Assembly (NCBI GenBank): GCA_030745875.1
Contig: JASLNT010000106.1
Coordinates: 1-64,000 of the forward strand
DNA from: Phycisphaerae bacterium
GTDB taxonomy: Bacteria > Planctomycetota > Phycisphaerae > SM23-33
Direction of reading: 5' to 3'
DNA length: 64,000 nt
Shown here piece by piece: positions 1 through 64,000 of this stretch (positions are counted from its first letter, which is position 1; every line of letters starts with the position of its first letter). The notes beneath the pieces were generated by a model. It was not told the DNA's origin, did no database searches, and saw only the letters and a list, made by a program, of their open reading frames with translations. The position numbers and the translations under genes were made by a program.

Positions 1-137
1 TCATGTGTTGGTGGCCTTCAGCCGGCGGTCTCAAGCCAACTTGCCCCGCGATCATAACGCAATCAGCCCGCCCCCGTTAGCCGTCTCCGCCGCTTGACGG
101 GGCGTCGCCGCTGCAAGACCGACTTTTTCAGGGCCGA

Positions 138-1700
138 CTATTTATCGTCGTACTTTGCGATAAGCGTGTCGATGAGGTCCCAGTAGGCTCTCTCCGCCCG
201 CTGCATGGAAGTGTTGCTGTAGTCAGTCAGGATTCTCGCCGCTTCGGAGGGAGATCGCTTGTAAGCCGCCAGCGCCTTGGCTTCAATGGTTGACTGTTTG
301 GCGAAGAAGTCGGCTTCAAGCGGGGTGCGAACCTTCCTCAGGTCTCGGATGATGTCCTGGTAGCGACGATTGACGATGTTGTCCATTTCGGCGAACGCCC
401 ATCGCGCCGACTTGCGATTTGACTTGCGCCGGTCGTAAGTTTTCCAGGAGTCCGGAAAGCGGGTGACGCCTGCGTAGATCGGCGCAAAGCAGCTCGTGTG
501 CGGATTGTCCAGGTAGAACCACCCGGCCCCGCCGATGGCGTCGGGCAACCATTTGCGCGATTGGGCGACGAACCCGTGAGAACAGTCGCGGACGGCTATG
601 GGGCGGTTGAATTTCACTTTGAATATCTTTTGCAGCTCGGCGGACGGATACGGAGTCGCCAGTCGGCTCTTCTTCCAGTTCGGGTGGGCCTCCGTGTCCA
701 GGGGCGTGCCTTTGAACGTGGAACGCATCAGTGCGATCACGTCGCGAACGTTCATTTTCTTTTCCGGCTTGATCGAGAAAGGGTAGTCGGTGATTTTCTT
801 TGTCACCGGCCAATCGCCCGACGGAGCAACAGTCTTGTAGAACATGTACAGGCGATTGCGAATGAACTCGGACTTCAGCGACCATCCGCCCTTGGGCGGA
901 GTGTAAGCCTCCTGCCAAATGAACGGCCGTCCGCTCTTGGGATCGTATCGCCCGCTGTCGATCGCAAACTGCTTGTAATTGGCGCTGGCCAGGAAGTAAT
1001 CGCTCCTGGTCAGGTCGATCTCGCGGATCCTGCTTATGTTGGCCATGCAGAAGACGTGATCATCGGGTATTCGTTGTGCGGCCCATACGGCGCCGGATTT
1101 TCCGCTTTTGGGGTCCCATGCGCGTCCAACGCTGAACACCTCAAACAGCCAGCATTCCTTACCGTCAGCAACCGCCAGCGACTCGCCGTTAAGCTCGTAT
1201 GAACCGAGGAATCCGTACTTTTCGGCCAGCGAGCCCATTAGTTTTATCGCTTCGCGTGCGGTTTTGGTCCGCTGCAGCGCGAAAACCTGGAGTTGCTCGA
1301 TTGTCATTATCGCGTTCTTACCGGGCGATGTTTTCATTCCCGCATGCTGACTGATCGTGCTTTCAGCCAGCACCAACTGGTGCTCGTTCATGAACGGGTA
1401 TCCGACGTGGAAGTACGCGTGAGTCTGTCGAGCCTGCGGGATCCGACCGATCTTCTTTGGCGGTCTAGGGCTCTGCCCGGTGATTCCCCAGAAGACATCA
1501 GCCGTGGCGCCAGCGGGGAATTCCCGCCCCGGAACGACGGTGATGTTGGAATCGAACATACCGTCAGCCGTCTGTGAAGCAATGGTGGAACCGTCAGTGC
1601 TGGCTCGGGAACCGACGATGATGACGGTGCAGGCAGCCGAAGCTCCGTGGATTAGAATGAGGGTGAAAATGACCGTCTTGAACTTCGCGGTAAGTGTCAT
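138..1700 (-). CDS. C69-family dipeptidase, exported
   Basis: Probable peptidase family C69 (PepD/dipeptidase A) protein of 520 residues. These are Ntn-hydrolases whose catalytic cysteine becomes the mature N-terminus. A hydrophobic signal peptide (about residues 1-23) ends directly before Cys24, within ACTVIIVG, followed by the SRASTDGS and ADG segments typical of the family. Removal of the signal would expose the nucleophile, so the enzyme probably acts outside the cytoplasmic membrane on dipeptides or amide substrates. The middle part (GYPFMNEHQLVLAEST, CWLFEV, ANISRIREIDL) also fits the family. Start: ATG at 1700 with an AAGGA ribosome site six bases upstream. It stands alone; the next gene is a PilZ protein on the same strand. 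The substrate cannot be told from sequence. Confidence 0.85.
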   Translation of the reverse strand: MTLTAKFKTVIFTLILIHGASAACTVIIVGSRASTDGSTIASQTADGMFDSNITVVPGREFPAGATADVFWGITGQSPRPPKKIGRIPQARQTHAYFHVGYPFMNEHQLVLAESTISQHAGMKTSPGKNAIMTIEQLQVFALQRTKTAREAIKLMGSLAEKYGFLGSYELNGESLAVADGKECWLFEVFSVGRAWDPKSGKSGAVWAAQRIPDDHVFCMANISRIREIDLTRSDYFLASANYKQFAIDSGRYDPKSGRPFIWQEAYTPPKGGWSLKSEFIRNRLYMFYKTVAPSGDWPVTKKITDYPFSIKPEKKMNVRDVIALMRSTFKGTPLDTEAHPNWKKSRLATPYPSAELQKIFKVKFNRPIAVRDCSHGFVAQSRKWLPDAIGGAGWFYLDNPHTSCFAPIYAGVTRFPDSWKTYDRRKSNRKSARWAFAEMDNIVNRRYQDIIRDLRKVRTPLEADFFAKQSTIEAKALAAYKRSPSEAARILTDYSNTSMQRAERAYWDLIDTLIAKYDDK

Positions 1701-1802
1701 GCTATGTCCTTCCGGAGGCGATCTGAAACCACATCGCGCATGACGAACAGATTCCCAGAATCAATAACCGAAAGCAATCAAAACATGGCGACTGGCCGTC
1801 AT

Positions 1803-2159
1803 TTAGGCAGCCGCGACGGCTGTGCTGCTGAGACTTGACCAGTTATTAAGTGAATTGTGATCGAATTCCAGACCGATGCGATATCCGGGTTCCTGGCGAC
1901 TCAGGCATCGACGGACGGTCGCCTGCATTTGGCGTTTTCCGTGGTCGGTGTCCGCCGGAAGGCAAACCACGACCTTCTGCCCGGGATAATACCAGTTATC
2001 GCTGACGGCTCCGACGCCGCTGCGGGAAAGGTCAACCATGTCAACTTCGTCGATGACGCCCCCTTCATGCGGGTCCAAGCGTATGCATCGCACGCCAACA
2101 TGGACCGAAGCCCGCGAGTGACGTCTGCGTTCAAAGCCTTTTTTCACTGTTGTAACCAT
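1803..2159 (-). CDS. PilZ-domain protein (c-di-GMP receptor candidate)
   Basis: Small single-domain PilZ protein. The two ligand motifs are visible: RRRHSR (residues 11-16 from my start), matching RxxxR, and DLSRSG (43-48), matching [DN]xSxxG. Both are known contacts of cyclic di-GMP in PilZ proteins. The rest (PGQKVVVCLP, RIGLEF) follows the beta-barrel pattern. A longer frame starts at a GTG at 2204 without a ribosome site. The ATG at 2159 has AGGAG nine bases upstream, so I chose it (118 residues). A role in motility or matrix control is plausible because a flagellar operon lies 23 kb away, but nothing in the local context proves it. Confidence 0.8.
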   Translation of the reverse strand: MVTTVKKGFERRRHSRASVHVGVRCIRLDPHEGGVIDEVDMVDLSRSGVGAVSDNWYYPGQKVVVCLPADTDHGKRQMQATVRRCLSRQEPGYRIGLEFDHNSLNNWSSLSSTAVAAA

Positions 2160-2338
2160 ATCCACTTTCTCCTGCTCGACCCCGTATTGAGCTTTATCGG
2201 ACACCTGACAAGGCCAGTGAAATAAGGGAGGAGATTATTTGGGATCTTCTCGCCGGGATTCCGCTTTTATGCAGGATCGACCCGAAAACTACCGTTTTTG
2301 CGTGAAAACAGGCTCCTCACAGAGTAAAAAAGGGTATC

Positions 2339-3982
2339 GTGAAAGTTGCTCTTGCCCAGTTTAATCCGATTGTCGGCGACATACGCGGAAATGTTACGCG
2401 TATGGCCGATTTTATCGCCCGCGCCAAGACCGCCCGCGCCGATATCGTTGTATTCGGTGAGCTGTCGGTGGTCGGATACCCCCCGCGCGATCTGTTGAAG
2501 AAAGAAGGATTTGTCGCCGACTCAGTCGCCGCCGTAAACGAACTTGCAGAATCCTGCGAGGGCATAACGGCGATTGTGGGGTTCGTCCGCCCGACGCCTG
2601 ACACTTCGGGCAGACCGTTGCAGAACGCAGCAGCCGTACTCGCCGGAGGGCGGGTCGAAAGCATCCATGTCAAAACGCTCCTTCCGACTTACGACGTGTT
2701 CGACGAGACGCGATACTTCGAGCCTGGCGATCGTCCGGGCTGTATTGAAGTAGACGGACGAAGGATCGGACTGAGCATTTGCGAGGATCTCTGGGACGCC
2801 GACGCCCTGGGGCGCGAACTGTACGGCCGGGATCCGATCGCAATGCTCGCCGACGACGGCGCCGAGATGATAATCAACATGTCCGCCAGCCCCTACGAAC
2901 AAGGCAAAGCCAAAACACGAGAAGACCTCTTCACTCGCCAAGCCGCGCGATGCGGACTTCCCATACTCTACGTGAACCAGGTTGGCGGCAACGACGAGCT
3001 GGTGTTCGACGGTACAAGCTGCGCGATATCGCCCGCCGGGCAGATTATAGCACGCGCCAAAGGCTTCACCGAAGATCTGCTCGAAGTAGACGCCGGCGGC
3101 GGGCCGCAACGAATAGAAGAACTCGGCGGCGAGTTGCCCAGGCTGTCGGCCGCTTTGAAGCTGGGCCTGAAAGACTACGTTCGCAAGTGTGGTTTCAGCA
3201 GCGTAGTGCTGGGCTCTTCGGGCGGTATTGATTCCGCGGTGGTCGCGGCGCTGGCGGCGGATGCGATAGGTCCGGAAAACGTGTACTCGCTGGCGATGCC
3301 CAGCCGCTACAGCAGCGATCACAGTCTCAGCGACGCCGCGGCGCTGGCGGAGAACCTGGGGATTCACTACAAGGTGATTCCTATCGAACCAATGCACGCC
3401 GCATACGAAGGCGCATTTGAAGGCCTGCTCACAGGCGGGAACCTGGACATCGCCAATGAGAACATCCAGGCCCGCATCCGCGGAGCGTTGGTGATGGCCG
3501 TCTCGAACGCGTTTGGGCATCTCCCGCTGGCCACGGGCAACAAGTCGGAACTATCCACCGGTTACTGCACGCTTTACGGGGACATGTGCGGCGGGTTAGC
3601 TCCCATAGGCGACGTTCTGAAGACCGTAGTGTACGATTTGGCGGAGCAATTGAACGCTGAAGTTGGTTCTGACCGCATCCCGCGGAGTATAATTACCAAG
3701 GCTCCGAGCGCTGAATTGAAGCCCGATCAGTTCGACCATGATAAACTACCGCCCTACCCCCTTCTCGACGAGGTCATTTCACGGTATATTGAAGGTGACA
3801 AAACGGCCCGCCAGATCATCGACGAAGGATTCGACGCCGATATAGTGGACCGTGCGGTGCGGATGGTCGATGCAAATGAGTATAAGCGTCAGCAGGCGGC
3901 ATCGGTTATAAAGGTAACGACCAGGGCGTTTGGCGCGGGCAGGAGAATGCCCATAGCCCAGCGATACGTTCAGGGCGATTAA
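2339..3982 (+). CDS. nadE: Glutamine-dependent NAD+ synthetase
   Basis: Makes NAD+ from deamido-NAD+, ATP and glutamine; cytoplasmic last step of NAD synthesis. Two domains in order. The N-terminal nitrilase-type glutaminase (about 1-260) carries the triad Glu41 (FGELSVVGYPP), Lys112 (HVKTLLPTYDVFDE) and Cys148 (LSICEDLWD). The C-terminal NAD synthase domain (about 270-547) carries the ATP-pyrophosphatase P-loop SGGIDSA at 294-300. The length (547) is typical of the bacterial two-domain form. The start is GTG with only a weak AGGG upstream. The next gene starts 11 bases after the stop and is probably cotranscribed. No key residue is missing. Confidence 0.96.
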   Translation: MKVALAQFNPIVGDIRGNVTRMADFIARAKTARADIVVFGELSVVGYPPRDLLKKEGFVADSVAAVNELAESCEGITAIVGFVRPTPDTSGRPLQNAAAVLAGGRVESIHVKTLLPTYDVFDETRYFEPGDRPGCIEVDGRRIGLSICEDLWDADALGRELYGRDPIAMLADDGAEMIINMSASPYEQGKAKTREDLFTRQAARCGLPILYVNQVGGNDELVFDGTSCAISPAGQIIARAKGFTEDLLEVDAGGGPQRIEELGGELPRLSAALKLGLKDYVRKCGFSSVVLGSSGGIDSAVVAALAADAIGPENVYSLAMPSRYSSDHSLSDAAALAENLGIHYKVIPIEPMHAAYEGAFEGLLTGGNLDIANENIQARIRGALVMAVSNAFGHLPLATGNKSELSTGYCTLYGDMCGGLAPIGDVLKTVVYDLAEQLNAEVGSDRIPRSIITKAPSAELKPDQFDHDKLPPYPLLDEVISRYIEGDKTARQIIDEGFDADIVDRAVRMVDANEYKRQQAASVIKVTTRAFGAGRRMPIAQRYVQGD

Positions 3983-3993
3983 GGAACACCGGT

Positions 3994-5790
3994 TTGAAGA
4001 TTTTGTGCGGACAATGCGGTCAGATGAGCCTCACCGACGAGCGGCCCGGCGATGAAACCGTTAACTGCGGACATTGCGGACACGAGGTCGGGACCAACGG
4101 TTCGGTGGAGACGGCGCGTCCCATTTTTGACGCGGAGCCTGAAGATCAGGCCTTCGCGGTGCTGATGCGCAGCGCGCTTACCCGGAAGATCCACGTAAAC
4201 TGCGGTTCCTGCGGAAGAGGGCTCAAGGTCAGCCTGCGAATGGCCGGTAGGAAGACCACGTGCCCGGCATGCGGACAGAGGGTCAGACTGCCCCTGGCAG
4301 GTCAGGAATCCGAAAGACGCATTGAAGAACTCATCGCCAAGCGGAGCCCGCAAGTGCTCGCTTCGGAAACCGAAGTCCCCCCCGCCAAGGCCGATGCTCC
4401 ATCGCTGATGCATTTCGACAAGTCCGAACTGGCGGAACTGGCGACGTACGTGGAGACCGACGGATCAGACGAAACCACGCTGGAGATTTCCGAAGAAGAC
4501 GACGATCTCATGCACCGCTCGTCCGATGCGATGGAAGGACGCGAGATACTCGCACTGAACGCGGCAATCTCAGCATCCTCGCACGCTCGCGGCAAATCTG
4601 CGGCTGAAGAGCTGCCCGCCCTCCAAAAGGCCGTCAGGGAGCACGCCCCGCTGGAATCCGAAGGCATGTCCGGCCAGACCAAAGCCATTATTATCACCGT
4701 CGCTGCAGCCCTGCTGGTGGGAGTGGGGCTCTGGATGGCGATGACGTTCTTCGGCGGGTCCCAGACGGATCCCGACCCCAATGGCGCCACTGTGCACGTG
4801 GACCCCGGCGCCGACACGCCAAAAATAAAGGACCCCGTCAAGCCGCCGAAGATCAAACCGCCCAAAGTCAAACCGATACCGCCCAAGTCCGTAAAAGTAA
4901 TCGCCGTCTGCAAAGCCGTCACCGCCTCGACCGACTCTTTCGCGGGCAATGGTTTCTTCCCGGCGGGACCCGGACAAGTGTTCTGTCGCATTCGCATCCA
5001 GGTCAAAGCCGGCGACGACAAACTGGAAGTCTCCAACTACGGTAAGGCGGCCCTGCTGAAGATCGGTCTGGACAGCTATCCGTCGCTGGGCGAACCGGTC
5101 AAATCGATCCTGCCCACGCCGCCCCGCCGAATGCGCCTGAGTCTGCCCGCACACGGGACAAAGACGCTCACAATGCTCTTTCAACTGCCCCAGAAAGCCC
5201 TGGCGGCATCCGGAGCCACCGCTGCAGTCGTGATGGGAAAGATGGCGCCTGTCAGCGTAAGACTGGGTAGTTCGGCGCACGTCCTCCCCGCCAAAGCGGT
5301 CACCGGCGATTCGAAGGCCTATGTCGAGGTGGCGCCGCGCAACACCAAACCGTTGCTGAGCGATCCGGTGATGTCGGCGATTCAGAGTACAACGCCCCAG
5401 AAGCTCTCGATTCTCCCCGGAACCGAAGCCGACTCGGTGAAACTCAAGTTGGGTTCAGGCGAGGTGACCGGTACGGCTGTACGCGACGCTCGCGGACTTT
5501 ACGTAACCAAACTCACGCACAATGGGAGTACGCTCCAATGCCTCCTGCGATTCGCACACGGAGGCAGGGAGGCGATCCTGTACCTCAGCGAAGAACCGTT
5601 CCACCAGTTGACCTTCGCCCAGCCCGGATGGTCCAGAACCGTACCGATAGTACCGCAGGGCCCTGCGAGCATCCAACCGAAGGGCAACCCCAAACCGAAG
5701 CCCCCCATCGGCCCGGACCCCACACCGGTCAGACCCAGACCCCGCCCCACCAACAGCAACGGCAGGCGGCCGGGATTCTTCGGCGTCTGA
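3994..5790 (+). CDS. Zinc-ribbon membrane protein of unknown function
   Basis: Not a recognised family. The N-terminus has two zinc-ribbon-like cysteine sets (C5/C8 with C25/C28, and C70/C73 with C90/C93), then an acidic linker. One transmembrane helix (about 229-254, rich in A, I, V, L) follows, then a Pro/Lys-rich linker of KPPK units and a large, presumably extracytoplasmic, beta-rich domain that ends in a Pro-rich tail. This arrangement (cytoplasmic zinc ribbon, single helix, outside domain) recurs in planctomycete hypothetical proteins. The start is TTG at 3994 with AAGGA (3981-3985) upstream, overlapping the end of nadE, which suggests cotranscription. 598 residues; function unknown. 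Confidence 0.75.
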   Translation: MKILCGQCGQMSLTDERPGDETVNCGHCGHEVGTNGSVETARPIFDAEPEDQAFAVLMRSALTRKIHVNCGSCGRGLKVSLRMAGRKTTCPACGQRVRLPLAGQESERRIEELIAKRSPQVLASETEVPPAKADAPSLMHFDKSELAELATYVETDGSDETTLEISEEDDDLMHRSSDAMEGREILALNAAISASSHARGKSAAEELPALQKAVREHAPLESEGMSGQTKAIIITVAAALLVGVGLWMAMTFFGGSQTDPDPNGATVHVDPGADTPKIKDPVKPPKIKPPKVKPIPPKSVKVIAVCKAVTASTDSFAGNGFFPAGPGQVFCRIRIQVKAGDDKLEVSNYGKAALLKIGLDSYPSLGEPVKSILPTPPRRMRLSLPAHGTKTLTMLFQLPQKALAASGATAAVVMGKMAPVSVRLGSSAHVLPAKAVTGDSKAYVEVAPRNTKPLLSDPVMSAIQSTTPQKLSILPGTEADSVKLKLGSGEVTGTAVRDARGLYVTKLTHNGSTLQCLLRFAHGGREAILYLSEEPFHQLTFAQPGWSRTVPIVPQGPASIQPKGNPKPKPPIGPDPTPVRPRPRPTNSNGRRPGFFGV

Positions 5791-5838
5791 GGCGACAGCA
5801 GAACGCAATCGCGCCCGAGACACCGCGAGAATCACCAC

Positions 5839-6621
5839 ATGGCGCCCCAACAGCACAAACGCCTGAAGTTCATCGGATGTGAAATCATCTACCGCGAGGC
5901 GTGCTACCTGGCCGCCACTTCGCCCCACCATGTCGATCTGGAATTCCTCCGCAAGGGTCTGCACGATCTGGAAACATGCGATATGCGAACCCGTATCCAG
6001 AACACTATCGACGCAGTCAGCCCGGACGACCGATACGACGCGATACTGCTTGGGTACGCCCGTTGCAATGACGGCGTGGTGGGCGTCAGGGCGGGCGAGA
6101 TACCGCTGGTGATCCCGCGCGCACACGACTGCATAACGCTGTTCTTTGGATCGCGCGGGGCGTACCGCGAGTACTTCGACGAGAATCCCGGAACGTATTA
6201 CCTTACCACCGGCTGGATCGAACGAGGCGATTACGATCCGTCGGGCAAATCGTTCCACCAGCAGACGTCGCTCGGGCAGGCCGGCGTGCTGGAGAAACTC
6301 GGGCTGGGCGACTCCTACGAAGAGATGGTCGAGAAATACGGCAAGGAAAACGCCGATTACATCGTCGCGTCGATGGGAAACTGGCGGGACGCCTACTCGA
6401 AGGTGCTCTATTTGAAAATGGGCGTCTGCGACGAAACCCCCTTCATCACAACCGCAGAGCAGCGAGCCCTGGAGAACAACTGGGAGTTGGAAGTCCGCGA
6501 CGGAGACAAAAGTCTCCTGGAGAAACTGCTGGGCGGACAATGGGACGACGACTTCCTGGTGGTCAAACCGGGTCAGTGCATTGCGGCCCGCAACGACGAC
6601 GAGATACTCTGCACGGAGTAG
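5839..6621 (+). CDS. DUF1638 family protein
   Basis: 260 residues matching the DUF1638 pattern: FIGCEIIYREACYLAA at the start, LLGYARCNDGVVG in the middle, then IPLVIPRAHDCITLFFGS and YFDENPGTYYLTTGW. Members are soluble proteins often found near corrinoid or methyltransferase genes in anaerobes. No such neighbour is present here. The conserved Cys and His residues (C14 region, GYARCNDG, RAHDC) suggest metal or substrate binding, which is an inference. Transcribed on plus 48 bases after the zinc-ribbon protein, so it may belong to the nadE transcript. The biochemical role is unknown. Confidence 0.8.
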   Translation: MAPQQHKRLKFIGCEIIYREACYLAATSPHHVDLEFLRKGLHDLETCDMRTRIQNTIDAVSPDDRYDAILLGYARCNDGVVGVRAGEIPLVIPRAHDCITLFFGSRGAYREYFDENPGTYYLTTGWIERGDYDPSGKSFHQQTSLGQAGVLEKLGLGDSYEEMVEKYGKENADYIVASMGNWRDAYSKVLYLKMGVCDETPFITTAEQRALENNWELEVRDGDKSLLEKLLGGQWDDDFLVVKPGQCIAARNDDEILCTE

Positions 6622-6629
6622 CAGTTCCC

Positions 6630-7427
6630 TCAGAGTCGGCGAAGGTGGAAACCTCCGTCGACATTGATCACCTCGCCGGTTGAGAACGTAAGCATATCTT
6701 CCGCGATGGCGGCCACAGCACGGGCGATGTCCTGAGACCTGCCCCAGCGCCTTATCGGCGTGATACCCTGTTCGATAAGCGAATCGTAGCGGCCGTGGGC
6801 CGGATCGTCGGCTCCGGCCGACAGCAACCCGACGCGAAGTTCGTAAACGTTGATCCCGTAGTCTCCCAGGCGGTCGGCGAACAGCCTGGTCATCATCGAA
6901 AGCGCCGCACGGGCAAGGCACTGCGGGCCATAGTCCGTGCTGGACGTATACGCGTGAACGGAGTTTATCGTAACGATCCTGGGGTTCTCGATCATACCGG
7001 CCTGGACCTGGCGGACCATTTCGTTGGCGACCAGTTGCGTGGTGAAAATGCTGGACGTCGCGATCGCATCCATCTGTGTCGCGTAGTCGTCCTGGGAGAG
7101 TTCCAGCAGGTCCACGGGCCCGGCGGCTGAATCCCAGGGAGCGTTGACGAGCATATCGATCTGCCCCAGTGAATCCAGCGCCCTGTCGAGAAGCTGCTCT
7201 CTGTGGGCCGGATCGCTGAGGTCGGCCCGGGCGGCGGCGACCTGAACGTCGGCGTCATTGGCCTCGGCGGCGTTGATGACTTCATCGATAGTCGCCTCAG
7301 CCTCTTCGGACGAACATTCGGTGTGCATGAAGATCGACCATCCGAGTTCGGCGAGCATTATCGCCACAGCCTTTCCCGGACCTCCGCTCACGCCGGTTAT
7401 CATCGCTACTCGGTGCGGCTGTTCCAT
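6630..7427 (-). CDS. SDR-family oxidoreductase with degenerate active site
   Basis: Classical short-chain dehydrogenase/reductase fold, 265 residues, most like 3-ketoacyl-ACP-reductase-type SDRs of the PRK12745 kind. The cofactor loop TGVSGGPG (11-18) is intact, and the C-terminal GEVINVDGGFHLRRL block is typical. The catalytic YxxxK motif reads YGPQC (166-170), so the active-site lysine is replaced by Cys170. The NNAG motif is reduced to VNAPW and the PG motif to VGLLSAG. By SDR rules it should be inactive as a dehydrogenase, or mechanistically altered. Start ATG with AGGAG nine bases upstream. It follows the LeuC-family gene by 38 bases, so the two are probably one transcript. Confidence 0.85.
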   Translation of the reverse strand: MEQPHRVAMITGVSGGPGKAVAIMLAELGWSIFMHTECSSEEAEATIDEVINAAEANDADVQVAAARADLSDPAHREQLLDRALDSLGQIDMLVNAPWDSAAGPVDLLELSQDDYATQMDAIATSSIFTTQLVANEMVRQVQAGMIENPRIVTINSVHAYTSSTDYGPQCLARAALSMMTRLFADRLGDYGINVYELRVGLLSAGADDPAHGRYDSLIEQGITPIRRWGRSQDIARAVAAIAEDMLTFSTGEVINVDGGFHLRRL

Positions 7428-7465
7428 GAGAGAAATCTCCTGGAGTAATCCGGTCTTCGTCGTTG

Positions 7466-8845
7466 CTACTCGACACCGATGGCGGTGTCGGAGGTCAGGT
7501 AGTCGCGCGGATCGGTGATCTTCCCGGTTATCGCGCTGGCGGCCGCAGTCAGCGGGCTGGCGAGATACACGCCGGCTTCTTTGCAGCCCATTCGTCCGGG
7601 GAAGTTGCGATTGGTTGTCGAAACCACGTTAATAGCTTCATTGGCCCGCCCAAACGTGTCGGACGGTCCGCCGAGGCATGCGGCGCAACCGGCGGGACCG
7701 ATCAGGCAACCGGCCTCGGCAAATACCTGGCGCAATGTCTTCTCACCGACCTTGCATCGGTCGAGATCCTGATCGACTTCGATGGTGGCCGGGACAATGT
7801 ACGTGTCGACCGCGACAGTTCGCCCAGCCAGTACGCTTGCGGCTGCTATGAAATCGGTTGTCTTACCGCCCGTGCACGAACCGATATACGACCGGTCGAT
7901 CTTCACGTCCAACTCGCGGGCGGTTGCTCGCTTGTCGGGCGAATGCGGGCACGCCACCGTCGGCTCGATCGCGGCGGCGTCAAATTCAATTACGGCGGCG
8001 TACGCGGCGTCATCGTCGCTGTAGACCGCTTCGAAAGCAGGCGCATCGGGCAGCGCCCGCTGGCGAACGTAGCGTTCGGTGACATCGTCGGGCGCTATTA
8101 TTCCGCTCTTTCCACCCGCTTCTATCGCCATGTTGCAAATGGTGCATCGCTCGTCGATATTCAGGCTCATGACGGCCGGTCCGGCGAACTCCATCGCCTG
8201 GTAGGTGGCTCCGTCGACGCCGATCTCGCCGATAATGTGGAGGATCAAATCCTTAGCCATCAGGTACGGAGGCATGACGCCGTTGAAGACGAACTTCTGC
8301 GATTCGGGCACTTTCAACCAGAGTTTGCCCGCGCCCATAACAAACCCCGCATCGGTGTTTCCGATACCCGTGGCGAACTCGCCGAAAGCCCCGTGCGTGC
8401 AGGTGTGCGAGTCTGTACCCAACAGCAGTTCGCCCGGTCGGGTATGCCCTTTCTGCGGCAGGCCGACATGACAAACGCCTACGTAACTGGTGGCGTCAGG
8501 ATCGGCGCACGGAGCGGGCATGCCCTCCAGACCGGGGGTTACGAAGTCGGCGTCATAGAAATGCCTGATGCCCTGGCGCTTGACGAAATCGCGGAGGATT
8601 TCAATGTTACGGTGCGCTTTCGGATCGGCGGTGAAGATGTAGTGATCCGGTATGATTACGACCTTCTCGGGGTCGAACACTTTGGCGTCGGCTCCGAAGT
8701 GCTCTTCGAATATCCCGATGGTCCCCGGCCCGCAGACGTCGTGCGTCATAAGCACATCAACGTCGCACCAGATATTCTCGCCCGGTGAGACGCTGTCGCG
8801 TCCGGCGTGTCCGGCGAGGATCTTCTCTGTTATCGTCATGCCCAT
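7466..8845 (-). CDS. leuC: Aconitase-family dehydratase, LeuC-like large subunit
   Basis: 3-isopropylmalate dehydratase/homoaconitase large-subunit family, 459 residues from my start. Seen: MTITEKILAGHAG at the N-terminus, LLGTDSHTCTHGAFG, the cluster-ligand segments IGSCTGG (about residue 325) and GPAGCAACLGG (about 386-389), and NRNFPGRMG near the end. The three cysteines would hold a 4Fe-4S cluster. The frame is open 40 codons further upstream, but family alignment favours the ATG at 8845 (or 8839). No small subunit (LeuD) lies beside it; the downstream neighbour is an SDR. It could act in leucine synthesis or on a related hydroxy-acid such as homoaconitate or dimethylmalate, so the symbol is provisional. 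Confidence 0.85.
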   Translation of the reverse strand: MGMTITEKILAGHAGRDSVSPGENIWCDVDVLMTHDVCGPGTIGIFEEHFGADAKVFDPEKVVIIPDHYIFTADPKAHRNIEILRDFVKRQGIRHFYDADFVTPGLEGMPAPCADPDATSYVGVCHVGLPQKGHTRPGELLLGTDSHTCTHGAFGEFATGIGNTDAGFVMGAGKLWLKVPESQKFVFNGVMPPYLMAKDLILHIIGEIGVDGATYQAMEFAGPAVMSLNIDERCTICNMAIEAGGKSGIIAPDDVTERYVRQRALPDAPAFEAVYSDDDAAYAAVIEFDAAAIEPTVACPHSPDKRATARELDVKIDRSYIGSCTGGKTTDFIAAASVLAGRTVAVDTYIVPATIEVDQDLDRCKVGEKTLRQVFAEAGCLIGPAGCAACLGGPSDTFGRANEAINVVSTTNRNFPGRMGCKEAGVYLASPLTAAASAITGKITDPRDYLTSDTAIGVE

Positions 8846-8957
8846 TGTCAAATCCCGTCTGATTTCTCTGTAACGAATCATCTCATACGTCACAGGAATC
8901 TTACGGGCTGGGCGCTGGAGTTTCAACCATCGAGGAGGACCGACCGTCTGGTAGTAG

Positions 8958-11900
8958 TCACCCACAGAATGAGCGTTTGGGATACTTGAGCTTCAGGGGA
9001 GCCTTATTGGCGTCCTCCCTCAATAGCCCACGCCGCCACCACGCCTTGATCTTCCGGCCGTACACTTCCACTTCGATATAATGATTCTGGTCGTTGGACG
9101 TGTTTCCATTGCTGTAGAGGCGGACGTAACGCCCGCGGAGCCCCTTGCAGTCGATCAACTTGCCGAAGATCGTCTCAATGTAACCCACATCCGCACCGAT
9201 CCCAAAACCCGATGAGTTGTCGTGGTCAGCGTTAAAAATCGTTGTGTATTTGATAAAATCAGGATCGCTGGAGATACGCACAACCACATCGCGATACGCC
9301 CTGGTATTACGGTAGTAATGCCAGATGACAATCGCACTGAGATCACGGGGGGCTAGAAGGTCGATCTGCACCCATTTGAGACCAAGACCAATATCAACGT
9401 TATGCCCATCCTCGCAACTCTTGTCGCCATCGGTGACCATGTCAAGATCGCCCACAATGGGCAAAGGCTCGTTGGATGTAACCGGCTTGCGCAGGGCCAG
9501 GTTCACCGTTCCCTCAGGCACAATGAGCAGTTCGGGGCGACTCTGACGCCACATTGGAACGTTGGGCTCGTTGGGCATAGGCATTGGCGTACCTTTGAAC
9601 TTGGCCTTTGGATACTTGATAACCAGGGGCGTCTTCTTCGTCCGACTATTGGCGGGTCTGGTCGTCGGTGATTTTGCTTTGGCGGGTTTCGTGGGTGGAG
9701 CCTTGCCCCTGGGTTTCCGGCCGTAGACTTCCACTTCTATGTAGTGATTGTCGTCGCCTGAAGTGTTCCCCCTGCTATAGAGGCGGACGTACCTCGTGGT
9801 CTCCGGCTTGTCGCACCAGATGAGCTTTCCGTGACGCGTCTCGACATATCCCATGTTCTCTCCGATCCCCATACCGGCGGAATTGTCGTGATCGCTGTTG
9901 AAGATAGTCTTGTACTCGATGAAGTCCGGATCGTCGGAAATGTGCACCACCACGTCTCGGTACGCCCTGGCCTGCTTGTGATAGTGCCAAACCCCAATCG
10001 CACTAACGCTGCAGGCGGCTTCCAAATCGATCTGCACCCACTTGAGCCCCTTGCCCAGGCTAACATCGCATCCGTCATCGCCGCGCTTATCGCCATCGGT
10101 GATCTTGTCCAGGGGCTTATTGAGTTGATTGCTGGTGACCAGTTTGCCCAAGGCGAGATTGACGGTTCCGGTCGGCATCATCGGAGGCCTTGGCGGCTTG
10201 CCGGACGGTTTGCTGATATTCGGTTCGTTCAGGGGAACAGGCGTACCGATGAACAAGGCCTTGGGATACTTGATGATCAACGGGACTTTCTTCGGCTTGG
10301 TCGAGCGTTTGGATTTTGCGGGCTTTGAGGATTTGAGCGTCGGCGTCGGAGCGGGTCTGGTGGTCGGAGCTTTGGAGGGTCTGGTGGTTGGAGCCTTGCC
10401 CTTGGGCGGGCGACCATAGACTTCCACTTCAACGTAGTGATTCTGATCGTTGGACGTGTTTCCCTTGCTGTAGAGGCGGACGTACCTGACCGGAGGAAGT
10501 TTCGGGCACCACATGAACTTCCCGTGGTAGGTCTCCACGTAACCCATGTCCTCACCCAGCCCCAAACCGGACGAATTATCGTGATCGCTGTTGAAGACCG
10601 TCTCGTACTCAATAAACTCCGGATCGTTTGAGATGTGCACCACCACGTCGCGATAGGCCCTGGCCTCACCATGGAAGTGCCACACCCCAATCGCACTAAC
10701 GCTACAGGCCGATTGAAGATCGATCTGGACCCACTTGCGCCCAAAACCTACATCTACGTTATGCCCGTCCTCTCCATTCTTGTCACCATCGGTAACCATC
10801 TCAAGGTCGCCGACAACAGGCAAAGTCTCGTTCGATGTAACCGGTTTGCCCAGAGCGATATTTACAGTTCCCGCGGGCATCATCGGAGCCTTCGGCCGCT
10901 TCAGGGAAGTTATGCAAATATTGGGCTCCTTCATGGGCTTGGGAGTGCTCCCGGGCACGGGTTTCGGATACCTGATAATCAGCGGGACTTTCTTCGCCTT
11001 ACGGGGCGTGGGTTTGGGCTTTACGGATTTGGCGGGGCTCGCCGTCGGGGTGGGAGTCGGCGTCACTGAGGTGGCGGCTTTGTCGGCGGACGCCACCCCG
11101 TGGATCTCAACTTCGGCGTAATGGTTGCGGTCATCTGAGGTGTTGCCCCTGGTGTACAGGCGAACGTAACGCCCGACAACGCCTTTGCAATCGACAACCT
11201 TACCGAGCCGCGATTCGACATAACCCATGTCGGGACCCGTTTCCATACCGGCGGACTTGTCGTGATCGGTGCTGAAGACAGTTGTGTATTTCGCGAAGTT
11301 CGGATCGTCGGATACCTGCACGATCACGTCGCGGTAAGCACGGGCCTCTCCGTCGTCGTAGTAATGCCATACCGCAACGGCGTAAATCTCCGCCGGTGCG
11401 CCCAGATCGATCTGCACCCATTTGAGACCGGCTCCGATGTCCAGACCAGTCGAACCCTTCTTGTCGCCGTCGGTGATGATCCCAAGCTTCTCAACAGGGA
11501 TGTTGGAATTACTGCTGACCGCCCTGCCGCGAGACAGATTGCTCGTACCCACAGGCACGTAAATGGGATCCGGCGGATCCAACGACGGAGGCGCTATGTG
11601 CGGATCCTCAATCCTTGGCGGAGTGCCTTTGATGAGACCGGCGCGGGGATACTTGATCTCCAGCGGAACCTTCTTTTCGATCTTCGGCGCCGGGTCAACA
11701 GAATTCTTGACTATTACGTCCGATGATTCGGGCCAGTATTTCATCACCAGCAACGCCGCACCCAGCATCACGAGGATCGAAGCGGCCATCGACAGGGAAA
11801 CTCGCAACCGCACATGCAATCTCAGCCCGGAACGTTTGCGCGTTCCGGCTGATTCAACCGCCCGCCTCTGGTCGTCGGTGAGTGCGGGGACGGGTTCGGC

Positions 11901-12074
11901 GGCGAACTGCTCGGTCAGGAGCCCAGCGACGCTGCGAAGTTCATCAACCGTCCGGCGCCCCTGGGGGTCGCCAGCCAACAGTTGATCGACTTCAGCGGCG
12001 CGAGTCTCGTCCAGTTCGCCAATCGCGAATGCGGTGAGCTCTTCTTCTGTGTACTTGTCATATTTGCCTGACAT
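8958..12074 (-). CDS. Anti-sigma-like membrane protein with four discoidin-type domains
   Basis: 1038 residues from ATG 12074, chosen because AGGGAG lies just upstream and because the alternative start at 12164 would overlap the sigma gene. Order: a short cytoplasmic region (YTEEELTAFAIGELDE, like anti-sigma N-termini that bind region 2 or 4 of ECF factors), a transmembrane helix at about 95-113, then four copies of an F5/8 type C (discoidin-like) module of about 150 residues. The modules share LALGKPVTSN, TDGDK, KWVQIDL, ARAYRDVVV and YVRLYSxGNTS. Linkers are Pro/Lys-rich, each with a PLxIKYPK motif. Discoidin folds commonly bind sugars, so the outside part may sense carbohydrate and control the adjacent sigma factor (inference). 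The protein ends in an isolated fifth linker motif, as if a repeat were lost. Confidence 0.8.
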   Translation of the reverse strand: MSGKYDKYTEEELTAFAIGELDETRAAEVDQLLAGDPQGRRTVDELRSVAGLLTEQFAAEPVPALTDDQRRAVESAGTRKRSGLRLHVRLRVSLSMAASILVMLGAALLVMKYWPESSDVIVKNSVDPAPKIEKKVPLEIKYPRAGLIKGTPPRIEDPHIAPPSLDPPDPIYVPVGTSNLSRGRAVSSNSNIPVEKLGIITDGDKKGSTGLDIGAGLKWVQIDLGAPAEIYAVAVWHYYDDGEARAYRDVIVQVSDDPNFAKYTTVFSTDHDKSAGMETGPDMGYVESRLGKVVDCKGVVGRYVRLYTRGNTSDDRNHYAEVEIHGVASADKAATSVTPTPTPTASPAKSVKPKPTPRKAKKVPLIIRYPKPVPGSTPKPMKEPNICITSLKRPKAPMMPAGTVNIALGKPVTSNETLPVVGDLEMVTDGDKNGEDGHNVDVGFGRKWVQIDLQSACSVSAIGVWHFHGEARAYRDVVVHISNDPEFIEYETVFNSDHDNSSGLGLGEDMGYVETYHGKFMWCPKLPPVRYVRLYSKGNTSNDQNHYVEVEVYGRPPKGKAPTTRPSKAPTTRPAPTPTLKSSKPAKSKRSTKPKKVPLIIKYPKALFIGTPVPLNEPNISKPSGKPPRPPMMPTGTVNLALGKLVTSNQLNKPLDKITDGDKRGDDGCDVSLGKGLKWVQIDLEAACSVSAIGVWHYHKQARAYRDVVVHISDDPDFIEYKTIFNSDHDNSAGMGIGENMGYVETRHGKLIWCDKPETTRYVRLYSRGNTSGDDNHYIEVEVYGRKPRGKAPPTKPAKAKSPTTRPANSRTKKTPLVIKYPKAKFKGTPMPMPNEPNVPMWRQSRPELLIVPEGTVNLALRKPVTSNEPLPIVGDLDMVTDGDKSCEDGHNVDIGLGLKWVQIDLLAPRDLSAIVIWHYYRNTRAYRDVVVRISSDPDFIKYTTIFNADHDNSSGFGIGADVGYIETIFGKLIDCKGLRGRYVRLYSNGNTSNDQNHYIEVEVYGRKIKAWWRRGLLREDANKAPLKLKYPKRSFCG
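8979..11690 (-). repeat. Tandem repeat array encoding discoidin modules
   Basis: Four imperfect tandem units of about 620-710 bases, each a PLxIKYPK linker plus one discoidin domain. Domains lie roughly at 11540-11095, 10870-10408, 10165-9717 and 9510-9053. Linker motifs start near 11680, 11000, 10296, 9640 and 9010, so a fifth linker without a domain closes the gene. Units 2 and 3 look closest to one another in protein sequence. Confidence 0.75.
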
Positions 12075-12093
12075 TTCAATGCTCCCTATTGCT

Positions 12094-12648
12094 TCAGGCG
12101 ACCAGTCCGGCGATCTTGAATTTCTTTCGCAGCGTCTGCATGGCCGTGTGAATCTGGAATCCAACGCCCGAAACGCTCAAGCCTGTTATTCGGGCGATCT
12201 GCTTGTATGTGAATCCGTTCTGGAACTTGAGTCTCAGTACTTCCTGTTGATTCTCGGGCAGTTGAGCCATTGCGCGGTTCACCTGTCCGGCGGCTTCCTG
12301 TTTCTCGGCGTCAGCGTGCGGTTGGTTTCCTGGGGCGATCTGCGTACGTTTGATTTCTTCGCTGAGTCCGATCATTCGCTTTTCCTTTCTCAGCACGTCC
12401 ACTGCACCGTTGCGGCAGACCGCAAACAACCACTGCGCCGCGTTGTCGTCGACCCCGAACTGATCGGACTTCCAGAGCTTCAGGAACGTCTCCTGCACGA
12501 TGTCGCGTCCCCGTTCCAGATCACCGCCGAGGATCCGCGCCGCGTATCGCAGCAGCGGACCCTCGTGGCGATCCATGACCGATCGCATCCATTTGACCCG
12601 GTCTTCATCACGTTTGCAGTGTTCTGGTCCGTCCGGTTTCATTCGCAT
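12094..12648 (-). CDS. ECF-type RNA polymerase sigma factor
   Basis: 184 residues with sigma region 2 (ARILGGDLERGRDIVQETFLKLW, AAQWLFAVCRNGAVDVLRK) and region 4 (MAQLPENQQEVLRLKFQNGFTYKQIARITG, helix-turn-helix). There is no region 1 or 3, as usual for ECF factors. The next gene starts 19 bases downstream and encodes a membrane protein with an anti-sigma-like N-terminus, so the pair is likely a sigma/anti-sigma module. The family resembles the planctomycete ECFs linked to membrane proteins. Start ATG 12648; an in-frame ATG six bases later is equally possible. Targets are unknown. Confidence 0.9.
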   Translation of the reverse strand: MRMKPDGPEHCKRDEDRVKWMRSVMDRHEGPLLRYAARILGGDLERGRDIVQETFLKLWKSDQFGVDDNAAQWLFAVCRNGAVDVLRKEKRMIGLSEEIKRTQIAPGNQPHADAEKQEAAGQVNRAMAQLPENQQEVLRLKFQNGFTYKQIARITGLSVSGVGFQIHTAMQTLRKKFKIAGLVA

Positions 12649-12751
12649 TTCCCGAGAATAATCAGTTCACTAATGTAAAGACGCACGAATTGCCGATCCC
12701 ATAGCGACATTCTCCCTTTTTTCTGCAAATACCCAACCCGCAACCGCCCTG

Positions 12752-12801
12752 AAACGCAACGCCCCGACCGGGGAGAACCGCTCGGGGCGAATATTGCGTT
12801 T
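12752..12801 (-). terminator. Long hairpin after the HzsA-like gene
   Basis: Arms AAACGCAA plus CGCCCCGA (12752-12767) pair with TCGGGGCG (12782-12789) and TTGCGTTT (12794-12801). That gives 16 base pairs with a 4-base bulge. It lies about 30 bases downstream of the HzsA-like stop and upstream of the ECF sigma gene. On the minus strand only a short T run follows, so it may be a weak terminator or an RNA-processing stem. Confidence 0.55.
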
Positions 12802-12830
12802 GGACTGGATGGATAACTCGGAGCCCAATC

Positions 12831-15392
12831 TTATCTTAGCGGGCGGTCCTTCTCTACGCCGGTTACGTTCGCCGGATCAACATCGATTGACGGCCAGAGC
12901 GCCTTGCCTTGCTTCTGTGCGTTGATCTTCTTCTGATCGTTTCCGATCCAACCGATCTCGTTGGAGTTCAGGTCCAGCCAGAGGGTGATTCGCCTCCACT
13001 CTTCCTTGGTCAGCTTGACGTCCTTGTGCTGCTTGGCGGTCTTCAGCGCCTTGACCAGGCCCGAAACATGCGCGCCGAATCGGCCCGGAGTAGTACGTGA
13101 ACCGCCTACGCCTCTGATCTCGAGGGCCGGATTCTCGCCGGGGCAACTGAAGACATACTTATGACTGGCCAGCGATTTATAGCTCATGTCGGGAGCCTTC
13201 TTGGGGTGCTTCTTGTGGCAGGGAACGCACTTCTTGTCGAACACGGGAATCTTGACCAGCTGGATGAAGTTGTACGGTATGGCGCCGCTGGAGACTTCGG
13301 TCACGACCTTCGACGGGGCCCGCTTCATCGCCAGCGGACGGGCCGAGGGCCTGGGGGCGTCAGTCCATTTATCTTCGTGGCAGCCCAGGCACGAAAGGTG
13401 CTCGCCTGGATGTACGTAAGTCGCCGAACGCATCGAATGAACCGCCATCCCGTTTTCATCCAGCAGTTGGAAATAGATCGCCTTGCCTACCGGAGCCTCG
13501 CAATAGACACTGCCGTCGGATTCCACAGGTACGGTCCCCAGCGGAATTCGACCGATCGAATCGCTGGTGAAGGCGATCTGCCGTACGGTTTGACCGCTGA
13601 AGCGGTTGTTGAGCATCTGCGGGATCACCTGGACAATTCGCATCTCCTTGACCTTGATGCCCTTGGGCAGCGTGGCGACTTTGTCGGCGGTGTATACGTT
13701 CCGCACGCTGATGACGGCCCTCTTGTGTCCGGGCAGTCCGGCCCGTTTGCCCTGAAAGGTCATGACCGGAAGCGCCGGCGGCGTGCGACGACTGCGCAGC
13801 GGGACAGGAGCCCGTACGCGATAATTGCCCTTGCCCGGATCGTAGATCACGTCGCGATTGCCGAACCTGTCAAGCAGATAGAGCCCGAAATTATAGTTGC
13901 AGAGGTAGAAATCCTCGCTCAGCGGCCAGGCCGTACCGAACGTGTGAGTCGCGTCTCGCTCAACTTCAGGGAACGTATACTCAGCCGTTATCCGCTTGAG
14001 CTGAGACATCTTTCCGTCGTCGGCAATACGCGGATCCAACAGGATCAGGCTGCCGGAGAAACCCTGATGGTGCCCGACAGCCGTACCCGTGTACTTCTGA
14101 GAACCGGGGATCGGTCGGAACGATAATTCGGCGTCGGGCCTGAGACGCCGACCGTAAACAAAGCTTCGCTTTCCGTATTCCTTCGGGTCGGTGCCTTCGG
14201 GGTTGGCCTGGTGAGGCAGCGGGTAGTTTCCGTGGAAGTTCCGCGGATCGCGACCGTCGGGATACGACTCCCAGTAATGGTGGGCCACGCCCCAGTGACG
14301 ATCCACATAGTCCCATCGCGTGTAGACAAGTTTTCCGTAATGGCTGACAGTCGGAGCCCATTCGTTCGTCTCGTGGAAGCTCAGGCAGATCAGGTCCGAT
14401 CCGTCAGGCTCGATCGAGTGCAGCGTGTAGGTCAGCGCCTGGGGAACAATAACGCAGCGCCCGACTCCGCCGCGACGGGTGGAGGTGAAAACGATTCTGC
14501 CGGAAGGAAGCTGATGCGGATCGAAATCATCGTACGGTCCGTCAGTAAGTTGCTCCAACTTCCTGGTTTGAAGATTGAATCTGAACACGTGCCACACGTC
14601 GCCGATTGTCGTCGCGGCGAACAGGAGGTCCTTACCGTTGTAGTTCAACTCCAGCCCGGAGAACTTCCCAACCAGCTCCTTACCCTTCCACGGACCGGCG
14701 GCGACCTTGACGCCCTTGAGCACCTCGGTCACCAGCAGCTTGGACTTGAAACCGCTTACAATGATCGGTCCGCCGCCGACGCTGTGTCCGCGATACGATG
14801 CGCGAGCCTGTTCGACAATGCGAGCTCGCCCCGGCCGCTCGAGCATGCAGACGATCTTGTCGAAATTCACCAGCGGATTCGAAAAGGCGATCTTGCGCCG
14901 CAACGCACAAACCTTCTTGAACAACTCCTTGCGCGCACTGATTTTGGCCTTGAGAGCGGCCTTTTCGGCGGCGCTGAGTTTGGCGTTCTTGGCGGGCCTT
15001 TCTATAGCCATCCCCTTGGCAGCCGTCGACAGCGCGACATACTCCGTCGCGTAGCGGCTGAAACCGGTGGTGAACATCTTACGGGTATTGAGATATCCGA
15101 TAAGAGCCCCGGTCCGCCTCAGAACAACGTCAAGCGGATCAGTGTCTTTTTCATTGACCAGCGATTGGGTGTCGAGAGCCTCTTCCTGCAGGCGCTGACG
15201 CCATGCCTTCTGGGCTCGCTTCAACCGATTGATATGCCCGGTGATCTCCCTGTACTCTTCGTCCAGCGTCTGATCTATCGTCAGCGGCTCGGCCGACACG
15301 GGCGAAGCAACAACCCCCAGACCCATCGCGATAAGAACAGCCAAACTCAAATAACCGTACATCCCGTGGAAAATTGCGGATTTCTTCATCAT
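12831..15392 (-). CDS. Hydrazine synthase alpha-like (HzsA-related) cytochrome c protein
   Basis: 853-residue exported protein. A signal peptide (about 1-34, ending ASPVSAEP) is followed by a helical region, then a TolB/WD40-like propeller (GDVWHVFRFNLQTRKLEQLT, DDFDPHQLPSGRIVFTSTRRGG, the last typical of HzsA-related proteins). The C-terminal part has two CxxCH haem-c motifs: CLGCH near 667 and CVPCH near 722. True hydrazine synthase needs beta and gamma subunits, which are absent here. Related proteins are widespread in planctomycetes that are not anammox, and their function is unknown. A periplasmic redox or carbohydrate-linked role is possible. It follows lysA by 37 bases and ends at a hairpin. 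Start: tandem ATGs at 15392/15389 behind GAGGT. Confidence 0.75.
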   Translation of the reverse strand: MMKKSAIFHGMYGYLSLAVLIAMGLGVVASPVSAEPLTIDQTLDEEYREITGHINRLKRAQKAWRQRLQEEALDTQSLVNEKDTDPLDVVLRRTGALIGYLNTRKMFTTGFSRYATEYVALSTAAKGMAIERPAKNAKLSAAEKAALKAKISARKELFKKVCALRRKIAFSNPLVNFDKIVCMLERPGRARIVEQARASYRGHSVGGGPIIVSGFKSKLLVTEVLKGVKVAAGPWKGKELVGKFSGLELNYNGKDLLFAATTIGDVWHVFRFNLQTRKLEQLTDGPYDDFDPHQLPSGRIVFTSTRRGGVGRCVIVPQALTYTLHSIEPDGSDLICLSFHETNEWAPTVSHYGKLVYTRWDYVDRHWGVAHHYWESYPDGRDPRNFHGNYPLPHQANPEGTDPKEYGKRSFVYGRRLRPDAELSFRPIPGSQKYTGTAVGHHQGFSGSLILLDPRIADDGKMSQLKRITAEYTFPEVERDATHTFGTAWPLSEDFYLCNYNFGLYLLDRFGNRDVIYDPGKGNYRVRAPVPLRSRRTPPALPVMTFQGKRAGLPGHKRAVISVRNVYTADKVATLPKGIKVKEMRIVQVIPQMLNNRFSGQTVRQIAFTSDSIGRIPLGTVPVESDGSVYCEAPVGKAIYFQLLDENGMAVHSMRSATYVHPGEHLSCLGCHEDKWTDAPRPSARPLAMKRAPSKVVTEVSSGAIPYNFIQLVKIPVFDKKCVPCHKKHPKKAPDMSYKSLASHKYVFSCPGENPALEIRGVGGSRTTPGRFGAHVSGLVKALKTAKQHKDVKLTKEEWRRITLWLDLNSNEIGWIGNDQKKINAQKQGKALWPSIDVDPANVTGVEKDRPLR

Positions 15393-15429
15393 GTCGACCT
15401 CGCCTTTATCTGTTCATTTGATTCTGCGA

Positions 15430-16716
15430 TTACACGTCCAATTCGGCTGCGTATGTGTCTTCGTACGTTTCTCGTCTACGGATTATACGATACTCCGCCC
15501 CCTCGACAAGCACTTCAACGCTGCGCGGGCGGGAGTTGTATTGGCTGGACATTACGAATCCATACGCGCCCGCCGAGAATACAATCATCAAGTCGCCGCG
15601 AGAGATCGGAGGAAGGACGCGATCTTTCGCCAGGAAGTCGCTGCCCTCGCACACTCCGCCCACTACGTCAACCTTTGTACCGTCCGGAGCGGTGAATCCC
15701 GCCTTTCGCTCCGGCGGATCAGCGTCGGGGGCAATACTCGCGGGGTACACGAAATGCTCCGAACCGTAGAGTGCGGGCCTGAACAGGTCCGTCATCGCCG
15801 CGTCGACGATAACAAAATTCTTCTCACCACCGGTTTTGACGTACTGAACCTGTGTCGCCAGTATCCCCGAATTGCACGAAATCTGCCTGCCCGGTTCGAG
15901 GATCACCGCAAGCCCGGTGTCTTTGAGAAGCGGTACTATGGCGGCTGCATACTCAGAGGCCTCCGGGCTGGCTCCGGTTTCGTAGTCGGCGGCGAAACCT
16001 CCGCCAATGTCCAGCGTGCGGACCTCGAAACGCTTTCCCTTGAGACGCTCGATCAGCGTGAGCGTCTTCTTAATCGCCTCCACATACGGTTGGGCCGAGT
16101 AAATCGGAGATCCAATGTGAAGATGGATCCCGTCGAGGACAACGTTCGGATCGCTCCCGTATGCGTCAAAGAACCGCTCGGCCCGTTCGATATCAACTCC
16201 GAACTTTGTCTCCTTCTTCCCGGTGGCGGTGTAAGTGTGCGTTTTGGGGTCGTACACGTCGGGGTTCAGTCGCAGGGCTGCGTGCGGATTGGCCCCAGCC
16301 TGGGCGGCCAGTCGCGAGAGATTCTCGAACTCCGCCTCAGACTCGATATTGAACACGCCGATACCCGCGGTCAGCGCGTCGGACAGTTCGCGGTCGGTCT
16401 TGCCCACTCCGGCGAATACTATCTTCGACGCGTCCCCACCGGCGACAAGTGCGCGGGCGAGTTCTCCACCGCTGGTTACATCGAAACTGCATCCGGCGGA
16501 GGACAACAATTTCAGGATATTCACGTTAGCCAGCGATTTGATCGAATAGCATATCGTGGGGTTGAGCTCGCCGAACGCGTCGGCGATTGCATTGTAGTGG
16601 TGCAGCAGCGTGGCCGACGAGTAAATGTAAGCCGGCGTGCCGACCTCGGCGACGATATCGGCGACCGCAACCTGCTCGCAAAACAACGATCCGTTTCTGT
16701 ACTCAAAATGATCCAT
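15430..16716 (-). CDS. lysA: Diaminopimelate decarboxylase
   Basis: PLP enzyme of alanine-racemase fold type III that converts meso-diaminopimelate to lysine, the last step of the lysine pathway. Seen: the PLP lysine in CYSIKSLAN, HIGSPI, the phosphate-binding GGGFAADY, EPGRQISCNSG, and the active-site CEGSDFLA of the second subunit. 428 residues, normal length. Start ATG 16716 with GGGAA upstream. It sits 13 bases after the glycerate kinase gene, so htrA, glycerate kinase, lysA and the HzsA-like gene may be one transcript. dapF is 8 kb away on the same strand. Confidence 0.95.
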   Translation of the reverse strand: MDHFEYRNGSLFCEQVAVADIVAEVGTPAYIYSSATLLHHYNAIADAFGELNPTICYSIKSLANVNILKLLSSAGCSFDVTSGGELARALVAGGDASKIVFAGVGKTDRELSDALTAGIGVFNIESEAEFENLSRLAAQAGANPHAALRLNPDVYDPKTHTYTATGKKETKFGVDIERAERFFDAYGSDPNVVLDGIHLHIGSPIYSAQPYVEAIKKTLTLIERLKGKRFEVRTLDIGGGFAADYETGASPEASEYAAAIVPLLKDTGLAVILEPGRQISCNSGILATQVQYVKTGGEKNFVIVDAAMTDLFRPALYGSEHFVYPASIAPDADPPERKAGFTAPDGTKVDVVGGVCEGSDFLAKDRVLPPISRGDLMIVFSAGAYGFVMSSQYNSRPRSVEVLVEGAEYRIIRRRETYEDTYAAELDV

Positions 16717-16729
16717 TTGTATTCCCGTA

Positions 16730-17938
16730 TCAAGCGCTTATGAAAGCGCGCATCGCCTCGCCGGCCCGAGCCTTCAACAGGGGCTCTGGATTACGCATCG
16801 CCGCCGAAGCCGTAACATCGTCATTAACCAGCGACAGCACGTCGCTGAACATATCTCTTGGTCCGTCGTCGCTTACCTCGCCGGCGATGCAAACGACCTC
16901 CACACCCGCATCTCGCGCGTGGCGTGCAACGGCCGACACGGTCTTGCCCGAAGCGCTCTGGGCGTCAAATCCGCCCTCCCCTGTTATGCACAGGTCCGCA
17001 CCAGCCAGTCGGCGATCAAGACCAACGGCTGAGGCGACCAGTTCGGCTCCGCTTTCGAGCCCTGCGCCGGTGAAGGCGACCAGGCCCGCGCCAAGACCGC
17101 CCGCGGCGCCCCCTCCCGGGATCGTCGAAACGTCAACACCGCAATCGCGCATGATGATCTCGGCAAGTCTGGTCAGGCCCGATTCGAGTTGGTCGACTAT
17201 TTCCGAGGTGGCGCCTTTTTGCGGTGCGTAAACGGCCGCCGCACCGTTCGGGCCGAGCAGCGGATTCGTAACATCGCAAGCCACGCGAATACGCGCCTGG
17301 CGAACCAGTGCGTACAGGTCGGAAGTATCAATCGAACCGAGAGTCGACAGCGCCCCACCGCCCATACCGCAAATGCACGCCTCTCCGTCGACATCCACGA
17401 GCGACACGCCGAGAGCCTGCGCAGCGCCGCAACCGCCGTCCACAGTGGCTGAACCGCCTATGGCTACGATAACCTCGGCCGCTCCAGCGTCCAGGGCGGC
17501 CATTATCAGCAGGCCGGTTCCAAACGTGGTGGTCACCAGCGGATCGCGGTCTTCGGGGCGAACCAGTCGCAAACCCGAAGCCGACGCCATTTCCACCACC
17601 GCCACACGCCCCTTGCCCGGGGCGCCCTCGCCTTCGGCCTGTATTTCGGCGGTGACCAGGCCCAACTGACCGGGCAGATTGTTCTGCACAGGCGCGCCCA
17701 GCAGCCCAAACCGGGCCCGTATGGACGAACCGAGCGGATCGATCACGTCGGCGGTCGCGAATGTGCCTCCGGTGGCGGCGACCATGGCTTCAACCGTACC
17801 GTCTCCACCGTCAGCCATCGGACAGACGTCTATCTGCACGTTACCGCACACATCAAGCACGCCCTCTGCAATCGCCGCTGCGGCAAGGCGCGCCGATATG
17901 CTCTCTTTGAACGTGTCGGGGGCAATAACTACTTTCAT
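16730..17938 (-). CDS. Glycerate kinase (GarK/GlxK family)
   Basis: 402-residue type I glycerate kinase. It phosphorylates D-glycerate to 2- or 3-phosphoglycerate. Seen: the N-terminal block VVIAPDTFKESISA and the PMADGGDGTVEA motif, VAIGGSATVDGGCGAAQALG, GPNGAAAVYAPQKGA, PGGGAAGGLGAG and TGEGGFDAQSASGK. Start ATG 17938 overlaps the stop of the HtrA-like gene by four bases (ATGA-type), indicating translational coupling. It may serve glycerate or glycolate salvage, together with the phosphoglycolate phosphatase encoded at 43 kb (inference). Confidence 0.93.
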   Translation of the reverse strand: MKVVIAPDTFKESISARLAAAAIAEGVLDVCGNVQIDVCPMADGGDGTVEAMVAATGGTFATADVIDPLGSSIRARFGLLGAPVQNNLPGQLGLVTAEIQAEGEGAPGKGRVAVVEMASASGLRLVRPEDRDPLVTTTFGTGLLIMAALDAGAAEVIVAIGGSATVDGGCGAAQALGVSLVDVDGEACICGMGGGALSTLGSIDTSDLYALVRQARIRVACDVTNPLLGPNGAAAVYAPQKGATSEIVDQLESGLTRLAEIIMRDCGVDVSTIPGGGAAGGLGAGLVAFTGAGLESGAELVASAVGLDRRLAGADLCITGEGGFDAQSASGKTVSAVARHARDAGVEVVCIAGEVSDDGPRDMFSDVLSLVNDDVTASAAMRNPEPLLKARAGEAMRAFISA

Positions 17939-19311
17939 CTGCGCGTTGTCCTTTCGCTCTCCGATGACTCCTGTTGCCTGCTGGCCTTGATCGCGGTCCA
18001 GTATCGTACGTATCCTCTGGCTCCGCCCAGGCGAATTGTGGCGCCCGGTTTGACATCCTCGAGGATTACTCCCAGAGAATCCAGATCCGTTACGTAGAAT
18101 CGTTCGATCTGGAAGATTATGTCCTTCAGATCAATACCAAGTTTCTGCGCCGGACTTCCCGCCTCAATACCGACCACCACCAGCCCGCGCGAACTCGACA
18201 GCGACAATTCGCGCGCCAACTTGCGGTCGATCTTCCTGAGCGTCAGACCGAAAAGTTCACGGGCCAGTTTGGCCCCGTCAGGTTTCGGGCGGGCCGTAAG
18301 CTTGATCGACTTGGTAATGCGCTTGCCCTGGCGCGAGACAGTCAGGGAAATTCTGTCGTCGGCTTTGGCTCCGGTCATACCGCAAACAAAGTCCGGAATC
18401 TGGCGGATTGGATTCCCGTTAAGGGAGACTATCCGGTCACCCGCCTTCAGCACACCGTAGGCGGGGGTTTTCGCCCGGACGTCCGTCACCTTGATCGCCA
18501 CACCGTCTTTGTCACGTTTCTGCGCGACCGAAGCCCCGAACACTACGCGATTGATCCGCTCGAAATCCATCAGGCTGGTGAACTGCTCGGTAACAGTATC
18601 CGCCGCTATCGCAAAACCGATATTCTGCGCGTCGGCCCGTATCGCGGTGTTGATACCGATAAGCTCTCCGCGGATATTCAGCAACGGACCGCCGCTGTTG
18701 CCCGGATTGATCGGGGCGTCAGTCTGGATAAGCCCGCCATACTCAACATTTCCTTCGAACGTGAGCTTGCGATCGGTGGCGCTGATAACGCCTGTGGTCA
18801 GGGTGCTGGCGAAACCCATTGGGTTTCCGATGGCGATGACGGTCTCTCCGACCATCAGGTCATCGCTGCGTCCCAGCGTAAGATACGGAAGGGTCTTTCC
18901 TCTGGGCAACTCTATCTTGAGTATCGCCAGGTCGTGGGTCGAATCGGAGCTTATGACCTTGGCCTTATAGCTGGACTTGTCGGATAGTTGGATGGTTATC
19001 TGCATGGCGCGACTGACTACGTGCGCGTTGGTTACGACGTACCCGTCGCCATGGACGATCACGCCCGAACCGGCGGACTTCCGCCGAACCGGCCTGCGGA
19101 ATATATCAGCGAACGGATCCCTGCCGAACAGCCCGTATCGGGCGGTGACAATTTTTTCCGAAGAGATGTTCACAACGGCTGGTCCGGCCTTGCGGTAGGC
19201 GAGCACAACCGGAGTGGTGCGTGAGACCTCGCCCAGCACCCGGACTACGCGCAGTGGTCCGATCGACATTCCGCCGAGTACGACAACACATAATAATAAG
19301 CGTTTAACCAT
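17935..19311 (-). CDS. HtrA/DegP-type serine protease with PDZ domains
   Basis: Exported trypsin-like serine protease for envelope protein quality control. From ATG 19311 it has 458 residues. A signal-anchor or signal peptide (VKRLLLCVVVLGGMSIG) precedes the protease domain. The triad is visible as His97 (VTNAHVV), Asp127 (THDLAILK) and Ser206 (GNSGGPLL). Two PDZ-like segments follow (AYGVLKAGDRIVSLNGNPI and AGSPAQKLGIDLKDIIFQIE). Start chosen because GGAG lies six bases upstream; the frame is open for 17 more codons. The gene end overlaps the glycerate kinase start by four bases. Confidence 0.92.
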   Translation of the reverse strand: MVKRLLLCVVVLGGMSIGPLRVVRVLGEVSRTTPVVLAYRKAGPAVVNISSEKIVTARYGLFGRDPFADIFRRPVRRKSAGSGVIVHGDGYVVTNAHVVSRAMQITIQLSDKSSYKAKVISSDSTHDLAILKIELPRGKTLPYLTLGRSDDLMVGETVIAIGNPMGFASTLTTGVISATDRKLTFEGNVEYGGLIQTDAPINPGNSGGPLLNIRGELIGINTAIRADAQNIGFAIAADTVTEQFTSLMDFERINRVVFGASVAQKRDKDGVAIKVTDVRAKTPAYGVLKAGDRIVSLNGNPIRQIPDFVCGMTGAKADDRISLTVSRQGKRITKSIKLTARPKPDGAKLARELFGLTLRKIDRKLARELSLSSSRGLVVVGIEAGSPAQKLGIDLKDIIFQIERFYVTDLDSLGVILEDVKPGATIRLGGARGYVRYWTAIKASRQQESSESERTTRR

Positions 19312-19544
19312 CATGATCTCCAAACGCCCGCCGTCATTCCGCGTGGGTCGGCGGGGTGACAAGGCGATTCAAAACCCGCATATCAATAGCAACATCGCTC
19401 ATTCTGACAGGTTTTTCCCGTCCTTTCAACTCTCGGACCTGCAGAGTTGAGCATGAGAATTCCTGAATTGATGCTTTGATATTCCGCCTCGGCTCGCTAA
19501 CATGCTGAGATTGCAGACGCCGCGGCCTGCTGACAAATCACATT

Positions 19545-20582
19545 ATGGCAAAAGTACACGCGACATTTGAGGCCGAACTCCTGGCGACTTGTCTTAGTCA
19601 TTACGACCTGGGCATAATCAAGGGCATCAGGAAATTCCCCGCCGGTTCCCGCCGCGCGCCGAAAGTGATTATCAAGTCGGAGAAAGGCACCTTCCTGTTC
19701 AAACGCCGCGCCCACGGACGCGATCACCAGGCGAAAGTGGCGTTCACGCATCAGCTTCAATTGCACCTGGCGGCGCAGAATTTCCCTCTACCGCACCTTG
19801 TAGGCACTCGCGACACCAATAACTCCATGCTCATCCACGAAGATCACGTCTACGAGATGTTCGAGTTCATTAAGGGCAAGGGTTATGATGCATCTCTGGA
19901 CGCAACGTTCAACTCCGGGAGGATTCTGGGGCTTTACCACAAGCTGCTGTCGGATTTTCAGAGCGATTACACTCCCCCCACTGGCAGCTATCACGACGCC
20001 GGAGCGATACACCAGGCAATTGGCAAGACAGTCGGATCGCTGCCGATCGACTCGCGCCCGACCGGTGATGAAGTTCCCACAACCGTCAAGCGAATCGAAG
20101 AAATCTACGTACAGTCCGCCCGGAAAGTCGAGGAGATTGGTCTGCCCAACTGGCCGCAACAGATCGTCCACGGTGACTGGCATCCGGGCAATATGCTGTT
20201 TCGCGACAGGCACATTGTGGCGGTTATAGACTACGATGCGGCTCGCGTTCAGCAGCGTGTAATCGATTTCGCCAACGGCGTACTGCAGTTTTCAATTCTC
20301 GGCGGAGGAGACGACCCAACGAAGTGGCCTGAATACGTTGATGTCACGCGGTTCAAGCGCTTTATGCTGGGCTACGACAGCGTCAATGTGATAACTAAAC
20401 ATGAAATGCAGTGCGTGCCCCACCTGATGTGCGAAGCGATGATCGCAGAAGGCGTTCTTCCGATCGCGGCGACCGGAAGCTTCGGGCGGATTCAGGGCTA
20501 CCCGTTCCTGAAGATGATCGACCGCAAAGTGCGCTGGATACAGGAGAACGTCGAAGCGCTTTCGTCCGTACTGGATGATTGA
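19545..20582 (+). CDS. APH-fold phosphotransferase (homoserine kinase II/CotS-like)
   Basis: 345 residues of the aminoglycoside phosphotransferase/choline kinase superfamily. Seen: an N-lobe lysine region (GTFLFKRRA), the catalytic loop IVHGDWHPGNMLF near 205, and the metal-binding DYDAAR near 228. The protein is closest in character to type II homoserine kinase-like or CotS-like proteins, but the substrate is not identifiable. It is transcribed divergently from the htrA gene, with 233 bases between them in which I see no further gene. The lipoprotein hydrolase gene behind it is convergent. Confidence 0.8.
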   Translation: MAKVHATFEAELLATCLSHYDLGIIKGIRKFPAGSRRAPKVIIKSEKGTFLFKRRAHGRDHQAKVAFTHQLQLHLAAQNFPLPHLVGTRDTNNSMLIHEDHVYEMFEFIKGKGYDASLDATFNSGRILGLYHKLLSDFQSDYTPPTGSYHDAGAIHQAIGKTVGSLPIDSRPTGDEVPTTVKRIEEIYVQSARKVEEIGLPNWPQQIVHGDWHPGNMLFRDRHIVAVIDYDAARVQQRVIDFANGVLQFSILGGGDDPTKWPEYVDVTRFKRFMLGYDSVNVITKHEMQCVPHLMCEAMIAEGVLPIAATGSFGRIQGYPFLKMIDRKVRWIQENVEALSSVLDD

Positions 20583-20595
20583 CCCGCGCCGGGGA

Positions 20596-21429
20596 TCAGG
20601 GGGTCATGATTGACTTGTCGGGCTGCTTCTTTCCCTGCGTGATGTTCTCAATAAGGCGGTGATCCCATTGCTGCGTTCTCACCAGCGGAGCCACGTACCT
20701 CGCAACAAAGCTCGCCGTACCGCTGGTCAAGTGCATCCCAAGATTCCCGGTCCGCGCCATCTCCGATCGCCAGGGAACCTGAAAGAGCCTGTCGTACTCT
20801 TTGGAGCGCAGCTTACCCGTCGGGACCGAAAACCCAACGTTGCCCGCCGACGTGCTGTGCTTCCCATCCATCGTTCCGTACACTTTGGTTCCGGCCCAGA
20901 GCAGCAATACGTCGCGGGATGAATAGAAGTTCACAATCCCGCGCCTCGTACTATCCAAAGCCGTCGTCAGCCTGTACCCGGGAGACATCGCCGCCGCGAG
21001 CATCACCACGCCGTCAACCTTCCTGCCCCACCTCATTGCCTCGCAGGTCCACGTCGCTATTGCGCTGCCTCCGCTCTGACCGACCAGGACGACGGGACGA
21101 CCGGGATAGTTGAACTGGTATCGTGCTATTCTCTCAGCCAAGTGGGCGGCCTGTTTGTGATTCTGTCTGCTGGACCACAGATTCCAGATGAATCCAAGCG
21201 GTACTCCGCTGGTCCAGTCATACAGTTCTATCGCCGAACCCACGCCGCCGGCGTTGAGTCCCCGGCATATTTCCTCGTTGAATACGCTTCGTCCTTCGAT
21301 GCCCGGAAGGACAACAACCAGACCTCGATTCAGGCGCGATTCGCTAACGTACGGTTGGGGCGCCGCAGCGCACCCGCCAAGAAAACTCGCCATGAGAGTC
21401 AGACTGCTTAATACGTAGAGTAACTTCAT
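20596..21429 (-). CDS. Alpha/beta-hydrolase lipoprotein
   Basis: 277 residues. The N-terminus is a lipoprotein signal with a lipobox ending LGGC (Cys at about 20), so the protein is probably anchored to a membrane. The hydrolase fold is indicated by VVVLPGIEG after the first strand and by the nucleophile elbow GQSGGS near 119-124, a lipase/esterase-type serine. A later HLTSG segment might carry the catalytic histidine. No specific substrate family recognised. It is convergent with the APH-fold kinase, with 13 bases between the stops. Confidence 0.75.
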   Translation of the reverse strand: MKLLYVLSSLTLMASFLGGCAAAPQPYVSESRLNRGLVVVLPGIEGRSVFNEEICRGLNAGGVGSAIELYDWTSGVPLGFIWNLWSSRQNHKQAAHLAERIARYQFNYPGRPVVLVGQSGGSAIATWTCEAMRWGRKVDGVVMLAAAMSPGYRLTTALDSTRRGIVNFYSSRDVLLLWAGTKVYGTMDGKHSTSAGNVGFSVPTGKLRSKEYDRLFQVPWRSEMARTGNLGMHLTSGTASFVARYVAPLVRTQQWDHRLIENITQGKKQPDKSIMTP

Positions 21430-21481
21430 ATCAGTAGGTACGCCGCATTATGCAACATTCCCCGCCCAAGAGCAACCGGGG

Positions 21482-23395
21482 TTACTCTTTGACTTCGAAT
21501 TCAGCGTCGATAACGTCGTCGCCGCCCGAATCAGCGGAGCCCTGGTCAGCGTCCGGTCCGGGTCCGGCGGCGGCTTGAGGGGCCTGCCCTGAAGCGTTGT
21601 ACAGGTCTTCAGCCATTTTATGGCTTGCCTGCTCGAGGGTCTGCATGGCTCGTTTAATCGCCTCCACATCATCGCCCTTAAGCGCCTCCCTAAGACCGCT
21701 GACACCTGATTCGATTGCACCGCGATCCTCGGGCGAGACCTTCTCGCCCTGGTCGTTCAGCATCTTCTCCATCTGGAAGGCCATCGCATCGCCCTGGTTC
21801 TTCAGGTCGACCACTTCGCGGCGCTTCCGGTCATCTTCGGCGTGAAGTTCGGCGTCCTTCTTCATCTGTTCGATCTGCGTCTCGTCTAATCCGGAGGTGC
21901 CCTTGATCTCGATTGATTGCTCCTTGCCGGTGCCCATATCCCTAGCCGACACGTTCATGATTCCGTTTGCGTCTATCGCAAAAGTCACTTCGACTTTCGG
22001 CATGTTCCGCGGAGCGGGCGGAATGTCTGTAAGATTGAACTGACCGAGCGATCGATTGTCGGTTGCGAATTCACGCTCGCCCTGAAGAACGTGGATAGTA
22101 ACCTCCGTCTGGTTGTCGGCGGCGGTCGAGAACACTTCTTTCTTCTCGGTGGGGATCGTCGTGTTTCGCTCGATCAGACGCGTCATCACGCCGCCAAGAG
22201 TCTCAACACCGAGGCTCAGGGGCGTTACGTCCAGAAGAACCATTTGCTCTTCAACTTCACCAGCCAGAATCGCGCCTTGAATCGCGGCGCCCATCGCGAC
22301 AACCTCGTCGGGATTGACCGACTGGTTGGGCTCTTTTCCGAAAGCCTGCCTGGCCACCTCGCGCACCTTCGGGATACGCGTCGAGCCGCCGACCAGAATG
22401 ACCTCGTCAACCTGACCGGTGGTCAACTTCGAATCAGACAGCGCCTGCCTGCAGGGACCCACAAGGCGTTCGAATACGTCGGCGCACAACTGCTCGAACT
22501 TGGCGCGCGTGATGGTTATCGTAAGGTGTTTGGCTCCGTCGGCTGTGGCGGAGATAAACGGCAGGTTGATATTGGCCTCCATCGCCGTCGACAGTTCACA
22601 TTTGGCTTTTTCGCATGCTTCCTTGAGACGCTGAAGAGCCATCGGATCATCCCGCAGATTGATGCCCTCGGTCTTCTGAAACTCAGCGGCCACATGCGTA
22701 ATCAGGGCTTCGTCAAGATCGTCGCCGCCCAGATGCCCGTCGCCATTGGTAGCCAGAACCTCGAAGACATTGTCGCCGATGTCCAGTATCGAAATATCAA
22801 ACGTCCCGCCGCCGAAATCAAACACGGCGACCTTCTCGTTCTTCTTGCCCGCCAGTCCATACGCCAGCGCCGCAGCCGTGGGCTCGTTGATGATCCGCTC
22901 GACGGTAAGCCCGGCGATTTCGCCAGCTTCCTTGGTCGCGGTTCGCTGTGAATCGTTGAAGTACGCCGGAACGGTGATCACCGCACGGGTGACTTCCTCG
23001 CCAAGGTAGTCTTCCGCAGTACGCTTGAGGTTCTGCAGAACCATCGAACTGATCTCCTGGGGAGTGTATTCGGCGTCTCGCACGGAGACCTTCACAAGTT
23101 CATCCGGACCGCCGGTAACGCTGTAGGCGACCTGCTTTTCTTCGCTGGCCACTTCGTTGTGGTATCTGCCCATGAACCGCTTGATCGAAAAGACTGTGTT
23201 CTTGGGATTTGTAACTTGCTGGTGTCTGGCCGGTTGGCCTACCAGGCGTTCGCCCTTGTCGGTGAATCCAACCACAGAGGGCGTGGTCCGGCTGCCCTGT
23301 TGGTTTATAAGCACTTTGGGCTCGGCGCCTTCCATAACCGCCACAACCGAGTTCGTAGTCCCAAGGTCAATACCTATGATCTTGTTTGATGCCAT
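21482..23395 (-). CDS. dnaK: Chaperone protein DnaK (Hsp70)
   Basis: Full-length Hsp70 of 637 residues. ATPase domain signatures: [31 protein letters not shown] and [13 protein letters not shown]. The substrate-binding domain starts after [14 protein letters not shown], and the C-terminus is acidic (DVIDAEFE). It folds proteins with DnaJ and GrpE, neither of which is next to it; a DnaJ-domain membrane protein lies 30 kb away. Start ATG 23395 with AAGGAAAG about ten bases upstream. I looked for a CIRCE element in the 277-base upstream gap and did not find one. Confidence 0.98.
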
Positions 23396-23672
23396 GTCGC
23401 ACTCGCTTTCCTTACTATCTTACTTCCAATACAGAATTTACAGTTTCGTTTCCTCGCCGGACTCACCCGCCCGGCAAGCAGGGGCAAGCCCTGTTCCGCT
23501 CTAATGTTTGCAACGTACGTGCCAGTACTGCAACTTATGCCACAACCATCACTTACCTCCAACGCATAATCACAAAACCATGCCATATCGACCGGCCGAA
23601 TCCGCTAACAGGCACAGTTTGGCAGACGCGGGGCTTGATCCAGAGCGTTAAAGCAGTTATCGTCAGCGCCCC

Positions 23673-24353
23673 ATGGAAAACAACAGCAAAACAAATGCGG
23701 TCATATTCGACATGGACGGCGTACTGGTGGACAGTTACCAGGCTCATTTTGAATCGTGGCGCCAAACCGCCAGACAGCACGATCTGGACATGACCGAGCA
23801 ACAGTTCGCCGCAACATTCGGACGCACCACTCGTGAAATCATCACAGCACTATGGGGAGACAGCGTCTCCGGTGATGCTGTCGGTCTGTGGGACGATCAA
23901 AAGGAATTGGCGTATCGCCGCATCCTGGACGCCGACTTCCCAGAGATGGCGGGCGCTCATGAACTGCTATCTGCGCTCCGCACAGCGGGCTTCAAGCTCG
24001 CCATAGGCTCATCCGGACCGCCCGAAAACGTTAAACTCGTGCTCGAACATCTCGGAACCGAACTGTTTTCCGCGGCGGTTACCGCACGCGATGTCACCCA
24101 TGGAAAACCGCACCCGGAAGTTTTTCTCAAAGCGGCCGCCAAGCTCGAAATCTCGCCCGACCATTGCGCAGTGGTTGAAGACGCTCCCGCCGGAATACAA
24201 GCCGCCCGCCGCGCAGGGATGGCCGCAATCGCACTCACCGGCACGGCGCCGCGCGAGAAGCTCCAGGCGGAAGCTCATCTCGTGATCGACTCGCTCGACG
24301 AACTCTCACCGGAGATAATTGCCTCCCTAATCAACCGTTCCACTGGCCAGTGA
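23673..24353 (+). CDS. HAD hydrolase, beta-phosphoglucomutase-like
   Basis: 226-residue haloacid-dehalogenase phosphatase with an alpha-helical cap (subfamily IA). Motif I is VIFDMDGVLVDS (nucleophile Asp and general acid Asp), motif II is IGSSGPP, the lysine sits in THGKPHPEVFL, and the terminal acidic motif is VVEDAPAGIQAARRAGM. This pattern is that of beta-phosphoglucomutase or sugar-phosphate phosphatases; the substrate is uncertain. It is divergent from dnaK across 277 bases. The 3' end overlaps the convergent dapF by 23 bases. Confidence 0.88.
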   Translation: MENNSKTNAVIFDMDGVLVDSYQAHFESWRQTARQHDLDMTEQQFAATFGRTTREIITALWGDSVSGDAVGLWDDQKELAYRRILDADFPEMAGAHELLSALRTAGFKLAIGSSGPPENVKLVLEHLGTELFSAAVTARDVTHGKPHPEVFLKAAAKLEISPDHCAVVEDAPAGIQAARRAGMAAIALTGTAPREKLQAEAHLVIDSLDELSPEIIASLINRSTGQ

Positions 24354-25167
24354 ATACCTCATCCGCCGGGCCTGTCATGTAGACATGCTCGTCCGACTCA
24401 CGCCATTCCAACTCCAAGTCTCCCCCGTCAAGGTGAGCCGTAATCTTCCTGCCGGTCTTCAGCGACAACACGCCTGCAACGCACACGGCAGAAGCGCCCG
24501 TTCCACAAGCCAGCGTGTGGCCCGTTCCCCGCTCCCAGGTCCGCACAGTGACCTCATTCTCCGAGTGCACTTGCACGAAATGAACGTTAATCCGTTCGGG
24601 AAACAGCGCGTTGGTCTCCAACTCCCGTCCGAGGTCCTTCAGGACGATGCCCGCAACGTCGTCAACGAATATCACCGCATGCGGATTGCCCATGGAAACA
24701 CATGTCATCGCAAACGCCTTCTTCCCGGCGCGGATCGGCATGTCCACAACCCTCTCCAGGGGAATGTTCACGGGAATGCTCGGCGGGTCAAGGATCGGCT
24801 CGCCCATGTCTACGGTGGCGCCGGTAACCTTATTGTCGGATCCCAAAACCAGATCTATCGTCTTGACACCTGACATTGTTTCCACTTTGAGCGGATTCGC
24901 ATCCGACCGCGCGTGGTCCCAGGTGTACTTGGCAACACAGCGAATCCCATTACCGCACATCTCGCCCTCGGATCCGTCAGAATTAAACATGCGCATGCGC
25001 ACGTCGGCCGACTCACTGGGCATCACCAGGATAAGCCCATCGCCGCCCACACCGAAATGCCTGTCGGATATCACTCTGGCCAGGGCTTCGGGATCGTCCA
25101 CCTGCTCGTCGAAGCAGTCAACGTAAACATAGTCATTTCCCGCACCCTGCATCTTAGTAAAACGCAT
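24331..25167 (-). CDS. dapF: Diaminopimelate epimerase
   Basis: Interconverts LL- and meso-diaminopimelate for lysine and peptidoglycan synthesis; cytoplasmic. The two catalytic cysteines are present: Cys71 in EMCGNGIRC and the second in LACGTGASA near 218. Other hallmarks are MQGAGNDY, FGVGGDGLI and GNPHAVIFV. 278 residues, normal length. ATG 25167 with AAAGGA upstream. Convergent with the HAD gene with a 23-base overlap. It lies downstream of fliA, separated by a strong hairpin. Confidence 0.96.
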   Translation of the reverse strand: MRFTKMQGAGNDYVYVDCFDEQVDDPEALARVISDRHFGVGGDGLILVMPSESADVRMRMFNSDGSEGEMCGNGIRCVAKYTWDHARSDANPLKVETMSGVKTIDLVLGSDNKVTGATVDMGEPILDPPSIPVNIPLERVVDMPIRAGKKAFAMTCVSMGNPHAVIFVDDVAGIVLKDLGRELETNALFPERINVHFVQVHSENEVTVRTWERGTGHTLACGTGASAVCVAGVLSLKTGRKITAHLDGGDLELEWRESDEHVYMTGPADEVFTGQWNG

Positions 25168-25268
25168 ACTGTAGTCCTTTCACGTATCGCCGGGAGATTA
25201 TACCGCCGCCCAACTCCCTTGTCCCGCTGTTTTGCGAAAAGCTCGTCCGACCCGGGAACAACCAATAA

Positions 25269-25294
25269 CAGAGCCTCCCTTTCGGGAGGCTCTG
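25269..25294 (-). terminator. Intrinsic-terminator-like hairpin after fliA
   Basis: A perfect 11-base-pair stem: arm 25269-25279 pairs with 25284-25294, with a four-base loop. It begins 34 bases downstream of the fliA stop. Read on the minus strand, the stem is followed by a T-rich stretch (TTATTGGTTGTT). It probably ends transcription of the fliA unit before dapF. Confidence 0.75.
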
Positions 25295-25327
25295 GAGAAC
25301 GGCGTTAACATTCTGACCGCCAGCTGC

Positions 25328-26116
25328 TCAGCCGGCGGCCAGTTCCTTTTTGCGACGCTCCAACTGGCCCCTTAGACGAATGAGTATCGCCGAATGCATC
25401 TGGCTGACGCGACTCTCGCTGAGGTCGAGGGTCTCGCCGATTTCCTTCATCGTCATCTCTTCGAAGTAGTACAGGATAATGATCAGGCGTTCGGCGCGGC
25501 TTAACCCTCGCGTCACAAGATCCTTGATGTCCTTCTTCTGGGCGCTCTTGAACGGGTCGTCGCTGCGCCCGTCGCGAAGAACGTCTATCTCGCGGACATC
25601 CTTGTTGCCGTCAGTCTCGTACCATTTTCGACTTAACGACACCAACCCCGTTGCATGCGCATCGCGCTGAAGCTTGTTGAAGTCCTTCATTGACAGCTTC
25701 ATGACCTTCGCCAGCTCCTTGGCGGTCGGTTTGCGGCCGAGTTGCGCCTCGAGAAGATGCGTGGCGGCGTTCAGCTTCGAAGCTCGACTTCTGACGAGCC
25801 GCGGCACCCAGTCCATGGCGCGCAGTTCATCAAGAATGGCTCCGCGCACTCTCGGGGCGCAATATGTCTCGAACTTCACGCCGCGCTCAGGATCGTAGGC
25901 CTTCAGCGCGTCCAGCAAACCAAAAACCCCCGCCGAAATCAGATCGTCCACGTCCACCTCGTCAGGCAGACGAACACGCAAACGCTCGGCCGAGTACTTC
26001 ACAATCGGTAGGTAGTTCTCCAGCAATCGGTTACGAGATTCCTCGTCTCGCTTGGCCAGGTACGTCTTCCACCATTTCTGAACTTGCTCAGGAGGCGCCT
26101 TATCAGAACGCTTCAT
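25328..26116 (-). CDS. fliA: Flagellar/motility sigma factor, sigma-28 family
   Basis: 262 residues with sigma regions 2, 3 and 4: LPIVKYSAERLRVRLPDEVDVDDLISAG (region 2), ELRAMDWVPRLVRSRA (typical of FliA/WhiG region 2.4-3), and MTMKEIGETLDLSESRVSQMHSAILIRLR (region 4 helix-turn-helix). It directs RNA polymerase to late flagellar promoters. Start ATG 26116 has AAAGGAG at good spacing; the frame is open 11 codons further but lacks a site there. It is the last gene of the flagellar block, separated from flhG by 388 bases, so it may have its own promoter. No anti-sigma FlgM is visible. Confidence 0.93.
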   Translation of the reverse strand: MKRSDKAPPEQVQKWWKTYLAKRDEESRNRLLENYLPIVKYSAERLRVRLPDEVDVDDLISAGVFGLLDALKAYDPERGVKFETYCAPRVRGAILDELRAMDWVPRLVRSRASKLNAATHLLEAQLGRKPTAKELAKVMKLSMKDFNKLQRDAHATGLVSLSRKWYETDGNKDVREIDVLRDGRSDDPFKSAQKKDIKDLVTRGLSRAERLIIILYYFEEMTMKEIGETLDLSESRVSQMHSAILIRLRGQLERRKKELAAG

Positions 26117-26504
26117 CGTACTGCTCCTTTCGCACACTTGCGTGCACATGTCCTCAGTGAGTCTCCCAGCGACCCGTAATTAGTTGTCAAATAAGATAGT
26201 ATCAATTGCACTTTCCTAACCTTGAAGCTGTGAGCACTGCCTGATCTCCGCCGACATTTAGCCCAGACAGCGCGGTGCAGACTATAGGAATCGGCAACAG
26301 CCCTGCACAAACTGCATATTTTATTTTTTTTCTCTATCTTACCTAGTTTACCCTGCCTGTGCTGTCTATCCATTCGATTGCATTGAATGCGCTTTATATT
26401 CCCTATCGGCGCGCTAATCGATCTATTTGCGCGCCATGCGCCATTTCGCAGGATCAATTGTTCCTGAATCGAATCTAGATCATTGATATTCAAGGTGTTA
26501 TGAA
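26117..26504. other. 388-base gap between flhG and fliA
   Basis: No convincing gene. The stretch is AT-richer than its surroundings, with a T-rich run near 26320-26345. It contains an inverted repeat GGCGCGC (26408-26414) and GCGCGCC (26429-26435) with a 14-base loop, about 70 bases after the flhG stop. It probably holds the flhG transcript end and a promoter for fliA, but I could not identify a clear -35/-10 pair. Confidence 0.5.
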
Positions 26505-27389
26505 TCATGCAAAAAGTCTCACCATGCGACGGAAGAAGCCTTCTTTCTGTCTTACCAAGGCTCCGCCCGGCGAGAGTTTGTTTACCAGGGCGCCAATCGC
26601 CCTGCTTGCTGGACACTTGGGATATGCCAGAACAAACGCCTGACGTCGCCTCACCGACTGCCGAACTTTCGGGTCCTCGTCGATATATCCCGCGTCGAAA
26701 ACGCGGATGTCCAGGAATCGCTTTGCAACCTCAGCCAGTCGCTGGTAGGTCGCACGTCCTTCCTGACGGTTGTCGGCCTGGTTTGTCAGCACGCTCAGGC
26801 TGCCAAGATACCCTCTGCGGGCCAGAGCCTTGATCATCCCGTAGGCGTCGGTGATTGCCGTAGGTTCGGGTGTGGTAACCACCAGAACAATGTCTGCGCC
26901 CGAGGCGAACTGGAGTACGTCCGGGCCAATCCCCGCAGCACAATCGATAATAATCAGATCGTTGTCAGCTTCGAGTTGCGTCAACTCTTCGGCCAGTCGC
27001 GTCCTCTGGAACTCGCTAAGATTCGCCAGCCTCGCCAATCCGCTTGCTCCTGCTACAAACTGCACGCCGCTGGGCAAATCCACCACCACATCCTCCAGCC
27101 GCTTCGTTCCTGCGACAACGTGTGAGATATCGCCATGGATGTCCGCGTTCAGGAGCACGTCGAGATTGGCCATTCCCATGTCCGCATCGACCAGAGCGAC
27201 CCGGTTTCCCGCGCCGGACAGGAGTATGGACAGGTTCAGCGCTACGTTGGATTTTCCCACTCCGCCTTTGCCCGAACAAACCGCGATTGTTTTGGTCAAG
27301 CGACCGGCCTGCGGAGGCGGGGGTTGGACCTTGCGGCTTTTGGGACGACTCATCATTTGTCTTAATTTGGTGGCTTGGTCTTTATGCAT
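26505..27389 (-). CDS. flhG: Flagellar number regulator FlhG (MinD-like ATPase)
   Basis: 294-residue ParA/MinD-type ATPase. The N-terminal DQATKLRQ motif (4-11) is the FlhG signature that stimulates the FlhF GTPase. The deviant Walker A CSGKGGVGKS spans 38-47, the switch DADMGMANLD follows, and LIIIDCAAG comes later. The C-terminal FFRRMVRLF resembles the amphipathic membrane-targeting helix of MinD proteins. With FlhF it sets flagellar number and placement. The start overlaps the flhF end by eight bases. Confidence 0.93.
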   Translation of the reverse strand: MHKDQATKLRQMMSRPKSRKVQPPPPQAGRLTKTIAVCSGKGGVGKSNVALNLSILLSGAGNRVALVDADMGMANLDVLLNADIHGDISHVVAGTKRLEDVVVDLPSGVQFVAGASGLARLANLSEFQRTRLAEELTQLEADNDLIIIDCAAGIGPDVLQFASGADIVLVVTTPEPTAITDAYGMIKALARRGYLGSLSVLTNQADNRQEGRATYQRLAEVAKRFLDIRVFDAGYIDEDPKVRQSVRRRQAFVLAYPKCPASRAIGALVNKLSPGGALVRQKEGFFRRMVRLFA

Positions 27390-28611
27390 TTTCTCGCCCC
27401 CCCACTATCTTCCACGCCAGATCTTCGGCGTTGGCTGGTGCAATATCGTCAGGTACTTCCTGTCCGCTGGTCACGTACGCCATCGGGCCCACATCAGCCA
27501 AAGCCATGTCCAGAAGCACTCCATACGTGGAAGCCTCGTCGAGTTTCGTAACCAGCAGTCTGTTGGCGCCGAGAGGCGCGAATCGATCGAGAATACCGCG
27601 AATGCATCTCGGGTTGGAAGCCGCCGACACCACAACGTGTATCTCGTCGGCGTCGGCGGCGTCGAGGAAGCTACGCAGTTGGCTCAACCTCAACAGGTCG
27701 TTCTGGCTTCGTCCCGTTGTATCTATCAGCACGACATCCATACCTCGTAGTGCGTATATTGCCTGGCGGAGTTCCGGGGGACTCAGCACCGTCCGCAGGG
27801 GCACTTCCACAATCTCGGCGTATGTCTGCAGTTGATCTACTGCGGCCACCCTGTAGGTGTCGATTGTGATCATTCCCACGCGCAGTCCCTGGCGGAGCTT
27901 GAAGTTGGCCGCCAGCTTTGCGATTGTCGTAGTCTTGCCCACTCCGGTGGGACCTATCAGGGCGACCACTCTGCACTGCCTGCTGTTCTTACCCACGTGT
28001 TCAGTCGGGTCGATCGTCTGGATCCGATCGGCGATTCTCTTGCACAACTCCCGCCTTACCAGCGTCTGATCGCTCTGCTGACGCCCGGTAAGGTCCATTT
28101 GCAGGCTCTCGATAAGTTCTGCTGCCACAGTATCTTTCACATCCTGGGCTAGGAGGTCTGCGTAGAATTCTCGCAGAGGCCCGTTCCCAGGCCCCGCTGA
28201 TCCGGCCTGGCCGAGCAGGGTGCGTATCATCTGCTTGAGATCGGACACCTCTCCGGCCAGGTGCGCAGTTCCACCGCCCCCGCCTGGCGACACCGCCGCC
28301 ATTTGCTCCAGTGCAATCGCCGCCGGGGTCTTGGGCTTCTCGGGGACGTTGGCTTGGGGTTCCTCGACAAGCGGATCGTCGGAGCGTTCGAGCGGGAGTT
28401 CGGTAACGTATTGTCCCTGCTTGTCGTCTCCGGCCAGATCCGCAGCCGGGCATGCGGTGATCTCCCACATCGCCTTTCCGCCGATCAATCCCAGGAACCC
28501 GCCCTTGCGGTAGCTGCGGGTTCTTAGTATCACCGCGTCGCGACCGAGGTCGTGTTTGACCTCGCCCAGGACGTTCGCCATTGTGTCGGCATGGTAGGTT
28601 CGTTCGGTCAT
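27382..28611 (-). CDS. flhF: Flagellar SRP-type GTPase FlhF
   Basis: 409 residues. A variable N-terminal domain (RTYHADTMANVLGEVKHDLG, typical of FlhF) is followed by a helical linker and the SRP GTPase NG domain, with P-loop GPTGVGKTTTIAKLA near 220, DTYRVAAVDQLQTYA, IDTTGRS and the guanine-specificity TKLDEA. FlhF marks the site of flagellum assembly. It overlaps flhA by four bases and flhG by eight, so the three are probably translationally coupled. Confidence 0.93.
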   Translation of the reverse strand: MTERTYHADTMANVLGEVKHDLGRDAVILRTRSYRKGGFLGLIGGKAMWEITACPAADLAGDDKQGQYVTELPLERSDDPLVEEPQANVPEKPKTPAAIALEQMAAVSPGGGGGTAHLAGEVSDLKQMIRTLLGQAGSAGPGNGPLREFYADLLAQDVKDTVAAELIESLQMDLTGRQQSDQTLVRRELCKRIADRIQTIDPTEHVGKNSRQCRVVALIGPTGVGKTTTIAKLAANFKLRQGLRVGMITIDTYRVAAVDQLQTYAEIVEVPLRTVLSPPELRQAIYALRGMDVVLIDTTGRSQNDLLRLSQLRSFLDAADADEIHVVVSAASNPRCIRGILDRFAPLGANRLLVTKLDEASTYGVLLDMALADVGPMAYVTSGQEVPDDIAPANAEDLAWKIVGGRENA

Positions 28612-30719
28612 AGGTCAATCCCTACATGTTCGAGACTCTGAACCTCAACTGATTCGATTTCGTTATATCCCAGTACGGCTGCGTCGGGATCGCTTGTGCG
28701 CAACATCTGCTTTACGTGCAATCGCACGTCCGGTCCGCAAAGCACCACGGCGCGGCGGCCGGATTGCCTGAGGCGTTCCAGGGCGTCGCTGACGGCGCCG
28801 GATATCTGTGCGGTAAGTTCCGGTCCGGCGGTCATTACAATTCCGTCCGGCCCGCGCGTCACGTGCTCCTGCAGGGCGCTTTCAGTTTGCGCCGCGAGGC
28901 TCACGCACCACAACTTCCCGTCCTGAGAGCAGTACTGACGACTCAGCGACATGCCAAGATCGGCGCGAACGTGCTCGCAGAGAATCTCGGGGCAGGTGGT
29001 CTGGGACGCCCGTTCGCACAAACTCTCCAGGATGGACTCCAGGTCGCGAATGGAGACCCGCTCGGCCAGGAGATGACTGAGCACCTTGTGTATCACGTAC
29101 GCGGGCAGTTTCTCAGCGACCTCGTCTACGAGCCCCTGGTCGCGTTGCCCTACGGCCTGCAGCATCTCGGTAACGTGTCTCCTCGAAAGCAGTCTCGGAG
29201 CGTTGTCGCCAATCACCTTTTCCAGGTGATTCATCAGGACATTAACCGGAGCAATCACGGTGTATCCCATCTGTTGTGCTCTGGCCTGTTGGGGCTCGGT
29301 GATCCAGACGGCGTGGCATCCGCTGGCCGGGTCGATGGTCTCCCGCCCGATGAGTTTCCCGGCGGTCGTCCCTTCAGCCACCGCCAGCATCTGCGCCGGA
29401 TATATCCTCCCCTGAGCCGCCGCAACCCCCCGTATGTGCATTGCGTAATTGTGGGCTCCCAGGCGCATGTTGTCGCGAACCACTACCGGAGGCACGAGCA
29501 GGCCCAACTCCAGTCCTATACGACGCCTGAGAGAGGCTATTTCATTAAGCAGATCGTTCTCGGATGAATCGTCCAGAAGACGGACCAGCGCGTAACCAAT
29601 TTCAATCCGCAGCGGATCCACCGATACGAGATCTGCAACGTCTACATCCGCCGACTCGCCTGGAGATCTCCCGTCACCGACGGTCCCATCATCTTGTGAG
29701 TCCTGTAGTTCCTGCTGTTTGCGTGAAAGCATCCAGGCCAGGCCCGCACACCCCAAACCCAGGATTACCAAAGGAGCTTTCGGCAAGGCCGTCAGCGTTA
29801 ACGCCGACAGGAACACCGCCGTTATCCCCAGAACGACCGGACGTGCTGTCAGTTGCGCGACAACTTCTTCACCGAGATTCGTTCGAGCCGTGTTGCGCGA
29901 AACAAGCAACGCCGCCGATATCGATATCAGGAATGCGGGAATCTGCGTCACCAGTCCGTCTCCCACGGTCAGTCGCGTAAAGACGTCGGCGGTTTCGGCG
30001 GCGCCCCACCCGTACTGGATCATTCCCACGTAGAACCCGCCGAGCACGTTAACAACGGTGATGATCATTGCCGCCAACGCATCGCCCCGAATGAACTTCG
30101 AGGCGCCGTCCATAGCTCCGTAGAAGTCCGCCCTGTTCGACACCTCTTCGCGTCGGGCTCGAGCCTCGTCTTTTTCGATCAGCCCCGCGTTGAGATCCGA
30201 GTCGATCGCCATCTGCTTACCGGGCATAGCGTCCAGAACGAATCTCGCGGCCACTTCGCTTATCCGCGCGGCGCCTTTGGTTACAACGACAAACTGGATG
30301 ACCACGAGGATAACAAACAGAATCACTCCAACAGCCAGCGAGCCGGAAGTTACAAAGGAGCTGAACGCATAGATAACGCCTCCGGCCGCATGCGCCGCAT
30401 GGTCCGGCCCGCCGCCGTCGGCTCCGGCGGTGAGAATTAATCTGGTTGTCGCGACATTAAGTACAAGGCGGAACAGCGTCGCCCCAAGCAGCAGCGACGG
30501 GAATACGTTGAATTCGAGCGGGCTGCGTACGTGGATCGTCGTAAGCAATATCACCGCCGCCAAAGCGATATTCATCGCCAGGAAAATGTCGATCAACAGC
30601 GGCGGGATCGGAACCAGGATGACGAATATCAGCGCAGCGGCGCCCACGGGCAGGATCAGACCGCGATGGCGGCTGATGAATCTGCCTGTAGCCTCAAATG
30701 TCGCTGAAAGTTCACTCAC
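28608..30719 (-). CDS. flhA: Flagellar export gate protein FlhA
   Basis: 703 residues, normal length. Eight membrane segments fill the N-terminal half, with the family signature loop around RISEVAARFVLDAMPGKQM and AIDSDLNAGLI. The large cytoplasmic domain (about 370-703) forms the nonameric ring that docks chaperone-substrate complexes. It is the major component of the flagellar type III export gate with FlhB and FliPQR. Start and stop overlap flhB and flhF by four bases each. Confidence 0.96.
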   Translation of the reverse strand: MSELSATFEATGRFISRHRGLILPVGAAALIFVILVPIPPLLIDIFLAMNIALAAVILLTTIHVRSPLEFNVFPSLLLGATLFRLVLNVATTRLILTAGADGGGPDHAAHAAGGVIYAFSSFVTSGSLAVGVILFVILVVIQFVVVTKGAARISEVAARFVLDAMPGKQMAIDSDLNAGLIEKDEARARREEVSNRADFYGAMDGASKFIRGDALAAMIITVVNVLGGFYVGMIQYGWGAAETADVFTRLTVGDGLVTQIPAFLISISAALLVSRNTARTNLGEEVVAQLTARPVVLGITAVFLSALTLTALPKAPLVILGLGCAGLAWMLSRKQQELQDSQDDGTVGDGRSPGESADVDVADLVSVDPLRIEIGYALVRLLDDSSENDLLNEIASLRRRIGLELGLLVPPVVVRDNMRLGAHNYAMHIRGVAAAQGRIYPAQMLAVAEGTTAGKLIGRETIDPASGCHAVWITEPQQARAQQMGYTVIAPVNVLMNHLEKVIGDNAPRLLSRRHVTEMLQAVGQRDQGLVDEVAEKLPAYVIHKVLSHLLAERVSIRDLESILESLCERASQTTCPEILCEHVRADLGMSLSRQYCSQDGKLWCVSLAAQTESALQEHVTRGPDGIVMTAGPELTAQISGAVSDALERLRQSGRRAVVLCGPDVRLHVKQMLRTSDPDAAVLGYNEIESVEVQSLEHVGIDL

Positions 30720-31510
30720 GATTCATCTCCCGATCCCGTCTGACCGGTCTTCATTTCCGCCTGGCGGGCTCTGCGGCGTCTGGATCGCATTAACGGGTCG
30801 CCTTCGGTCTTCCGCAGGTCTTCGAGTACTTCCCTGCGGGTCATCATCAGGTCCCGTCGATGCCTGCGCCACTGATACAACCAGTCGATCCCGCCCAGCA
30901 CCGCCAGCACAAGCAGGATTCTCCAGGCCATCCGGCCCAGCATCGCCCATGCGCCAATCCACTGCCGCTCGACGCCGAATCCGCACGCCAACGCAATTTC
31001 CGGAAGCAGTTGATCGATAGTCATCCACGCGACAAATCCGACCGCTGCAATCTTGGTCAGCGCCAGCATCGCCCCCGCCAAACCGCGCGATGAGAAGATC
31101 CGCTTGAGCCCCTGACCGGGGGATAGCCTGTCCAGGCGCGGTTTGGCGACTTCCTCGCTGACATGCAAACCAACCTGAGCAATACCCGCCAGCGCAGCGA
31201 CCAGCACCATCAGGGCGCAGAAACACACCGTAATCCATGTCACAGGCCCAGCAGCCGACCACAACGCCGACCCGGCTGCGGTCCCTACATCGGGCGTGCT
31301 GCGCTCGAAGCTGAGCATACTGTCGAACATTTTGGTGAGCTCTCGCAGCAACACCTCGCCGCCCAGCCAAAACGCAACCACCGCCGCCAAGATGACCGCC
31401 ACACCGGTGAGGTCGGCGCTTCTGGCGACCTGCCCCCGCCGCCTGGCCTCAGCCAGCCTCAGCACTGTGGGCTGCTCGGTTCGTTGGTCTGTATCGCTTC
31501 GTGTCGCCAT
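30716..31510 (-). CDS. flhB: FlhB export-gate protein lacking the self-cleaving C-domain
   Basis: 264 residues against roughly 350-380 in typical FlhB. The transmembrane half is clear: QRTEQPTVLRLAEARRRGQV (like TEKPTPKKLxxARxxGQV), LSPGQGLKRIFSSRGL, and the linker start EVLEDLRKTEGDPLMRSR (228-243). It ends 24 residues after GDPL, where other FlhB proteins continue to the NPTH autocleavage site about 35 residues on. The stop codon overlaps the flhA ATG by four bases, so this is an established gene end and not an obvious sequencing break. The substrate-specificity-switch domain must be supplied by another protein or be dispensable. Confidence 0.9.
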   Translation of the reverse strand: MATRSDTDQRTEQPTVLRLAEARRRGQVARSADLTGVAVILAAVVAFWLGGEVLLRELTKMFDSMLSFERSTPDVGTAAGSALWSAAGPVTWITVCFCALMVLVAALAGIAQVGLHVSEEVAKPRLDRLSPGQGLKRIFSSRGLAGAMLALTKIAAVGFVAWMTIDQLLPEIALACGFGVERQWIGAWAMLGRMAWRILLVLAVLGGIDWLYQWRRHRRDLMMTRREVLEDLRKTEGDPLMRSRRRRARQAEMKTGQTGSGDES

Positions 31511-31521
31511 CTATCTTTAAC

Positions 31522-32295
31522 CTACTGTCCAGGCGCCAGGACCTGTCCGATCGAATCCAGGATTATCTCCGTGCCTGTTTCCACCACCGCCGCCAGCGTA
31601 ACCAATGCGCCCGCCAGCACGATCAGCGTCAGTATCGCCCGCACGGGAAGGGCCATCGAAAGAATGTGAAACTGCGGAACAGATCGCTGGAGCATTCCCA
31701 TGGCGATCCCCGCAAGCAGCAGCGTAATAAGCACCGGAGCAGCCACTTTCAGCGCCAGCACAAAACTGACGGCTGTAAGTGAGATCATCGTCTCGAACAC
31801 TCCCGGGCTCGGGGTCATACCGGCCAGCGGTACGACGCTGAATGTTTTGAGCACGGCCGATATCACCGACCGATGCCCTCCGATCCCAAGAAACACAACT
31901 ATCGCAAGCAGACTGAAGAACCGCCGCATCACTCCAGGGGCCGACGGACTGACCGGGTTGAACATCTCGCCCAACGACAATCCCATCTGCGAGGCGATGT
32001 GGTAGGCTCCCAGTTCCACGCCGACAAACACCAGCCCCGCAGTCCAGCCAATCGCCACACCGATGAGCAACTCGCCGCCAAGAGCGACCAGAAGCCCGCC
32101 CGTCCCGCCTGCAATCGCAACCGGCTGGCCGAGGCGACCTGTCACCGCGACCGCCGCCGCAACGGCCAGAAAATAACGCAGCTTCATCGGTACGGTGGTG
32201 TGGCTGAATACGGGACTCACCGCAAACATACCGCCCAGCCGCACCAGCACTAGCAGCAGCGTAAGATTCCAGGTTGTCAGTGCGGTGTATTCCAC
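31522..32295 (-). CDS. fliR: Flagellar export gate protein FliR
   Basis: 257 residues, several hydrophobic helices. The family signatures LLVLVRLGGMFAVSPVFS near the start and GELLIGVAIGWTAGLVFVGVELGA, then QMGLSLGEMFNP, are visible. FliR forms the export channel core with FliP and FliQ. It follows fliQ by 15 bases and is followed by flhB after 11, in the conserved order fliP-fliQ-fliR-flhB-flhA. Confidence 0.93.
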   Translation of the reverse strand: MEYTALTTWNLTLLLVLVRLGGMFAVSPVFSHTTVPMKLRYFLAVAAAVAVTGRLGQPVAIAGGTGGLLVALGGELLIGVAIGWTAGLVFVGVELGAYHIASQMGLSLGEMFNPVSPSAPGVMRRFFSLLAIVVFLGIGGHRSVISAVLKTFSVVPLAGMTPSPGVFETMISLTAVSFVLALKVAAPVLITLLLAGIAMGMLQRSVPQFHILSMALPVRAILTLIVLAGALVTLAAVVETGTEIILDSIGQVLAPGQ

Positions 32296-32310
32296 TGTAT
32301 TTCCGTATGG

Positions 32311-32571
32311 TTATGGCAGGGAGCACGTGAACATCTCCCGACCGAACTCAACAAGTTTCGACAGCATCCACGGAGCCGTGATCGCAAACGCCAACAACAT
32401 CGCGAGTATTCTGGGCACGAGGCCCAACGTCTGATCCTGAACCTGCGTGACGGCCTGGAGCACGCTCACCACAAGCGCCGTAATCAAGCCCGTGACCAAC
32501 ACGGGCAGAGACAGGAAGATCAGCAACATGATCGCCTGTCTGGCAAGTTCAATTCCTTGATCAGCGTTCAT
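32311..32571 (-). CDS. fliQ: Flagellar export gate protein FliQ
   Basis: 86-residue protein with two transmembrane helices. The conserved VTGLITALVVSVLQAVTQVQDQTLGLVPRILAM region is plain by eye and the length matches FliQ. It forms part of the FliPQR export channel. It starts three bases after the fliP stop. Confidence 0.95.
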   Translation of the reverse strand: MNADQGIELARQAIMLLIFLSLPVLVTGLITALVVSVLQAVTQVQDQTLGLVPRILAMLLAFAITAPWMLSKLVEFGREMFTCSLP

Positions 32572-32574
32572 CAG

Positions 32575-33348
32575 TTATCCAAAGCTCTTCATTAATGTCC
32601 CGACAACCAGATGCCATCCGTCAGCCAGCACGAACAGCAGCAGTTTGAACGGCAGCGAAATCAGCGACGGAGGAAGCATCAGCATTCCCATCGACACCAG
32701 GAAAGTCGCCACCAGCATGTCAATCACCAGGAAAGGCAGGAAGATTCTGAATCCCATCCAGAATGCGACCTTTAGTTCGCTGACCACAAACGCGGGTATC
32801 AGCGACACCGTCGGCACGTCCTTCCACACCAGATTCTCCCTGGCCGCAATGTCGTCGCTCAGAAACAGATATACGTCCGAACTGTTTCCGGCGGCTTGAA
32901 TCTGCGTGGTCATGAACTCTCGAATATGCGTTTCACCGGCGGACACCGCGTCGTTCCTGCTGACCTTACCGTCGAGATACGGGCTGATCGCATCCTTGTG
33001 GACTTTGTTGTATGTCGGAGCCATCACCACCGCGGTCATCAGCAGCGACAATCCGAAGATCACCTGGTTCGGAGGCAACTGCGCCGACCCGAGAGCCTGC
33101 CTGAGCAGCCCGAGCACGACAACTATTCGCGTGAAACACGTAACCATAACCAGCAGCGCCGGAGCCACTGACAGAACCGTAACCATCACCACCCACGTGA
33201 TAACCGTACCGGACCCGCCGGGAGTTTCGATATTGGGCAACGACTTCACCAGTCCGCCCGGTCCGCCGGCGGGAGCCTGGGCGGCGGGGGCAACCGCAGA
33301 AATCATCAGCACTATCAGTGCAACTGAGATAATCCGGGAGGTCTTCAT
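32575..33348 (-). CDS. fliP: Flagellar export gate protein FliP
   Basis: 257 residues. A cleavable N-terminal signal (VALIVLMISAVAPAAQA) is usual for FliP. Signatures: FTRIVVVLGLLRQALGSAQLPPNQVI, then PTYNKVHKDAISPY, PAFVVSELKVAFWMGFRIFLPFLVIDM and MGMLMLPPSLISLPFKLLLFVLADGW. Five FliP copies form the core of the export channel. The ATG overlaps the fliO stop by four bases. Confidence 0.96.
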   Translation of the reverse strand: MKTSRIISVALIVLMISAVAPAAQAPAGGPGGLVKSLPNIETPGGSGTVITWVVMVTVLSVAPALLVMVTCFTRIVVVLGLLRQALGSAQLPPNQVIFGLSLLMTAVVMAPTYNKVHKDAISPYLDGKVSRNDAVSAGETHIREFMTTQIQAAGNSSDVYLFLSDDIAARENLVWKDVPTVSLIPAFVVSELKVAFWMGFRIFLPFLVIDMLVATFLVSMGMLMLPPSLISLPFKLLLFVLADGWHLVVGTLMKSFG

Positions 33349-33890
33349 GCATCGCCCTCCCGATTGGCTGCGTTGTCAACGGCCTTCTTCAGACCGACTT
33401 TGCAGGCGGCTTCGATAAGCGCCGCCGCCTCATCAGCATCCGTGACCTCGCTAAGCGTAGTCAGCGACGCGGGCCCCTGCCCGACCAGCACGACACGGCG
33501 TCCCATCCTCACCAGCAACAGTTGATGCCGCGCCGAAACACTCGTCCTGGCCAGCACATCAAGCATATCTCGTCTCTGCGGACCGGATATCGGACCGAAA
33601 CGCTTGAGCATTACTCTGGCCAGGAAGATCAACACAACAACCAGCGCCAGCGCCCCCAGCGTACGTCCCCACTGAGTCCACGGACTTTGCGGTCCGGAAT
33701 CGACTTTCTTACCTTCGGACGGACCAACCAGGCGTTCGGACACACCCGACTGGCGACCTGTTTCGCCCTGCTGCGTGGTCGGCTGGGTGGTGGGCTGCGA
33801 AGTTGCCCGAGAGGCCTGACCCCGCGCAGAAGCGCACAGCACAACCGCTATGATCAGCGGCGTGGCGAGATATTTCAGCGTCGTTGTCAT
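33345..33890 (-). CDS. fliO: FliO-like flagellar biosynthesis protein
   Basis: 181 residues. A signal-like N-terminus (about 1-25) is followed by a Ser/Thr/Gln-rich linker, one transmembrane helix (TLGALALVVVLIFLARVML, about 90-108), and a small cytoplasmic domain with DMLDVLARTSVSARHQLLLVRMGRRVVLVGQ, the usual FliO core. FliO assists assembly of the FliP ring. Its position directly before fliP and after fliN supports the call; sequence conservation of this family is low. Confidence 0.82.
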   Translation of the reverse strand: MTTTLKYLATPLIIAVVLCASARGQASRATSQPTTQPTTQQGETGRQSGVSERLVGPSEGKKVDSGPQSPWTQWGRTLGALALVVVLIFLARVMLKRFGPISGPQRRDMLDVLARTSVSARHQLLLVRMGRRVVLVGQGPASLTTLSEVTDADEAAALIEAACKVGLKKAVDNAANREGDA

Positions 33891-34133
33891 CTATTCGGTC
33901 TTGTCGCCTTGTGTGTCCGTGGGTAGAAGTTCGGATACTTCAACGCCCAGTTTTCCGTCCACAACCACAGCATGGCCGCGTGCGATGAGGCGGCTGTCGA
34001 AGTAGACCTGTACGTCCGGGTCGCCGCGCGTGTCGAGCTGAACAGTTGAGCCGACCGCCAATTCAGGCACCTCGTCCTGCCACAACCACGTCCTGCCGAC
34101 TTCCACTCTCAATGGCGGCGTGCTAGTAAACAT
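33891..34133 (-). CDS. fliN: Short FliN-type SpoA-domain rotor protein
   Basis: 80 residues that amount to a single SpoA (FliM/FliN C-terminal) domain: VEVGRTWLWQDEVPELAVGSTVQLDT and VYFDSRLIARGHAVVVDGKLGVEV. E. coli FliN is about 137 residues, so there is no N-terminal extension. It would form the lower C-ring and bind FliH of the export ATPase complex. ATG 34133 has GGAG seven bases upstream, inside the end of fliJ (overlap 11 bases). No fliM is in the window. Confidence 0.82.
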   Translation of the reverse strand: MFTSTPPLRVEVGRTWLWQDEVPELAVGSTVQLDTRGDPDVQVYFDSRLIARGHAVVVDGKLGVEVSELLPTDTQGDKTE

Positions 34134-34602
34134 CCGGATGCTCCAATAACTCGTAAGATTCGCCGGGGCGGACCTGGCGGCCTGAACCGACTTGTTTATC
34201 GATCTCCGCAGCGCGTCGCAGCGCGATCATCCGAACAAGCCTGCGGTGATATTGATCGGCGGATTTCCTGGCCCGGTGGGCCTCAAGCAGCACGGCTTCA
34301 CACTGCAGCAACGCTCTGTTCTGCATCTGTTTTTCGTCTTCGAGACGCGACAGTTCCTTGCGAATATCCGCTGTTCTGCGTGCGTACTGGCCTAGCAGTC
34401 CAGCTGTTCCGCCAGCCAGCAGTTCATCTCTAGCGGCCGCGTCGTATTGACCCAATGTTTGGTTAAGGGCGGCTATCCGAGTCTCGATCGCCTGCAGGCG
34501 ACATAGGGTGCCAGCCTGACTTCTCCGGGCGACATTCTCGTCGTGCATACGCATTCTCAAGAGCACGCGACTTCGTTTTGTGGTTCTGGTGTCGTTCATC
34601 AT
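34123..34602 (-). CDS. fliJ: FliJ-like flagellar export protein
   Basis: 159 residues, almost wholly charged alpha-helix, as in the FliJ coiled coil that inserts into the FliI hexamer. The N-terminus (RSRVLLRMRMHDENVARRSQ) and the repeated arginine/leucine heptads fit. The call rests mainly on position (straight after fliI, before fliN), size and coiled-coil character, since the family is poorly conserved. Tandem ATG starts at 34602/34599 abut the fliI stop. Confidence 0.75.
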   Translation of the reverse strand: MMNDTRTTKRSRVLLRMRMHDENVARRSQAGTLCRLQAIETRIAALNQTLGQYDAAARDELLAGGTAGLLGQYARRTADIRKELSRLEDEKQMQNRALLQCEAVLLEAHRARKSADQYHRRLVRMIALRRAAEIDKQVGSGRQVRPGESYELLEHPDVY

Positions 34603-35970
34603 CTACCCGTGCAGGGTCATCTCCGGTATTTGCTCATCGGTCTGTTCAATTTCACCGCCGACCCGGCGGCAGAGTTCCAGCAGGGCCTCAACGGTTTTGG
34701 GAAGTTGCATTTCCGGATTGTCGAAAGCGTCCTGGGCGGTGAATTCCCGCACCAGCGGAATGGCTTCTACGGCGGTGTCAAACTGGCGGGAGTTGCCTTT
34801 TCGGTAGGCCCCTATATTGACCATGTCTTCAATTTCGCGATAAAGAGCGCCCACTCGCCTGATCTTACCGGCCGCTTCGATGTGCTCAGCGCCGGTCACC
34901 TCGCCCATGACTCGCGAGATGCTCTCCAGAAAATCGATAGCCGGAAACTCTCCGCGATTCGCCATCTCCGCCGACAGCACGACGTGTCCGTCAGCAACGG
35001 ACCGCACTGCATCGCTGATCGGTCCGGCAGTGTCGGGCCCTTCGGTCAGGACCGAGTAGAATCCGGTTATGGATCCGGCGTCGGTTCGTCCGACACGTTC
35101 GAGTAATTCGGGCAGCAGGCCGAAGACGCTTGGCGTGTATCCGCCCGCCGTCGGCGGTTCGCCCGCGACGAGACCGATCTGCCGCTGGGCGGTCGCCAGA
35201 CGCGTCAGCGAGTCCATGACGAGCACTACGTTTTTGCCCGCGTCGCGGAAGTACTCGGCTATGCAGGTGGCGACAGCTCCGGCCTGGACGCGAACGAGCG
35301 GAGGCTGGTCACTGGTTGACGCGACAACTACGGCTCGTTTGAGGCCTTCCTGTCCGAGTTCCTTTTCAACGAAGTCGCGGACCTCGCGTCCGCGCTCGCC
35401 TATGAGCGCTATTACGACCACGTCGGCGTCGCAGTAGCGGCTGATCATTCCCATCAGCACGCTCTTGCCCGCCCCTGACGGGGAGAAAATCCCCATACGC
35501 TGCCCGCGTCCCACGGTCAACATCGAATCGATCGCCCGCACGCCGGTCACCAGAGGTTCGGATATCCGCCTCCGCAACATCGGCGAGATCGGCTCGGGCC
35601 AGAGGGGCATGTGAACCTCGGGCGTAAGGTCGCTGAGCCCGTCGATGGGCCTGGCCATCCCGTCGACCACGCGTCCGAGCATCTGGTCTCCCACGGGTAC
35701 GGTCGGCTGGCCGTCGGTGCATTCAACGCGATCTCCGCGACAGATGCCGACCGTCGAGCCCAGCGGCATGACGAGGGTCAACTCGCCCGAAAACCCGATA
35801 ACGCGTGCGGCGAGTGCGCTGTGTCCGCGAGTGATTCTGCAACCGGCTCCCACGGGCGCGGGGAAATCTCCGACGGCGACCGTCAGACCGCGGACGGAGA
35901 CCACCTGCCCGGTCACACTGACCGGTTGCACCTGCGAAAGCATCTGTCTGTATCGATCAAGTGGAGACAT
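34603..35970 (-). CDS. fliI: Flagellum-specific ATPase FliI
   Basis: 455 residues from ATG 35970 (a TTG three codons upstream is also open). F1-ATPase beta-like type III secretion ATPase: P-loop SPSGAGKSVLMG near 163, RVVDGMARPIDG, IALIGERGREVRDFVEKELG, VLVMDSLTRLATAQRQIGL and EPPTAGGYTPSVFGLLPELLERVGR. It drives export together with FliH and FliJ. The N-terminus overlaps the end of fliH by about 14 bases. Confidence 0.96.
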   Translation of the reverse strand: MSPLDRYRQMLSQVQPVSVTGQVVSVRGLTVAVGDFPAPVGAGCRITRGHSALAARVIGFSGELTLVMPLGSTVGICRGDRVECTDGQPTVPVGDQMLGRVVDGMARPIDGLSDLTPEVHMPLWPEPISPMLRRRISEPLVTGVRAIDSMLTVGRGQRMGIFSPSGAGKSVLMGMISRYCDADVVVIALIGERGREVRDFVEKELGQEGLKRAVVVASTSDQPPLVRVQAGAVATCIAEYFRDAGKNVVLVMDSLTRLATAQRQIGLVAGEPPTAGGYTPSVFGLLPELLERVGRTDAGSITGFYSVLTEGPDTAGPISDAVRSVADGHVVLSAEMANRGEFPAIDFLESISRVMGEVTGAEHIEAAGKIRRVGALYREIEDMVNIGAYRKGNSRQFDTAVEAIPLVREFTAQDAFDNPEMQLPKTVEALLELCRRVGGEIEQTDEQIPEMTLHG

Positions 35971-36733
35971 CGCTGTCAATGATCCTCAGATGTGGAACCG
36001 GTTCGTACTTTCCGGAGACCTCGGGCGATCCGAACGGACCGCCGGCGGTAAGCGCCGAAGCGACTTTGTCCAACTGTGTTTCGACGGTGGCGTCAATCAC
36101 GCCGCGAGCGGTTGTTATCTTCACACCGCCCGGAGCCACTTGTCGATCGGCGACAAGTCTGGCCCGGGCCGAGGCGTCGATAACCTCCACGAACTCCGCA
36201 AAATCGCTTGAAAGGGCCTGCAGTTGAAGGGGATTCACCGCGACGATTATCTCGCCCTCGGCGTGGGCGAGCCTCATCGCCTTGATGAGATTTGTCCTGG
36301 CTACGGATATATCGGTCCGAGCCAACCGCCCGACAATCTTGGATGAAAGATCAAGCGCGAAGTTCAGCACCTCGTCGGCGGCGAACTGATAGGGCCTATC
36401 GCCTGCTTCATCGAGCGTCGCCAGAATCGCCCCGGCGACATCCGCCAACTGCTTCGACTCGCCGGCGATACTCGCTCGGGCCTGATCACCGCCTTCACGA
36501 GCCCCATCTGTCAAACCCTGCTTCCGACCTTCTGCAAAGCCTGCGTCGTATCCCTGCTTGCGGGCCTGCCGTTTGGCCAGTTCGACGTTGGCGCGTGCTT
36601 CAGCCTTGATTTTCGCGGCCGTTTTGCGGGCGTCGAGTATCAGCGCGTTGGCTTGGGCGGCGATGTCGGTGAGTTTCATCACGGGTCTGTCGTCACTGGG
36701 AACGCGCCTTGCTTTCTTGATAATCCGGGTCAT
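35957..36733 (-). CDS. fliH: FliH-like export ATPase regulator
   Basis: 258 residues. The N-terminal half is a long charged helix (ALILDARKTAAKIKAEARANVELAKRQA split by Gly/Ala patterns such as GYDAGFAEGRKQG, typical of FliH). The C-terminal half has the FliH/V-ATPase-E-like pattern ALDLSSKIVGRLARTDI and SARARLVADRQVAPGGVKITTARGVIDATVETQLDK. It links FliI to FliN. Start ATG overlaps the fliF-fliG stop by four bases. Confidence 0.88.
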   Translation of the reverse strand: MTRIIKKARRVPSDDRPVMKLTDIAAQANALILDARKTAAKIKAEARANVELAKRQARKQGYDAGFAEGRKQGLTDGAREGGDQARASIAGESKQLADVAGAILATLDEAGDRPYQFAADEVLNFALDLSSKIVGRLARTDISVARTNLIKAMRLAHAEGEIIVAVNPLQLQALSSDFAEFVEVIDASARARLVADRQVAPGGVKITTARGVIDATVETQLDKVASALTAGGPFGSPEVSGKYEPVPHLRIIDSDVST

Positions 36734-38532
36734 ACTGCTTCCTCCACGGCCTGACCGCAGGCGGCCTGGCTTACGATCTCAATCACGCGCTGGCGAGCGG
36801 ATTCGACATCGCATATGCGCATCGGGCCTATCCGATCCATTCTGGCCCGGACGTACTCGGCGTCCTTAGGCGACAGGCATCCCAGCACTTTCCGCCTGAC
36901 CTGTCTGGCGGCCATTCGAAGTGAAATTGCAAGGTCATCGGGTTCGACCGCGCCGAGAACAACGCGAAGCTCACCAGCGCCCAGATGGGTTATGTCTTCA
37001 AAGGCCATCAACTTCAGCGCGTCCCGCTCGGCCCGCCGACGATTGATGTTCTCGGTTTCCGCGAGTTGACCGGACAGACCGCCCGACGGACCGTCCAGAC
37101 GCCTGGCCAGATCTCGATTAATCTCGGCGACGATTTCCGCATCGGCGTCACTGAGATCGCCCATCCTTCTGGCGACTTCCGCACGGAGTTCCGCCGGCAG
37201 ACGGGAGATGATCTCCGCAGCCTGGCCCGAGGGCATACGAACGAGGATCAACGCCAGAGTCTGCGGATGCTCCCGCCCGAGGTCTTCGTCACGACCATCG
37301 TCGCCATCGTCCGAGAAGGGAGCCAGCATGTCGTAGCTGAGTTCATTGTGAGCTTCGTCGTCCGGCGTCGAACCGTCCCCACCGGGCGTTGGATGAACTG
37401 ATCTTCGCCATCGCAAAAGCACCCACGCCCCCAACGCGCCGACAAATACAGCCCCTGCGATCGCAGCGAAGACTATGCCCCCGCCTACGCCGCTGTGTGT
37501 TTCCATAAGGTCCGAACCGGACTTGGCGATAATCGGACCGTGCAAAGCAACGGTTACCTCGTGGCTGCCGGTGGGCCCCAGAATCGCCCTGACCGCATCC
37601 TTAACCGACGCCAACTGCTGAGCCGCGGATTCCTTGCTGCCAGCCGACGAGACATAACTCTTGGGAATCGACACCCATACTCTAAGCCCGTCACCGGCGA
37701 TCCGATATCCGCCGGATGCGTGTTTCAGTCCGGCCCGGGCTCCGATAATCTGCACGTCGGCGGACATTCCCGGAATGTAACGCAACGCCGACACGATCTT
37801 CTCGCTGTAATACGCCTCAACCGTATGACGTTGAGCAAACGATTGAGCGTCAGACGACGGTCGATAGCTCCGACCGGTCTGATCGATCACGCGAACATCG
37901 CCGATCTCCACGGCGACGCTTCCGGAAATCAACTCTCCAATGGCGACTATCAGGCCCGGAGACATTCGGCGCCCTTTAGCAAGCCTTACTGTCACGGCCG
38001 CTCTTGCCGCCTGCGCTTTTGAACCAAGCCCGCCCGGAGATCCCGGTTCGAAGAATACTGACGCCGATGCGATAGGATCCATCTCGGATATCAGGCGTCC
38101 GAGTTCGGCCATCACGCCGGCTTGCCATAGACGGCGGTTTTCGGCGCTGCTGCGCCACATGCTTAGACCGCCAGCCAGTCGCCGCAAGCCCGAGCCGGAA
38201 GATCCGCCGTCCGGAATATCGGAGCGTAGAATATTTCGAGCATCGCCCAGATGCTGCGGGGATACGGTGAGCCCGCCTTCTGTACGGCCGACGCGGATAC
38301 CCTCTCGCTCGAGAGCGGCAGCCGCACGCTCGCGGGCCTCGCCGTCCAGATTGCGAGCGATCACAGTTGTCGGCTCGGGGGTAATCACCGCCCAAACCAA
38401 CCACACCGCCCCGCCCAAGACAACGGCTGCAAGCAGAGCAGCGGTTAATCGCGCACCGGCGCCCAGGCCTGCCAGACGAACTCTCAGACGAACTACATGT
38501 CGCTTCAACCTCTTCACATCCCGGTCCTCCAT
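36730..38532 (-). CDS. fliF: FliF-FliG fusion: MS-ring protein joined to rotor switch protein
   Basis: One 600-residue frame with two normally separate proteins. FliF part: TM1 28-50, ring-building motifs 55-225 (ALEREGIRVGRTEGGLTV, DARNILRSDIPDGG, ENRRLWQAGVMAELGRLI, ARAAVTVRLAKGRRMSP), a reduced RBM3 region about 235-335, and TM2 351-374. After an acidic linker (385-418) comes a FliG part: EHPQT at 421-425, IISRLPAELRAEVARRMG, and the C-terminal torque domain about 505-595 (MAFEDI, RIGPMR, DVESARQRVIEI). FliG's N-terminal domain, which normally binds FliF's tail, is missing, as expected if fusion replaces that contact. The residues matching E. coli FliG D288/D289 are Ala563/Arg564. No separate fliG is in the window. 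First motor gene of the operon. Confidence 0.9.
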   Translation of the reverse strand: MEDRDVKRLKRHVVRLRVRLAGLGAGARLTAALLAAVVLGGAVWLVWAVITPEPTTVIARNLDGEARERAAAALEREGIRVGRTEGGLTVSPQHLGDARNILRSDIPDGGSSGSGLRRLAGGLSMWRSSAENRRLWQAGVMAELGRLISEMDPIASASVFFEPGSPGGLGSKAQAARAAVTVRLAKGRRMSPGLIVAIGELISGSVAVEIGDVRVIDQTGRSYRPSSDAQSFAQRHTVEAYYSEKIVSALRYIPGMSADVQIIGARAGLKHASGGYRIAGDGLRVWVSIPKSYVSSAGSKESAAQQLASVKDAVRAILGPTGSHEVTVALHGPIIAKSGSDLMETHSGVGGGIVFAAIAGAVFVGALGAWVLLRWRRSVHPTPGGDGSTPDDEAHNELSYDMLAPFSDDGDDGRDEDLGREHPQTLALILVRMPSGQAAEIISRLPAELRAEVARRMGDLSDADAEIVAEINRDLARRLDGPSGGLSGQLAETENINRRRAERDALKLMAFEDITHLGAGELRVVLGAVEPDDLAISLRMAARQVRRKVLGCLSPKDAEYVRARMDRIGPMRICDVESARQRVIEIVSQAACGQAVEEAV

Positions 38533-38571
38533 GACCGGTAAGGGGTGTCTTACGAAGAACTGTTTGCCGTG

Positions 38572-39078
38572 CTAATCGGCATCTAGCTTTGCATAGTACT
38601 CCCGGATATGCGCCAACGATTTGTGCTGAGCCTTCAACGCAATGATGCCGTTGAGACGCGCGAATACCGACTCATCGTACAGGCGGTGCCCACCGTCGGT
38701 CCGCCGCGCCTCAATGAGCAGGCCCATAGTCGTGTAGTTGTGAACGGTCTGGCGGCTCAGACCCGAATACTCAATCACCTCACCGATACGATACAGCTTC
38801 GGCGGGATTTCAATTGGCTTGGGCTCGGTAAACCGATTTCCGATCCCTGCGCGTCCCGATCCGGAGCCTGTTTGATTTGGGGAGTCTGAAGAAGGTGGAG
38901 CGTCTCGCGGACCTGCAACATCTTCTGAGCGTCCCGCACTAGATTCGTGCGGAGAGCGTGCTGCACAAGTTACATCCGCGGCGGCGCTTGGTGCGATTAC
39001 CGCATCCGCAACGCCCGAGGCCTCCACTGCACTTGCAGCATCTGTCACATCGCGTTTTTCGAATACACTTGTTTGCAT
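38572..39078 (-). CDS. MerR-like DNA-binding regulator heading the flagellar operon
   Basis: 168 residues. About 90 residues of low-complexity Ala/Ser/Pro-rich sequence precede a MerR-type winged helix (about 92-165): KLYRIGEVIEYSGLSRQTVHNYTTMGLLIEARRTDGGHRLYDE, shown here only as the hallmark order of helix-turn-helix and wing. There is no C-terminal effector domain. It ends 39 bases before fliF-fliG on the same strand and is probably the first gene of the flagellar transcript. A regulator of motility is a reasonable inference. Start ATG 39078 has no good ribosome site. Confidence 0.75.
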   Translation of the reverse strand: MQTSVFEKRDVTDAASAVEASGVADAVIAPSAAADVTCAARSPHESSAGRSEDVAGPRDAPPSSDSPNQTGSGSGRAGIGNRFTEPKPIEIPPKLYRIGEVIEYSGLSRQTVHNYTTMGLLIEARRTDGGHRLYDESVFARLNGIIALKAQHKSLAHIREYYAKLDAD

Positions 39079-39114
39079 AGTAAAAAGATACTTTATATTT
39101 TACAAAAGGTAGCT

Positions 39115-39130
39115 CGCATTTCTTCCGCCA
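39115..39130 (-). promoter_or_regulatory. Possible sigma-54-type promoter for the flagellar operon
   Basis: Read on minus, TGGCGGAAGAAATGCG matches the -24/-12 pattern TGGCAC-N5-TTGCW at the GG and GC pairs with the exact spacing, but lacks two lesser consensus bases. It ends 36 bases upstream of the MerR-like ATG and follows an A/T-rich tract. A sigma-70 -10 box (TAAAAT or TATAAA at about 39092-39102) is an alternative. Confidence 0.3.
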
Positions 39131-39439
39131 ACAACAAGAAAACACTCTTTTTTGAAAAAAAATCACACACCACTCCCCCGTTTTCGCCTAACGTCATTTA
39201 TTACCAGAAGATACAGAGATCGACAATTCTTCGACACAGCAAGGATTCTCTCAAGTCAAATGCTTTGCGGGCTCGAATCCGGACCGAACACTACCCCCAT
39301 ACACACACAACACTACATCGACACGACTTATGAATGTGCATTTTCAGCCGCCGCCGGGCACCCACAGACAACTACCGATACAAGCCGCTCGGCTCCGACA
39401 CTTCATCAATATTTAATCGTAATACTCCGAGTATCTGCC

Positions 39440-39468
39440 TTGGCGGAATCACGATTGTGTAGTACAAT
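39440..39468 (+). promoter_or_regulatory. Sigma-70-like promoter for the response regulator
   Basis: TTGGCG (39440-39445), a 17-base spacer, and TACAAT (39463-39468). Transcription would start near 39475, giving a leader of about 80 bases before the ATG at 39554. Confidence 0.6.
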
Positions 39469-39553
39469 GCTAGTGGCATGGGGCCGTTATTGCTGGAGGC
39501 TCATACATATTCCCGGACTTGGGTTTGGGATATGTGTCTGTACAGATTGCACC

Positions 39554-39961
39554 ATGCCTAATAGAACCACACGCAATACAGAGGATCGCAAAGACCGCAA
39601 CGGACATATCCTGATTGTTGACGACGAGCGGGCCATCCGCAGACTGGCCAAACGAGTCCTCAGCACTCACGGGTATCGGGTAACTGCGTGCGCCACCGGC
39701 GCCGAAGCCATCGAAGCCTACGCCAAGCTCCACGCGAAAGTAGATCTGGTCATCCTCGACATGCTCATGCCCAAAATGAATGGTGTCGAAACGCTCGTAC
39801 AACTCAAGCAGATGAACCCCGCCGTTCGAGCAGTGCTCTGTTCGGCGTTCGTTCCCGACCTCAGCGGACGCACCATTGCAGGGGAGGGTTTCGTCGGATT
39901 CATCGCCAAACCTTTCGGGTTGGACACCCTCCTGATGCTCGTCGAACGTCACGTACAATAG
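39554..39961 (+). CDS. Single-domain response regulator (CheY/receiver)
   Basis: 135-residue receiver domain with no output domain. Seen: the acidic pocket HILIVDDERAIR, the phospho-acceptor VILDMLMPKMNGVE (first Asp), the switch Ser/Thr region LCSAF and the lysine in FIAKPFG. I start it at the ATG at 39554 because the sequence upstream in this frame lacks family similarity and contains a promoter-like element. It is divergent from the flagellar operon, so a CheY-like role is possible, but no histidine kinase is nearby. Confidence 0.85.
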   Translation: MPNRTTRNTEDRKDRNGHILIVDDERAIRRLAKRVLSTHGYRVTACATGAEAIEAYAKLHAKVDLVILDMLMPKMNGVETLVQLKQMNPAVRAVLCSAFVPDLSGRTIAGEGFVGFIAKPFGLDTLLMLVERHVQ

Positions 39962-40105
39962 CCTCCTTCCGGAAGACTGGGGATCTGCGATTCAGATTCA
40001 GTATTTGTCTGGAGGGCCGTGCGGACCGTTCTTAAGATATGGTTCTTATCCAGCACTCACTTGTGCCTGGCGGTGATCGAGCACTGAAAGGAAGGAACAC
40101 AGTCA

Positions 40106-41590
40106 ATGACCAGACATCAGTTTTCGCGACGTGCTTTCCTGAAGACAACAGGGTCGAGTTTGATCGGGCTAGCTCTGGCCGCACGCGCCTCGGGCGCAAA
40201 GAAAGCCGCCGACAGGAAGCCGAACATTCTCTTCTGTCTTTCGGACGATCAATCCTGGCCCCACGCGAGCGCCTATGGGACTAAAGTGATCAAGACGCCC
40301 CACTTCGATCGAATCGCCAGGGACGGGGTTCTGTTTAACTACGCCTATTGCGGGGCTCCGTCGTGCACGCCGTCTCGCAGCGCAATCCTTACCGGGCAGC
40401 ATATATGGCGGCTGGGGCAGGGCGCGCAATTGTTCGGGACACTTCCGAAGGAGCATCCTGCATATACTGATTTACTGTCGCAAGCCGGTTATCACGTAGG
40501 ATACGCCGCCAAGGGCTGGGCTCCCGGAAGCACCAAAGCCGGCGGGCGAAGCGGCAACGCGGCCGGGAAATCCTACAAGTCATTTCAGCAGTTCTTCGAT
40601 GCAGGCGAGAAAGGCAAACCGTGGTGTTTCTGGTTCGGCAGTCGCGACCCGCACCGCGGATATCGGCGCGGCAGCGGCGCAGCTTCGGGCATGGATCCCA
40701 AACAGGTTGAGACCCCCGCTGTGATGCCCGACGTCCCCGAAGTTCGCAGTGATATCTGCGACTACTATCTGGAGATTCAGCGATTCGACCGCGAGTTGGG
40801 GACGATGTTGAAGACAATCGAAGACGCCGGTCAGCTTGACAATACGATCGTTGTTATCACCAGCGACAACGGTATGCCGTTCCCCCGCGCCAAGGCCACC
40901 CTCTACGATCTGGGCGTGCGCATGCCTATGGCGATAAGCTGGAAGGGGACAATTCCCGGCGGCCGAAAGGTCGACGATTTTGTGAGCCTCACCGACCTGG
41001 CGCCGACCTTTCTCGAAGCCGCAGGCCTGAAACCTCCAAAGTGCATGACGGGCAAGAGTCTCCTGAATATCCTGCAATCGAAGAAGTCCGGCCGCATCGA
41101 GCCGGACCGCGATTGCGTATTCACCGCCAGGGAGCGACACGCATGGTGCCGCATCGACGGGAAGGGGTATCCGTCACGGATGATTCGCACGAAGGATTTC
41201 CTGTACATTCGCAATTATGAACCGGACCGCTGGCCGGCGGGGATCGCCCGAATCGTAACCAACGAAGGCCAGTACGGCGACGTAGACGCATCGCCGACCA
41301 AGACCTACATGCTCAAGAACAGAATCGATCCGGAGGACAAGAAACTGTTTGAGCTGTCTTTCGGGAAGCGACCGAAAGAGGAATTCTACGATTGTCGAAG
41401 AGATCCCTTCCAGATGAACAACCTGGCCGACGACCCGGCTTGCAGGGCTGACATGAAGAAACTGTCGGACAGATTGACCGCATACCTGAAAGAAACGGGC
41501 GATCCGCGAGAGACATCAAAGAAGGTTCTCTGGGACCAGTGGCGCTACTACGGGCATAACAAGTGGAAAATACTGCCGGAGAAGAAATGA
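40106..41590 (+). CDS. Tat-exported type I sulfatase
   Basis: 494-residue arylsulfatase-family enzyme that would remove sulfate esters from glycans. The twin-arginine signal (SRRAFLKTTG, 7-16) predicts folded export. The active-site motif CTPSR (87-91, CxPSR) within CGAPSCTPSRSAILTG gives a cysteine to be converted to formylglycine. Metal-site segments: NILFCLSDDQSWPHASAYG and VITSDNGMPFPRAKATLYD, then GVRMPM. The C-terminal region with FELYDL-like DEKKLFELS and FYDCRRDPFQMNNLADDP is like N-sulfoglucosamine sulfohydrolase-type sulfatases. AAGGAAGGAA ribosome site. No maturase is in the window. Sulfatases are abundant in planctomycetes. Confidence 0.92.
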   Translation: MTRHQFSRRAFLKTTGSSLIGLALAARASGAKKAADRKPNILFCLSDDQSWPHASAYGTKVIKTPHFDRIARDGVLFNYAYCGAPSCTPSRSAILTGQHIWRLGQGAQLFGTLPKEHPAYTDLLSQAGYHVGYAAKGWAPGSTKAGGRSGNAAGKSYKSFQQFFDAGEKGKPWCFWFGSRDPHRGYRRGSGAASGMDPKQVETPAVMPDVPEVRSDICDYYLEIQRFDRELGTMLKTIEDAGQLDNTIVVITSDNGMPFPRAKATLYDLGVRMPMAISWKGTIPGGRKVDDFVSLTDLAPTFLEAAGLKPPKCMTGKSLLNILQSKKSGRIEPDRDCVFTARERHAWCRIDGKGYPSRMIRTKDFLYIRNYEPDRWPAGIARIVTNEGQYGDVDASPTKTYMLKNRIDPEDKKLFELSFGKRPKEEFYDCRRDPFQMNNLADDPACRADMKKLSDRLTAYLKETGDPRETSKKVLWDQWRYYGHNKWKILPEKK

Positions 41591-41625
41591 CGCACCGCCA
41601 GGCCGGGTCGTGTACAATATCGCCC

Positions 41626-42957
41626 ATGTATTCTGTAGTGACAATGCTGCGCAATGGTTGCCTGGTTGCGTTAATGACGGGACTGCTGGTCGGAGCATGC
41701 GGATGCAACAAATCCGCCAAGCCGCCCAAGCCGACGGAATCAACCGCTTCCCATACGCGCCCGGCGCCCGGACCGGTCAGGGAAAAACCATCGCAGTTCT
41801 GGCCGCGCCGAGGAGAGCTGGCCGAGCGGAGGATCAAGAGGCTTGGCGATCCCGACAAATGGATACGGATTCTCGGAGCAGGTCTGCGGGGCGCTGCGGA
41901 GGAAGGCGAAAAGAGCCTGGCCGATCCGTTAACTCACATGCGCGCCGGCGACAAGGCGCTGGCCAACGGTCAGACGGAACTGTCGATCGCCTGCTTCTCT
42001 CGAGCAGTTGAACTGGATCCAAAGAACGCCGACGCCCACAAAGGCCTGGCCGTAGCAACATCAGCGTTGGCGGCCGGTCAGAATTCAGTGATCGCAACAA
42101 GGAAATTGTATCGCCGGGCGGCTGGAACATATCGAACAATTCTGGAAATCAGTCCGGATGATGAGACCGCGCGATTCAATCTCGGCCTGGCGTTGATGCG
42201 GTCGGGGAGCCCCACCGAAGCCGACAGTGTATTCCGCCCCCTGCTCGCATCAAAAAAATTCGCCGCCAAAGCCACATTCAATCTCGCCATGGTGTTGTCG
42301 AGCCAGGGAAAGCTCAAGCAGGCCGAAATCCTGCTGAGGAGGCTCATACGCAAAACTCAGAACATGGGCCCTTCCGATCTGGCGACCGCTCACACGCATC
42401 TGGGTGAGGTGCTCGTTGACCTCGGCGACACTACCGGAGCATTGGAAGCTTACAAAGAAGCGGTCAGGCTGACGCCTAAGGATGTGGCCGCATGGTTGAA
42501 TCTGGCCGCAGCCGCCCGGGCTCACGGAAGCTACGGTTACGCCGTAACCGCCACCCGCAAGGCCGCTGAACTCAGCCCGTTCAACGCGGAGATTCATCTG
42601 CGATTGGGGAACGTGCTGCTGGAATTGCACAGGGCGACCAAAGAGGACCGTTTTCTAAACCAGGCCGTTGCGGCGTGGCGAAACAGTTTGAAGATAGACC
42701 CCAGCCAAACCGACCTTCAGCGACGCGTGGAGATTTACTCTCGCCCGTCTCCCTCAACTCAACCGACCCCCCGCACAAAGGACGCTGGATCAGCCCTGAT
42801 CGATAACGTCCAACAGTTCAGCGGGCTCGTTCAGGAGAACTTTGGCTCCGCTTTGGGTCAGTTCGTCGGCGGTTCGGAATCCCCAGAGCACGCCAATGGC
42901 GAATATGTCGGCCCCGACAGCGGTCTCCATGTCGGTCGCCGTGTCGCCGAGGTATAG
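41626..42957 (+). CDS. TPR-repeat lipoprotein
   Basis: 443 residues from ATG 41626. The signal ends in a lipobox-like VGAC, with Cys near 25. Then comes a Pro-rich stretch and about six to seven tetratricopeptide repeats (for example AGDKALANGQTELSIACFSRAVELDP, RFNLGLALMRSG, THLGEVLVDLGDTTGALEAYKEAV, LAAAARAHGSYGYAVTATRKA). These are scaffold repeats for protein contacts. The last 56 or so residues have no repeat character and are read from the antisense of the phosphoglycolate phosphatase gene (168-base overlap), so the original end may have been near 42780. The start lies 35 bases after the sulfatase stop. Confidence 0.75.
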   Translation: MYSVVTMLRNGCLVALMTGLLVGACGCNKSAKPPKPTESTASHTRPAPGPVREKPSQFWPRRGELAERRIKRLGDPDKWIRILGAGLRGAAEEGEKSLADPLTHMRAGDKALANGQTELSIACFSRAVELDPKNADAHKGLAVATSALAAGQNSVIATRKLYRRAAGTYRTILEISPDDETARFNLGLALMRSGSPTEADSVFRPLLASKKFAAKATFNLAMVLSSQGKLKQAEILLRRLIRKTQNMGPSDLATAHTHLGEVLVDLGDTTGALEAYKEAVRLTPKDVAAWLNLAAAARAHGSYGYAVTATRKAAELSPFNAEIHLRLGNVLLELHRATKEDRFLNQAVAAWRNSLKIDPSQTDLQRRVEIYSRPSPSTQPTPRTKDAGSALIDNVQQFSGLVQENFGSALGQFVGGSESPEHANGEYVGPDSGLHVGRRVAEV

Positions 42958-43449
42958 GAACTGATCGGAAGCGAGCCCCATCTTCTCGACCAGGCTCGAT
43001 ATCCCGGCGGGGTCGGGTTTGGGAGCTACGCTGTCGCTGACGCCCCAGACCTCTTCAAATTCCCAATTGCCCAGCAGTTTGTCGACTATGATGCGAGTGT
43101 ATGCGTGCGGTTTGTTCGAGAGAATCGCCATCCGCACGCCGCGGCGGACCAGTTCGTCGAGCATTTCGGGGATACCGGCGTACGGGCGAGTCTTGTTGTC
43201 CCAACACTTATCGTAGGCCTGCTTCATCATCGTGACGCCCTTTTCGACCATGGCCTCGTCGCGTGAGCCTTCGGGCAGCGTTCGCTCCAACAGAAGCCTC
43301 ACGCCGTTTCCGATGTGGTATTTGTAGTCTTCGACCGGGTGCGTCGGGAAACCGAGTTGGCTGAGCGCCTGGTTGTTCGCGTCGGCCAGGTCGTCAAGCG
43401 TGTTGAGCAACGTTCCGTCCAGATCAAAGATGATCGCTTCGCACTTCAT
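42790..43449 (-). CDS. gph: Phosphoglycolate phosphatase (HAD family)
   Basis: 219 residues from ATG 43449 (AAAGG upstream; a longer open frame upstream has no family match). HAD subfamily IA: motif I IIFDLDGTLLNTLDDLADA, motif II AILSNKPH, lysine in VAPKPDPAG, and motif III YLGDTATDMETAVGA. This pattern is that of Gph, which removes phosphate from 2-phosphoglycolate formed during DNA repair. It could also be a related sugar-phosphate phosphatase. Its C-terminal coding part overlaps the convergent TPR gene. Confidence 0.85.
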   Translation of the reverse strand: MKCEAIIFDLDGTLLNTLDDLADANNQALSQLGFPTHPVEDYKYHIGNGVRLLLERTLPEGSRDEAMVEKGVTMMKQAYDKCWDNKTRPYAGIPEMLDELVRRGVRMAILSNKPHAYTRIIVDKLLGNWEFEEVWGVSDSVAPKPDPAGISSLVEKMGLASDQFLYLGDTATDMETAVGADIFAIGVLWGFRTADELTQSGAKVLLNEPAELLDVIDQG

Positions 43450-43480
43450 AAGGTGGCCTTTGCAGCTTTGTATAAGTAAG

Positions 43481-43517
43481 GATGGGAACCGGCCCGTGTC
43501 GCAGGCGGGTTCCCATC
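43481..43517 (-). terminator. Hairpin between rho and gph
   Basis: Perfect ten-base arms GATGGGAACC (43481-43490) and GGTTCCCATC (43508-43517) around a 17-base loop, 68 bases after the rho stop. On minus it is followed by CTTACTTATAC, so it could terminate rho or lie in the gph leader. Confidence 0.5.
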
Positions 43518-43584
43518 TGATCCAGTCAGTTTCGAGCCGCCCGCGCTGCAAGTCCGCCGCCGGGGGCTCTGTCGGTTCAATCGC

Positions 43585-45423
43585 CTAGTCCAGTTTCATC
43601 GACATCAGGAACTCTGCGTTCGAACTGGTCTTTGACAACTGCTTAATCAACAGTTCCATCGCCTCGGTCGATTGCATGTTGCTCGTGACTCGACGCATAT
43701 TGGCCACCAGTCTGCACTCGTCGGTGTCCATCAGCAGTTCCTCGCGTCGCGTACCGGAGCGGGAAATGTCAATCGCCGGCCAGATCCGCCGGTCGACCAG
43801 GCGTCGATCAAGATATAGTTCGGCGTTGCCCGTGCCTTTGAACTCTTCAAAGATAACCTGGTCCATTCTCGAACCGGTGTCGATCAGGGCGGTGGCGATG
43901 ATCGTAAGCGATCCGCCTTCAAGCACGGATCTGGCCGATCCGAAATACTTTCTCGGCATGACCAGAGCGCTTGCATCGACGCCTCCGGTGAGAATCTTGC
44001 CCGAGTGCGGAGCTTCAGCGTTGCACGCTCTGGCCAGACGCGTGATGCTGTCCAGCAGGATCACGACATCGTGCCCGAATTCGACCATCTGTTTGGCCTT
44101 GGCGAAGATCATCTCGGCCATAACCAGGTGACGCTTGGAGCCTTCGTCGAACGTCGACGAGACCACCTCGGCGGTGGTGTTGCGGCGCATGTCGGTGACT
44201 TCTTCGGGGCGTTCGTCTATCAACAGCACGATCACAAATGCGTCGGGATGATTGGTGGTTATCGAGTTTGCAAGCTTCTTCAGCAGGATCGTCTTGCCCG
44301 TTCGCGGAGGAGCAACGATCAGCATGCGCTGCCCAAAACCGATCGGCGTGATAAGGTTCATTACGCGCATCGAGACTTCGTCGCTGGTGGTCTCCAGGAA
44401 GATACGCCTGTCCGGATGGGCCGGCGTGAGTTCTTCGAAACTCGTAACTTTCGACAGCTTGTCGGGATCCTGGTAGTTGATCGCCTCGACCCGCAGGAGA
44501 GCAAAGTACTTCTCGGACTCCTTGGGGGGCCTGATCTGACCGGCAAGGATGTGTCCGGGCTTGAGATTGAACCTTCGGATCTGGCTGGGCGATACGTATA
44601 TGTCGTCCGGACCGGGCTGGTAGTTGTACTCGGGGCTCCGCAGGAATCCGAAACCGTCAGGAAGGATTTCCAGCACACCGTCTCCAAACATCAGACCGCT
44701 GTTGTTGACCCGATTGGAGATGATCTTGATCATCAATTCCTGGTTGCCCGTCGATTCGATGCCATCGACGCCCTCGTCTCTGGCCAGTTGGCGTAGTTCG
44801 GGGGTGCTCATCGCCTGCAGCTCGGTAATGTGCAGCGTACCCCGCTTGACCTCCTCGTAGCGTGCGTGCATCACGGCGTCAAAACCGTCTTCGAGTTTGT
44901 TGGGCTTACCGGACTTATCGCCCTTGTCGTGCTTGCCGGACTTACCGCCCTTGTCACGCTTACCGCCCTTGTCGCGCTTGCCGCCCTTACCGCGCTTGTC
45001 GCGCTTGCCGGATCTGCCTGACTTGTCCGGCTTGTCTGACTTGTCGTCATCGGAGGCGTCCGAAGCATCTGAGGGGGTGTCGGCGGCCTGGTCGACCTGT
45101 TCTTCGTCCGCAACCGGCTCGCCCTCCACGGGCTCCGCCTCAACAAGCTCCACGTCGGCGTCGCTGATCAGTTCGGCCTCAATATCCGGGCAATCCTGGG
45201 TTTCCTGTTCGATGATTTCCGGTTCGGCGACCTTCCTGGAGACCTTCTTGGCGGTCTTCTTTGCGGCCTTTTTGGCGGTCTTTTTGGCCGTCTTTTTGGC
45301 GGTCTTCTTGGCCGTCTTCTTGGCTACTTTTTTTGCGGTAGCCTTCTTTGCCGCCTTTTTGGTCGTCTTTTTGGCGGCTTTCTTCGTTGTTTTCTTCGCT
45401 GTTTTCTTTGTAGCTTTTGCCAT
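43585..45423 (-). CDS. rho: Transcription termination factor Rho with histone-H1-like N-terminus
   Basis: 612 residues from ATG 45423; E. coli Rho is 419. The extra length is an N-terminal disordered region. Residues about 1-60 are KKTAKK/KKAAKK repeats like histone H1, followed by an acidic segment and a run of GKRDKGGK-type repeats (about 130-180). The Rho core then starts with the N-terminal helix bundle ([17 protein letters not shown]), RNA-binding OSB domain ([20 protein letters not shown]), and ATPase domain with P-loop APPRTGKT, Q-loop and R-loop segments and [13 protein letters not shown]. It unwinds RNA:DNA hybrids to end transcription. The tail probably binds nucleic acid (inference). 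Confidence 0.96.
45230..45420 (-). repeat. Lysine/alanine codon repeat in rho
   Basis: Low-complexity DNA encoding tandem KKTAKK/KKAAKK units. The repeated block on plus reads like GTCTTTTTGGC with small changes. It is unstable-looking sequence prone to length change; a second low-complexity block (GKRDKGGK units) lies at about 44900-45030. Confidence 0.7.
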
Positions 45424-45661
45424 GTGTTTTACACAGCCTCCATCTGGAGCACCTGACGGTTGGGCCGGCATCCTATCCGGTCGTATCAGGCGTCTCCCCT
45501 GAGAATGCTAGTAGTTCGGTTGGTGCGTCTGATTCGTCTCTGGAAAATGTCCTCGTCGACGTGTTGTACGTTACTGCAGTCCGGCGGAGTCTGTTATTGG
45601 ACGTCCCGCCCTGGGTATGTCGCATCGGCGTTGTGCAGCACGTCTCCCGAACCGAATGCGA

Positions 45662-46324
45662 TTATTCCGGCATATTTCTGTGTCCAAAACCGTCCGCGGG
45701 GTGGGTTATGCGGGGGTGAAGCTTACGAACCTGCTGACGCAGGTGGGAGACGCTTGAACTGCCGTCAATAGAATAATCGCACCTGCTGCGCTTAATGTCC
45801 AGAGAAATCTGCATTTTTTCTCGCGACGACCAATCATCACGCTCCCATCCTCGTTCCTCGCTGACTCTCTGGAACCTGTCATTGTCCGGAGTATCGACGA
45901 AAATCACGCAGTTGCACAGCGTATCCCAGCCCGCTTCCATCAGCAACGCCGCATCCAGAACAATCGCCTCAACCGAATCGTCAGCCCGCGCCTCACCGAC
46001 CTCACGGGCCATTTCACGCCTGATTCGCGGGTGCAATATCCCGTTAAGCGCCTCTAATTCGTCGTGCGAGGCGAATACGATTCCCGCCAAAATCGCCCGA
46101 TCCACTTCTCCAGACGCGTTGAATATCGCCTCGCCCCAGCGTTCGCGCAGTTCGGATTGCACTTCCGCCGAGCCCAGCAGTTTGTGCCCTATCGCATCGG
46201 CGTCGATCACGGCGCAGCCGAGGTTTGCAAACTCGTCGGCAACAGTGGTTTTGCCCGAGCCGATTCCGCCGATGATCCCGATTACAGGTTTGATTGGGGC
46301 TGTTGAAGGCATGCTAGCCGACAC
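45662..46324 (-). CDS. coaE: Dephospho-CoA kinase
   Basis: Last step of coenzyme A synthesis: ATP-dependent phosphorylation of dephospho-CoA. 220 residues. P-loop GGIGSGKTT near 18-26, DADAIGHKLL, HPRIRREM and VLDAALLMEAGWD are typical. Start either ATG 46324 or 46312 (MPSTAP); neither has a clear ribosome site. It precedes rho on the same strand with a 238-base gap in which I see no gene. Confidence 0.92.
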   Translation of the reverse strand: MSASMPSTAPIKPVIGIIGGIGSGKTTVADEFANLGCAVIDADAIGHKLLGSAEVQSELRERWGEAIFNASGEVDRAILAGIVFASHDELEALNGILHPRIRREMAREVGEARADDSVEAIVLDAALLMEAGWDTLCNCVIFVDTPDNDRFQRVSEERGWERDDWSSREKMQISLDIKRSRCDYSIDGSSSVSHLRQQVRKLHPRITHPADGFGHRNMPE

Positions 46325-46387
46325 ATTGTCGCCGCCGCGGACACTTTGTCAATGGTCCGCTCGATCGCCCCACCGCCCGGTATGCCC

Positions 46388-46612
46388 TTAAATGGCCGGG
46401 CGACGCTGCCAATCGGGCGAGTATATCTGAATCCCCAGCCCGCGCCGCAGCAATTCGCGATTGAAACGTTCGGAGGTCGCCCCGGCCAGTCTGCACGCGT
46501 CGGCGTGATCGATCCTGTTGTCAGCGTAAAACTCGACAGCCACCGCCATGCTGATGTCGGTGATGTTCGCCTGTGCTTTTATTACGATATCATCAGGTAT
46601 TCGAAACTGCAT
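46388..46612 (-). CDS. UPF0175-like small protein
   Basis: 74 residues from ATG 46612. The pattern of an N-terminal strand (MQFRIPDDIV), then MAVAVEFYADNRIDHADACRLAGATSERFNRELLRRGL, matches the UPF0175 family of helix-turn-helix-like proteins, often suggested to be antitoxins. The frame is open to 46798, but the upstream part has no family similarity. No PIN or other toxin gene is adjacent; coaE follows after 63 bases. Moderate confidence. Confidence 0.55.
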   Translation of the reverse strand: MQFRIPDDIVIKAQANITDISMAVAVEFYADNRIDHADACRLAGATSERFNRELLRRGLGIQIYSPDWQRRPAI

Positions 46613-47080
46613 CTGCAAATCTCGCAGAACGTTAGGCTGATATTGGCTGGCGACTATGGACCGCCGAAGTATTCGCCGCCCCTCGGTTGATAGTCCCGAG
46701 CCCTCGCGGCGAAAACTTCCGACGGCCTTACGGTCTCTTTGCAGGACCTGACCCACACTTGTATCGACAAACCAAACCCCCTGCTGAAATAAGGACAAAA
46801 AGAACGCGGCGGTCCCGGATCGACATCAACTCGCGCCCCGCCTCCGGCGACGTGGCGAGGTTCACAATTGGTTCACACTCGCCCAGGTGCGACAACGAAA
46901 CCGCGATATCGTAACTTCGGGAATACTCCGAATCGAAAAATTATCAACAGCCCGCCCAAACCCGGCCGCAAGAAACAGTTGTCAGTATTCCATCCGACCC
47001 AGCGCCCCCCAACTCCCCCGCCGCTCCACACCCGCAAACAGGTTCACACTTCCCGCACCTGTGAACCTGGTGCCCCGCGG
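46613..47080. other. 468-base gap with GGTTCACA repeats
   Basis: No credible gene between ligA and the UPF0175-like gene. It contains four copies of the octamer GGTTCACA: direct copies at 46859-46866 and 46870-46877 (11-base period), one at 47041-47048, and an inverted copy at 47060-47067. A DnaA-box-like TTATCAACA lies at 46941-46949. The C-rich stretch around 46990-47030 is low complexity. Confidence 0.5.
47039..47069 (-). terminator. Hairpin after ligA
   Basis: Ten-base perfect arms CAGGTTCACA (47039-47048) and TGTGAACCTG (47060-47069) with an 11-base loop, starting 11 bases after the ligA stop. On minus it is followed by TTTG only, so it may be a weak terminator. Its arms also contain the GGTTCACA octamer found nearby, so a protein-binding role is possible. 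Confidence 0.5.
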
Positions 47081-49246
<2,166 letters not shown>

Positions 49247-49289
49247 TCAGGTCAAATGTAGCGACAATCGGGCCCGACCTCAAGACCCG

Positions 49290-49597
49290 GGGCGAGGCAA
49301 TCGACTTGTCGGGACGCCTGGCGACCGGCCGGGCGACCCTGCAGCGGCGAACGGTCCGGGGCGCGGTTGTTGAGATCGTTTATTGCGGAATGTGAATCAG
49401 CGGTGATAATATCAATCGGTCGGATGAATCCCGCAGGGGCGACCGGCCGGTCGTCCGTTGTTCGTGCAGGGCGAACGATACGGCGGCGCAATTACCGCGA
49501 TCGCATTGTCGGAAACGAAGTCGAATTGACAGAAATTCGACAGTACATAAAGGACAATCCCGGACACTGGGAAACAGACAATCGCCACGCGCCGTAG
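49290..49597 (+). pseudogene. C-terminal remnant of a REP-associated (RAYT/Y1) transposase
   Basis: Plus-strand relic beside ligA. The final part in one frame reads LRSFIAECESAV, then RNYRDRIVGNEVELTEIRQY and IKDNPGHWETD, ending at the TAG at 49595-49597. This matches the C-terminus of RAYT transposases (LRSFIAGFKSAV, QRNYYDRIVRNE, IRQYIxNNPLxWExD). A possible upstream piece (TPGDRPGDPAAANGP, about 49308-49360) is in another frame, so at least one frameshift exists. The N-terminal catalytic HUH and Tyr motifs are absent. It is too short to be functional. Confidence 0.65.
49440..49453. repeat. 14-base perfect palindrome
   Basis: CGACCGGCCGGTCG reads the same on both strands and lies inside the transposase relic. 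A related GCGACCGGCCGG occurs about 120 bases upstream at 49321. It may be a remnant of a REP-like element. Confidence 0.45.
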
Positions 49598-49627
49598 AAT
49601 AAGACGGAAACACGAGACAGGGCGAGC

Positions 49628-49667
49628 CAGCGGATGCGGACAGCCCGCACGGCTGACACGAAACGTT
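49628..49667 (+). repeat. REP/cassette-like repeat, copy A
   Basis: Contains a hairpin TGCGG-N5-CCGCA and ends in GAAACGTT. It matches copy B (50568-50607) at 27 of the last 32 bases and 33 of 40 overall. It sits 23 bases before the start of the next gene. Confidence 0.55.
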
Positions 49668-49690
49668 ATTCAGAGCGATGAGGTTTGACA

Positions 49691-50548
49691 ATGGACATCC
49701 CTGAAGTTGATGAGATGACCGCAAGCCTGATCTGCTGGCGCACATGGTGTGATGGCCCCACGGACGGATTGGCAAGCTGGCGGGGGAGCGCTTGTTGGTT
49801 TTCGTGGATGAACACGTGGGAGGAAGAAACCGGCGATTGGGGTTATGATTATGCATTACACGAACTGAGCCCGGAAATGCTGCGTGAAGCCCGCGATTGG
49901 TTTCGTGAGAAGGAACGGTGGTATTTCAAACCTGAGTTGGTCGCGCTTCGCAAGAAAATAACCGACGCCGATGAGATGGCCCGGGCGATAGTCGACAGCG
50001 GGCTTACTCTTCGCGACTGGCCCGGGCCGACCGACCTGGGAGACCCGGTCGCCTGGTTTCGCCATAAGAACAATGAAACACTGTCGCCCGTGCGTACAAA
50101 AGAGCGATGGAGGCTGCCGGCCGATTGGGATGAGAAGACCGCCCGGGGAGCAATTGAAACGGACCCGCCCGCGGCGGACCGCCAAGGCGACGCATCAGGA
50201 GCCCAAACGCCCGCCGATATGACACATTGCATGAAGCACGGCTTGCAGGAATTCGGTCTTGTGTGCACGCATATCGCACACGGAGTTGATCGGGGCGAGA
50301 TGGTTGGGTTCTATTGGGGCGATGACACCGACATGGGTCGTCCTGACGCATGGTGTGCTGAATGCGACGAGAAGCTTGTGGCGCTGAATGGCGCATCATC
50401 AGAGGAGTGGTTCGTTGATTGTGATTTCAAGATACTGTGCTCTAAGTGCTGGGACGAATCGAAGGTTGTCTGCGGCGGGTTCCGGCGGGTCGGGACTACC
50501 GGCCGCGGTTTCCTTGGTAGGATATTGGGCTGGTTGTCCAGGAAATGA
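49691..50548 (+). CDS. Hypothetical protein with C-terminal Cys/His cluster
   Basis: 285 residues from ATG 49691 (GAGG seven bases upstream). Not recognised by name. The N-terminal about 160 residues are Trp-rich (CWRTWCDGPTDGLASW, SWMNTWEEETGDWGYDY) and look soluble. The C-terminal about 100 residues have paired Cys/His motifs: MTHCMKHG, LVCTHIAHG, WCAECDEK, DCDF and LCSKCWD. These suggest a zinc-binding domain seen in small hypothetical proteins of diverse bacteria. It appears to be a two-domain fusion. It is flanked by the related 40-base repeats A and B, suggesting acquisition as a cassette-like unit. Confidence 0.7.
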   Translation: MDIPEVDEMTASLICWRTWCDGPTDGLASWRGSACWFSWMNTWEEETGDWGYDYALHELSPEMLREARDWFREKERWYFKPELVALRKKITDADEMARAIVDSGLTLRDWPGPTDLGDPVAWFRHKNNETLSPVRTKERWRLPADWDEKTARGAIETDPPAADRQGDASGAQTPADMTHCMKHGLQEFGLVCTHIAHGVDRGEMVGFYWGDDTDMGRPDAWCAECDEKLVALNGASSEEWFVDCDFKILCSKCWDESKVVCGGFRRVGTTGRGFLGRILGWLSRK

Positions 50549-50567
50549 TGCGCCTGACACAGCGCCG

Positions 50568-50607
50568 CAGCGCGTGCGGACAACCCGCACCGTTAACATG
50601 AAACGTT
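50568..50607 (+). repeat. REP/cassette-like repeat, copy B
   Basis: Contains the hairpin GTGCGG-N5-CCGCAC and ends in GAAACGTT. It begins 19 bases after the preceding stop and ends 19 bases before the YggL-like ATG. See copy A for identity. A shorter match (GAAACGTT at 51155-51162) lies before the third gene. Confidence 0.55.
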
Positions 50608-50626
50608 TAGATATTCGAGGAATATT

Positions 50627-51001
50627 ATGCGAAAACGACTTCGAAAGAAACTTCAGAAAGGCGAGTTTGCTGTGCCCGTGATCCCGATTGCCTTCCGCAT
50701 GGGCGAACTGGCCGACCCAGATCGAAACAACCTCCTGGACCGGTTTGTCGCCGAGGCGATTGAAGCCAACGGACTGCAATTCGGGGGAGGAGGAGGCGGG
50801 TCCGTCTGGTCCGGTTTCGCCGAACCGGTGAACTGGCCGGGCTCCATTTCAGACGACCAGCGGTCCGCCGTCGAAACGTGGATTGCATCGCAGCCGGAGA
50901 TTGTCGAGCGTTTCGTGGGAGAGATAACAACGGACTCCGAGACGCTTATGGATCAAGATCCCGATTTCCCTCGATCACGCCTGGGCGCGTCTGACAAGTA
51001 G
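50627..51001 (+). CDS. YggL-family (DUF469) 50S ribosome-associated protein
   Basis: 124 residues. The start MRKRLRKKLQKGEF and the GLQFGGGGGGSVWSGF segment match the YggL/DUF469 family (RSRRLRKKLxxGEF, NGLxFGGGG, W.G), known in E. coli to bind the large ribosomal subunit. It ends in a short acidic tail. GAGGA ribosome site six bases before the ATG. It sits alone between two unknown genes in a repeat-rich island, unlike proteobacterial yggL, which lies near trmB. Confidence 0.75.
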   Translation: MRKRLRKKLQKGEFAVPVIPIAFRMGELADPDRNNLLDRFVAEAIEANGLQFGGGGGGSVWSGFAEPVNWPGSISDDQRSAVETWIASQPEIVERFVGEITTDSETLMDQDPDFPRSRLGASDK

Positions 51002-51194
51002 CTGAAGCAGACGCCGACCAGCGGCGCCGCTGAACTTTAACGCTCCATGTTTCAAGCGATGCGATAGATTGAAGCGGCGGGCCTCCGACTCCGGCGCGGT
51101 CGGCGTAGTTGCGGTTCCTGCTTGTTATGGCCGGCGCGTAACTCTATAAAGGGTGAAACGTTGTTATAAGAAGACGTCATGTTGAAGCCCCGCC

Positions 51195-51683
51195 ATGGCG
51201 TCCATCACCGAGATTCCGTTTGCGGATGTGGGTAACAGAATGGAAAACGAAGACAAGTCAAGCGACCTCAAGGAGACGCACAAGGATCTCTACGGCACGC
51301 TCATGGTGGTTAACCAGAGAATCGACAACGTGGGCACAATGTTGTTCTGGATTCTCGGGATTGCGGCGCTTGCTGTTTGCGTTTCGATCCACATGCGCTG
51401 GTTCGATTCGATCTTCGGAGTTTCTGTTGAGCAATTGCGCGGATTCGGAGTTTACTCTCTCATCATGATCGGCGCCTTCGTGGTGTTCGCGATAGCGACC
51501 AACTACAAAGAGAATATGATCTACAGTGCAGCCAAATCGGGCATACTGGAGAGTCTGATGCGGGACAGCATATCAGTGGAATCCCTCCTGGCGGACATAG
51601 CTGACGACAAAAAGCTCACCCGGATCAAAGAGAAACTGATGAACGACGAAAACATCCAACGAGCCGGTCGAACGCGACTCTGA
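51195..51683 (+). CDS. Small membrane protein of unknown function
   Basis: 162 residues (147 if the ATG at 51240, MENEDK, is used). Two transmembrane helices, about 48-66 (MLFWILGIAALAVCVSI) and 84-103 (VYSLIMIGAFVVFAIA), connected by a short loop, with a charged N-terminal region and a C-terminal helical tail (VESLLADIADDKKLTRIKEKL). No family recognised. It is the third same-strand small gene in this island; 193 bases separate it from the YggL-like gene and contain only the partial repeat. Confidence 0.6.
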   Translation: MASITEIPFADVGNRMENEDKSSDLKETHKDLYGTLMVVNQRIDNVGTMLFWILGIAALAVCVSIHMRWFDSIFGVSVEQLRGFGVYSLIMIGAFVVFAIATNYKENMIYSAAKSGILESLMRDSISVESLLADIADDKKLTRIKEKLMNDENIQRAGRTRL

Positions 51684-51878
51684 TGAAACCGCGTCGCTGA
51701 GTTTCAACTTTGCGCCGAACATATCTGGAGTCGGCGGGGTCTTGCTGCAACGGCGGGCGATCCGACTATCCCGAGCAGGCGTATTGACAGCAGCATCGCC
51801 AGGCGGGACAATATGTGGGATACCCCGATATATCGCGGGGCTGATCGAACCTTTCAATTCCACAACAAAGGTGACAAC

Positions 51879-53780
51879 ATGAAGCGGACAGTTGCATTTG
51901 CGTTGATTTCGATTCTGATCGTCGGCGGGTCAATCGACAGACTTCAGGCCGACGCGGCGAGGGACTTTGAGACTCTCTTCGGGGCCGAAGCGAAGAAAGT
52001 CTCCGCGACCCGGATCAAGAGCGACGATGTCGCCCTGGCGGTGAAGTTCCTGACCGCGGCGGCCGGCGCGCCCGATTCACCGGAATTCCAACTCCTTCTT
52101 TATGAAAAGGCTTACGAGTTCGCGATCAAATCGAAGGAGGGCTACGCCCGGGCGATTGATGCGGCGCTTCGCCTGGGGCGGGCCGATCCCAGGCGGAAAT
52201 ACGAGTGCGACAAGAAGATTCTGGCGGTTCACGAGTTGGCGTACCGCACGGCGCGGGGCAAAGAGCGAATAACCGCCGGACAGGGGCTGCTCGGCTTTCT
52301 GATGTCTCGCGGCGATAAGCATATCGCCGCCGGGAAGCCCGCCGATGCGCTTGTCGCATATCGGCGAGCTCATCTGGTCGCCAAATCGATCCGCTCCAAA
52401 GACTCCAGGGCGATCCTCGCAAAAATCAACGACGCCGTCGCCCGCCAGCATCTGGACCGCAGGATCGCAGCGCTGCGAAAAACGCTGAAGGACAAGCCCG
52501 ACGACGCCCGAACCGCAAAGCAGCTCCTGATGCTGCTCCTGGTCGAAAAGAACGATCCGAATGCGGCGATGAAACTCCTGCCAACCGCCGACGCCGATGA
52601 AACGACCAGGACGTTTGTCACGCTGGCTACGAAAACATGGGAGGATCTTCCCAAAGACACTTACATCGATCTGGGCGATTGGCACCGTCAACTGTCGAAA
52701 AGGACATCGGGAAATCCCCGCCTGGTGATGCTCGCCCGGGCCAGGGCCTACTACCAGACGTATCTTACCCTTCACGGAAAGGCCGACGCCTCTGCGCTGA
52801 AGGCGACGATGCCTCTGAAGCAATTGAACAGGGAACTGGCGTCGTCCGGGCAGATTGACTGCGGATACTCACCGCCCCCCAGGGGCATGACAAGAGCGAT
52901 TGCCCAATGGACAAAGAAGCGGGACGCAACGCCCGCCAAAGAGCGGTTAAAGGCGCTGCTGGCGAAGCTGGCGGAAGTAAACGGCGGGAAGGAAGTCAGG
53001 GCCAGGGGATTCAGTATCCAGGGCGACAGGATAGCGGGGCTGAAATTCGACGACGACAAGAACATAGCATCCATAGCGCCGCTGTACCGCATGAATCTCA
53101 TGGAACTGAGTCTCCGGGCCACCACGGTCGAGTGCATCGCGCCGCTGACGGGCATGAAGCTGTCGAAACTGAATATCAGGACCTGCCCGAAACTGCGCAG
53201 CCTTGAGGGTTTGAAGGGCATGGAGATAACCAGCCTGGATATCTACGGTAATAGACTGATTGACGATCTGACCCCGCTTTCCGGACTACCGCTGAAATCT
53301 CTCCTGATACGAGCACTGCCGGTCAAGACTCTCAAAGGCCTGGAAGGGGCGCCGCTTGAGACACTCAGCGTTTACGATTGTACAAAGCTCGAAAACATCG
53401 AGGCCCTGGCGGGAGCTCCCCTGCAACATCTCAACATAGCCAACTGCTGGAGTCTTAAGAACCTCAAACCGCTCCGCGGCCTGCCGCTTACGTCATTGCA
53501 CGCCAACACCCTGACGCAGCGCGACATGGCGCTGCTGAAGGGCATGCCGCTGGAGAAATTGCGGATCAGCGGCTGCAAGATAACCTCTCTGAACGCGTTG
53601 CGGGGGATGAGAATCACCGAACTGCACCTGGACGGATGCAAAATGCTGGAGACCATCGGAGGTATCGAGAACATGCCCCTGACGCTCCTGCAGCTGCAGG
53701 GAACAAAGTTCGCCACGCCCCAAGTCGCCGCCAAACTGAAGAAAAGGATCCCCACACTCAAGGAAGTCCTGATAAAGTAG
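51879..53780 (+). CDS. Exported leucine-rich-repeat protein
   Basis: 633 residues from ATG 51879. Signal peptide MKRTVAFALISILIVGG. The N-terminal half (about 25-330) is helical with TPR-like spacing (AYEFAIKSKEGYARAIDAALRLG, PADALVAYRRAHLVAK). The C-terminal half (about 375-633) has about ten leucine-rich repeats of 21-24 residues of the form LxxLxIxxCxxLxxLxxLxGxPL. The same LRR style is frequent in planctomycete kinases and exported proteins. Probably a protein-contact module; no enzymatic motif seen. The DnaJ-domain gene begins nine bases after the stop. Confidence 0.8.
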   Translation: MKRTVAFALISILIVGGSIDRLQADAARDFETLFGAEAKKVSATRIKSDDVALAVKFLTAAAGAPDSPEFQLLLYEKAYEFAIKSKEGYARAIDAALRLGRADPRRKYECDKKILAVHELAYRTARGKERITAGQGLLGFLMSRGDKHIAAGKPADALVAYRRAHLVAKSIRSKDSRAILAKINDAVARQHLDRRIAALRKTLKDKPDDARTAKQLLMLLLVEKNDPNAAMKLLPTADADETTRTFVTLATKTWEDLPKDTYIDLGDWHRQLSKRTSGNPRLVMLARARAYYQTYLTLHGKADASALKATMPLKQLNRELASSGQIDCGYSPPPRGMTRAIAQWTKKRDATPAKERLKALLAKLAEVNGGKEVRARGFSIQGDRIAGLKFDDDKNIASIAPLYRMNLMELSLRATTVECIAPLTGMKLSKLNIRTCPKLRSLEGLKGMEITSLDIYGNRLIDDLTPLSGLPLKSLLIRALPVKTLKGLEGAPLETLSVYDCTKLENIEALAGAPLQHLNIANCWSLKNLKPLRGLPLTSLHANTLTQRDMALLKGMPLEKLRISGCKITSLNALRGMRITELHLDGCKMLETIGGIENMPLTLLQLQGTKFATPQVAAKLKKRIPTLKEVLIK

Positions 53781-53789
53781 CGGGCGTTA

Positions 53790-54812
53790 ATGAAGAAGAG
53801 AGATTACTACAGCGTACTGGGTGTGGAGCGCGGGGCGTCTGCGGAGGAAATCAAGCGTGCGTACAGGAGTCTGGCTAAGCAGTTTCATCCGGACATGAAC
53901 CCCGGCGCCGAAGCGGCTCGACTTTTCGGCGAGATTGACGAAGCACACGATACGCTTATCGATCCGGAGACTCGACGTATCTACGATCGGACCCTACCGC
54001 CCGATCCGGCGGTCGGGCAAACCGCCCCGCCGCCGAACGATCGGTCTCAAGGAATGCAAGGCGCGCACGGTGTTCCCCCGAACGAATACGCCGGAGGCTG
54101 GACGCCTCAGCAACCCCAGCGGCGACCGCAACGGCGATGGCGTGACAATCTGGACCCCAGACTTGTGACCGCATATTCCATTAGCGTTGGGTGTGCGGTG
54201 ATTCCTATGGTAATCGCCCACCGTGCGATCTGGTACGAGGGGAGAACATTCGACAGTCTCGGAGAGCTGTTGCGTTTTGTGGGCGGTATCGGCCTGTTGA
54301 CGGTTGTTATCTATTGTGCGGTCCTGCTCATTGCCCTGACGGCTTGCAGGTCGCTGGGGGCGATCCGTCCAAAGTCGGACAAGAAGAAGCCCATCAGCGT
54401 GGGCTTTCTCATTCTGATGCTGTTTGACCTTGGGATCATGACAGTCCGAGGCGGACTTACGGAGTTCATGGGGATCAGCGGAGCCTGGGGGTATTTCGCG
54501 GCCTATGCGATATTGTTTGCAGCGTTTCTCTTCGCTCTTGTCGCGCTGCATGTTGTGTCAAGTTCCGGGAATTTCAGGACGGTATGGTCCAAGCTGAAAC
54601 AGCCCTCTCAGAAACAACGCCGCAGAAAGCGAGACAAACGTTTCGACGCTCCCAAGGTGATCCTGATTCTTGTCGCGGCGACAATTGCAATCGTGCTCCT
54701 GTGTGCGTTGCTTCCGTCAGAGATGCAGGCGGAGGTCGCTTTGCCCGTCATTTTGATAGCGGGTTTCAGCATTCTAGCCATCCTCCGAGTTGATTCATGG
54801 CGACGTCACTGA
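53790..54812 (+). CDS. DnaJ-domain membrane protein
   Basis: 340 residues. The J domain (1-66) has DYYSVLGVERGASAEEIKRAYRSLAKQFHPDMNPG with the essential HPD at 33-35. A Pro/Gln-rich linker (70-115) is followed by six or so hydrophobic segments from about 130 to 335. The Gly/Phe, zinc-finger and substrate-binding domains of true DnaJ are missing, so it is a type III J protein that would bring DnaK to the membrane. It follows the LRR gene by nine bases, so the two may act together; dnaK itself is 30 kb away. Confidence 0.82.
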   Translation: MKKRDYYSVLGVERGASAEEIKRAYRSLAKQFHPDMNPGAEAARLFGEIDEAHDTLIDPETRRIYDRTLPPDPAVGQTAPPPNDRSQGMQGAHGVPPNEYAGGWTPQQPQRRPQRRWRDNLDPRLVTAYSISVGCAVIPMVIAHRAIWYEGRTFDSLGELLRFVGGIGLLTVVIYCAVLLIALTACRSLGAIRPKSDKKKPISVGFLILMLFDLGIMTVRGGLTEFMGISGAWGYFAAYAILFAAFLFALVALHVVSSSGNFRTVWSKLKQPSQKQRRRKRDKRFDAPKVILILVAATIAIVLLCALLPSEMQAEVALPVILIAGFSILAILRVDSWRRH

Positions 54813-54874
54813 AGCATTGACAGCACGTCGAGACCGGTTAGGATTACCATCAGATAACGAAAGCAGGTGGCGAT

Positions 54875-56023
54875 ATGCGGATCTTTGCGTTTGTGGTTCT
54901 TGTCGGGGCGGTATGCGCCGTAGCAATTTCGGAAACCGGCGGGCCGAAGCTCCGGATGGGTTACGCCCAGAAGCCCGAAGCCGCCGCGAAGGAACTGGCG
55001 AAGTTCAAGGCGTCGTATTCGGATCTGGACGGATGGAAGAAGCGAAAGGCTCGCGTCCGCAACGGTATCCTGAAGGGCTCGGGCCTGGCGACGCTGCCGA
55101 AGAAGACCCCGCTCAAACCGCAGTACTTCAAGAAACGCACGTACAAAGGGTACACGGTTGAGAACATGGCGTTTCAGAGTTCGCCCGGGTTCTATGTGAC
55201 AGGCTCGCTCTACCGCCCGGCTGAACACAAAGGCTCGCTGGCGGGCATACTTTGCCCGCACGGGCACGGCGGGCGGTTCAAGGACTCAAGGCAGATGCGG
55301 TGCGCGGTGCTGGCAAGGATGGGAGCAGTCGTATTCCTGTACGACATGGTCGGGTACGGTGACTGGAAGGAGGCCGGCTGGTCGCACCGCAAAACTCCGC
55401 GCGTGCTTCGCCTTCAAACGTGGAACAGTATTCGGGCGGTGGATTTCCTTTTGTCGCTGAAAGGCGTGGACCCAAAACGAATCGGAATGACCGGCTGCTC
55501 GGGCGGAGGGACGCAGACGTTTCTGCTGACTGCAATTGACGATCGAGTGGCGGTGTCGGTTCCGGTCTGCCAGGTGTCGACGCATTTCTTCGGCGGATGC
55601 GTATGCGAAAGCGGCATGCCGATCCACTGGGGACCGAACCACAAAACCAACAACGCCGAGATCGCCGCACTCGCCGCCCCGCGCCCGCAACTGGTGATCT
55701 CAAACGGTAAGGACTGGACAAAGTTCATACCGAAAACAGGATTCCCCTACATCAAGCACGTGTACGGTCTTTACGGCGCGGGCGACAAGGTCGCCAATGC
55801 ACACTTCCCCGCCGAGGGACACGATTACGGCGATTCGAAGCGGATGGCGGCGTATCCGTTCCTTGCAAAACACCTGAAGCTGAACGTAAAAGCAGTGCAG
55901 GGCTCCGACGGCAAGATTGACGAATCGTTCGTCACAGTCGAAGAATACAAAGACCTTCTGGTGTTCGGCGCGGACAACCCTCGCCCGAAAGACGCGGTGA
56001 AACCGAATACGCCCCTGCCATAA
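54875..56023 (+). CDS. Exported alpha/beta hydrolase, acetylxylan-esterase-like
   Basis: 382 residues. Short signal peptide ([19 protein letters not shown]). Alpha/beta fold: [24 protein letters not shown] (oxyanion region), [17 protein letters not shown], the nucleophile elbow GCSGGGTQT near 208-213 and a likely histidine in [10 protein letters not shown]. This set is typical of the planctomycete esterases annotated as acetylxylan esterase or dienelactone hydrolase. It would release acyl groups from polysaccharide outside the cytoplasm. AGGTGG before the ATG. Confidence 0.82.
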
Positions 56024-56035
56024 CGAAAACGCGGT

Positions 56036-56098
56036 AATTGGCGGTGTTTGAGCTTTTCTTCTTGCTCTGAGGCGACTGGCAATCGACAATCGCCAATT
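56036..56098. repeat. Inverted repeat behind the esterase gene
   Basis: AATTGGCG (56036-56043) and CGCCAATT (56091-56098) flank 47 bases that contain two near-copies of GCAATCGACAATCGCC. This looks like an interspersed intergenic repeat and not a terminator. Confidence 0.35.
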
Positions 56099-56193
56099 GA
56101 AGATATCGTTCCGGGAAACCCTGTCCCATACGCACGTTGAGGGGCGGGATGATAAGATGCGGCCTTTGCCGGTGTTGAAAAGGGAGACTGATA

Positions 56194-57354
56194 ATGCGAC
56201 GTTCTAGAATATCTTGCCTGATGACGGTTGGACTTCTTGCTCTGGTCCTGTTGGTATGGGCCATTTGCGGAAACGGCGCCGCACACGCCAAAGAAGGCTC
56301 CGCCCCCAAAGTCGCAAAGAAAGCTCCAGGCATCGCCGAATTGCTCCTGGTGCGAGGCAAGTCGCGGTCTGAGGCGCTGCAACTGGCGCTCGGATCGGGA
56401 GCGAAGAAGGTGATCGTCGCCCTGTGGGAAAGTCACTTGATTGCAACCGCCGTCGACCCCGACGCGGAGACAACAACGCCCGTCCTTCCGGACCCGGTGG
56501 GGATTATCGAATACCACATCGTCAAGAATGGCATTGTGGAAACCGAACTTCGCATTCCTCTCAGCAAGGCCAACGCGCGAAAGTCCATCAAGAGTGTCTA
56601 CGACAAGGTAACGGCGGCGGGCAAGATCAACCCGAAGAAGACCGACAAACACAAGGTTTTCCTGACCATTCCGCTTGCTGACAAACGGGTGCTCAACGTA
56701 GAGATGCAGAAACCCGCATCAGCCAGCTCGTTTCCATGGTTCGTACGCTTCCGGCCGGCCGGTTCGGGTGCGGGAGCCGATTCGGGCGATTTTAAAGTGA
56801 TCGCGGACGTTCGAATTCCCGTATCTGTCTCGAGCGTCGAACAACTGAAAGCGTTCCTGAAACCGCAATGGGAGCTGGTGCAGCGAATAGAACTGCTCGA
56901 TACGCCCATTTCATTTGGCCCGAACGGGGTTGTCCGGTCGGAGAGGCTGACCTACGGAATCGCAGCTGGCGACGACACCAAAGACAACACCGAAAACGAG
57001 ATAATTAAATGGGGTGTCGGACCGGGCATCCTCGGCCAGGTCGAATGCCGGATTCCCGAGAAAGGGACGAAGCGCACGAACATTGCGGCGTTCGCCTACG
57101 ACATCCGCCAACGCATCCGCCCCAAAAACGTCGTCCTGTCCCAAAAAGACATCTTCATAGCCGACGTCACAATGTCCGCCGGCAGCGTGAAGGGGAGAAT
57201 CTCGGCGGTATCGGCCATATTAGATCCAAAGCTCCGTGAGGAGATAAGCGGACTCCAGCCGGACTATCAGCATATCCTGTCTCCAAAGCTCAGTATCTAC
57301 ATAGGTCCGCGACACAGATATGCCGACGCACCGACAACCCAACCGGCGGAATAA
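56194..57354 (+). CDS. Exported protein of unknown function
   Basis: 386 residues. Clear signal peptide (TVGLLALVLLVWAIC, cleavage near AHA, about 33). The rest is mixed alpha/beta with no motif that I recognise. GIIEYHIVKNG and GPGILGQVECRIPEKG segments appear to be two related stretches, possibly an internal duplication. GGGAG ribosome site before the ATG. It is convergent with the GH127 gene, with 36 bases between the stops. Confidence 0.65.
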   Translation: MRRSRISCLMTVGLLALVLLVWAICGNGAAHAKEGSAPKVAKKAPGIAELLLVRGKSRSEALQLALGSGAKKVIVALWESHLIATAVDPDAETTTPVLPDPVGIIEYHIVKNGIVETELRIPLSKANARKSIKSVYDKVTAAGKINPKKTDKHKVFLTIPLADKRVLNVEMQKPASASSFPWFVRFRPAGSGAGADSGDFKVIADVRIPVSVSSVEQLKAFLKPQWELVQRIELLDTPISFGPNGVVRSERLTYGIAAGDDTKDNTENEIIKWGVGPGILGQVECRIPEKGTKRTNIAAFAYDIRQRIRPKNVVLSQKDIFIADVTMSAGSVKGRISAVSAILDPKLREEISGLQPDYQHILSPKLSIYIGPRHRYADAPTTQPAE

Positions 57355-57390
57355 CTATCTGTGCGAACCGGTCGTGTGGAAACGCACGGT

Positions 57391-59748
57391 TCACTTGCCG
57401 GCTTTGACGATTCGACAACCGAAGATGCCTCCGGCGGTGCGTCCGGGGTGGGCCTGGAATTTTATCGTCACCTTCTTCTTTCCCTTGGTCAGTTCGGGCG
57501 GGATCGGATAGGTCATGTCGACAAACTCGCCCGGCTTGGGAGCGTTCAGGTTGTAGGTTGCGATCTTCTTGTCGTCGACCAGGATATCGAAGACCCGCCC
57601 CCCGCTGTCTCCGCCCCAGTACTTGACCATCGCGCACACCGGTTTGTCGGGCGATACTTTCATTTCGTATGAGAACCATCCCCCTCCGCGAGCGTCCCGC
57701 CACTTGCCTCCGAAAGCGGAGCCCTGCCCCGAACCTTTGCCCTTCTGGTTGTGGGCCCGTTCGCCCGGCGTGCCGGGGGTGACCTTGTCAATAGTATTTG
57801 CTTCGAGTTCTTTCAGGCGTTCGACCGCGGCGCGGCGGGCGGTTTGCTCCTTGTCCCATTCGGCCTGGGTGAAGAACTTCCAGTAGACAGTGTATCGCTG
57901 GTGGTGCATCAGTCCCAGAGGAATGAGCGACACGTCGCCGGGCTTACCGACATTCTGCGTCTTGAATCTCAGCGCCTTGTCGTCCGTGCGTTTAACCCAC
58001 TGCGACGGGTCCCGCGAACCGGCGACAAGCACGGGTGCGGATGGAACGGGATCGCCCGAATACTGCTTATTGTGTCCGACGCAAACGCCTTTGGGCATGT
58101 CTTTGGTTCCAAGTTCTCCGGCTAGAACCAGCGGCCCGAACATGACCACGCCGAGGTTCTTGTCGTCGCGGGCGGTGTACAGGTGCAGGCTCATCGGCAG
58201 GCAAACCTTGATCGTATCGCCGTCTTTCCACTGTCGGGTAAGCGCCAGATAGGTCTGCGGTTTGGCGTCGACCTTCTCGGGTTTACCGTTGATCGAAACT
58301 TCGGCGCCCTTTGTCGCCCAGTACGGTATGCGAATGTTGACGGTCAGTTTCCGGGCCTTCTTCGTCGACATCTTGATTGTTGTCGTATCGGTCCGGGGAA
58401 ACTCGGTCTCCTGAACGACGGTCAGCCCCTTGTCCCTCCAGTCCAGCTTCGAGGCGATAAAGAGATTCACCCAGAGTGAATCATCGTTGTGATAGTAGAT
58501 CGTATCGCCGTACTTCGCGTGGTTCTCGATGCCCGTTCCAACGCAGCACCACATGGAGTCCTCCGGGGTGCTGTATGTCTTGAAGTGCCCGGGCCTGAGC
58601 GAATAGAAATACGTTACTCCCCCGCTCTTGGGGTCCTGCGAACCGAGGATATGGTTGTACAGCGCCCGCTCGTAGTAGTCCATATACTTCGCATCGGGGC
58701 TCCAGGAAAAAACGTGTCGAGTGAGTTTCAGCATGTTGTACGTCACGCACGTTTCGCAACTGTCCCAGTTCAGGAACTTGGCCTCGGCTCCGGGCGCGCG
58801 GAAATGTTCGTGGAAGTCCACGCCTCCCGGCGCGAACGATCGGGTCTCTACTGAGCGGTCCCAGAAGAACCGGGCGACGGTCCCCATGCGCTTGTCGCCA
58901 GTCAGATCGTAGAGGCGTGCGGCGCCGATGATCTTGGGGAGCTGGGTGTTAACGTGCTTGCCCTGCAACTCATCCTTTTCCGCCGCCAGCGGATCGAATA
59001 TCTGCTTGTGATTGAATCGCCGTGCGAGCGAAAGATAGTCTTTCTTGCCCGTAAGGGCGTACATCTCGGCCATCGATTCGTTCATTCCGCCGTACTCGCA
59101 GGCCAGCGACTTCTGGAACTGCTCGTCGGTAAGTGCGTCGGTCCCCTTCTTGGCCCATGCGGCGAATTTGTCTGCGATCTCCAGGGCCTGTTTATTACCC
59201 GTGTGCGTATAGGCGTCCATCAGCCCGGCGTAAGTTTTGTGCAAGACGTACCAGGGCACGTATCCGCCAGCCAGCCCCCATTTACCGACCCTGAACTTGT
59301 CGGAGAACGCCTCTTTCCACACTTCGGTGCGCACTGATCCTGCGTATCCGTTTCCGTGTTTGGCCTGGGCTTTGGCGATCTCGGAGACCATGTAGTCCAC
59401 GCGCTTCTTGAGCTCCTGGTCGCCGGTGGCCGCGTAGGTAAGCGCACAGGCGCTGATGTAATGTCCCGACGTATGTCCAACAACGTCCTTCTTCTCCCAC
59501 CCTCCGTAACGCTCGCCTTTGGGCGTGATACCGGCCCGCTCGTGGAACGGCCAGAGGAATCGGTCGGCGTCGAGCCCGAGCAGATACGAGCGATTAACCT
59601 CCATGGCCTTCTTGAACGGACCGTCCAGAAGCGTAACGCGATTAAGCGCGAACGGTTTGGCTTTGATGACCGAGTCGGCGGCCGTGAGTTGCAAACAGCT
59701 AACCGAGAATATCACCGCAGCAATCGTCAACACGCGTGTCGTTTTCAT
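57391..59748 (-). CDS. GH127-family (DUF1680) beta-L-arabinofuranosidase, exported
   Basis: 785 residues. Signal peptide 1-24 (ending LTAA). Then the GH127 (alpha/alpha)6 barrel: LLGLDADRFLWPFHERAG, GGWEKKDVVGHTSGHYISACALTYAATGD, the Glu/Cys zinc-site segment NWDSCETCVTYNMLKL near 325, and MWCCVGTGIENHAKYGD near 400, where family nucleophile and zinc cysteines lie. The C-terminal beta-sandwich regions include WRDARGGGWFSYEM and a last Ig-like part typical of this family. It would release arabinofuranose from plant-type glycans. AGGGAA before the ATG; 13 bases after the phosphoesterase gene. Confidence 0.88.
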   Translation of the reverse strand: MKTTRVLTIAAVIFSVSCLQLTAADSVIKAKPFALNRVTLLDGPFKKAMEVNRSYLLGLDADRFLWPFHERAGITPKGERYGGWEKKDVVGHTSGHYISACALTYAATGDQELKKRVDYMVSEIAKAQAKHGNGYAGSVRTEVWKEAFSDKFRVGKWGLAGGYVPWYVLHKTYAGLMDAYTHTGNKQALEIADKFAAWAKKGTDALTDEQFQKSLACEYGGMNESMAEMYALTGKKDYLSLARRFNHKQIFDPLAAEKDELQGKHVNTQLPKIIGAARLYDLTGDKRMGTVARFFWDRSVETRSFAPGGVDFHEHFRAPGAEAKFLNWDSCETCVTYNMLKLTRHVFSWSPDAKYMDYYERALYNHILGSQDPKSGGVTYFYSLRPGHFKTYSTPEDSMWCCVGTGIENHAKYGDTIYYHNDDSLWVNLFIASKLDWRDKGLTVVQETEFPRTDTTTIKMSTKKARKLTVNIRIPYWATKGAEVSINGKPEKVDAKPQTYLALTRQWKDGDTIKVCLPMSLHLYTARDDKNLGVVMFGPLVLAGELGTKDMPKGVCVGHNKQYSGDPVPSAPVLVAGSRDPSQWVKRTDDKALRFKTQNVGKPGDVSLIPLGLMHHQRYTVYWKFFTQAEWDKEQTARRAAVERLKELEANTIDKVTPGTPGERAHNQKGKGSGQGSAFGGKWRDARGGGWFSYEMKVSPDKPVCAMVKYWGGDSGGRVFDILVDDKKIATYNLNAPKPGEFVDMTYPIPPELTKGKKKVTIKFQAHPGRTAGGIFGCRIVKAGK

Positions 59749-59761
59749 GTCGGATTCCCTT

Positions 59762-61039
59762 TTATCGTTTTAGAGCAAGCTGATGGATCTGTTTTGCTTT
59801 CAGGTCTTCGATAGTGAGTTTCAGTTCGGCCTTGTCGGCCTGGATTCGGATCAAAGCGGCCGAGTTAGCACGCGACCCGCCGCCGACTACTTGATAGACG
59901 GGGCAGTCGCTGTCAGGCTTTTGAATTCGCGGGCGGTGAGTGTGTCCGCTGATAACCATTCGACAACCCGCCTCAGCCAGCGGTTTCATCCACTCGTCGT
60001 GTCCCTGGCCCGAGTAATAGGCGTATCCTTTGAGGGTGCGCCCGTCATTGTCGCCTTTCAGCCCGCGGAGGGGAATGTGGCAGGCGGCGATCAGGAACGG
60101 AGCCGACTTGATCTCCGGCCGCTTCAATACGCCCTGCAACCACTGCTTTTGGGCTCTGCGATAGTCTTCGTAATCCGCCAGACCCGCAAACGCAGGATGT
60201 CTGTCGGGCTTGTCTTCGCCCGTATCCAGCCCGATCAACGCCAGCGGTCCGTGACGCAGGGCGAAACAGTAGCGGCCGGAAACGTGAGAACTGCGATTCA
60301 GGCCCGGCGGGTCGTCCGGATCGAGCGGCCAGGGCGACATCGCCTTGACCAGCGAACCGGCGTGTAGCCCGCGAACGTCGTGATTGCCTGGAACGTACAG
60401 CAACGGACGATTCGCCGCCCAACCGCCCGAGGCTATCGTCGACTTGGCTGTTCCCGGCCTCAGGCATATCCGCGCCAATTGCTCCTCGCTGTTGAAACTG
60501 TCGCAAATATCGCCATTCCATACGTGAAAATCCGGACCAATAGCGTTGACCCGGGCAATAAGCACATCGAGCAGATCGTTCTTGGCGTGAGTGTCGTTTG
60601 TGATTGTAAGTGAAACTGACTCTGCGTCGGCATCGGGCGGATTGACGCTGAAGATATCGGTGTGAATCGTCTTTCCGGTGCGAATTCTGTAGGCCCCGCC
60701 GTATCTCAGCTCCTGAGCGGCGAGGCGGTAGAATATCCGCTTCTTCTCGATGCCCCGGATGCGAACCGAGTGGAAACGCTCGCTCAATTCGACCAGCCCG
60801 TGATGGGAGGCCTTGGACTTGAACTCGAGCTTTCGATCGTAGCCCCATTCAACCCAGCAATTCGCGAGCCCGCTGGTTGTCCAGGAGATCGAAAGCGAGT
60901 CGCACAGCGGAGTCTGGACCACGGGCGGGCTGGTGAACGCGAGCCCGTCGTCAACCGCATCGGCGGAACGAGCCGGCGCACCAAAAGCCGCAACTGCGCC
61001 CAAAGCGATACCGGAACCAAGCAAATCGCGACGCTTCAT
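59762..61039 (-). CDS. Calcineurin-like metallophosphoesterase, Tat- or Sec-exported
   Basis: 425 residues. The N-terminus MKRRDLLGSGIALGAVAAFG is a twin-arginine-like signal. A fibronectin-like region (TSPPVVQTPLCDSLSISWTT) resembles the start of purple-acid-phosphatase-type proteins. The metal motifs are present: TNDTHAKND, WNGDICD, VPGNHDVRG, AACHIPLRG and SGHTHRPR. It hydrolyses a phosphoester outside the cytoplasm; the substrate is unknown. GGAG seven bases before the ATG. Between a DUF6288-like gene (24 bases upstream) and GH127, so the three are probably one operon. Confidence 0.88.
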   Translation of the reverse strand: MKRRDLLGSGIALGAVAAFGAPARSADAVDDGLAFTSPPVVQTPLCDSLSISWTTSGLANCWVEWGYDRKLEFKSKASHHGLVELSERFHSVRIRGIEKKRIFYRLAAQELRYGGAYRIRTGKTIHTDIFSVNPPDADAESVSLTITNDTHAKNDLLDVLIARVNAIGPDFHVWNGDICDSFNSEEQLARICLRPGTAKSTIASGGWAANRPLLYVPGNHDVRGLHAGSLVKAMSPWPLDPDDPPGLNRSSHVSGRYCFALRHGPLALIGLDTGEDKPDRHPAFAGLADYEDYRRAQKQWLQGVLKRPEIKSAPFLIAACHIPLRGLKGDNDGRTLKGYAYYSGQGHDEWMKPLAEAGCRMVISGHTHRPRIQKPDSDCPVYQVVGGGSRANSAALIRIQADKAELKLTIEDLKAKQIHQLALKR

Positions 61040-61063
61040 AAGCTAACTCCTGATTGTCGGGTC

Positions 61064-64000
61064 CTACTTGCCTTGCTTTGCGAGGAAGGCTTTTGCTGCG
61101 GTTAATGTTTTTTCGTCTTTCGTGATGGTCATCGCCTCTTTCACCGCAGCCATGGCGGCCTGGAACTGGGCCGAATCGTTTGCGTCCATACCCGGGGCGA
61201 TTGCGATCGCGGCGCGTGCGGCGTAGTCGCTGGCGTTACCGAACTTGCGTCGGTCTGTCTTCTTCATCCATTCAACAGCCATCGCCAGCGATTCGAGGCT
61301 CGGGGTCCACTGCAATTCAGCCAGCGCACTGCGGGCGCCCGATCCTCTCGGGTCGAGTTCGGCCAGTTCTTTCAGGAGCTTGAATCGCTCGGCCGACGCC
61401 AAATCACCGGAGATCACTCGCCTCACACAGGCGTTGATAGCCTCGCCGCGGCTTCGGTTTCGCGCGGTTTTGATCGCCATCGCGCGCAAGACTACCATCG
61501 CTTTAGGATCGGATGACGAGCCGAGCGCCTCGAACGAAGCCCTTTTAACGCCGCGGTTTTCGTTTGTTGTTGTAGCAACGACTGCGCCGAGAGCTACCGG
61601 TCCGCCGATCCGGCCGAGTACGTCGATGATCGCACACTGCACTGCCTCGTCCTTGGTTTCGCCAAGTGCGGTTATCACGCCAATGGCGGCCTTGTTGCGA
61701 TCTTTGGCTCGCCGGCAGGCGGCGACTATCGCGTCGCCGATAGTTCCTCGTTCGCGCGGGGACCGAGCCCTTAGCAGCAGATCGCTCATCGCCGGGACCT
61801 CGTCCGCTCCGCCGATTGCGCCAACAGCCCGGATCGCCGCCAACCGTATCGTTTCGTCTCGGTTGTTCAGATGCTTCTTGATCGCGTCGAGATTCTTCGG
61901 ATCGCCGATGCGCCCCAGAACTCTAAGGACTCCGGCCAGCTGTTTCGGCTTGGCGGTCTCCAGCAGCGGCGCCCATTTTTCGGGCATCTTGGCGCCGAGT
62001 TCGCAAGCCGTGTCGGCCAGTCGCTGGTCGGGCGACCCAGCCGCGGTCAGCACATTTTCGAAGGCCCCGACGCCCATGATCCCGACGAGCTTCTTCAGCG
62101 CCGCAGCGTGCAGGAAGTGATCGCCGGGGTTTTCCTTGATGAGTTTCGAGCAGAGAGCGATCTGGTGTTTCTCCGACTTGACCGACTTCATCAGCCCGGC
62201 CAGCCGCCGATCGACGATATCGCCCAGGCTAATGAGCTTCATCGGCTTGTCGTCGCTTTCGATAGCCCTGATGGCCTCTTCAAGCATGATGCGTTGATCG
62301 GGGCTGCGGAAGTCCCATCGCCAGGCCTTGAGCTTGGGCAGTGCTGCTTTGGCGGCTCCGCCGTATTTCGTCAGTGTCGCAAAGCGGTGCGGCAGGCGGC
62401 GGCTCCCGCCCCAGGCTCGCGGGTCCATCGTCTCAATGCAGAGTTCCACGCCCTCTGTGAGACGATATCGCAGCATGAGATCCAGCCCGTATGCGCGGGG
62501 CGTGTCTCCGAACATCGGATAGTGCGGCGCCACGTTGCGCGTCACTTCGAAGATATCCTGGGCCAGCACGCCGACATCCTGTTCGTTCAAGTATTTGAAC
62601 GCATAGGCCCCGGATCCTCGCGTGCGGGCCGAGGTGTGGGCCAGCAGCTTCTTCATCGCCGGATAGAACATCTCGCGATCCATGCCTTTGAGCGGGTTTT
62701 CGCCCTTGGGCCACTGCGGGAACATGCCGGTCATGTAGATCGGCGCCCCGCCTGTAGGATCGTGTCCCAGGCTGTAGGCGATCGCGGTTCGCGTCGGCTG
62801 CATCGTGTTTGCTTCCTGGGTCGTCAGGGCAGCCCGGAACATCTCCGGAACCGCCCGGCGTGCGGGGGCTCCGATCCGCGACAGCGCATAACTGGCGGCG
62901 ACACGCACGACTTCGTGCTTGTCCGACAGGGCCTTGGTGATCGCATCGACGGCTCCGGCCGACCGCTCGCCCTGGTACCCCAATGCAGCACAGGCGCCGG
63001 CGCGGGTGCAGTGATCGTCGCTTTCCAGCAGCTTGAGCAATTTGGCGGTGTGATCGCCCTTTTTCTTGCCGAGCCAGTCTGCAATCCATTCCCGTGCGGC
63101 CGGCGACCAGCTTCCGAGCTTCGATATCAATTCATCGGCGGACATCTTCTGGTATTCGGCCAGACGCCATCGCCCCGCGTCGATCGCCTCTTCGACGTCC
63201 TTATCGCTAAGGTGCATATCTGCGGCGACGTCCTTTCCAGTAAGGTGGATTTTCTTCAGGGGCAGAGCGTTGAACAGAACGTGCGCTACGGTTGCGTCTA
63301 TTATCCCTCTGCCGCCGTAGTATCCGCCCAGCGACTGGGAGACGAAGCTCCCGTCGGCCTTGCGGGTAAGGGCGTTGTACCATCGCATTTCTTTGGCGAA
63401 GGCGGCGACGGCCTTGGGTCCTCCGCAATTCGAACCGAGGTAACCCCAGAAAATGCCGTAGGAATTACCGCTGTGTCCGTACTCGCGTTCGTCGTACGAC
63501 GATGTAACGAGCTTGGAGTAATATTGCGAGATCGTCTTGTCGCCCAGGAGGGTGAACGCCACGGCCGCCCCGCCGTTCTTCCCGTTCGATGAAAGAGCGT
63601 TTCGTCCGTTGCTGCGTCGTTCGAGGCTGGCGCGATGGTATCCGTATCCGATGGATCCGTGGCCGACGAACTGGCTGAAGAATTCGCGGGATCGCCTTAT
63701 CGCCTGGTCGACCTCACGATGGTTCACGCCGCACTTCTTGGCCAGCGTAAGCGACAGGAAGCACGGGGCGCCGGCGACGTTCAACCCGCCATAACCCATG
63801 AGTCGCCCATGGAGTTTTCCGTTGGCGTCCGGCGGCACGAAATGGTGTCCCCAGGTGCCTGGACCGCCCTGCCCCATCGCGGTCTTGATCGCGTATTCTT
63901 TGATCGTCGGCAGGACGTACTCATCGCCAGTGGCCAGGTAATACTCGCCCATCACGACGCCATGGTGACCGGCGCCCCAGGCGCTGTTTCCGCACTTGGC
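61064..64000 (-). CDS. Large HEAT-repeat protein, DUF6288-like (5' end outside window)
   Basis: The frame continues without a stop to the window edge (15 further codons, KCGNSAWGAGHHGV before the first GTG at 63955), so the start is missing. At least 978 residues are visible. The N-terminal visible part (about 1-270) has a GHGSIGYGYHRASL and GGRGIIDATVAHVLFNALP pattern seen in planctomycete DUF6288 proteins, probably an alpha/alpha barrel. The rest contains HEAT-like repeats (CTRAGACAALGYQGERSAGAVDAITKAL, LAAIRAVGAIGGADEVPAMSDLL, CAIIDVLGRIGGPVALGA). Function unknown; the context with GH127 suggests polysaccharide use. Confidence 0.8.
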   Translation of the reverse strand, partial: AKCGNSAWGAGHHGVVMGEYYLATGDEYVLPTIKEYAIKTAMGQGGPGTWGHHFVPPDANGKLHGRLMGYGGLNVAGAPCFLSLTLAKKCGVNHREVDQAIRRSREFFSQFVGHGSIGYGYHRASLERRSNGRNALSSNGKNGGAAVAFTLLGDKTISQYYSKLVTSSYDEREYGHSGNSYGIFWGYLGSNCGGPKAVAAFAKEMRWYNALTRKADGSFVSQSLGGYYGGRGIIDATVAHVLFNALPLKKIHLTGKDVAADMHLSDKDVEEAIDAGRWRLAEYQKMSADELISKLGSWSPAAREWIADWLGKKKGDHTAKLLKLLESDDHCTRAGACAALGYQGERSAGAVDAITKALSDKHEVVRVAASYALSRIGAPARRAVPEMFRAALTTQEANTMQPTRTAIAYSLGHDPTGGAPIYMTGMFPQWPKGENPLKGMDREMFYPAMKKLLAHTSARTRGSGAYAFKYLNEQDVGVLAQDIFEVTRNVAPHYPMFGDTPRAYGLDLMLRYRLTEGVELCIETMDPRAWGGSRRLPHRFATLTKYGGAAKAALPKLKAWRWDFRSPDQRIMLEEAIRAIESDDKPMKLISLGDIVDRRLAGLMKSVKSEKHQIALCSKLIKENPGDHFLHAAALKKLVGIMGVGAFENVLTAAGSPDQRLADTACELGAKMPEKWAPLLETAKPKQLAGVLRVLGRIGDPKNLDAIKKHLNNRDETIRLAAIRAVGAIGGADEVPAMSDLLLRARSPRERGTIGDAIVAACRRAKDRNKAAIGVITALGETKDEAVQCAIIDVLGRIGGPVALGAVVATTTNENRGVKRASFEALGSSSDPKAMVVLRAMAIKTARNRSRGEAINACVRRVISGDLASAERFKLLKELAELDPRGSGARSALAELQWTPSLESLAMAVEWMKKTDRRKFGNASDYAARAAIAIAPGMDANDSAQFQAAMAAVKEAMTITKDEKTLTAAKAFLAKQGK

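Follow-up and report, generated by a model that had tools for sequence, protein, structure and literature searches.

Why would an export gate of the flagellar type keep an FlhB that stops just ahead of the site at which this protein is cleaved elsewhere? In Salmonella, autocleavage of FlhB occurs at N269-P270 in its C-domain, which is required for the early-to-late switch (PMC7911332). We address this question for a locus in a Phycisphaerae metagenome-assembled genome (MAG), lying in a window of 64,000 nucleotides (contig JASLNT010000106.1), by which we mean the whole stretch of DNA analysed. The locus was compared across 60 relatives and the window's own genome (G000; the family of the window is f1). 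The group of Planctomycetota-class bacteria studied here is known from environmental DNA.

Gene content of the cluster

In the sense of transcription (minus strand), the cluster runs merR, fliF-fliG fusion, fliH, fliI, fliJ-like, fliN, fliO, fliP, fliQ, fliR, flhB, flhA, flhF, flhG, sigma. Its features are:

39091..39107 (-), conserved motif TTTTGTAAAATATAAAG upstream of merR, probable operator/promoter element (pattern scan)
38572..39078 (-), merR-type HTH gene, conserved cluster neighbour (MerR_1, 47.2 bits)
36730..38532 (-), fliF-fliG fusion, 600 aa, without FliG N domain and with the third ring-building region shortened (profiles, model)
35957..36733 (-), fliH (FliH, 56.8 bits)
34603..35979 (-), fliI export ATPase (ATP-synt_ab, 270.5 bits; T3SS_ATPase_C)
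34123..34602 (-), fliJ-like, named by position (FliJ, 17.9 bits, below cut-off)
33891..34133 (-), 80-aa FliN/SpoA protein, fliN (FliMN_C, 48.3 bits)
33345..33890 (-), fliO (FliO, 39.2 bits)
32575..33348 (-), fliP (FliP, 237.1 bits)
32311..32571 (-), fliQ (Bac_export_3, 87.5 bits)
31522..32295 (-), fliR (Bac_export_1, 165.4 bits)
30716..31510 (-), flhB without the autocleaving C-domain, 264 aa (Bac_export_2, 194 bits)
28608..30719 (-), flhA, complete with cytoplasmic domain (FHIPEP, 747 bits; aligns along FlhA structures)
27382..28611 (-), flhF, SRP-type GTPase (SRP54, 126.3 bits)
26505..27389 (-), flhG, MinD-like ATPase (AAA_31, CbiA, ParA)
25328..26149 (-), FliA/WhiG-like sigma factor (Sigma70 r2, r3, r4)

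A profile search of the cluster genes found no rod, hook or filament genes in the window cluster, and secretin or needle genes were likewise absent among the cluster genes scanned. The FliF-FliG fusion comprises the domains YscJ_FliF (residues 55-222), FliG_M (419-481) and FliG_C (507-590). In its AlphaFold model (mean pLDDT 73, pTM 0.32), residues 129-334 align to residues 125-438 of Salmonella FliF (7bk0_B, Z 13.8, rmsd 6.3, 195 aligned), so that about 100 residues of Salmonella FliF would be missing from the fusion; we take the missing region to be the one in which the beta-collar lies.

The merR gene stands upstream of fliFG in all 15 loci inspected. With one mismatch allowed, its motif turned up in 15 of 16 genomes, most matches lying at the locus of the cluster, and the motif read backwards as a control gives about equal or more matches in G000, G001, G023, G025 and G031. 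A merR-motif regulon, considered as a route to the cargo, was set aside because the motif is mostly confined to the cluster itself. We also rejected a sigma factor dedicated to the cluster: 56 of the 60 relatives match it at E<=1e-20, including some without the export gate, and genomes with no Bac_export_2 match at all (e.g. G005, G014, G021, G041, G047, G050, G059) carry orthologues. The role of this sigma factor seems to be wider than flagella. In several loci, dapF directly follows the sigma gene, and an 88-aa ORF between flhG and sigma in L033 has a counterpart in none of the loci searched.

The end of flhB

Translation of flhB starts at an ATG. The protein covers positions 2-238 of 335 of Bac_export_2 in a Pfam profile search, FlhB structures align with its residues 2-252 (e.g. 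36hu chain K1, 383 aa), and profile and structure alignment agree that the membrane domain and linker helix of the FlhB/SctU family (PF01312) are present. The C-terminal autocleaving domain with NPTH, a feature of the same family, is absent. As a first-pass annotation had read from the letters, the gene ends 24 residues after GDPL (residues 237-240), short of NPTH, and its stop codon (30716-30718) has four bases in common with the GTG start of flhA (30719). We calibrated the expected site on full-length FlhBs of the class: an anchor motif in the membrane-proximal helix could be located in 18 of 21, and in these the N of NPTH lies 49 residues past it. The anchor motif of the window FlhB is at residue 221, which puts the expected N at residue 270, six residues beyond the C-terminal end at 264. 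Scores of 164.1 bits for TIGR00328 (flhB, cut-off 349) and 166.7 bits for TIGR01404 (SctU, cut-off 358) both lie below the equivalog cut-offs and bring no decision between flhB and SctU.

A frameshift or assembly error at the flhB end can be dismissed with near certainty, because 13 other complete flhB genes of the family have the same short end, and this conservation excludes a sequencing error. Furthermore, the three forward frames read immediately past flhB contain nothing that resembles NPTH, and G001 has the identical four-base overlap with flhA.

Conservation of the short FlhB

The loss of the autocleavage and switch domain that the first-pass annotation had proposed is thus real and conserved. 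Complete short FlhBs of 245-272 aa occur in 14 genomes including the window's own, all of family f1; in G003 and G007 the short FlhB was seen in part (contig edge; masked bases). That annotation had also named a second full-length flhB in the genome as a finding that would refute its reading, and relatives do show this: eight f1 genomes (G002, G007, G011, G012, G018, G027, G029, G031), of which G002 belongs to the same genus as the window's strain, additionally encode a full-length FlhB on another contig, in a flagellar operon of its own. The window's own MAG, with an assembly 89.5% complete, has a single Bac_export_2 match over the cut-off. In G025 and G019, which are nested in the f1 short clade, the C-domain is kept and NPTH is replaced.

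Beyond f1, a short FlhB, of 249 aa, occurs in G147 (family f8) together with separate fliF and fliG genes, while family f7 (G042, G051, G060) and genus g187 of family f22 (G251, G302, G328) have a C-domain without NPTH. G042 has merR and the FliF-FliG fusion in common with f1, so the systems of f7 and f1 may be one and the same. For f22, the loci of G251 and G328 were read, and both keep the gate and have no fliF; the FlhBs of G170 and G125 are too divergent for a sound judgement. A scan of genome contigs returned 47 loci. Ten of them have a short FlhB, all in Phycisphaerae or Planctomycetota MAG records overlapping relatives already counted, and the other 37, many of them from Bradyrhizobium and other Alphaproteobacteria, keep NPx[H/E].

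Several variants of the locus were observed alongside. Still smaller gate clusters without fliF are present in L080 and L084 (genus g187) and in L082 (G170), whose genomes measure about 2 Mb and gave neither rod nor flagellin matches over the cut-off; the FlhB of G170 is barely recognisable. Six loci (L040, L043, L044, L049, L050, L079) have no fliH/fliI between the FliF-FliG fusion and fliO and are apparently an ATPase-less branch of the system, with a small ORF of 120-161 aa at the fliH/fliI position in L040, L044, L049 and L050. Among flagellar FlhBs (L026, L028, L048, L095, L097, L099, L116, L118), the cleavage motif has the natural variants NPTE, NPEH, NPQH, NPSH and NPVH, and G052 with an NPTE FlhB still carries rod and flagellin genes.

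Search for a separate FlhB C-domain

An FhlB/YlqH protein, a paralogue of FlhB-C, would supply the domain missing here, and the first-pass annotation had suggested that such a protein works in trans. G008 provides an example: at L051 7641-9916, an FhlB of 102 aa comes after a fliK-like gene of 655 aa, and this genome also carries a full-length FlhB. A search with an FlhB-C profile at E<=10 in 14 genomes retrieved the positive controls, namely the FhlB of G008 (96.6 bits) and the full-length FlhBs of G002 and G035, as well as the degenerate C-domains of G042 (56 bits) and G251 (38 bits). In G000, G001, G026 and G032 the profile matched only the stub of the short FlhB; G147 gave the stub and one 11-bit match, and G006, G020 and G170 gave no match. 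A full-family search of the window's own genome (E<=10) yielded, as second match, 13 bits in the N-terminal region, which is noise. Neither search turned up an FhlB/YlqH that could act in trans, be it in the window's genome or in the other genomes screened that have only a short FlhB, and we rejected this proposal.

Rod, hook, filament and FliK genes

Genomes with only an NPTH-less FlhB are mostly without rod/hook, flagellin and FliK genes, whereas the tested NPTx-FlhB genomes have all of these. Neither rod nor flagellin was over the cut-off in any of the nine NPTH-less genomes outside f1 (G042, G051, G060, G251, G302, G328, G170, G147, G125) or in five of the eight short-only f1 genomes (G001, G006, G020, G026, G032). 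In six NPTx controls, and in G178, which is counted with them although a contig end truncates its FlhB, the search gave 5-6 rod and 3-5 flagellin matches per genome (E<=0.1). FliK was over the cut-off in all 11 genomes with an NPTx-type FlhB and in none of the 15 without, four of which have weak sub-threshold matches; no FliK was found in the window's own MAG.

Axial or filament genes do accompany a short FlhB in G003 (five rod genes, one flagellin), in G023 (two of each) and in the window's own, incomplete MAG, which has one flagellin and one rod/hook match of 17.6 bits, below the cut-off. Contig C5 of this MAG (L085 427-3995) carries flagellin, FliD-like and FliS-like genes that begin right at the contig edge; similarity and position gave fliD and fliS their names. 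FliC and FliD of this contig have their closest counterparts in the second, F-type flagellum of G002 (65 and 63%), which has its own full-length FlhB. The bin would then lack the remainder of a second flagellar cluster, unless C5 is a contaminant.

Does the short FlhB then belong to a working flagellum, with FlhB-C in trans or some other kind of switch? The C5 genes, in a MAG with no other FlhB, and the axial genes of G003 and G023, where the short FlhB is the only one, favour such a reading; the window's own genome lacks both an FlhB-C in trans and FliK, and the nearest relatives of the C5 proteins work with a full-length FlhB, and we consider it very improbable. We read the axial and filament genes of G003, G023 and G000 as incompletely assembled second flagella. 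Because of the flagellin, FliD-like and FliS-like genes on C5, a full-length flhB in the window's own strain is likely but unproven.

Descent of the cluster

Outside f1, the operon fliN-O-P-Q-R-flhB-flhA-flhF-flhG-sigma has a full-length FlhB, with NPTH or NPTE, in 12 of 12 loci (L088-L099). The sister family f2 has a native flagellar operon of the same gene order, with an NPTH-bearing FlhB, and the window proteins are closest to f2 (FlhA 52-54%, FlhG 56-58%, sigma 66-68%). The full-length flagella of f1 are a different lineage, with FlhA 36-39% to the window, and no flhF/flhG was found alongside their operons.

In a tree of five proteins from 44 loci, which includes no injectisome sequences and has support values from FastTree, the f1 short clade groups with f2 (SH 1.0), apart from the f1 flagella. 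Monophyly of the short clade has an SH value of 0.656, and in the FlhA-only tree the clade is not firmly placed with f2. G147 groups with the flagellate G052 (SH 0.875; 0.996 in FlhA) and stands, with weak support, beside the f1 short clade in the FlhB-only tree. Synteny and phylogeny place the window cluster in the flagellar T3SS lineage by descent: judged by gene order and trees, it goes back to the flagellar export operon that is native to the class. With G025 and G019 nested in the short clade, deletion of the C-domain would therefore have happened more than once, if the lost domain was never regained. That the switch works differently here, the other proposal of the first-pass annotation, presumed the flagellum's own FlhB; synteny, tree and gene content point instead to a second, filament-less export system, with nothing to switch.

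Selection on the cluster genes

Nei-Gojobori dN/dS ratios were 0.07-0.20 for nine cluster genes between G026 and G032, and 0.06-0.25 for six genes between G000 and G001, dS values of about 0.7-1.1 making the ratios approximate. By this measure, the cluster genes are under purifying selection. This speaks against a mere remnant of a lost flagellum that is still decaying, as do reading frames and gene order intact in many genera and the FliF-FliG fusion and merR gene kept through the clade. In favour of such a relic, many genomes no longer have rod, hook, filament and FliK genes, and some lineages lost FliHI, FlhFG or FliF from the locus; even so, we regard decay as improbable.

Alternatively, the apparatus may no longer export, with FliF-FliG and FlhF/FlhG acting as a polar mark or division-site regulator and the gate proteins as a scaffold. 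This fits the retention of FlhF and FlhG in most loci and the case of Campylobacter jejuni, in which FlhG regulates the division site with MS-ring and switch proteins, and FlhG and motor/switch components inhibit polar division (PMC3228812). However, the gate is invariant and the pole proteins are not: G023, G031, G025 and G019 are without FlhF/FlhG in the cluster and keep FliPQR-FlhB-FlhA, and G251 and G328 keep the gate though FliF is absent from the locus. A pole mark thus appears unlikely.

Discussion

The window cluster is probably a non-flagellar, filament-less type III export apparatus that arose from the class's native flagellar export operon, and may be regarded as a putative exporter. 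Our comparisons document conservation, synteny, parallel losses, missing partner genes and purifying selection; export in late mode into the periplasm, and decay of NPTH before deletion of the C-domain as the order of events, are what we infer. The lineage would have ceased to assemble rod, hook and filament with this apparatus, and therefore FliK and the FlhB C-domain (substrate-class switch, rod/hook docking site) would no longer have been needed. NPTH would then have decayed, and the C-domain would have been deleted thereafter; G025 and G019, with a C-domain but no NPTH, are possible intermediates inside the clade. The remaining machine, a gate of FliPQR, FlhB(TM) and FlhA, usually with the ATPase, the FliF-FliG fusion ring and FlhF/FlhG, would have been kept by selection. 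Such an exporter would accept only FlhA-docked 'late-type' cargo and transport it constitutively across the inner membrane.

A Salmonella mutant of the same shape, together with the loss of early-mode structures, leads us to suggest this constitutive late-mode, FlhA-docked export into the periplasm. According to a 2026 preprint (PMC13060781), truncation of FlhB by a stop at codon 258, or removal of its CCD, in flk-null Salmonella without the rod-hook genes allows late secretion into the periplasm without FliK, and the early substrate FlgE is not exported in those CCD-less strains. The preprint also reports that good late secretion without the CCD needed overexpression of the apparatus, and that FlhB without CCD seems poorly assembled; a short-loop deletion in the FlhB C-domain abolishes secretion in Salmonella (PMC3640470). 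Poor assembly and the secretion-less short-loop deletion count against the export reading. Further points against our reading are the axial and filament genes of G003, G023 and the window's MAG, the modest support for the short clade together with the loose placement of its FlhA, and a sigma factor that does not serve the cluster exclusively.

With the flagellar type III export apparatus, the window system has the gate proteins, ATPase complex, FlhF/FlhG and operon order in common. It differs in the absence of the FlhB C-domain, in the fusion of FliF and FliG with a reduced periplasmic part, and in being without rod, hook, filament and FliK, and thus lacks the rod/hook and FliK features of a hook- and filament-building flagellum. 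Nearest in working is the needleless NF-T3SS of Myxococcales ('Myxo' group of Abby and Rocha; T3SS* of M. xanthus), compared here by its published description. PMC3459982 and PMC12075869 describe it as a gate with ATPase and inner ring, with no secretin, needle or flagellar axial proteins, and a long-conserved gene order. Unlike the Myxo system, the window cluster descends by synteny from the flagellar operon of its own host class and has mostly kept FlhF/FlhG. The Salmonella flhB-deltaCCD and codon-258-stop proteins likewise end just before the cleavage site, with a predicted loss of early-substrate docking. In contrast to these laboratory mutants, the window FlhB is natural, conserved across genera and coupled to the loss of rod, hook and FliK.

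In Abby and Rocha (2012), NF-T3SS are listed in Chlamydiae, Proteobacteria and Verrucomicrobia only; for the window's phylum, flagella and no non-flagellar T3SS are reported there. Our search of the open-access literature (Planctomycetes/Phycisphaerae FlhB, non-flagellar T3SS), with subscription papers outside its scope, found no published account of this system. Tentatively, we put forward that it could be a further independent kind of type III secretion, in which a flagellar gate became a stand-alone inner-membrane exporter more than once within one class, locked in late mode by loss of the FlhB switch domain, with one ATPase-less branch and with FlhF/FlhG positioning a FliF-FliG ring minus most of the collar.

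Conclusion

In these bacteria, nature has repeatedly run an experiment on the flagellar specificity switch. Separate lineages without rod/hook, filament and FliK have lost either the cleavage site of FlhB or its entire C-domain, and the gate stays. This agrees with the proposal that the cleaved domain provides docking for early substrates and holds the early mode, and is dispensable for the gate as such. The system would add a filament-less secretion system to a phylum without a reported non-flagellar T3SS, and would show that a flagellum can turn into a secretion system without an injectisome stage.

Follow-up and report, generated by a model that had tools for sequence, protein, structure and literature searches.

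A natural FliF-FliG fusion in Phycisphaerae, probably the ring protein of a flagellum-derived, non-rotary export machine

FliF and FliG are normally separate proteins, and the N-terminal domain of FliG and the FliF tail dock together. Single-chain FliF-FliG proteins have been engineered in Salmonella and Vibrio (e.g., PDB 8z4d; PMC11481574) as full or near-full joins in rotary systems, and a natural FliF-FliG(M) fusion of ~330 aa is known from the non-flagellated Chlamydiaceae (Bergeron, 2016; PMC4768692), in a host not thought to be flagellated and for which few flagellar genes are reported. In the chlamydial protein a FliG M-like domain directly follows the second FliF membrane helix (TM2), FliG_N and FliG_C are missing, and the periplasmic part is shortened, with partial RBMs. 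Type III secretion (T3S) parts are also kept outside motility: Myxococcales carry a secretin- and needle-less T3SS (Abby and Rocha, 2012; PMC3459982), the needleless T3SS* (PMC12075869), and in the non-flagellated Lysobacter enzymogenes a flagellar export remnant exports heterologous flagellin and affects twitching (PMC7277350). A 2025 survey found rotor proteins without a filament in 11% of non-motile species and suggested other functions for them (PMC12199754), and our literature search, which covered few subscription papers, found no paper describing, in a planctomycete, a FliF-FliG fusion or a flagellar system that lacks a filament.

The fusion described here, from a Phycisphaerae bacterium, is not the first natural one, the Chlamydiaceae case being earlier; beyond that case it has FliG_C as well, comes with a complete conserved operon, occurs alongside a true flagellum in some genomes and has living relatives in intermediate states. 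It resembles the chlamydial protein in the placing of the FliG M-like domain after TM2 and in lacking FliG_N, and differs from it in being larger and in having FliG_C, RBM1-3 and a full fliHIJNOPQR-flhBAFG operon. Like the engineered fusions it is one chain, whereas FliG_N and the FliF tail are absent. The gene set to which it belongs (hereafter system B) shares with the Myxococcales T3SS a conserved T3S basal part without motility or needle parts; that T3SS, however, is a basal branch of the non-flagellar T3SS, whereas system B nests among the flagella of a single class and keeps FliG, FlhF and FlhG. With the Lysobacter remnant it shares flagellar export genes kept without a flagellum, although neither FliF, FliG nor their fusion is mentioned in that report.

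The fusion gene occupies 36730..38532 on the minus strand of the window (the whole 64,000-nucleotide stretch of DNA that was analysed) as a single intact 600-codon frame, exactly the extent given in the original prediction, which had left the strand unstated; the plus-strand translation of the interval contains many stops. Its 600-aa product, 63.7 kDa by calculation, runs from FliF RBM1-RBM2-RBM3 with both membrane helices through an acidic linker into FliG_M and FliG_C. Pfam matches YscJ_FliF at residues 55-222 (E 9e-15), FliG_M at 419-481 (E 5e-20) and FliG_C at 507-590 (E 3e-16), NCBIfam PRK05934 matches at the start of FliG_M (E 8e-4), and the Pfam FliG_N match is a mere echo of FliG_M, which it overlaps, and falls below cut-off. 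An AlphaFold model (alignment of 18 homologues; mean pLDDT 76) contains TM1 as a helix at about residues 25-50 (38383..38460, minus strand, as for every window feature below), RBM1 (55-105; 38218..38370) and RBM2 (129-222; 37867..38148; pN/pS ~0.2), both within the YscJ_FliF match, RBM3 (227-331; 37540..37854), TM2 (351-378; 37399..37482), and the helices of FliG_M (419-481; 37090..37278), which carries the EHPQT motif, and of FliG_C (507-590; 36763..37014). Foldseek with this model returns FliF rings, RBM2 included, and FliG structures, and the engineered fusion 8z4d is among the sequence matches of the protein. The linker (379-418; 37279..37398) is of low confidence in the model and holds 13 Asp/Glu against 1 Arg/Lys. 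Pfam, the model and composition together uphold the predicted architecture of two FliF membrane ends, acidic linker, EHPQT motif and FliG C-terminal domain.

How the join arose can be read against the sister family (f2; G001 and G002), whose type-1 flagellum has fliF, fliG, fliH, fliI, fliJ, fliN and so on to flhG and the sigma factor gene in the same order, and which supplies the closest FlhA relatives of system B. There, in contrast, FliF (535 aa) and FliG (339 aa) are separate and a beta-collar, FliG_N and rod genes are present. Aligned with these proteins, the fusion has neither the conserved C-tail of FliF nor any part of FliG_N (~110 residues), with the linker at the place of loss and the junction directly before EHPQT; FliF and FliG were evidently joined through in-frame loss of both stretches. 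A natural covalent linkage in place of the docking interface, with no FliG N-domain, is what had been predicted, and both halves of that interface are indeed missing. A long insert in RBM3 of the f2 FliF is likewise absent from the fusion, a loss that we read as that of the beta-collar. The predicted 1:1 ratio of FliF to FliG holds for this protein as long as the chain stays uncut, and is not a motor ratio; an internal start that might free a separate FliG was sought in the fusion gene, where a single ATG, at codon 402, has no clear ribosome site by eye.

The fusion gene heads a tight operon, fliFG-H-I-J-N-O-P-Q-R-flhB-A-F-G. A MerR-family regulator gene (38572..39078; Pfam), kept in most fusion loci, lies 39 bases upstream, and fliH (35957..36733; Pfam) overlaps the fusion gene by 4 bases. 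Downstream are the fliI ATPase gene (34603..35979), a weak fliJ-like gene (34123..34602; Pfam FliJ below cut-off, position conserved), fliN (33891..34133; 80 aa with a single Pfam FliMN_C domain), fliO (33345..33890; Pfam), fliP (32575..33348), fliQ (32311..32571), fliR (31522..32295), flhB (30716..31510), flhA (28608..30719), flhF (27382..28611; TIGR03499 over cut-off) and a gene for an flhG-like MinD/ParA ATPase (26505..27389; position conserved), those with no evidence named here being profile matches; a FliA/WhiG-family sigma factor gene (25328..26149; TIGR02479 over cut-off) stands 355 bases further on. FlhA, FlhB, FliP, FliQ, FliR and FliI homologues, a flagellar-type export set, are thus all present in one operon, FlhA scores better with FlhA models than with SctV models, and no separate SctJ/SctD rings, secretin or needle occur within the operon. 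A FliM-like gene, whose product keeps FliM and FliMN_C similarity, lies apart from the operon in fusion-only genomes, beside or near hflX (L070:8449-10675 in the window's genome, G000; L087 in G026; L085 in G024).

Judged from its genes, system B is best read as a flagellum-derived, non-rotary type III export machine. We consider it probable that it is a second machine of this non-rotary kind, with the fusion as its ring protein. The FliF part would form an inner-membrane ring around FliPQR/FlhB/FlhA, and the tethered FliG_M, with EHPQT kept, would hold the FliM-like and FliN proteins, which in turn would dock the FliH/FliI/FliJ ATPase complex. Such a machine could export one substrate class into or across the periplasm, or support another envelope machine, without turning; FlhF and FlhG may set its place or number, and the tethering of FliG suggests that an exchangeable rotor joint is no longer needed. 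That system B is no secretion device itself and instead helps another envelope machine, such as a pilus, a membrane nanotube or a contact-dependent killing device, seems unlikely to us, even with the precedents of Lysobacter export genes that control twitching (PMC7277350), of the Myxococcus needleless T3SS* that works with the Tad pilus (PMC12075869) and of fT3SS relatives linked with membrane nanotubes (PMC9380563). The operon of family f7, consisting of ring and export gate without FliHIJN, would suit a helper, but the operon has no conserved neighbour that could be a partner, and the window's family (f1) keeps the ATPase complex, which favours active export. A shared substrate gene was sought in the flanks and gaps of the operon, where no conserved small ORF was found, only antisense shadows of core genes.

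The survey of relatives suggested with the prediction covered 38 genomes of the order, all draft assemblies, 35 of them in f1: a frame of fusion size (513-676 codons) with both domains occurs in 18 of the 35, and the order MerR-FliFG-FliH-I-J-N-O-P-Q-R-FlhB-FlhA-FlhF-FlhG-sigma is conserved in fusion loci with enough contig. Because the fused frame recurs in 18 genomes within one conserved operon, a frameshift or assembly artefact is ruled out. In a 397-genome sample of the class, the best full-length matches are the f1 fusions and other families have separate FliGs of ~340 aa, both among the matches listed, and at least one named record with a fusion is among the FlhA matches listed. This record, L150 (fusion at 632-2353), shares 87% FlhA identity with G042, a member of family f7; its fusion, like those of f7 (G042, L270), is more reduced, with FliF and FliG_C and without FliG_M, at a locus that lacks FliH, FliI, FliJ and FliN and keeps ring and export gate. 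L150 is titled Actinomycetes, a label that is probably wrong, since the FlhA identity is to a genome of the window's class.

These differing states invite the reading that system B is a dying, functionless relic of the ancestral flagellum. Gene and domain losses do vary by lineage: ARM-C, which lies between FliG_M and FliG_C, is absent in the window's genus and present in most relatives, RBM1 is gone in others, FliG_M and FliHIJN are gone in f7, and the operon of one genome (G023) is fragmentary. Yet the frames are intact and the operon is conserved over many genera; the fusion is kept in at least 16 genera while 10 f1 genomes have a flagellum only and no fusion, so that loss is possible but is not happening everywhere. 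Among three congeners the fusion has a dN/dS (NG86) of 0.16-0.23, against 0.07-0.12 in FlhA and FliI, ratios that are rough because dS is high for some pairs, and that are low enough to indicate that selection is acting. Within the fusion, pN/pS is 0.14-0.24 in FliG_M and FliG_C, which are constrained, and 0.6-0.7 in TM2 and the linker, which are much less so. Decay without function is accordingly a distinctly improbable account of system B.

The export-machine reading also accords with descent. In a tree of FlhA, used as marker (61 sequences, quick method, without SctV), system B forms one clade (SH-aLRT 98) beside f7/L150 and then f2, within type-1 flagella that include those of named Phycisphaerae, and it appears by this marker to nest inside the ancestral Phycisphaerae flagellum; the exact place of f7/L150 is tentative, given the quick method and a long branch. 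The ancestral, vertically inherited flagellum of the class has evidently been cut down to an MS ring, C-ring parts, ATPase complex and export gate. A second set of flagellar genes (system A) stands far off in the tree for f1, with type-2 flagella of other families. It includes a separate FliF (~510 aa) and FliG (~340 aa), present in 11 of the 18 fusion genomes, and, in the loci read, its own FliH, FliI, FliO-P-Q-R, FlhB, FlhA and sigma factor together with rod and MotA genes.

What system B lacks is most apparent in the seven fusion-only genomes (G000, G004, G011, G024, G026, G035 and G036). None of these seven has a match to Flg_bb_rod, against 21 of 21 among the family's genomes that encode FliG separately, and six of the seven lack flagellin. 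A bait of concatenated MotA, FlgG, FliF and FliG from the congener G005 recovers all parts in controls (G005, G014 and G046, a type-1 flagellum among them); in the seven it finds the fusion but no MotA, FlgG or separate FliG, and in three f7 genomes (one, G042, 95% complete) it has no match, although rod, hook or stator proteins that have diverged strongly could be missed by profile searches. MotA_ExbB Pfam matches in the fusion-only genomes were taken, by size, as TolQ/ExbB types. As these genomes are 68 to 91% complete, chance loss of all these loci from every one of them is unlikely.

Motor residues have changed in parallel. At the FliG torque positions (R281, D288 and D289 in E. coli numbering), 18 of 18 separate FliGs have R/E/E. 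Of the 18 fusions, by contrast, four retain the R and one retains both acids, the acid pair being absent in 17; the window's fusion has K/A/R. Most fusions, the window's included, still have the EHPQ motif that binds FliM. NPTH, the self-cleavage switch of FlhB, is present in f2 and in no FlhB of the fusion systems, most of which, the window's among them, have the C-terminal domain deleted. The EVDALL motif of f2 FliM, of the EIDALL type that binds CheY, is absent from four system-B FliM-like proteins. In sum, system B has evidently lost, or shows no sign of, rod and hook, stator, torque charges, the FlhB switch, the beta-collar and the CheY-binding motif. Selection on FliG_C despite the changed torque residues implies that some ring or partner function remains.

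The original prediction placed the fusion in a rotary motor, where it would inform models of MS-ring:C-ring symmetry, and this part is not supported: fusion-only genomes lack rod and hook, MotA and a separate FliG, torque residues are lost, and wherever a genome has a flagellum, that flagellum has an unfused FliF and FliG of its own, encoded in a distinct gene set. An ordinary swimming flagellum whose rotor joins FliF to FliG covalently would fit the presence of all export and MS/C-ring parts, of FlhF/FlhG, of a sigma factor of the FliA type, and of flagellin and FliD in the window's genome, as well as the point made in the prediction that engineered fusions still rotate (fusion mutants are cited in PMC4768692). 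With the torque residues and FlhB switch lost, and rod/hook genes and MotA missing from all seven fusion-only genomes and flagellin from six, we hold such a rotor to be very improbable; system B is probably not a swimming motor, because axle, propeller, stator and torque residues appear lost. That the fusion ring is an alternative base, supplying a ring or an export gate for the rod, hook and filament of system A, is scarcely credible even with both systems in 11 genomes, since system A has its own FliF, FliG, FliH/I, O-P-Q-R, FlhB and FlhA, system B occurs without it in seven family genomes and in f7 genomes, the FlhA tree sets the two systems far apart, and the FliF beta-collar is missing.

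The window's own genome is 89% complete with a reported contamination of 6%. It has one FlhA and one FliG_C match, the fusion itself, and no FliG_N above cut-off and no rod, MotA or separate FliG match, so the search for a second fliG called for by the prediction found none in this assembly. A 9.6-kb contig (C5; L097:427-5907) carries flagellin, FliD and a GGDEF gene in synteny with G005:C7, G005 being a congener with a separate fliG in which system A FlhA and sigma genes lie just upstream of this region; no flagellum genes were found in the genome beyond the window's operon, C5 and the FliM-like gene. Given this synteny, and because the contig breaks off 427 bases ahead of flagellin, system A may be present but fall into a gap of the assembly; C5 may instead be a remnant or a contaminant. 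Neither answer affects the fusion itself.

Most of what is known about how a flagellum turns into a secretion device comes from a single ancient event, in which injectisomes arose. System B, read as an export machine, looks like a separate and more recent conversion, with intermediates among living relatives and an ancestor-like flagellum in the sister family, so that the order in which rod, stator, switch, torque residues and docking joint were lost becomes readable from sequence. We put forward, as a proposal with slightly less than even prospects, that this was an independent change from flagellum to non-rotary type III secretion, caught at several stages (the intact flagellum of f2, the f1 FliF-FliG(M+C) core with ATPase, and the f7 FliF-FliG_C core without FliHIJN), in which a protein of the rotor was retained to serve some purpose other than that of a motor. 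System B also raises the question of why FliG_C stays under selection where no stator is found, and it cautions that this operon should not be annotated as evidence of motility.

Several smaller observations accompany these results. The FliGs of f1 system A (e.g., L099:3991-4995) have EHPQ changed to ESPQ or similar and GPVR to an SSPK-like sequence with torque charges kept, a pattern that is the reverse of that in the fused FliGs. In G023 the fragmentary system B operon lies at contig edges (L268, L269), where FlhF and the sigma factor are each encoded in two frames rather than one and a fusion gene was not found; this is possibly a decaying system B in a genome with a flagellum. The MerR gene of the window is related to one that lies in the region of the flagellar genes in the f2 genome G002 (L257:2657-3241), and the regulator is therefore probably ancestral to the system. 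Elsewhere in the window, 43585-45471 on the minus strand encodes a Rho-like ATPase with a long Lys/Ala repeat run at its N-terminus.
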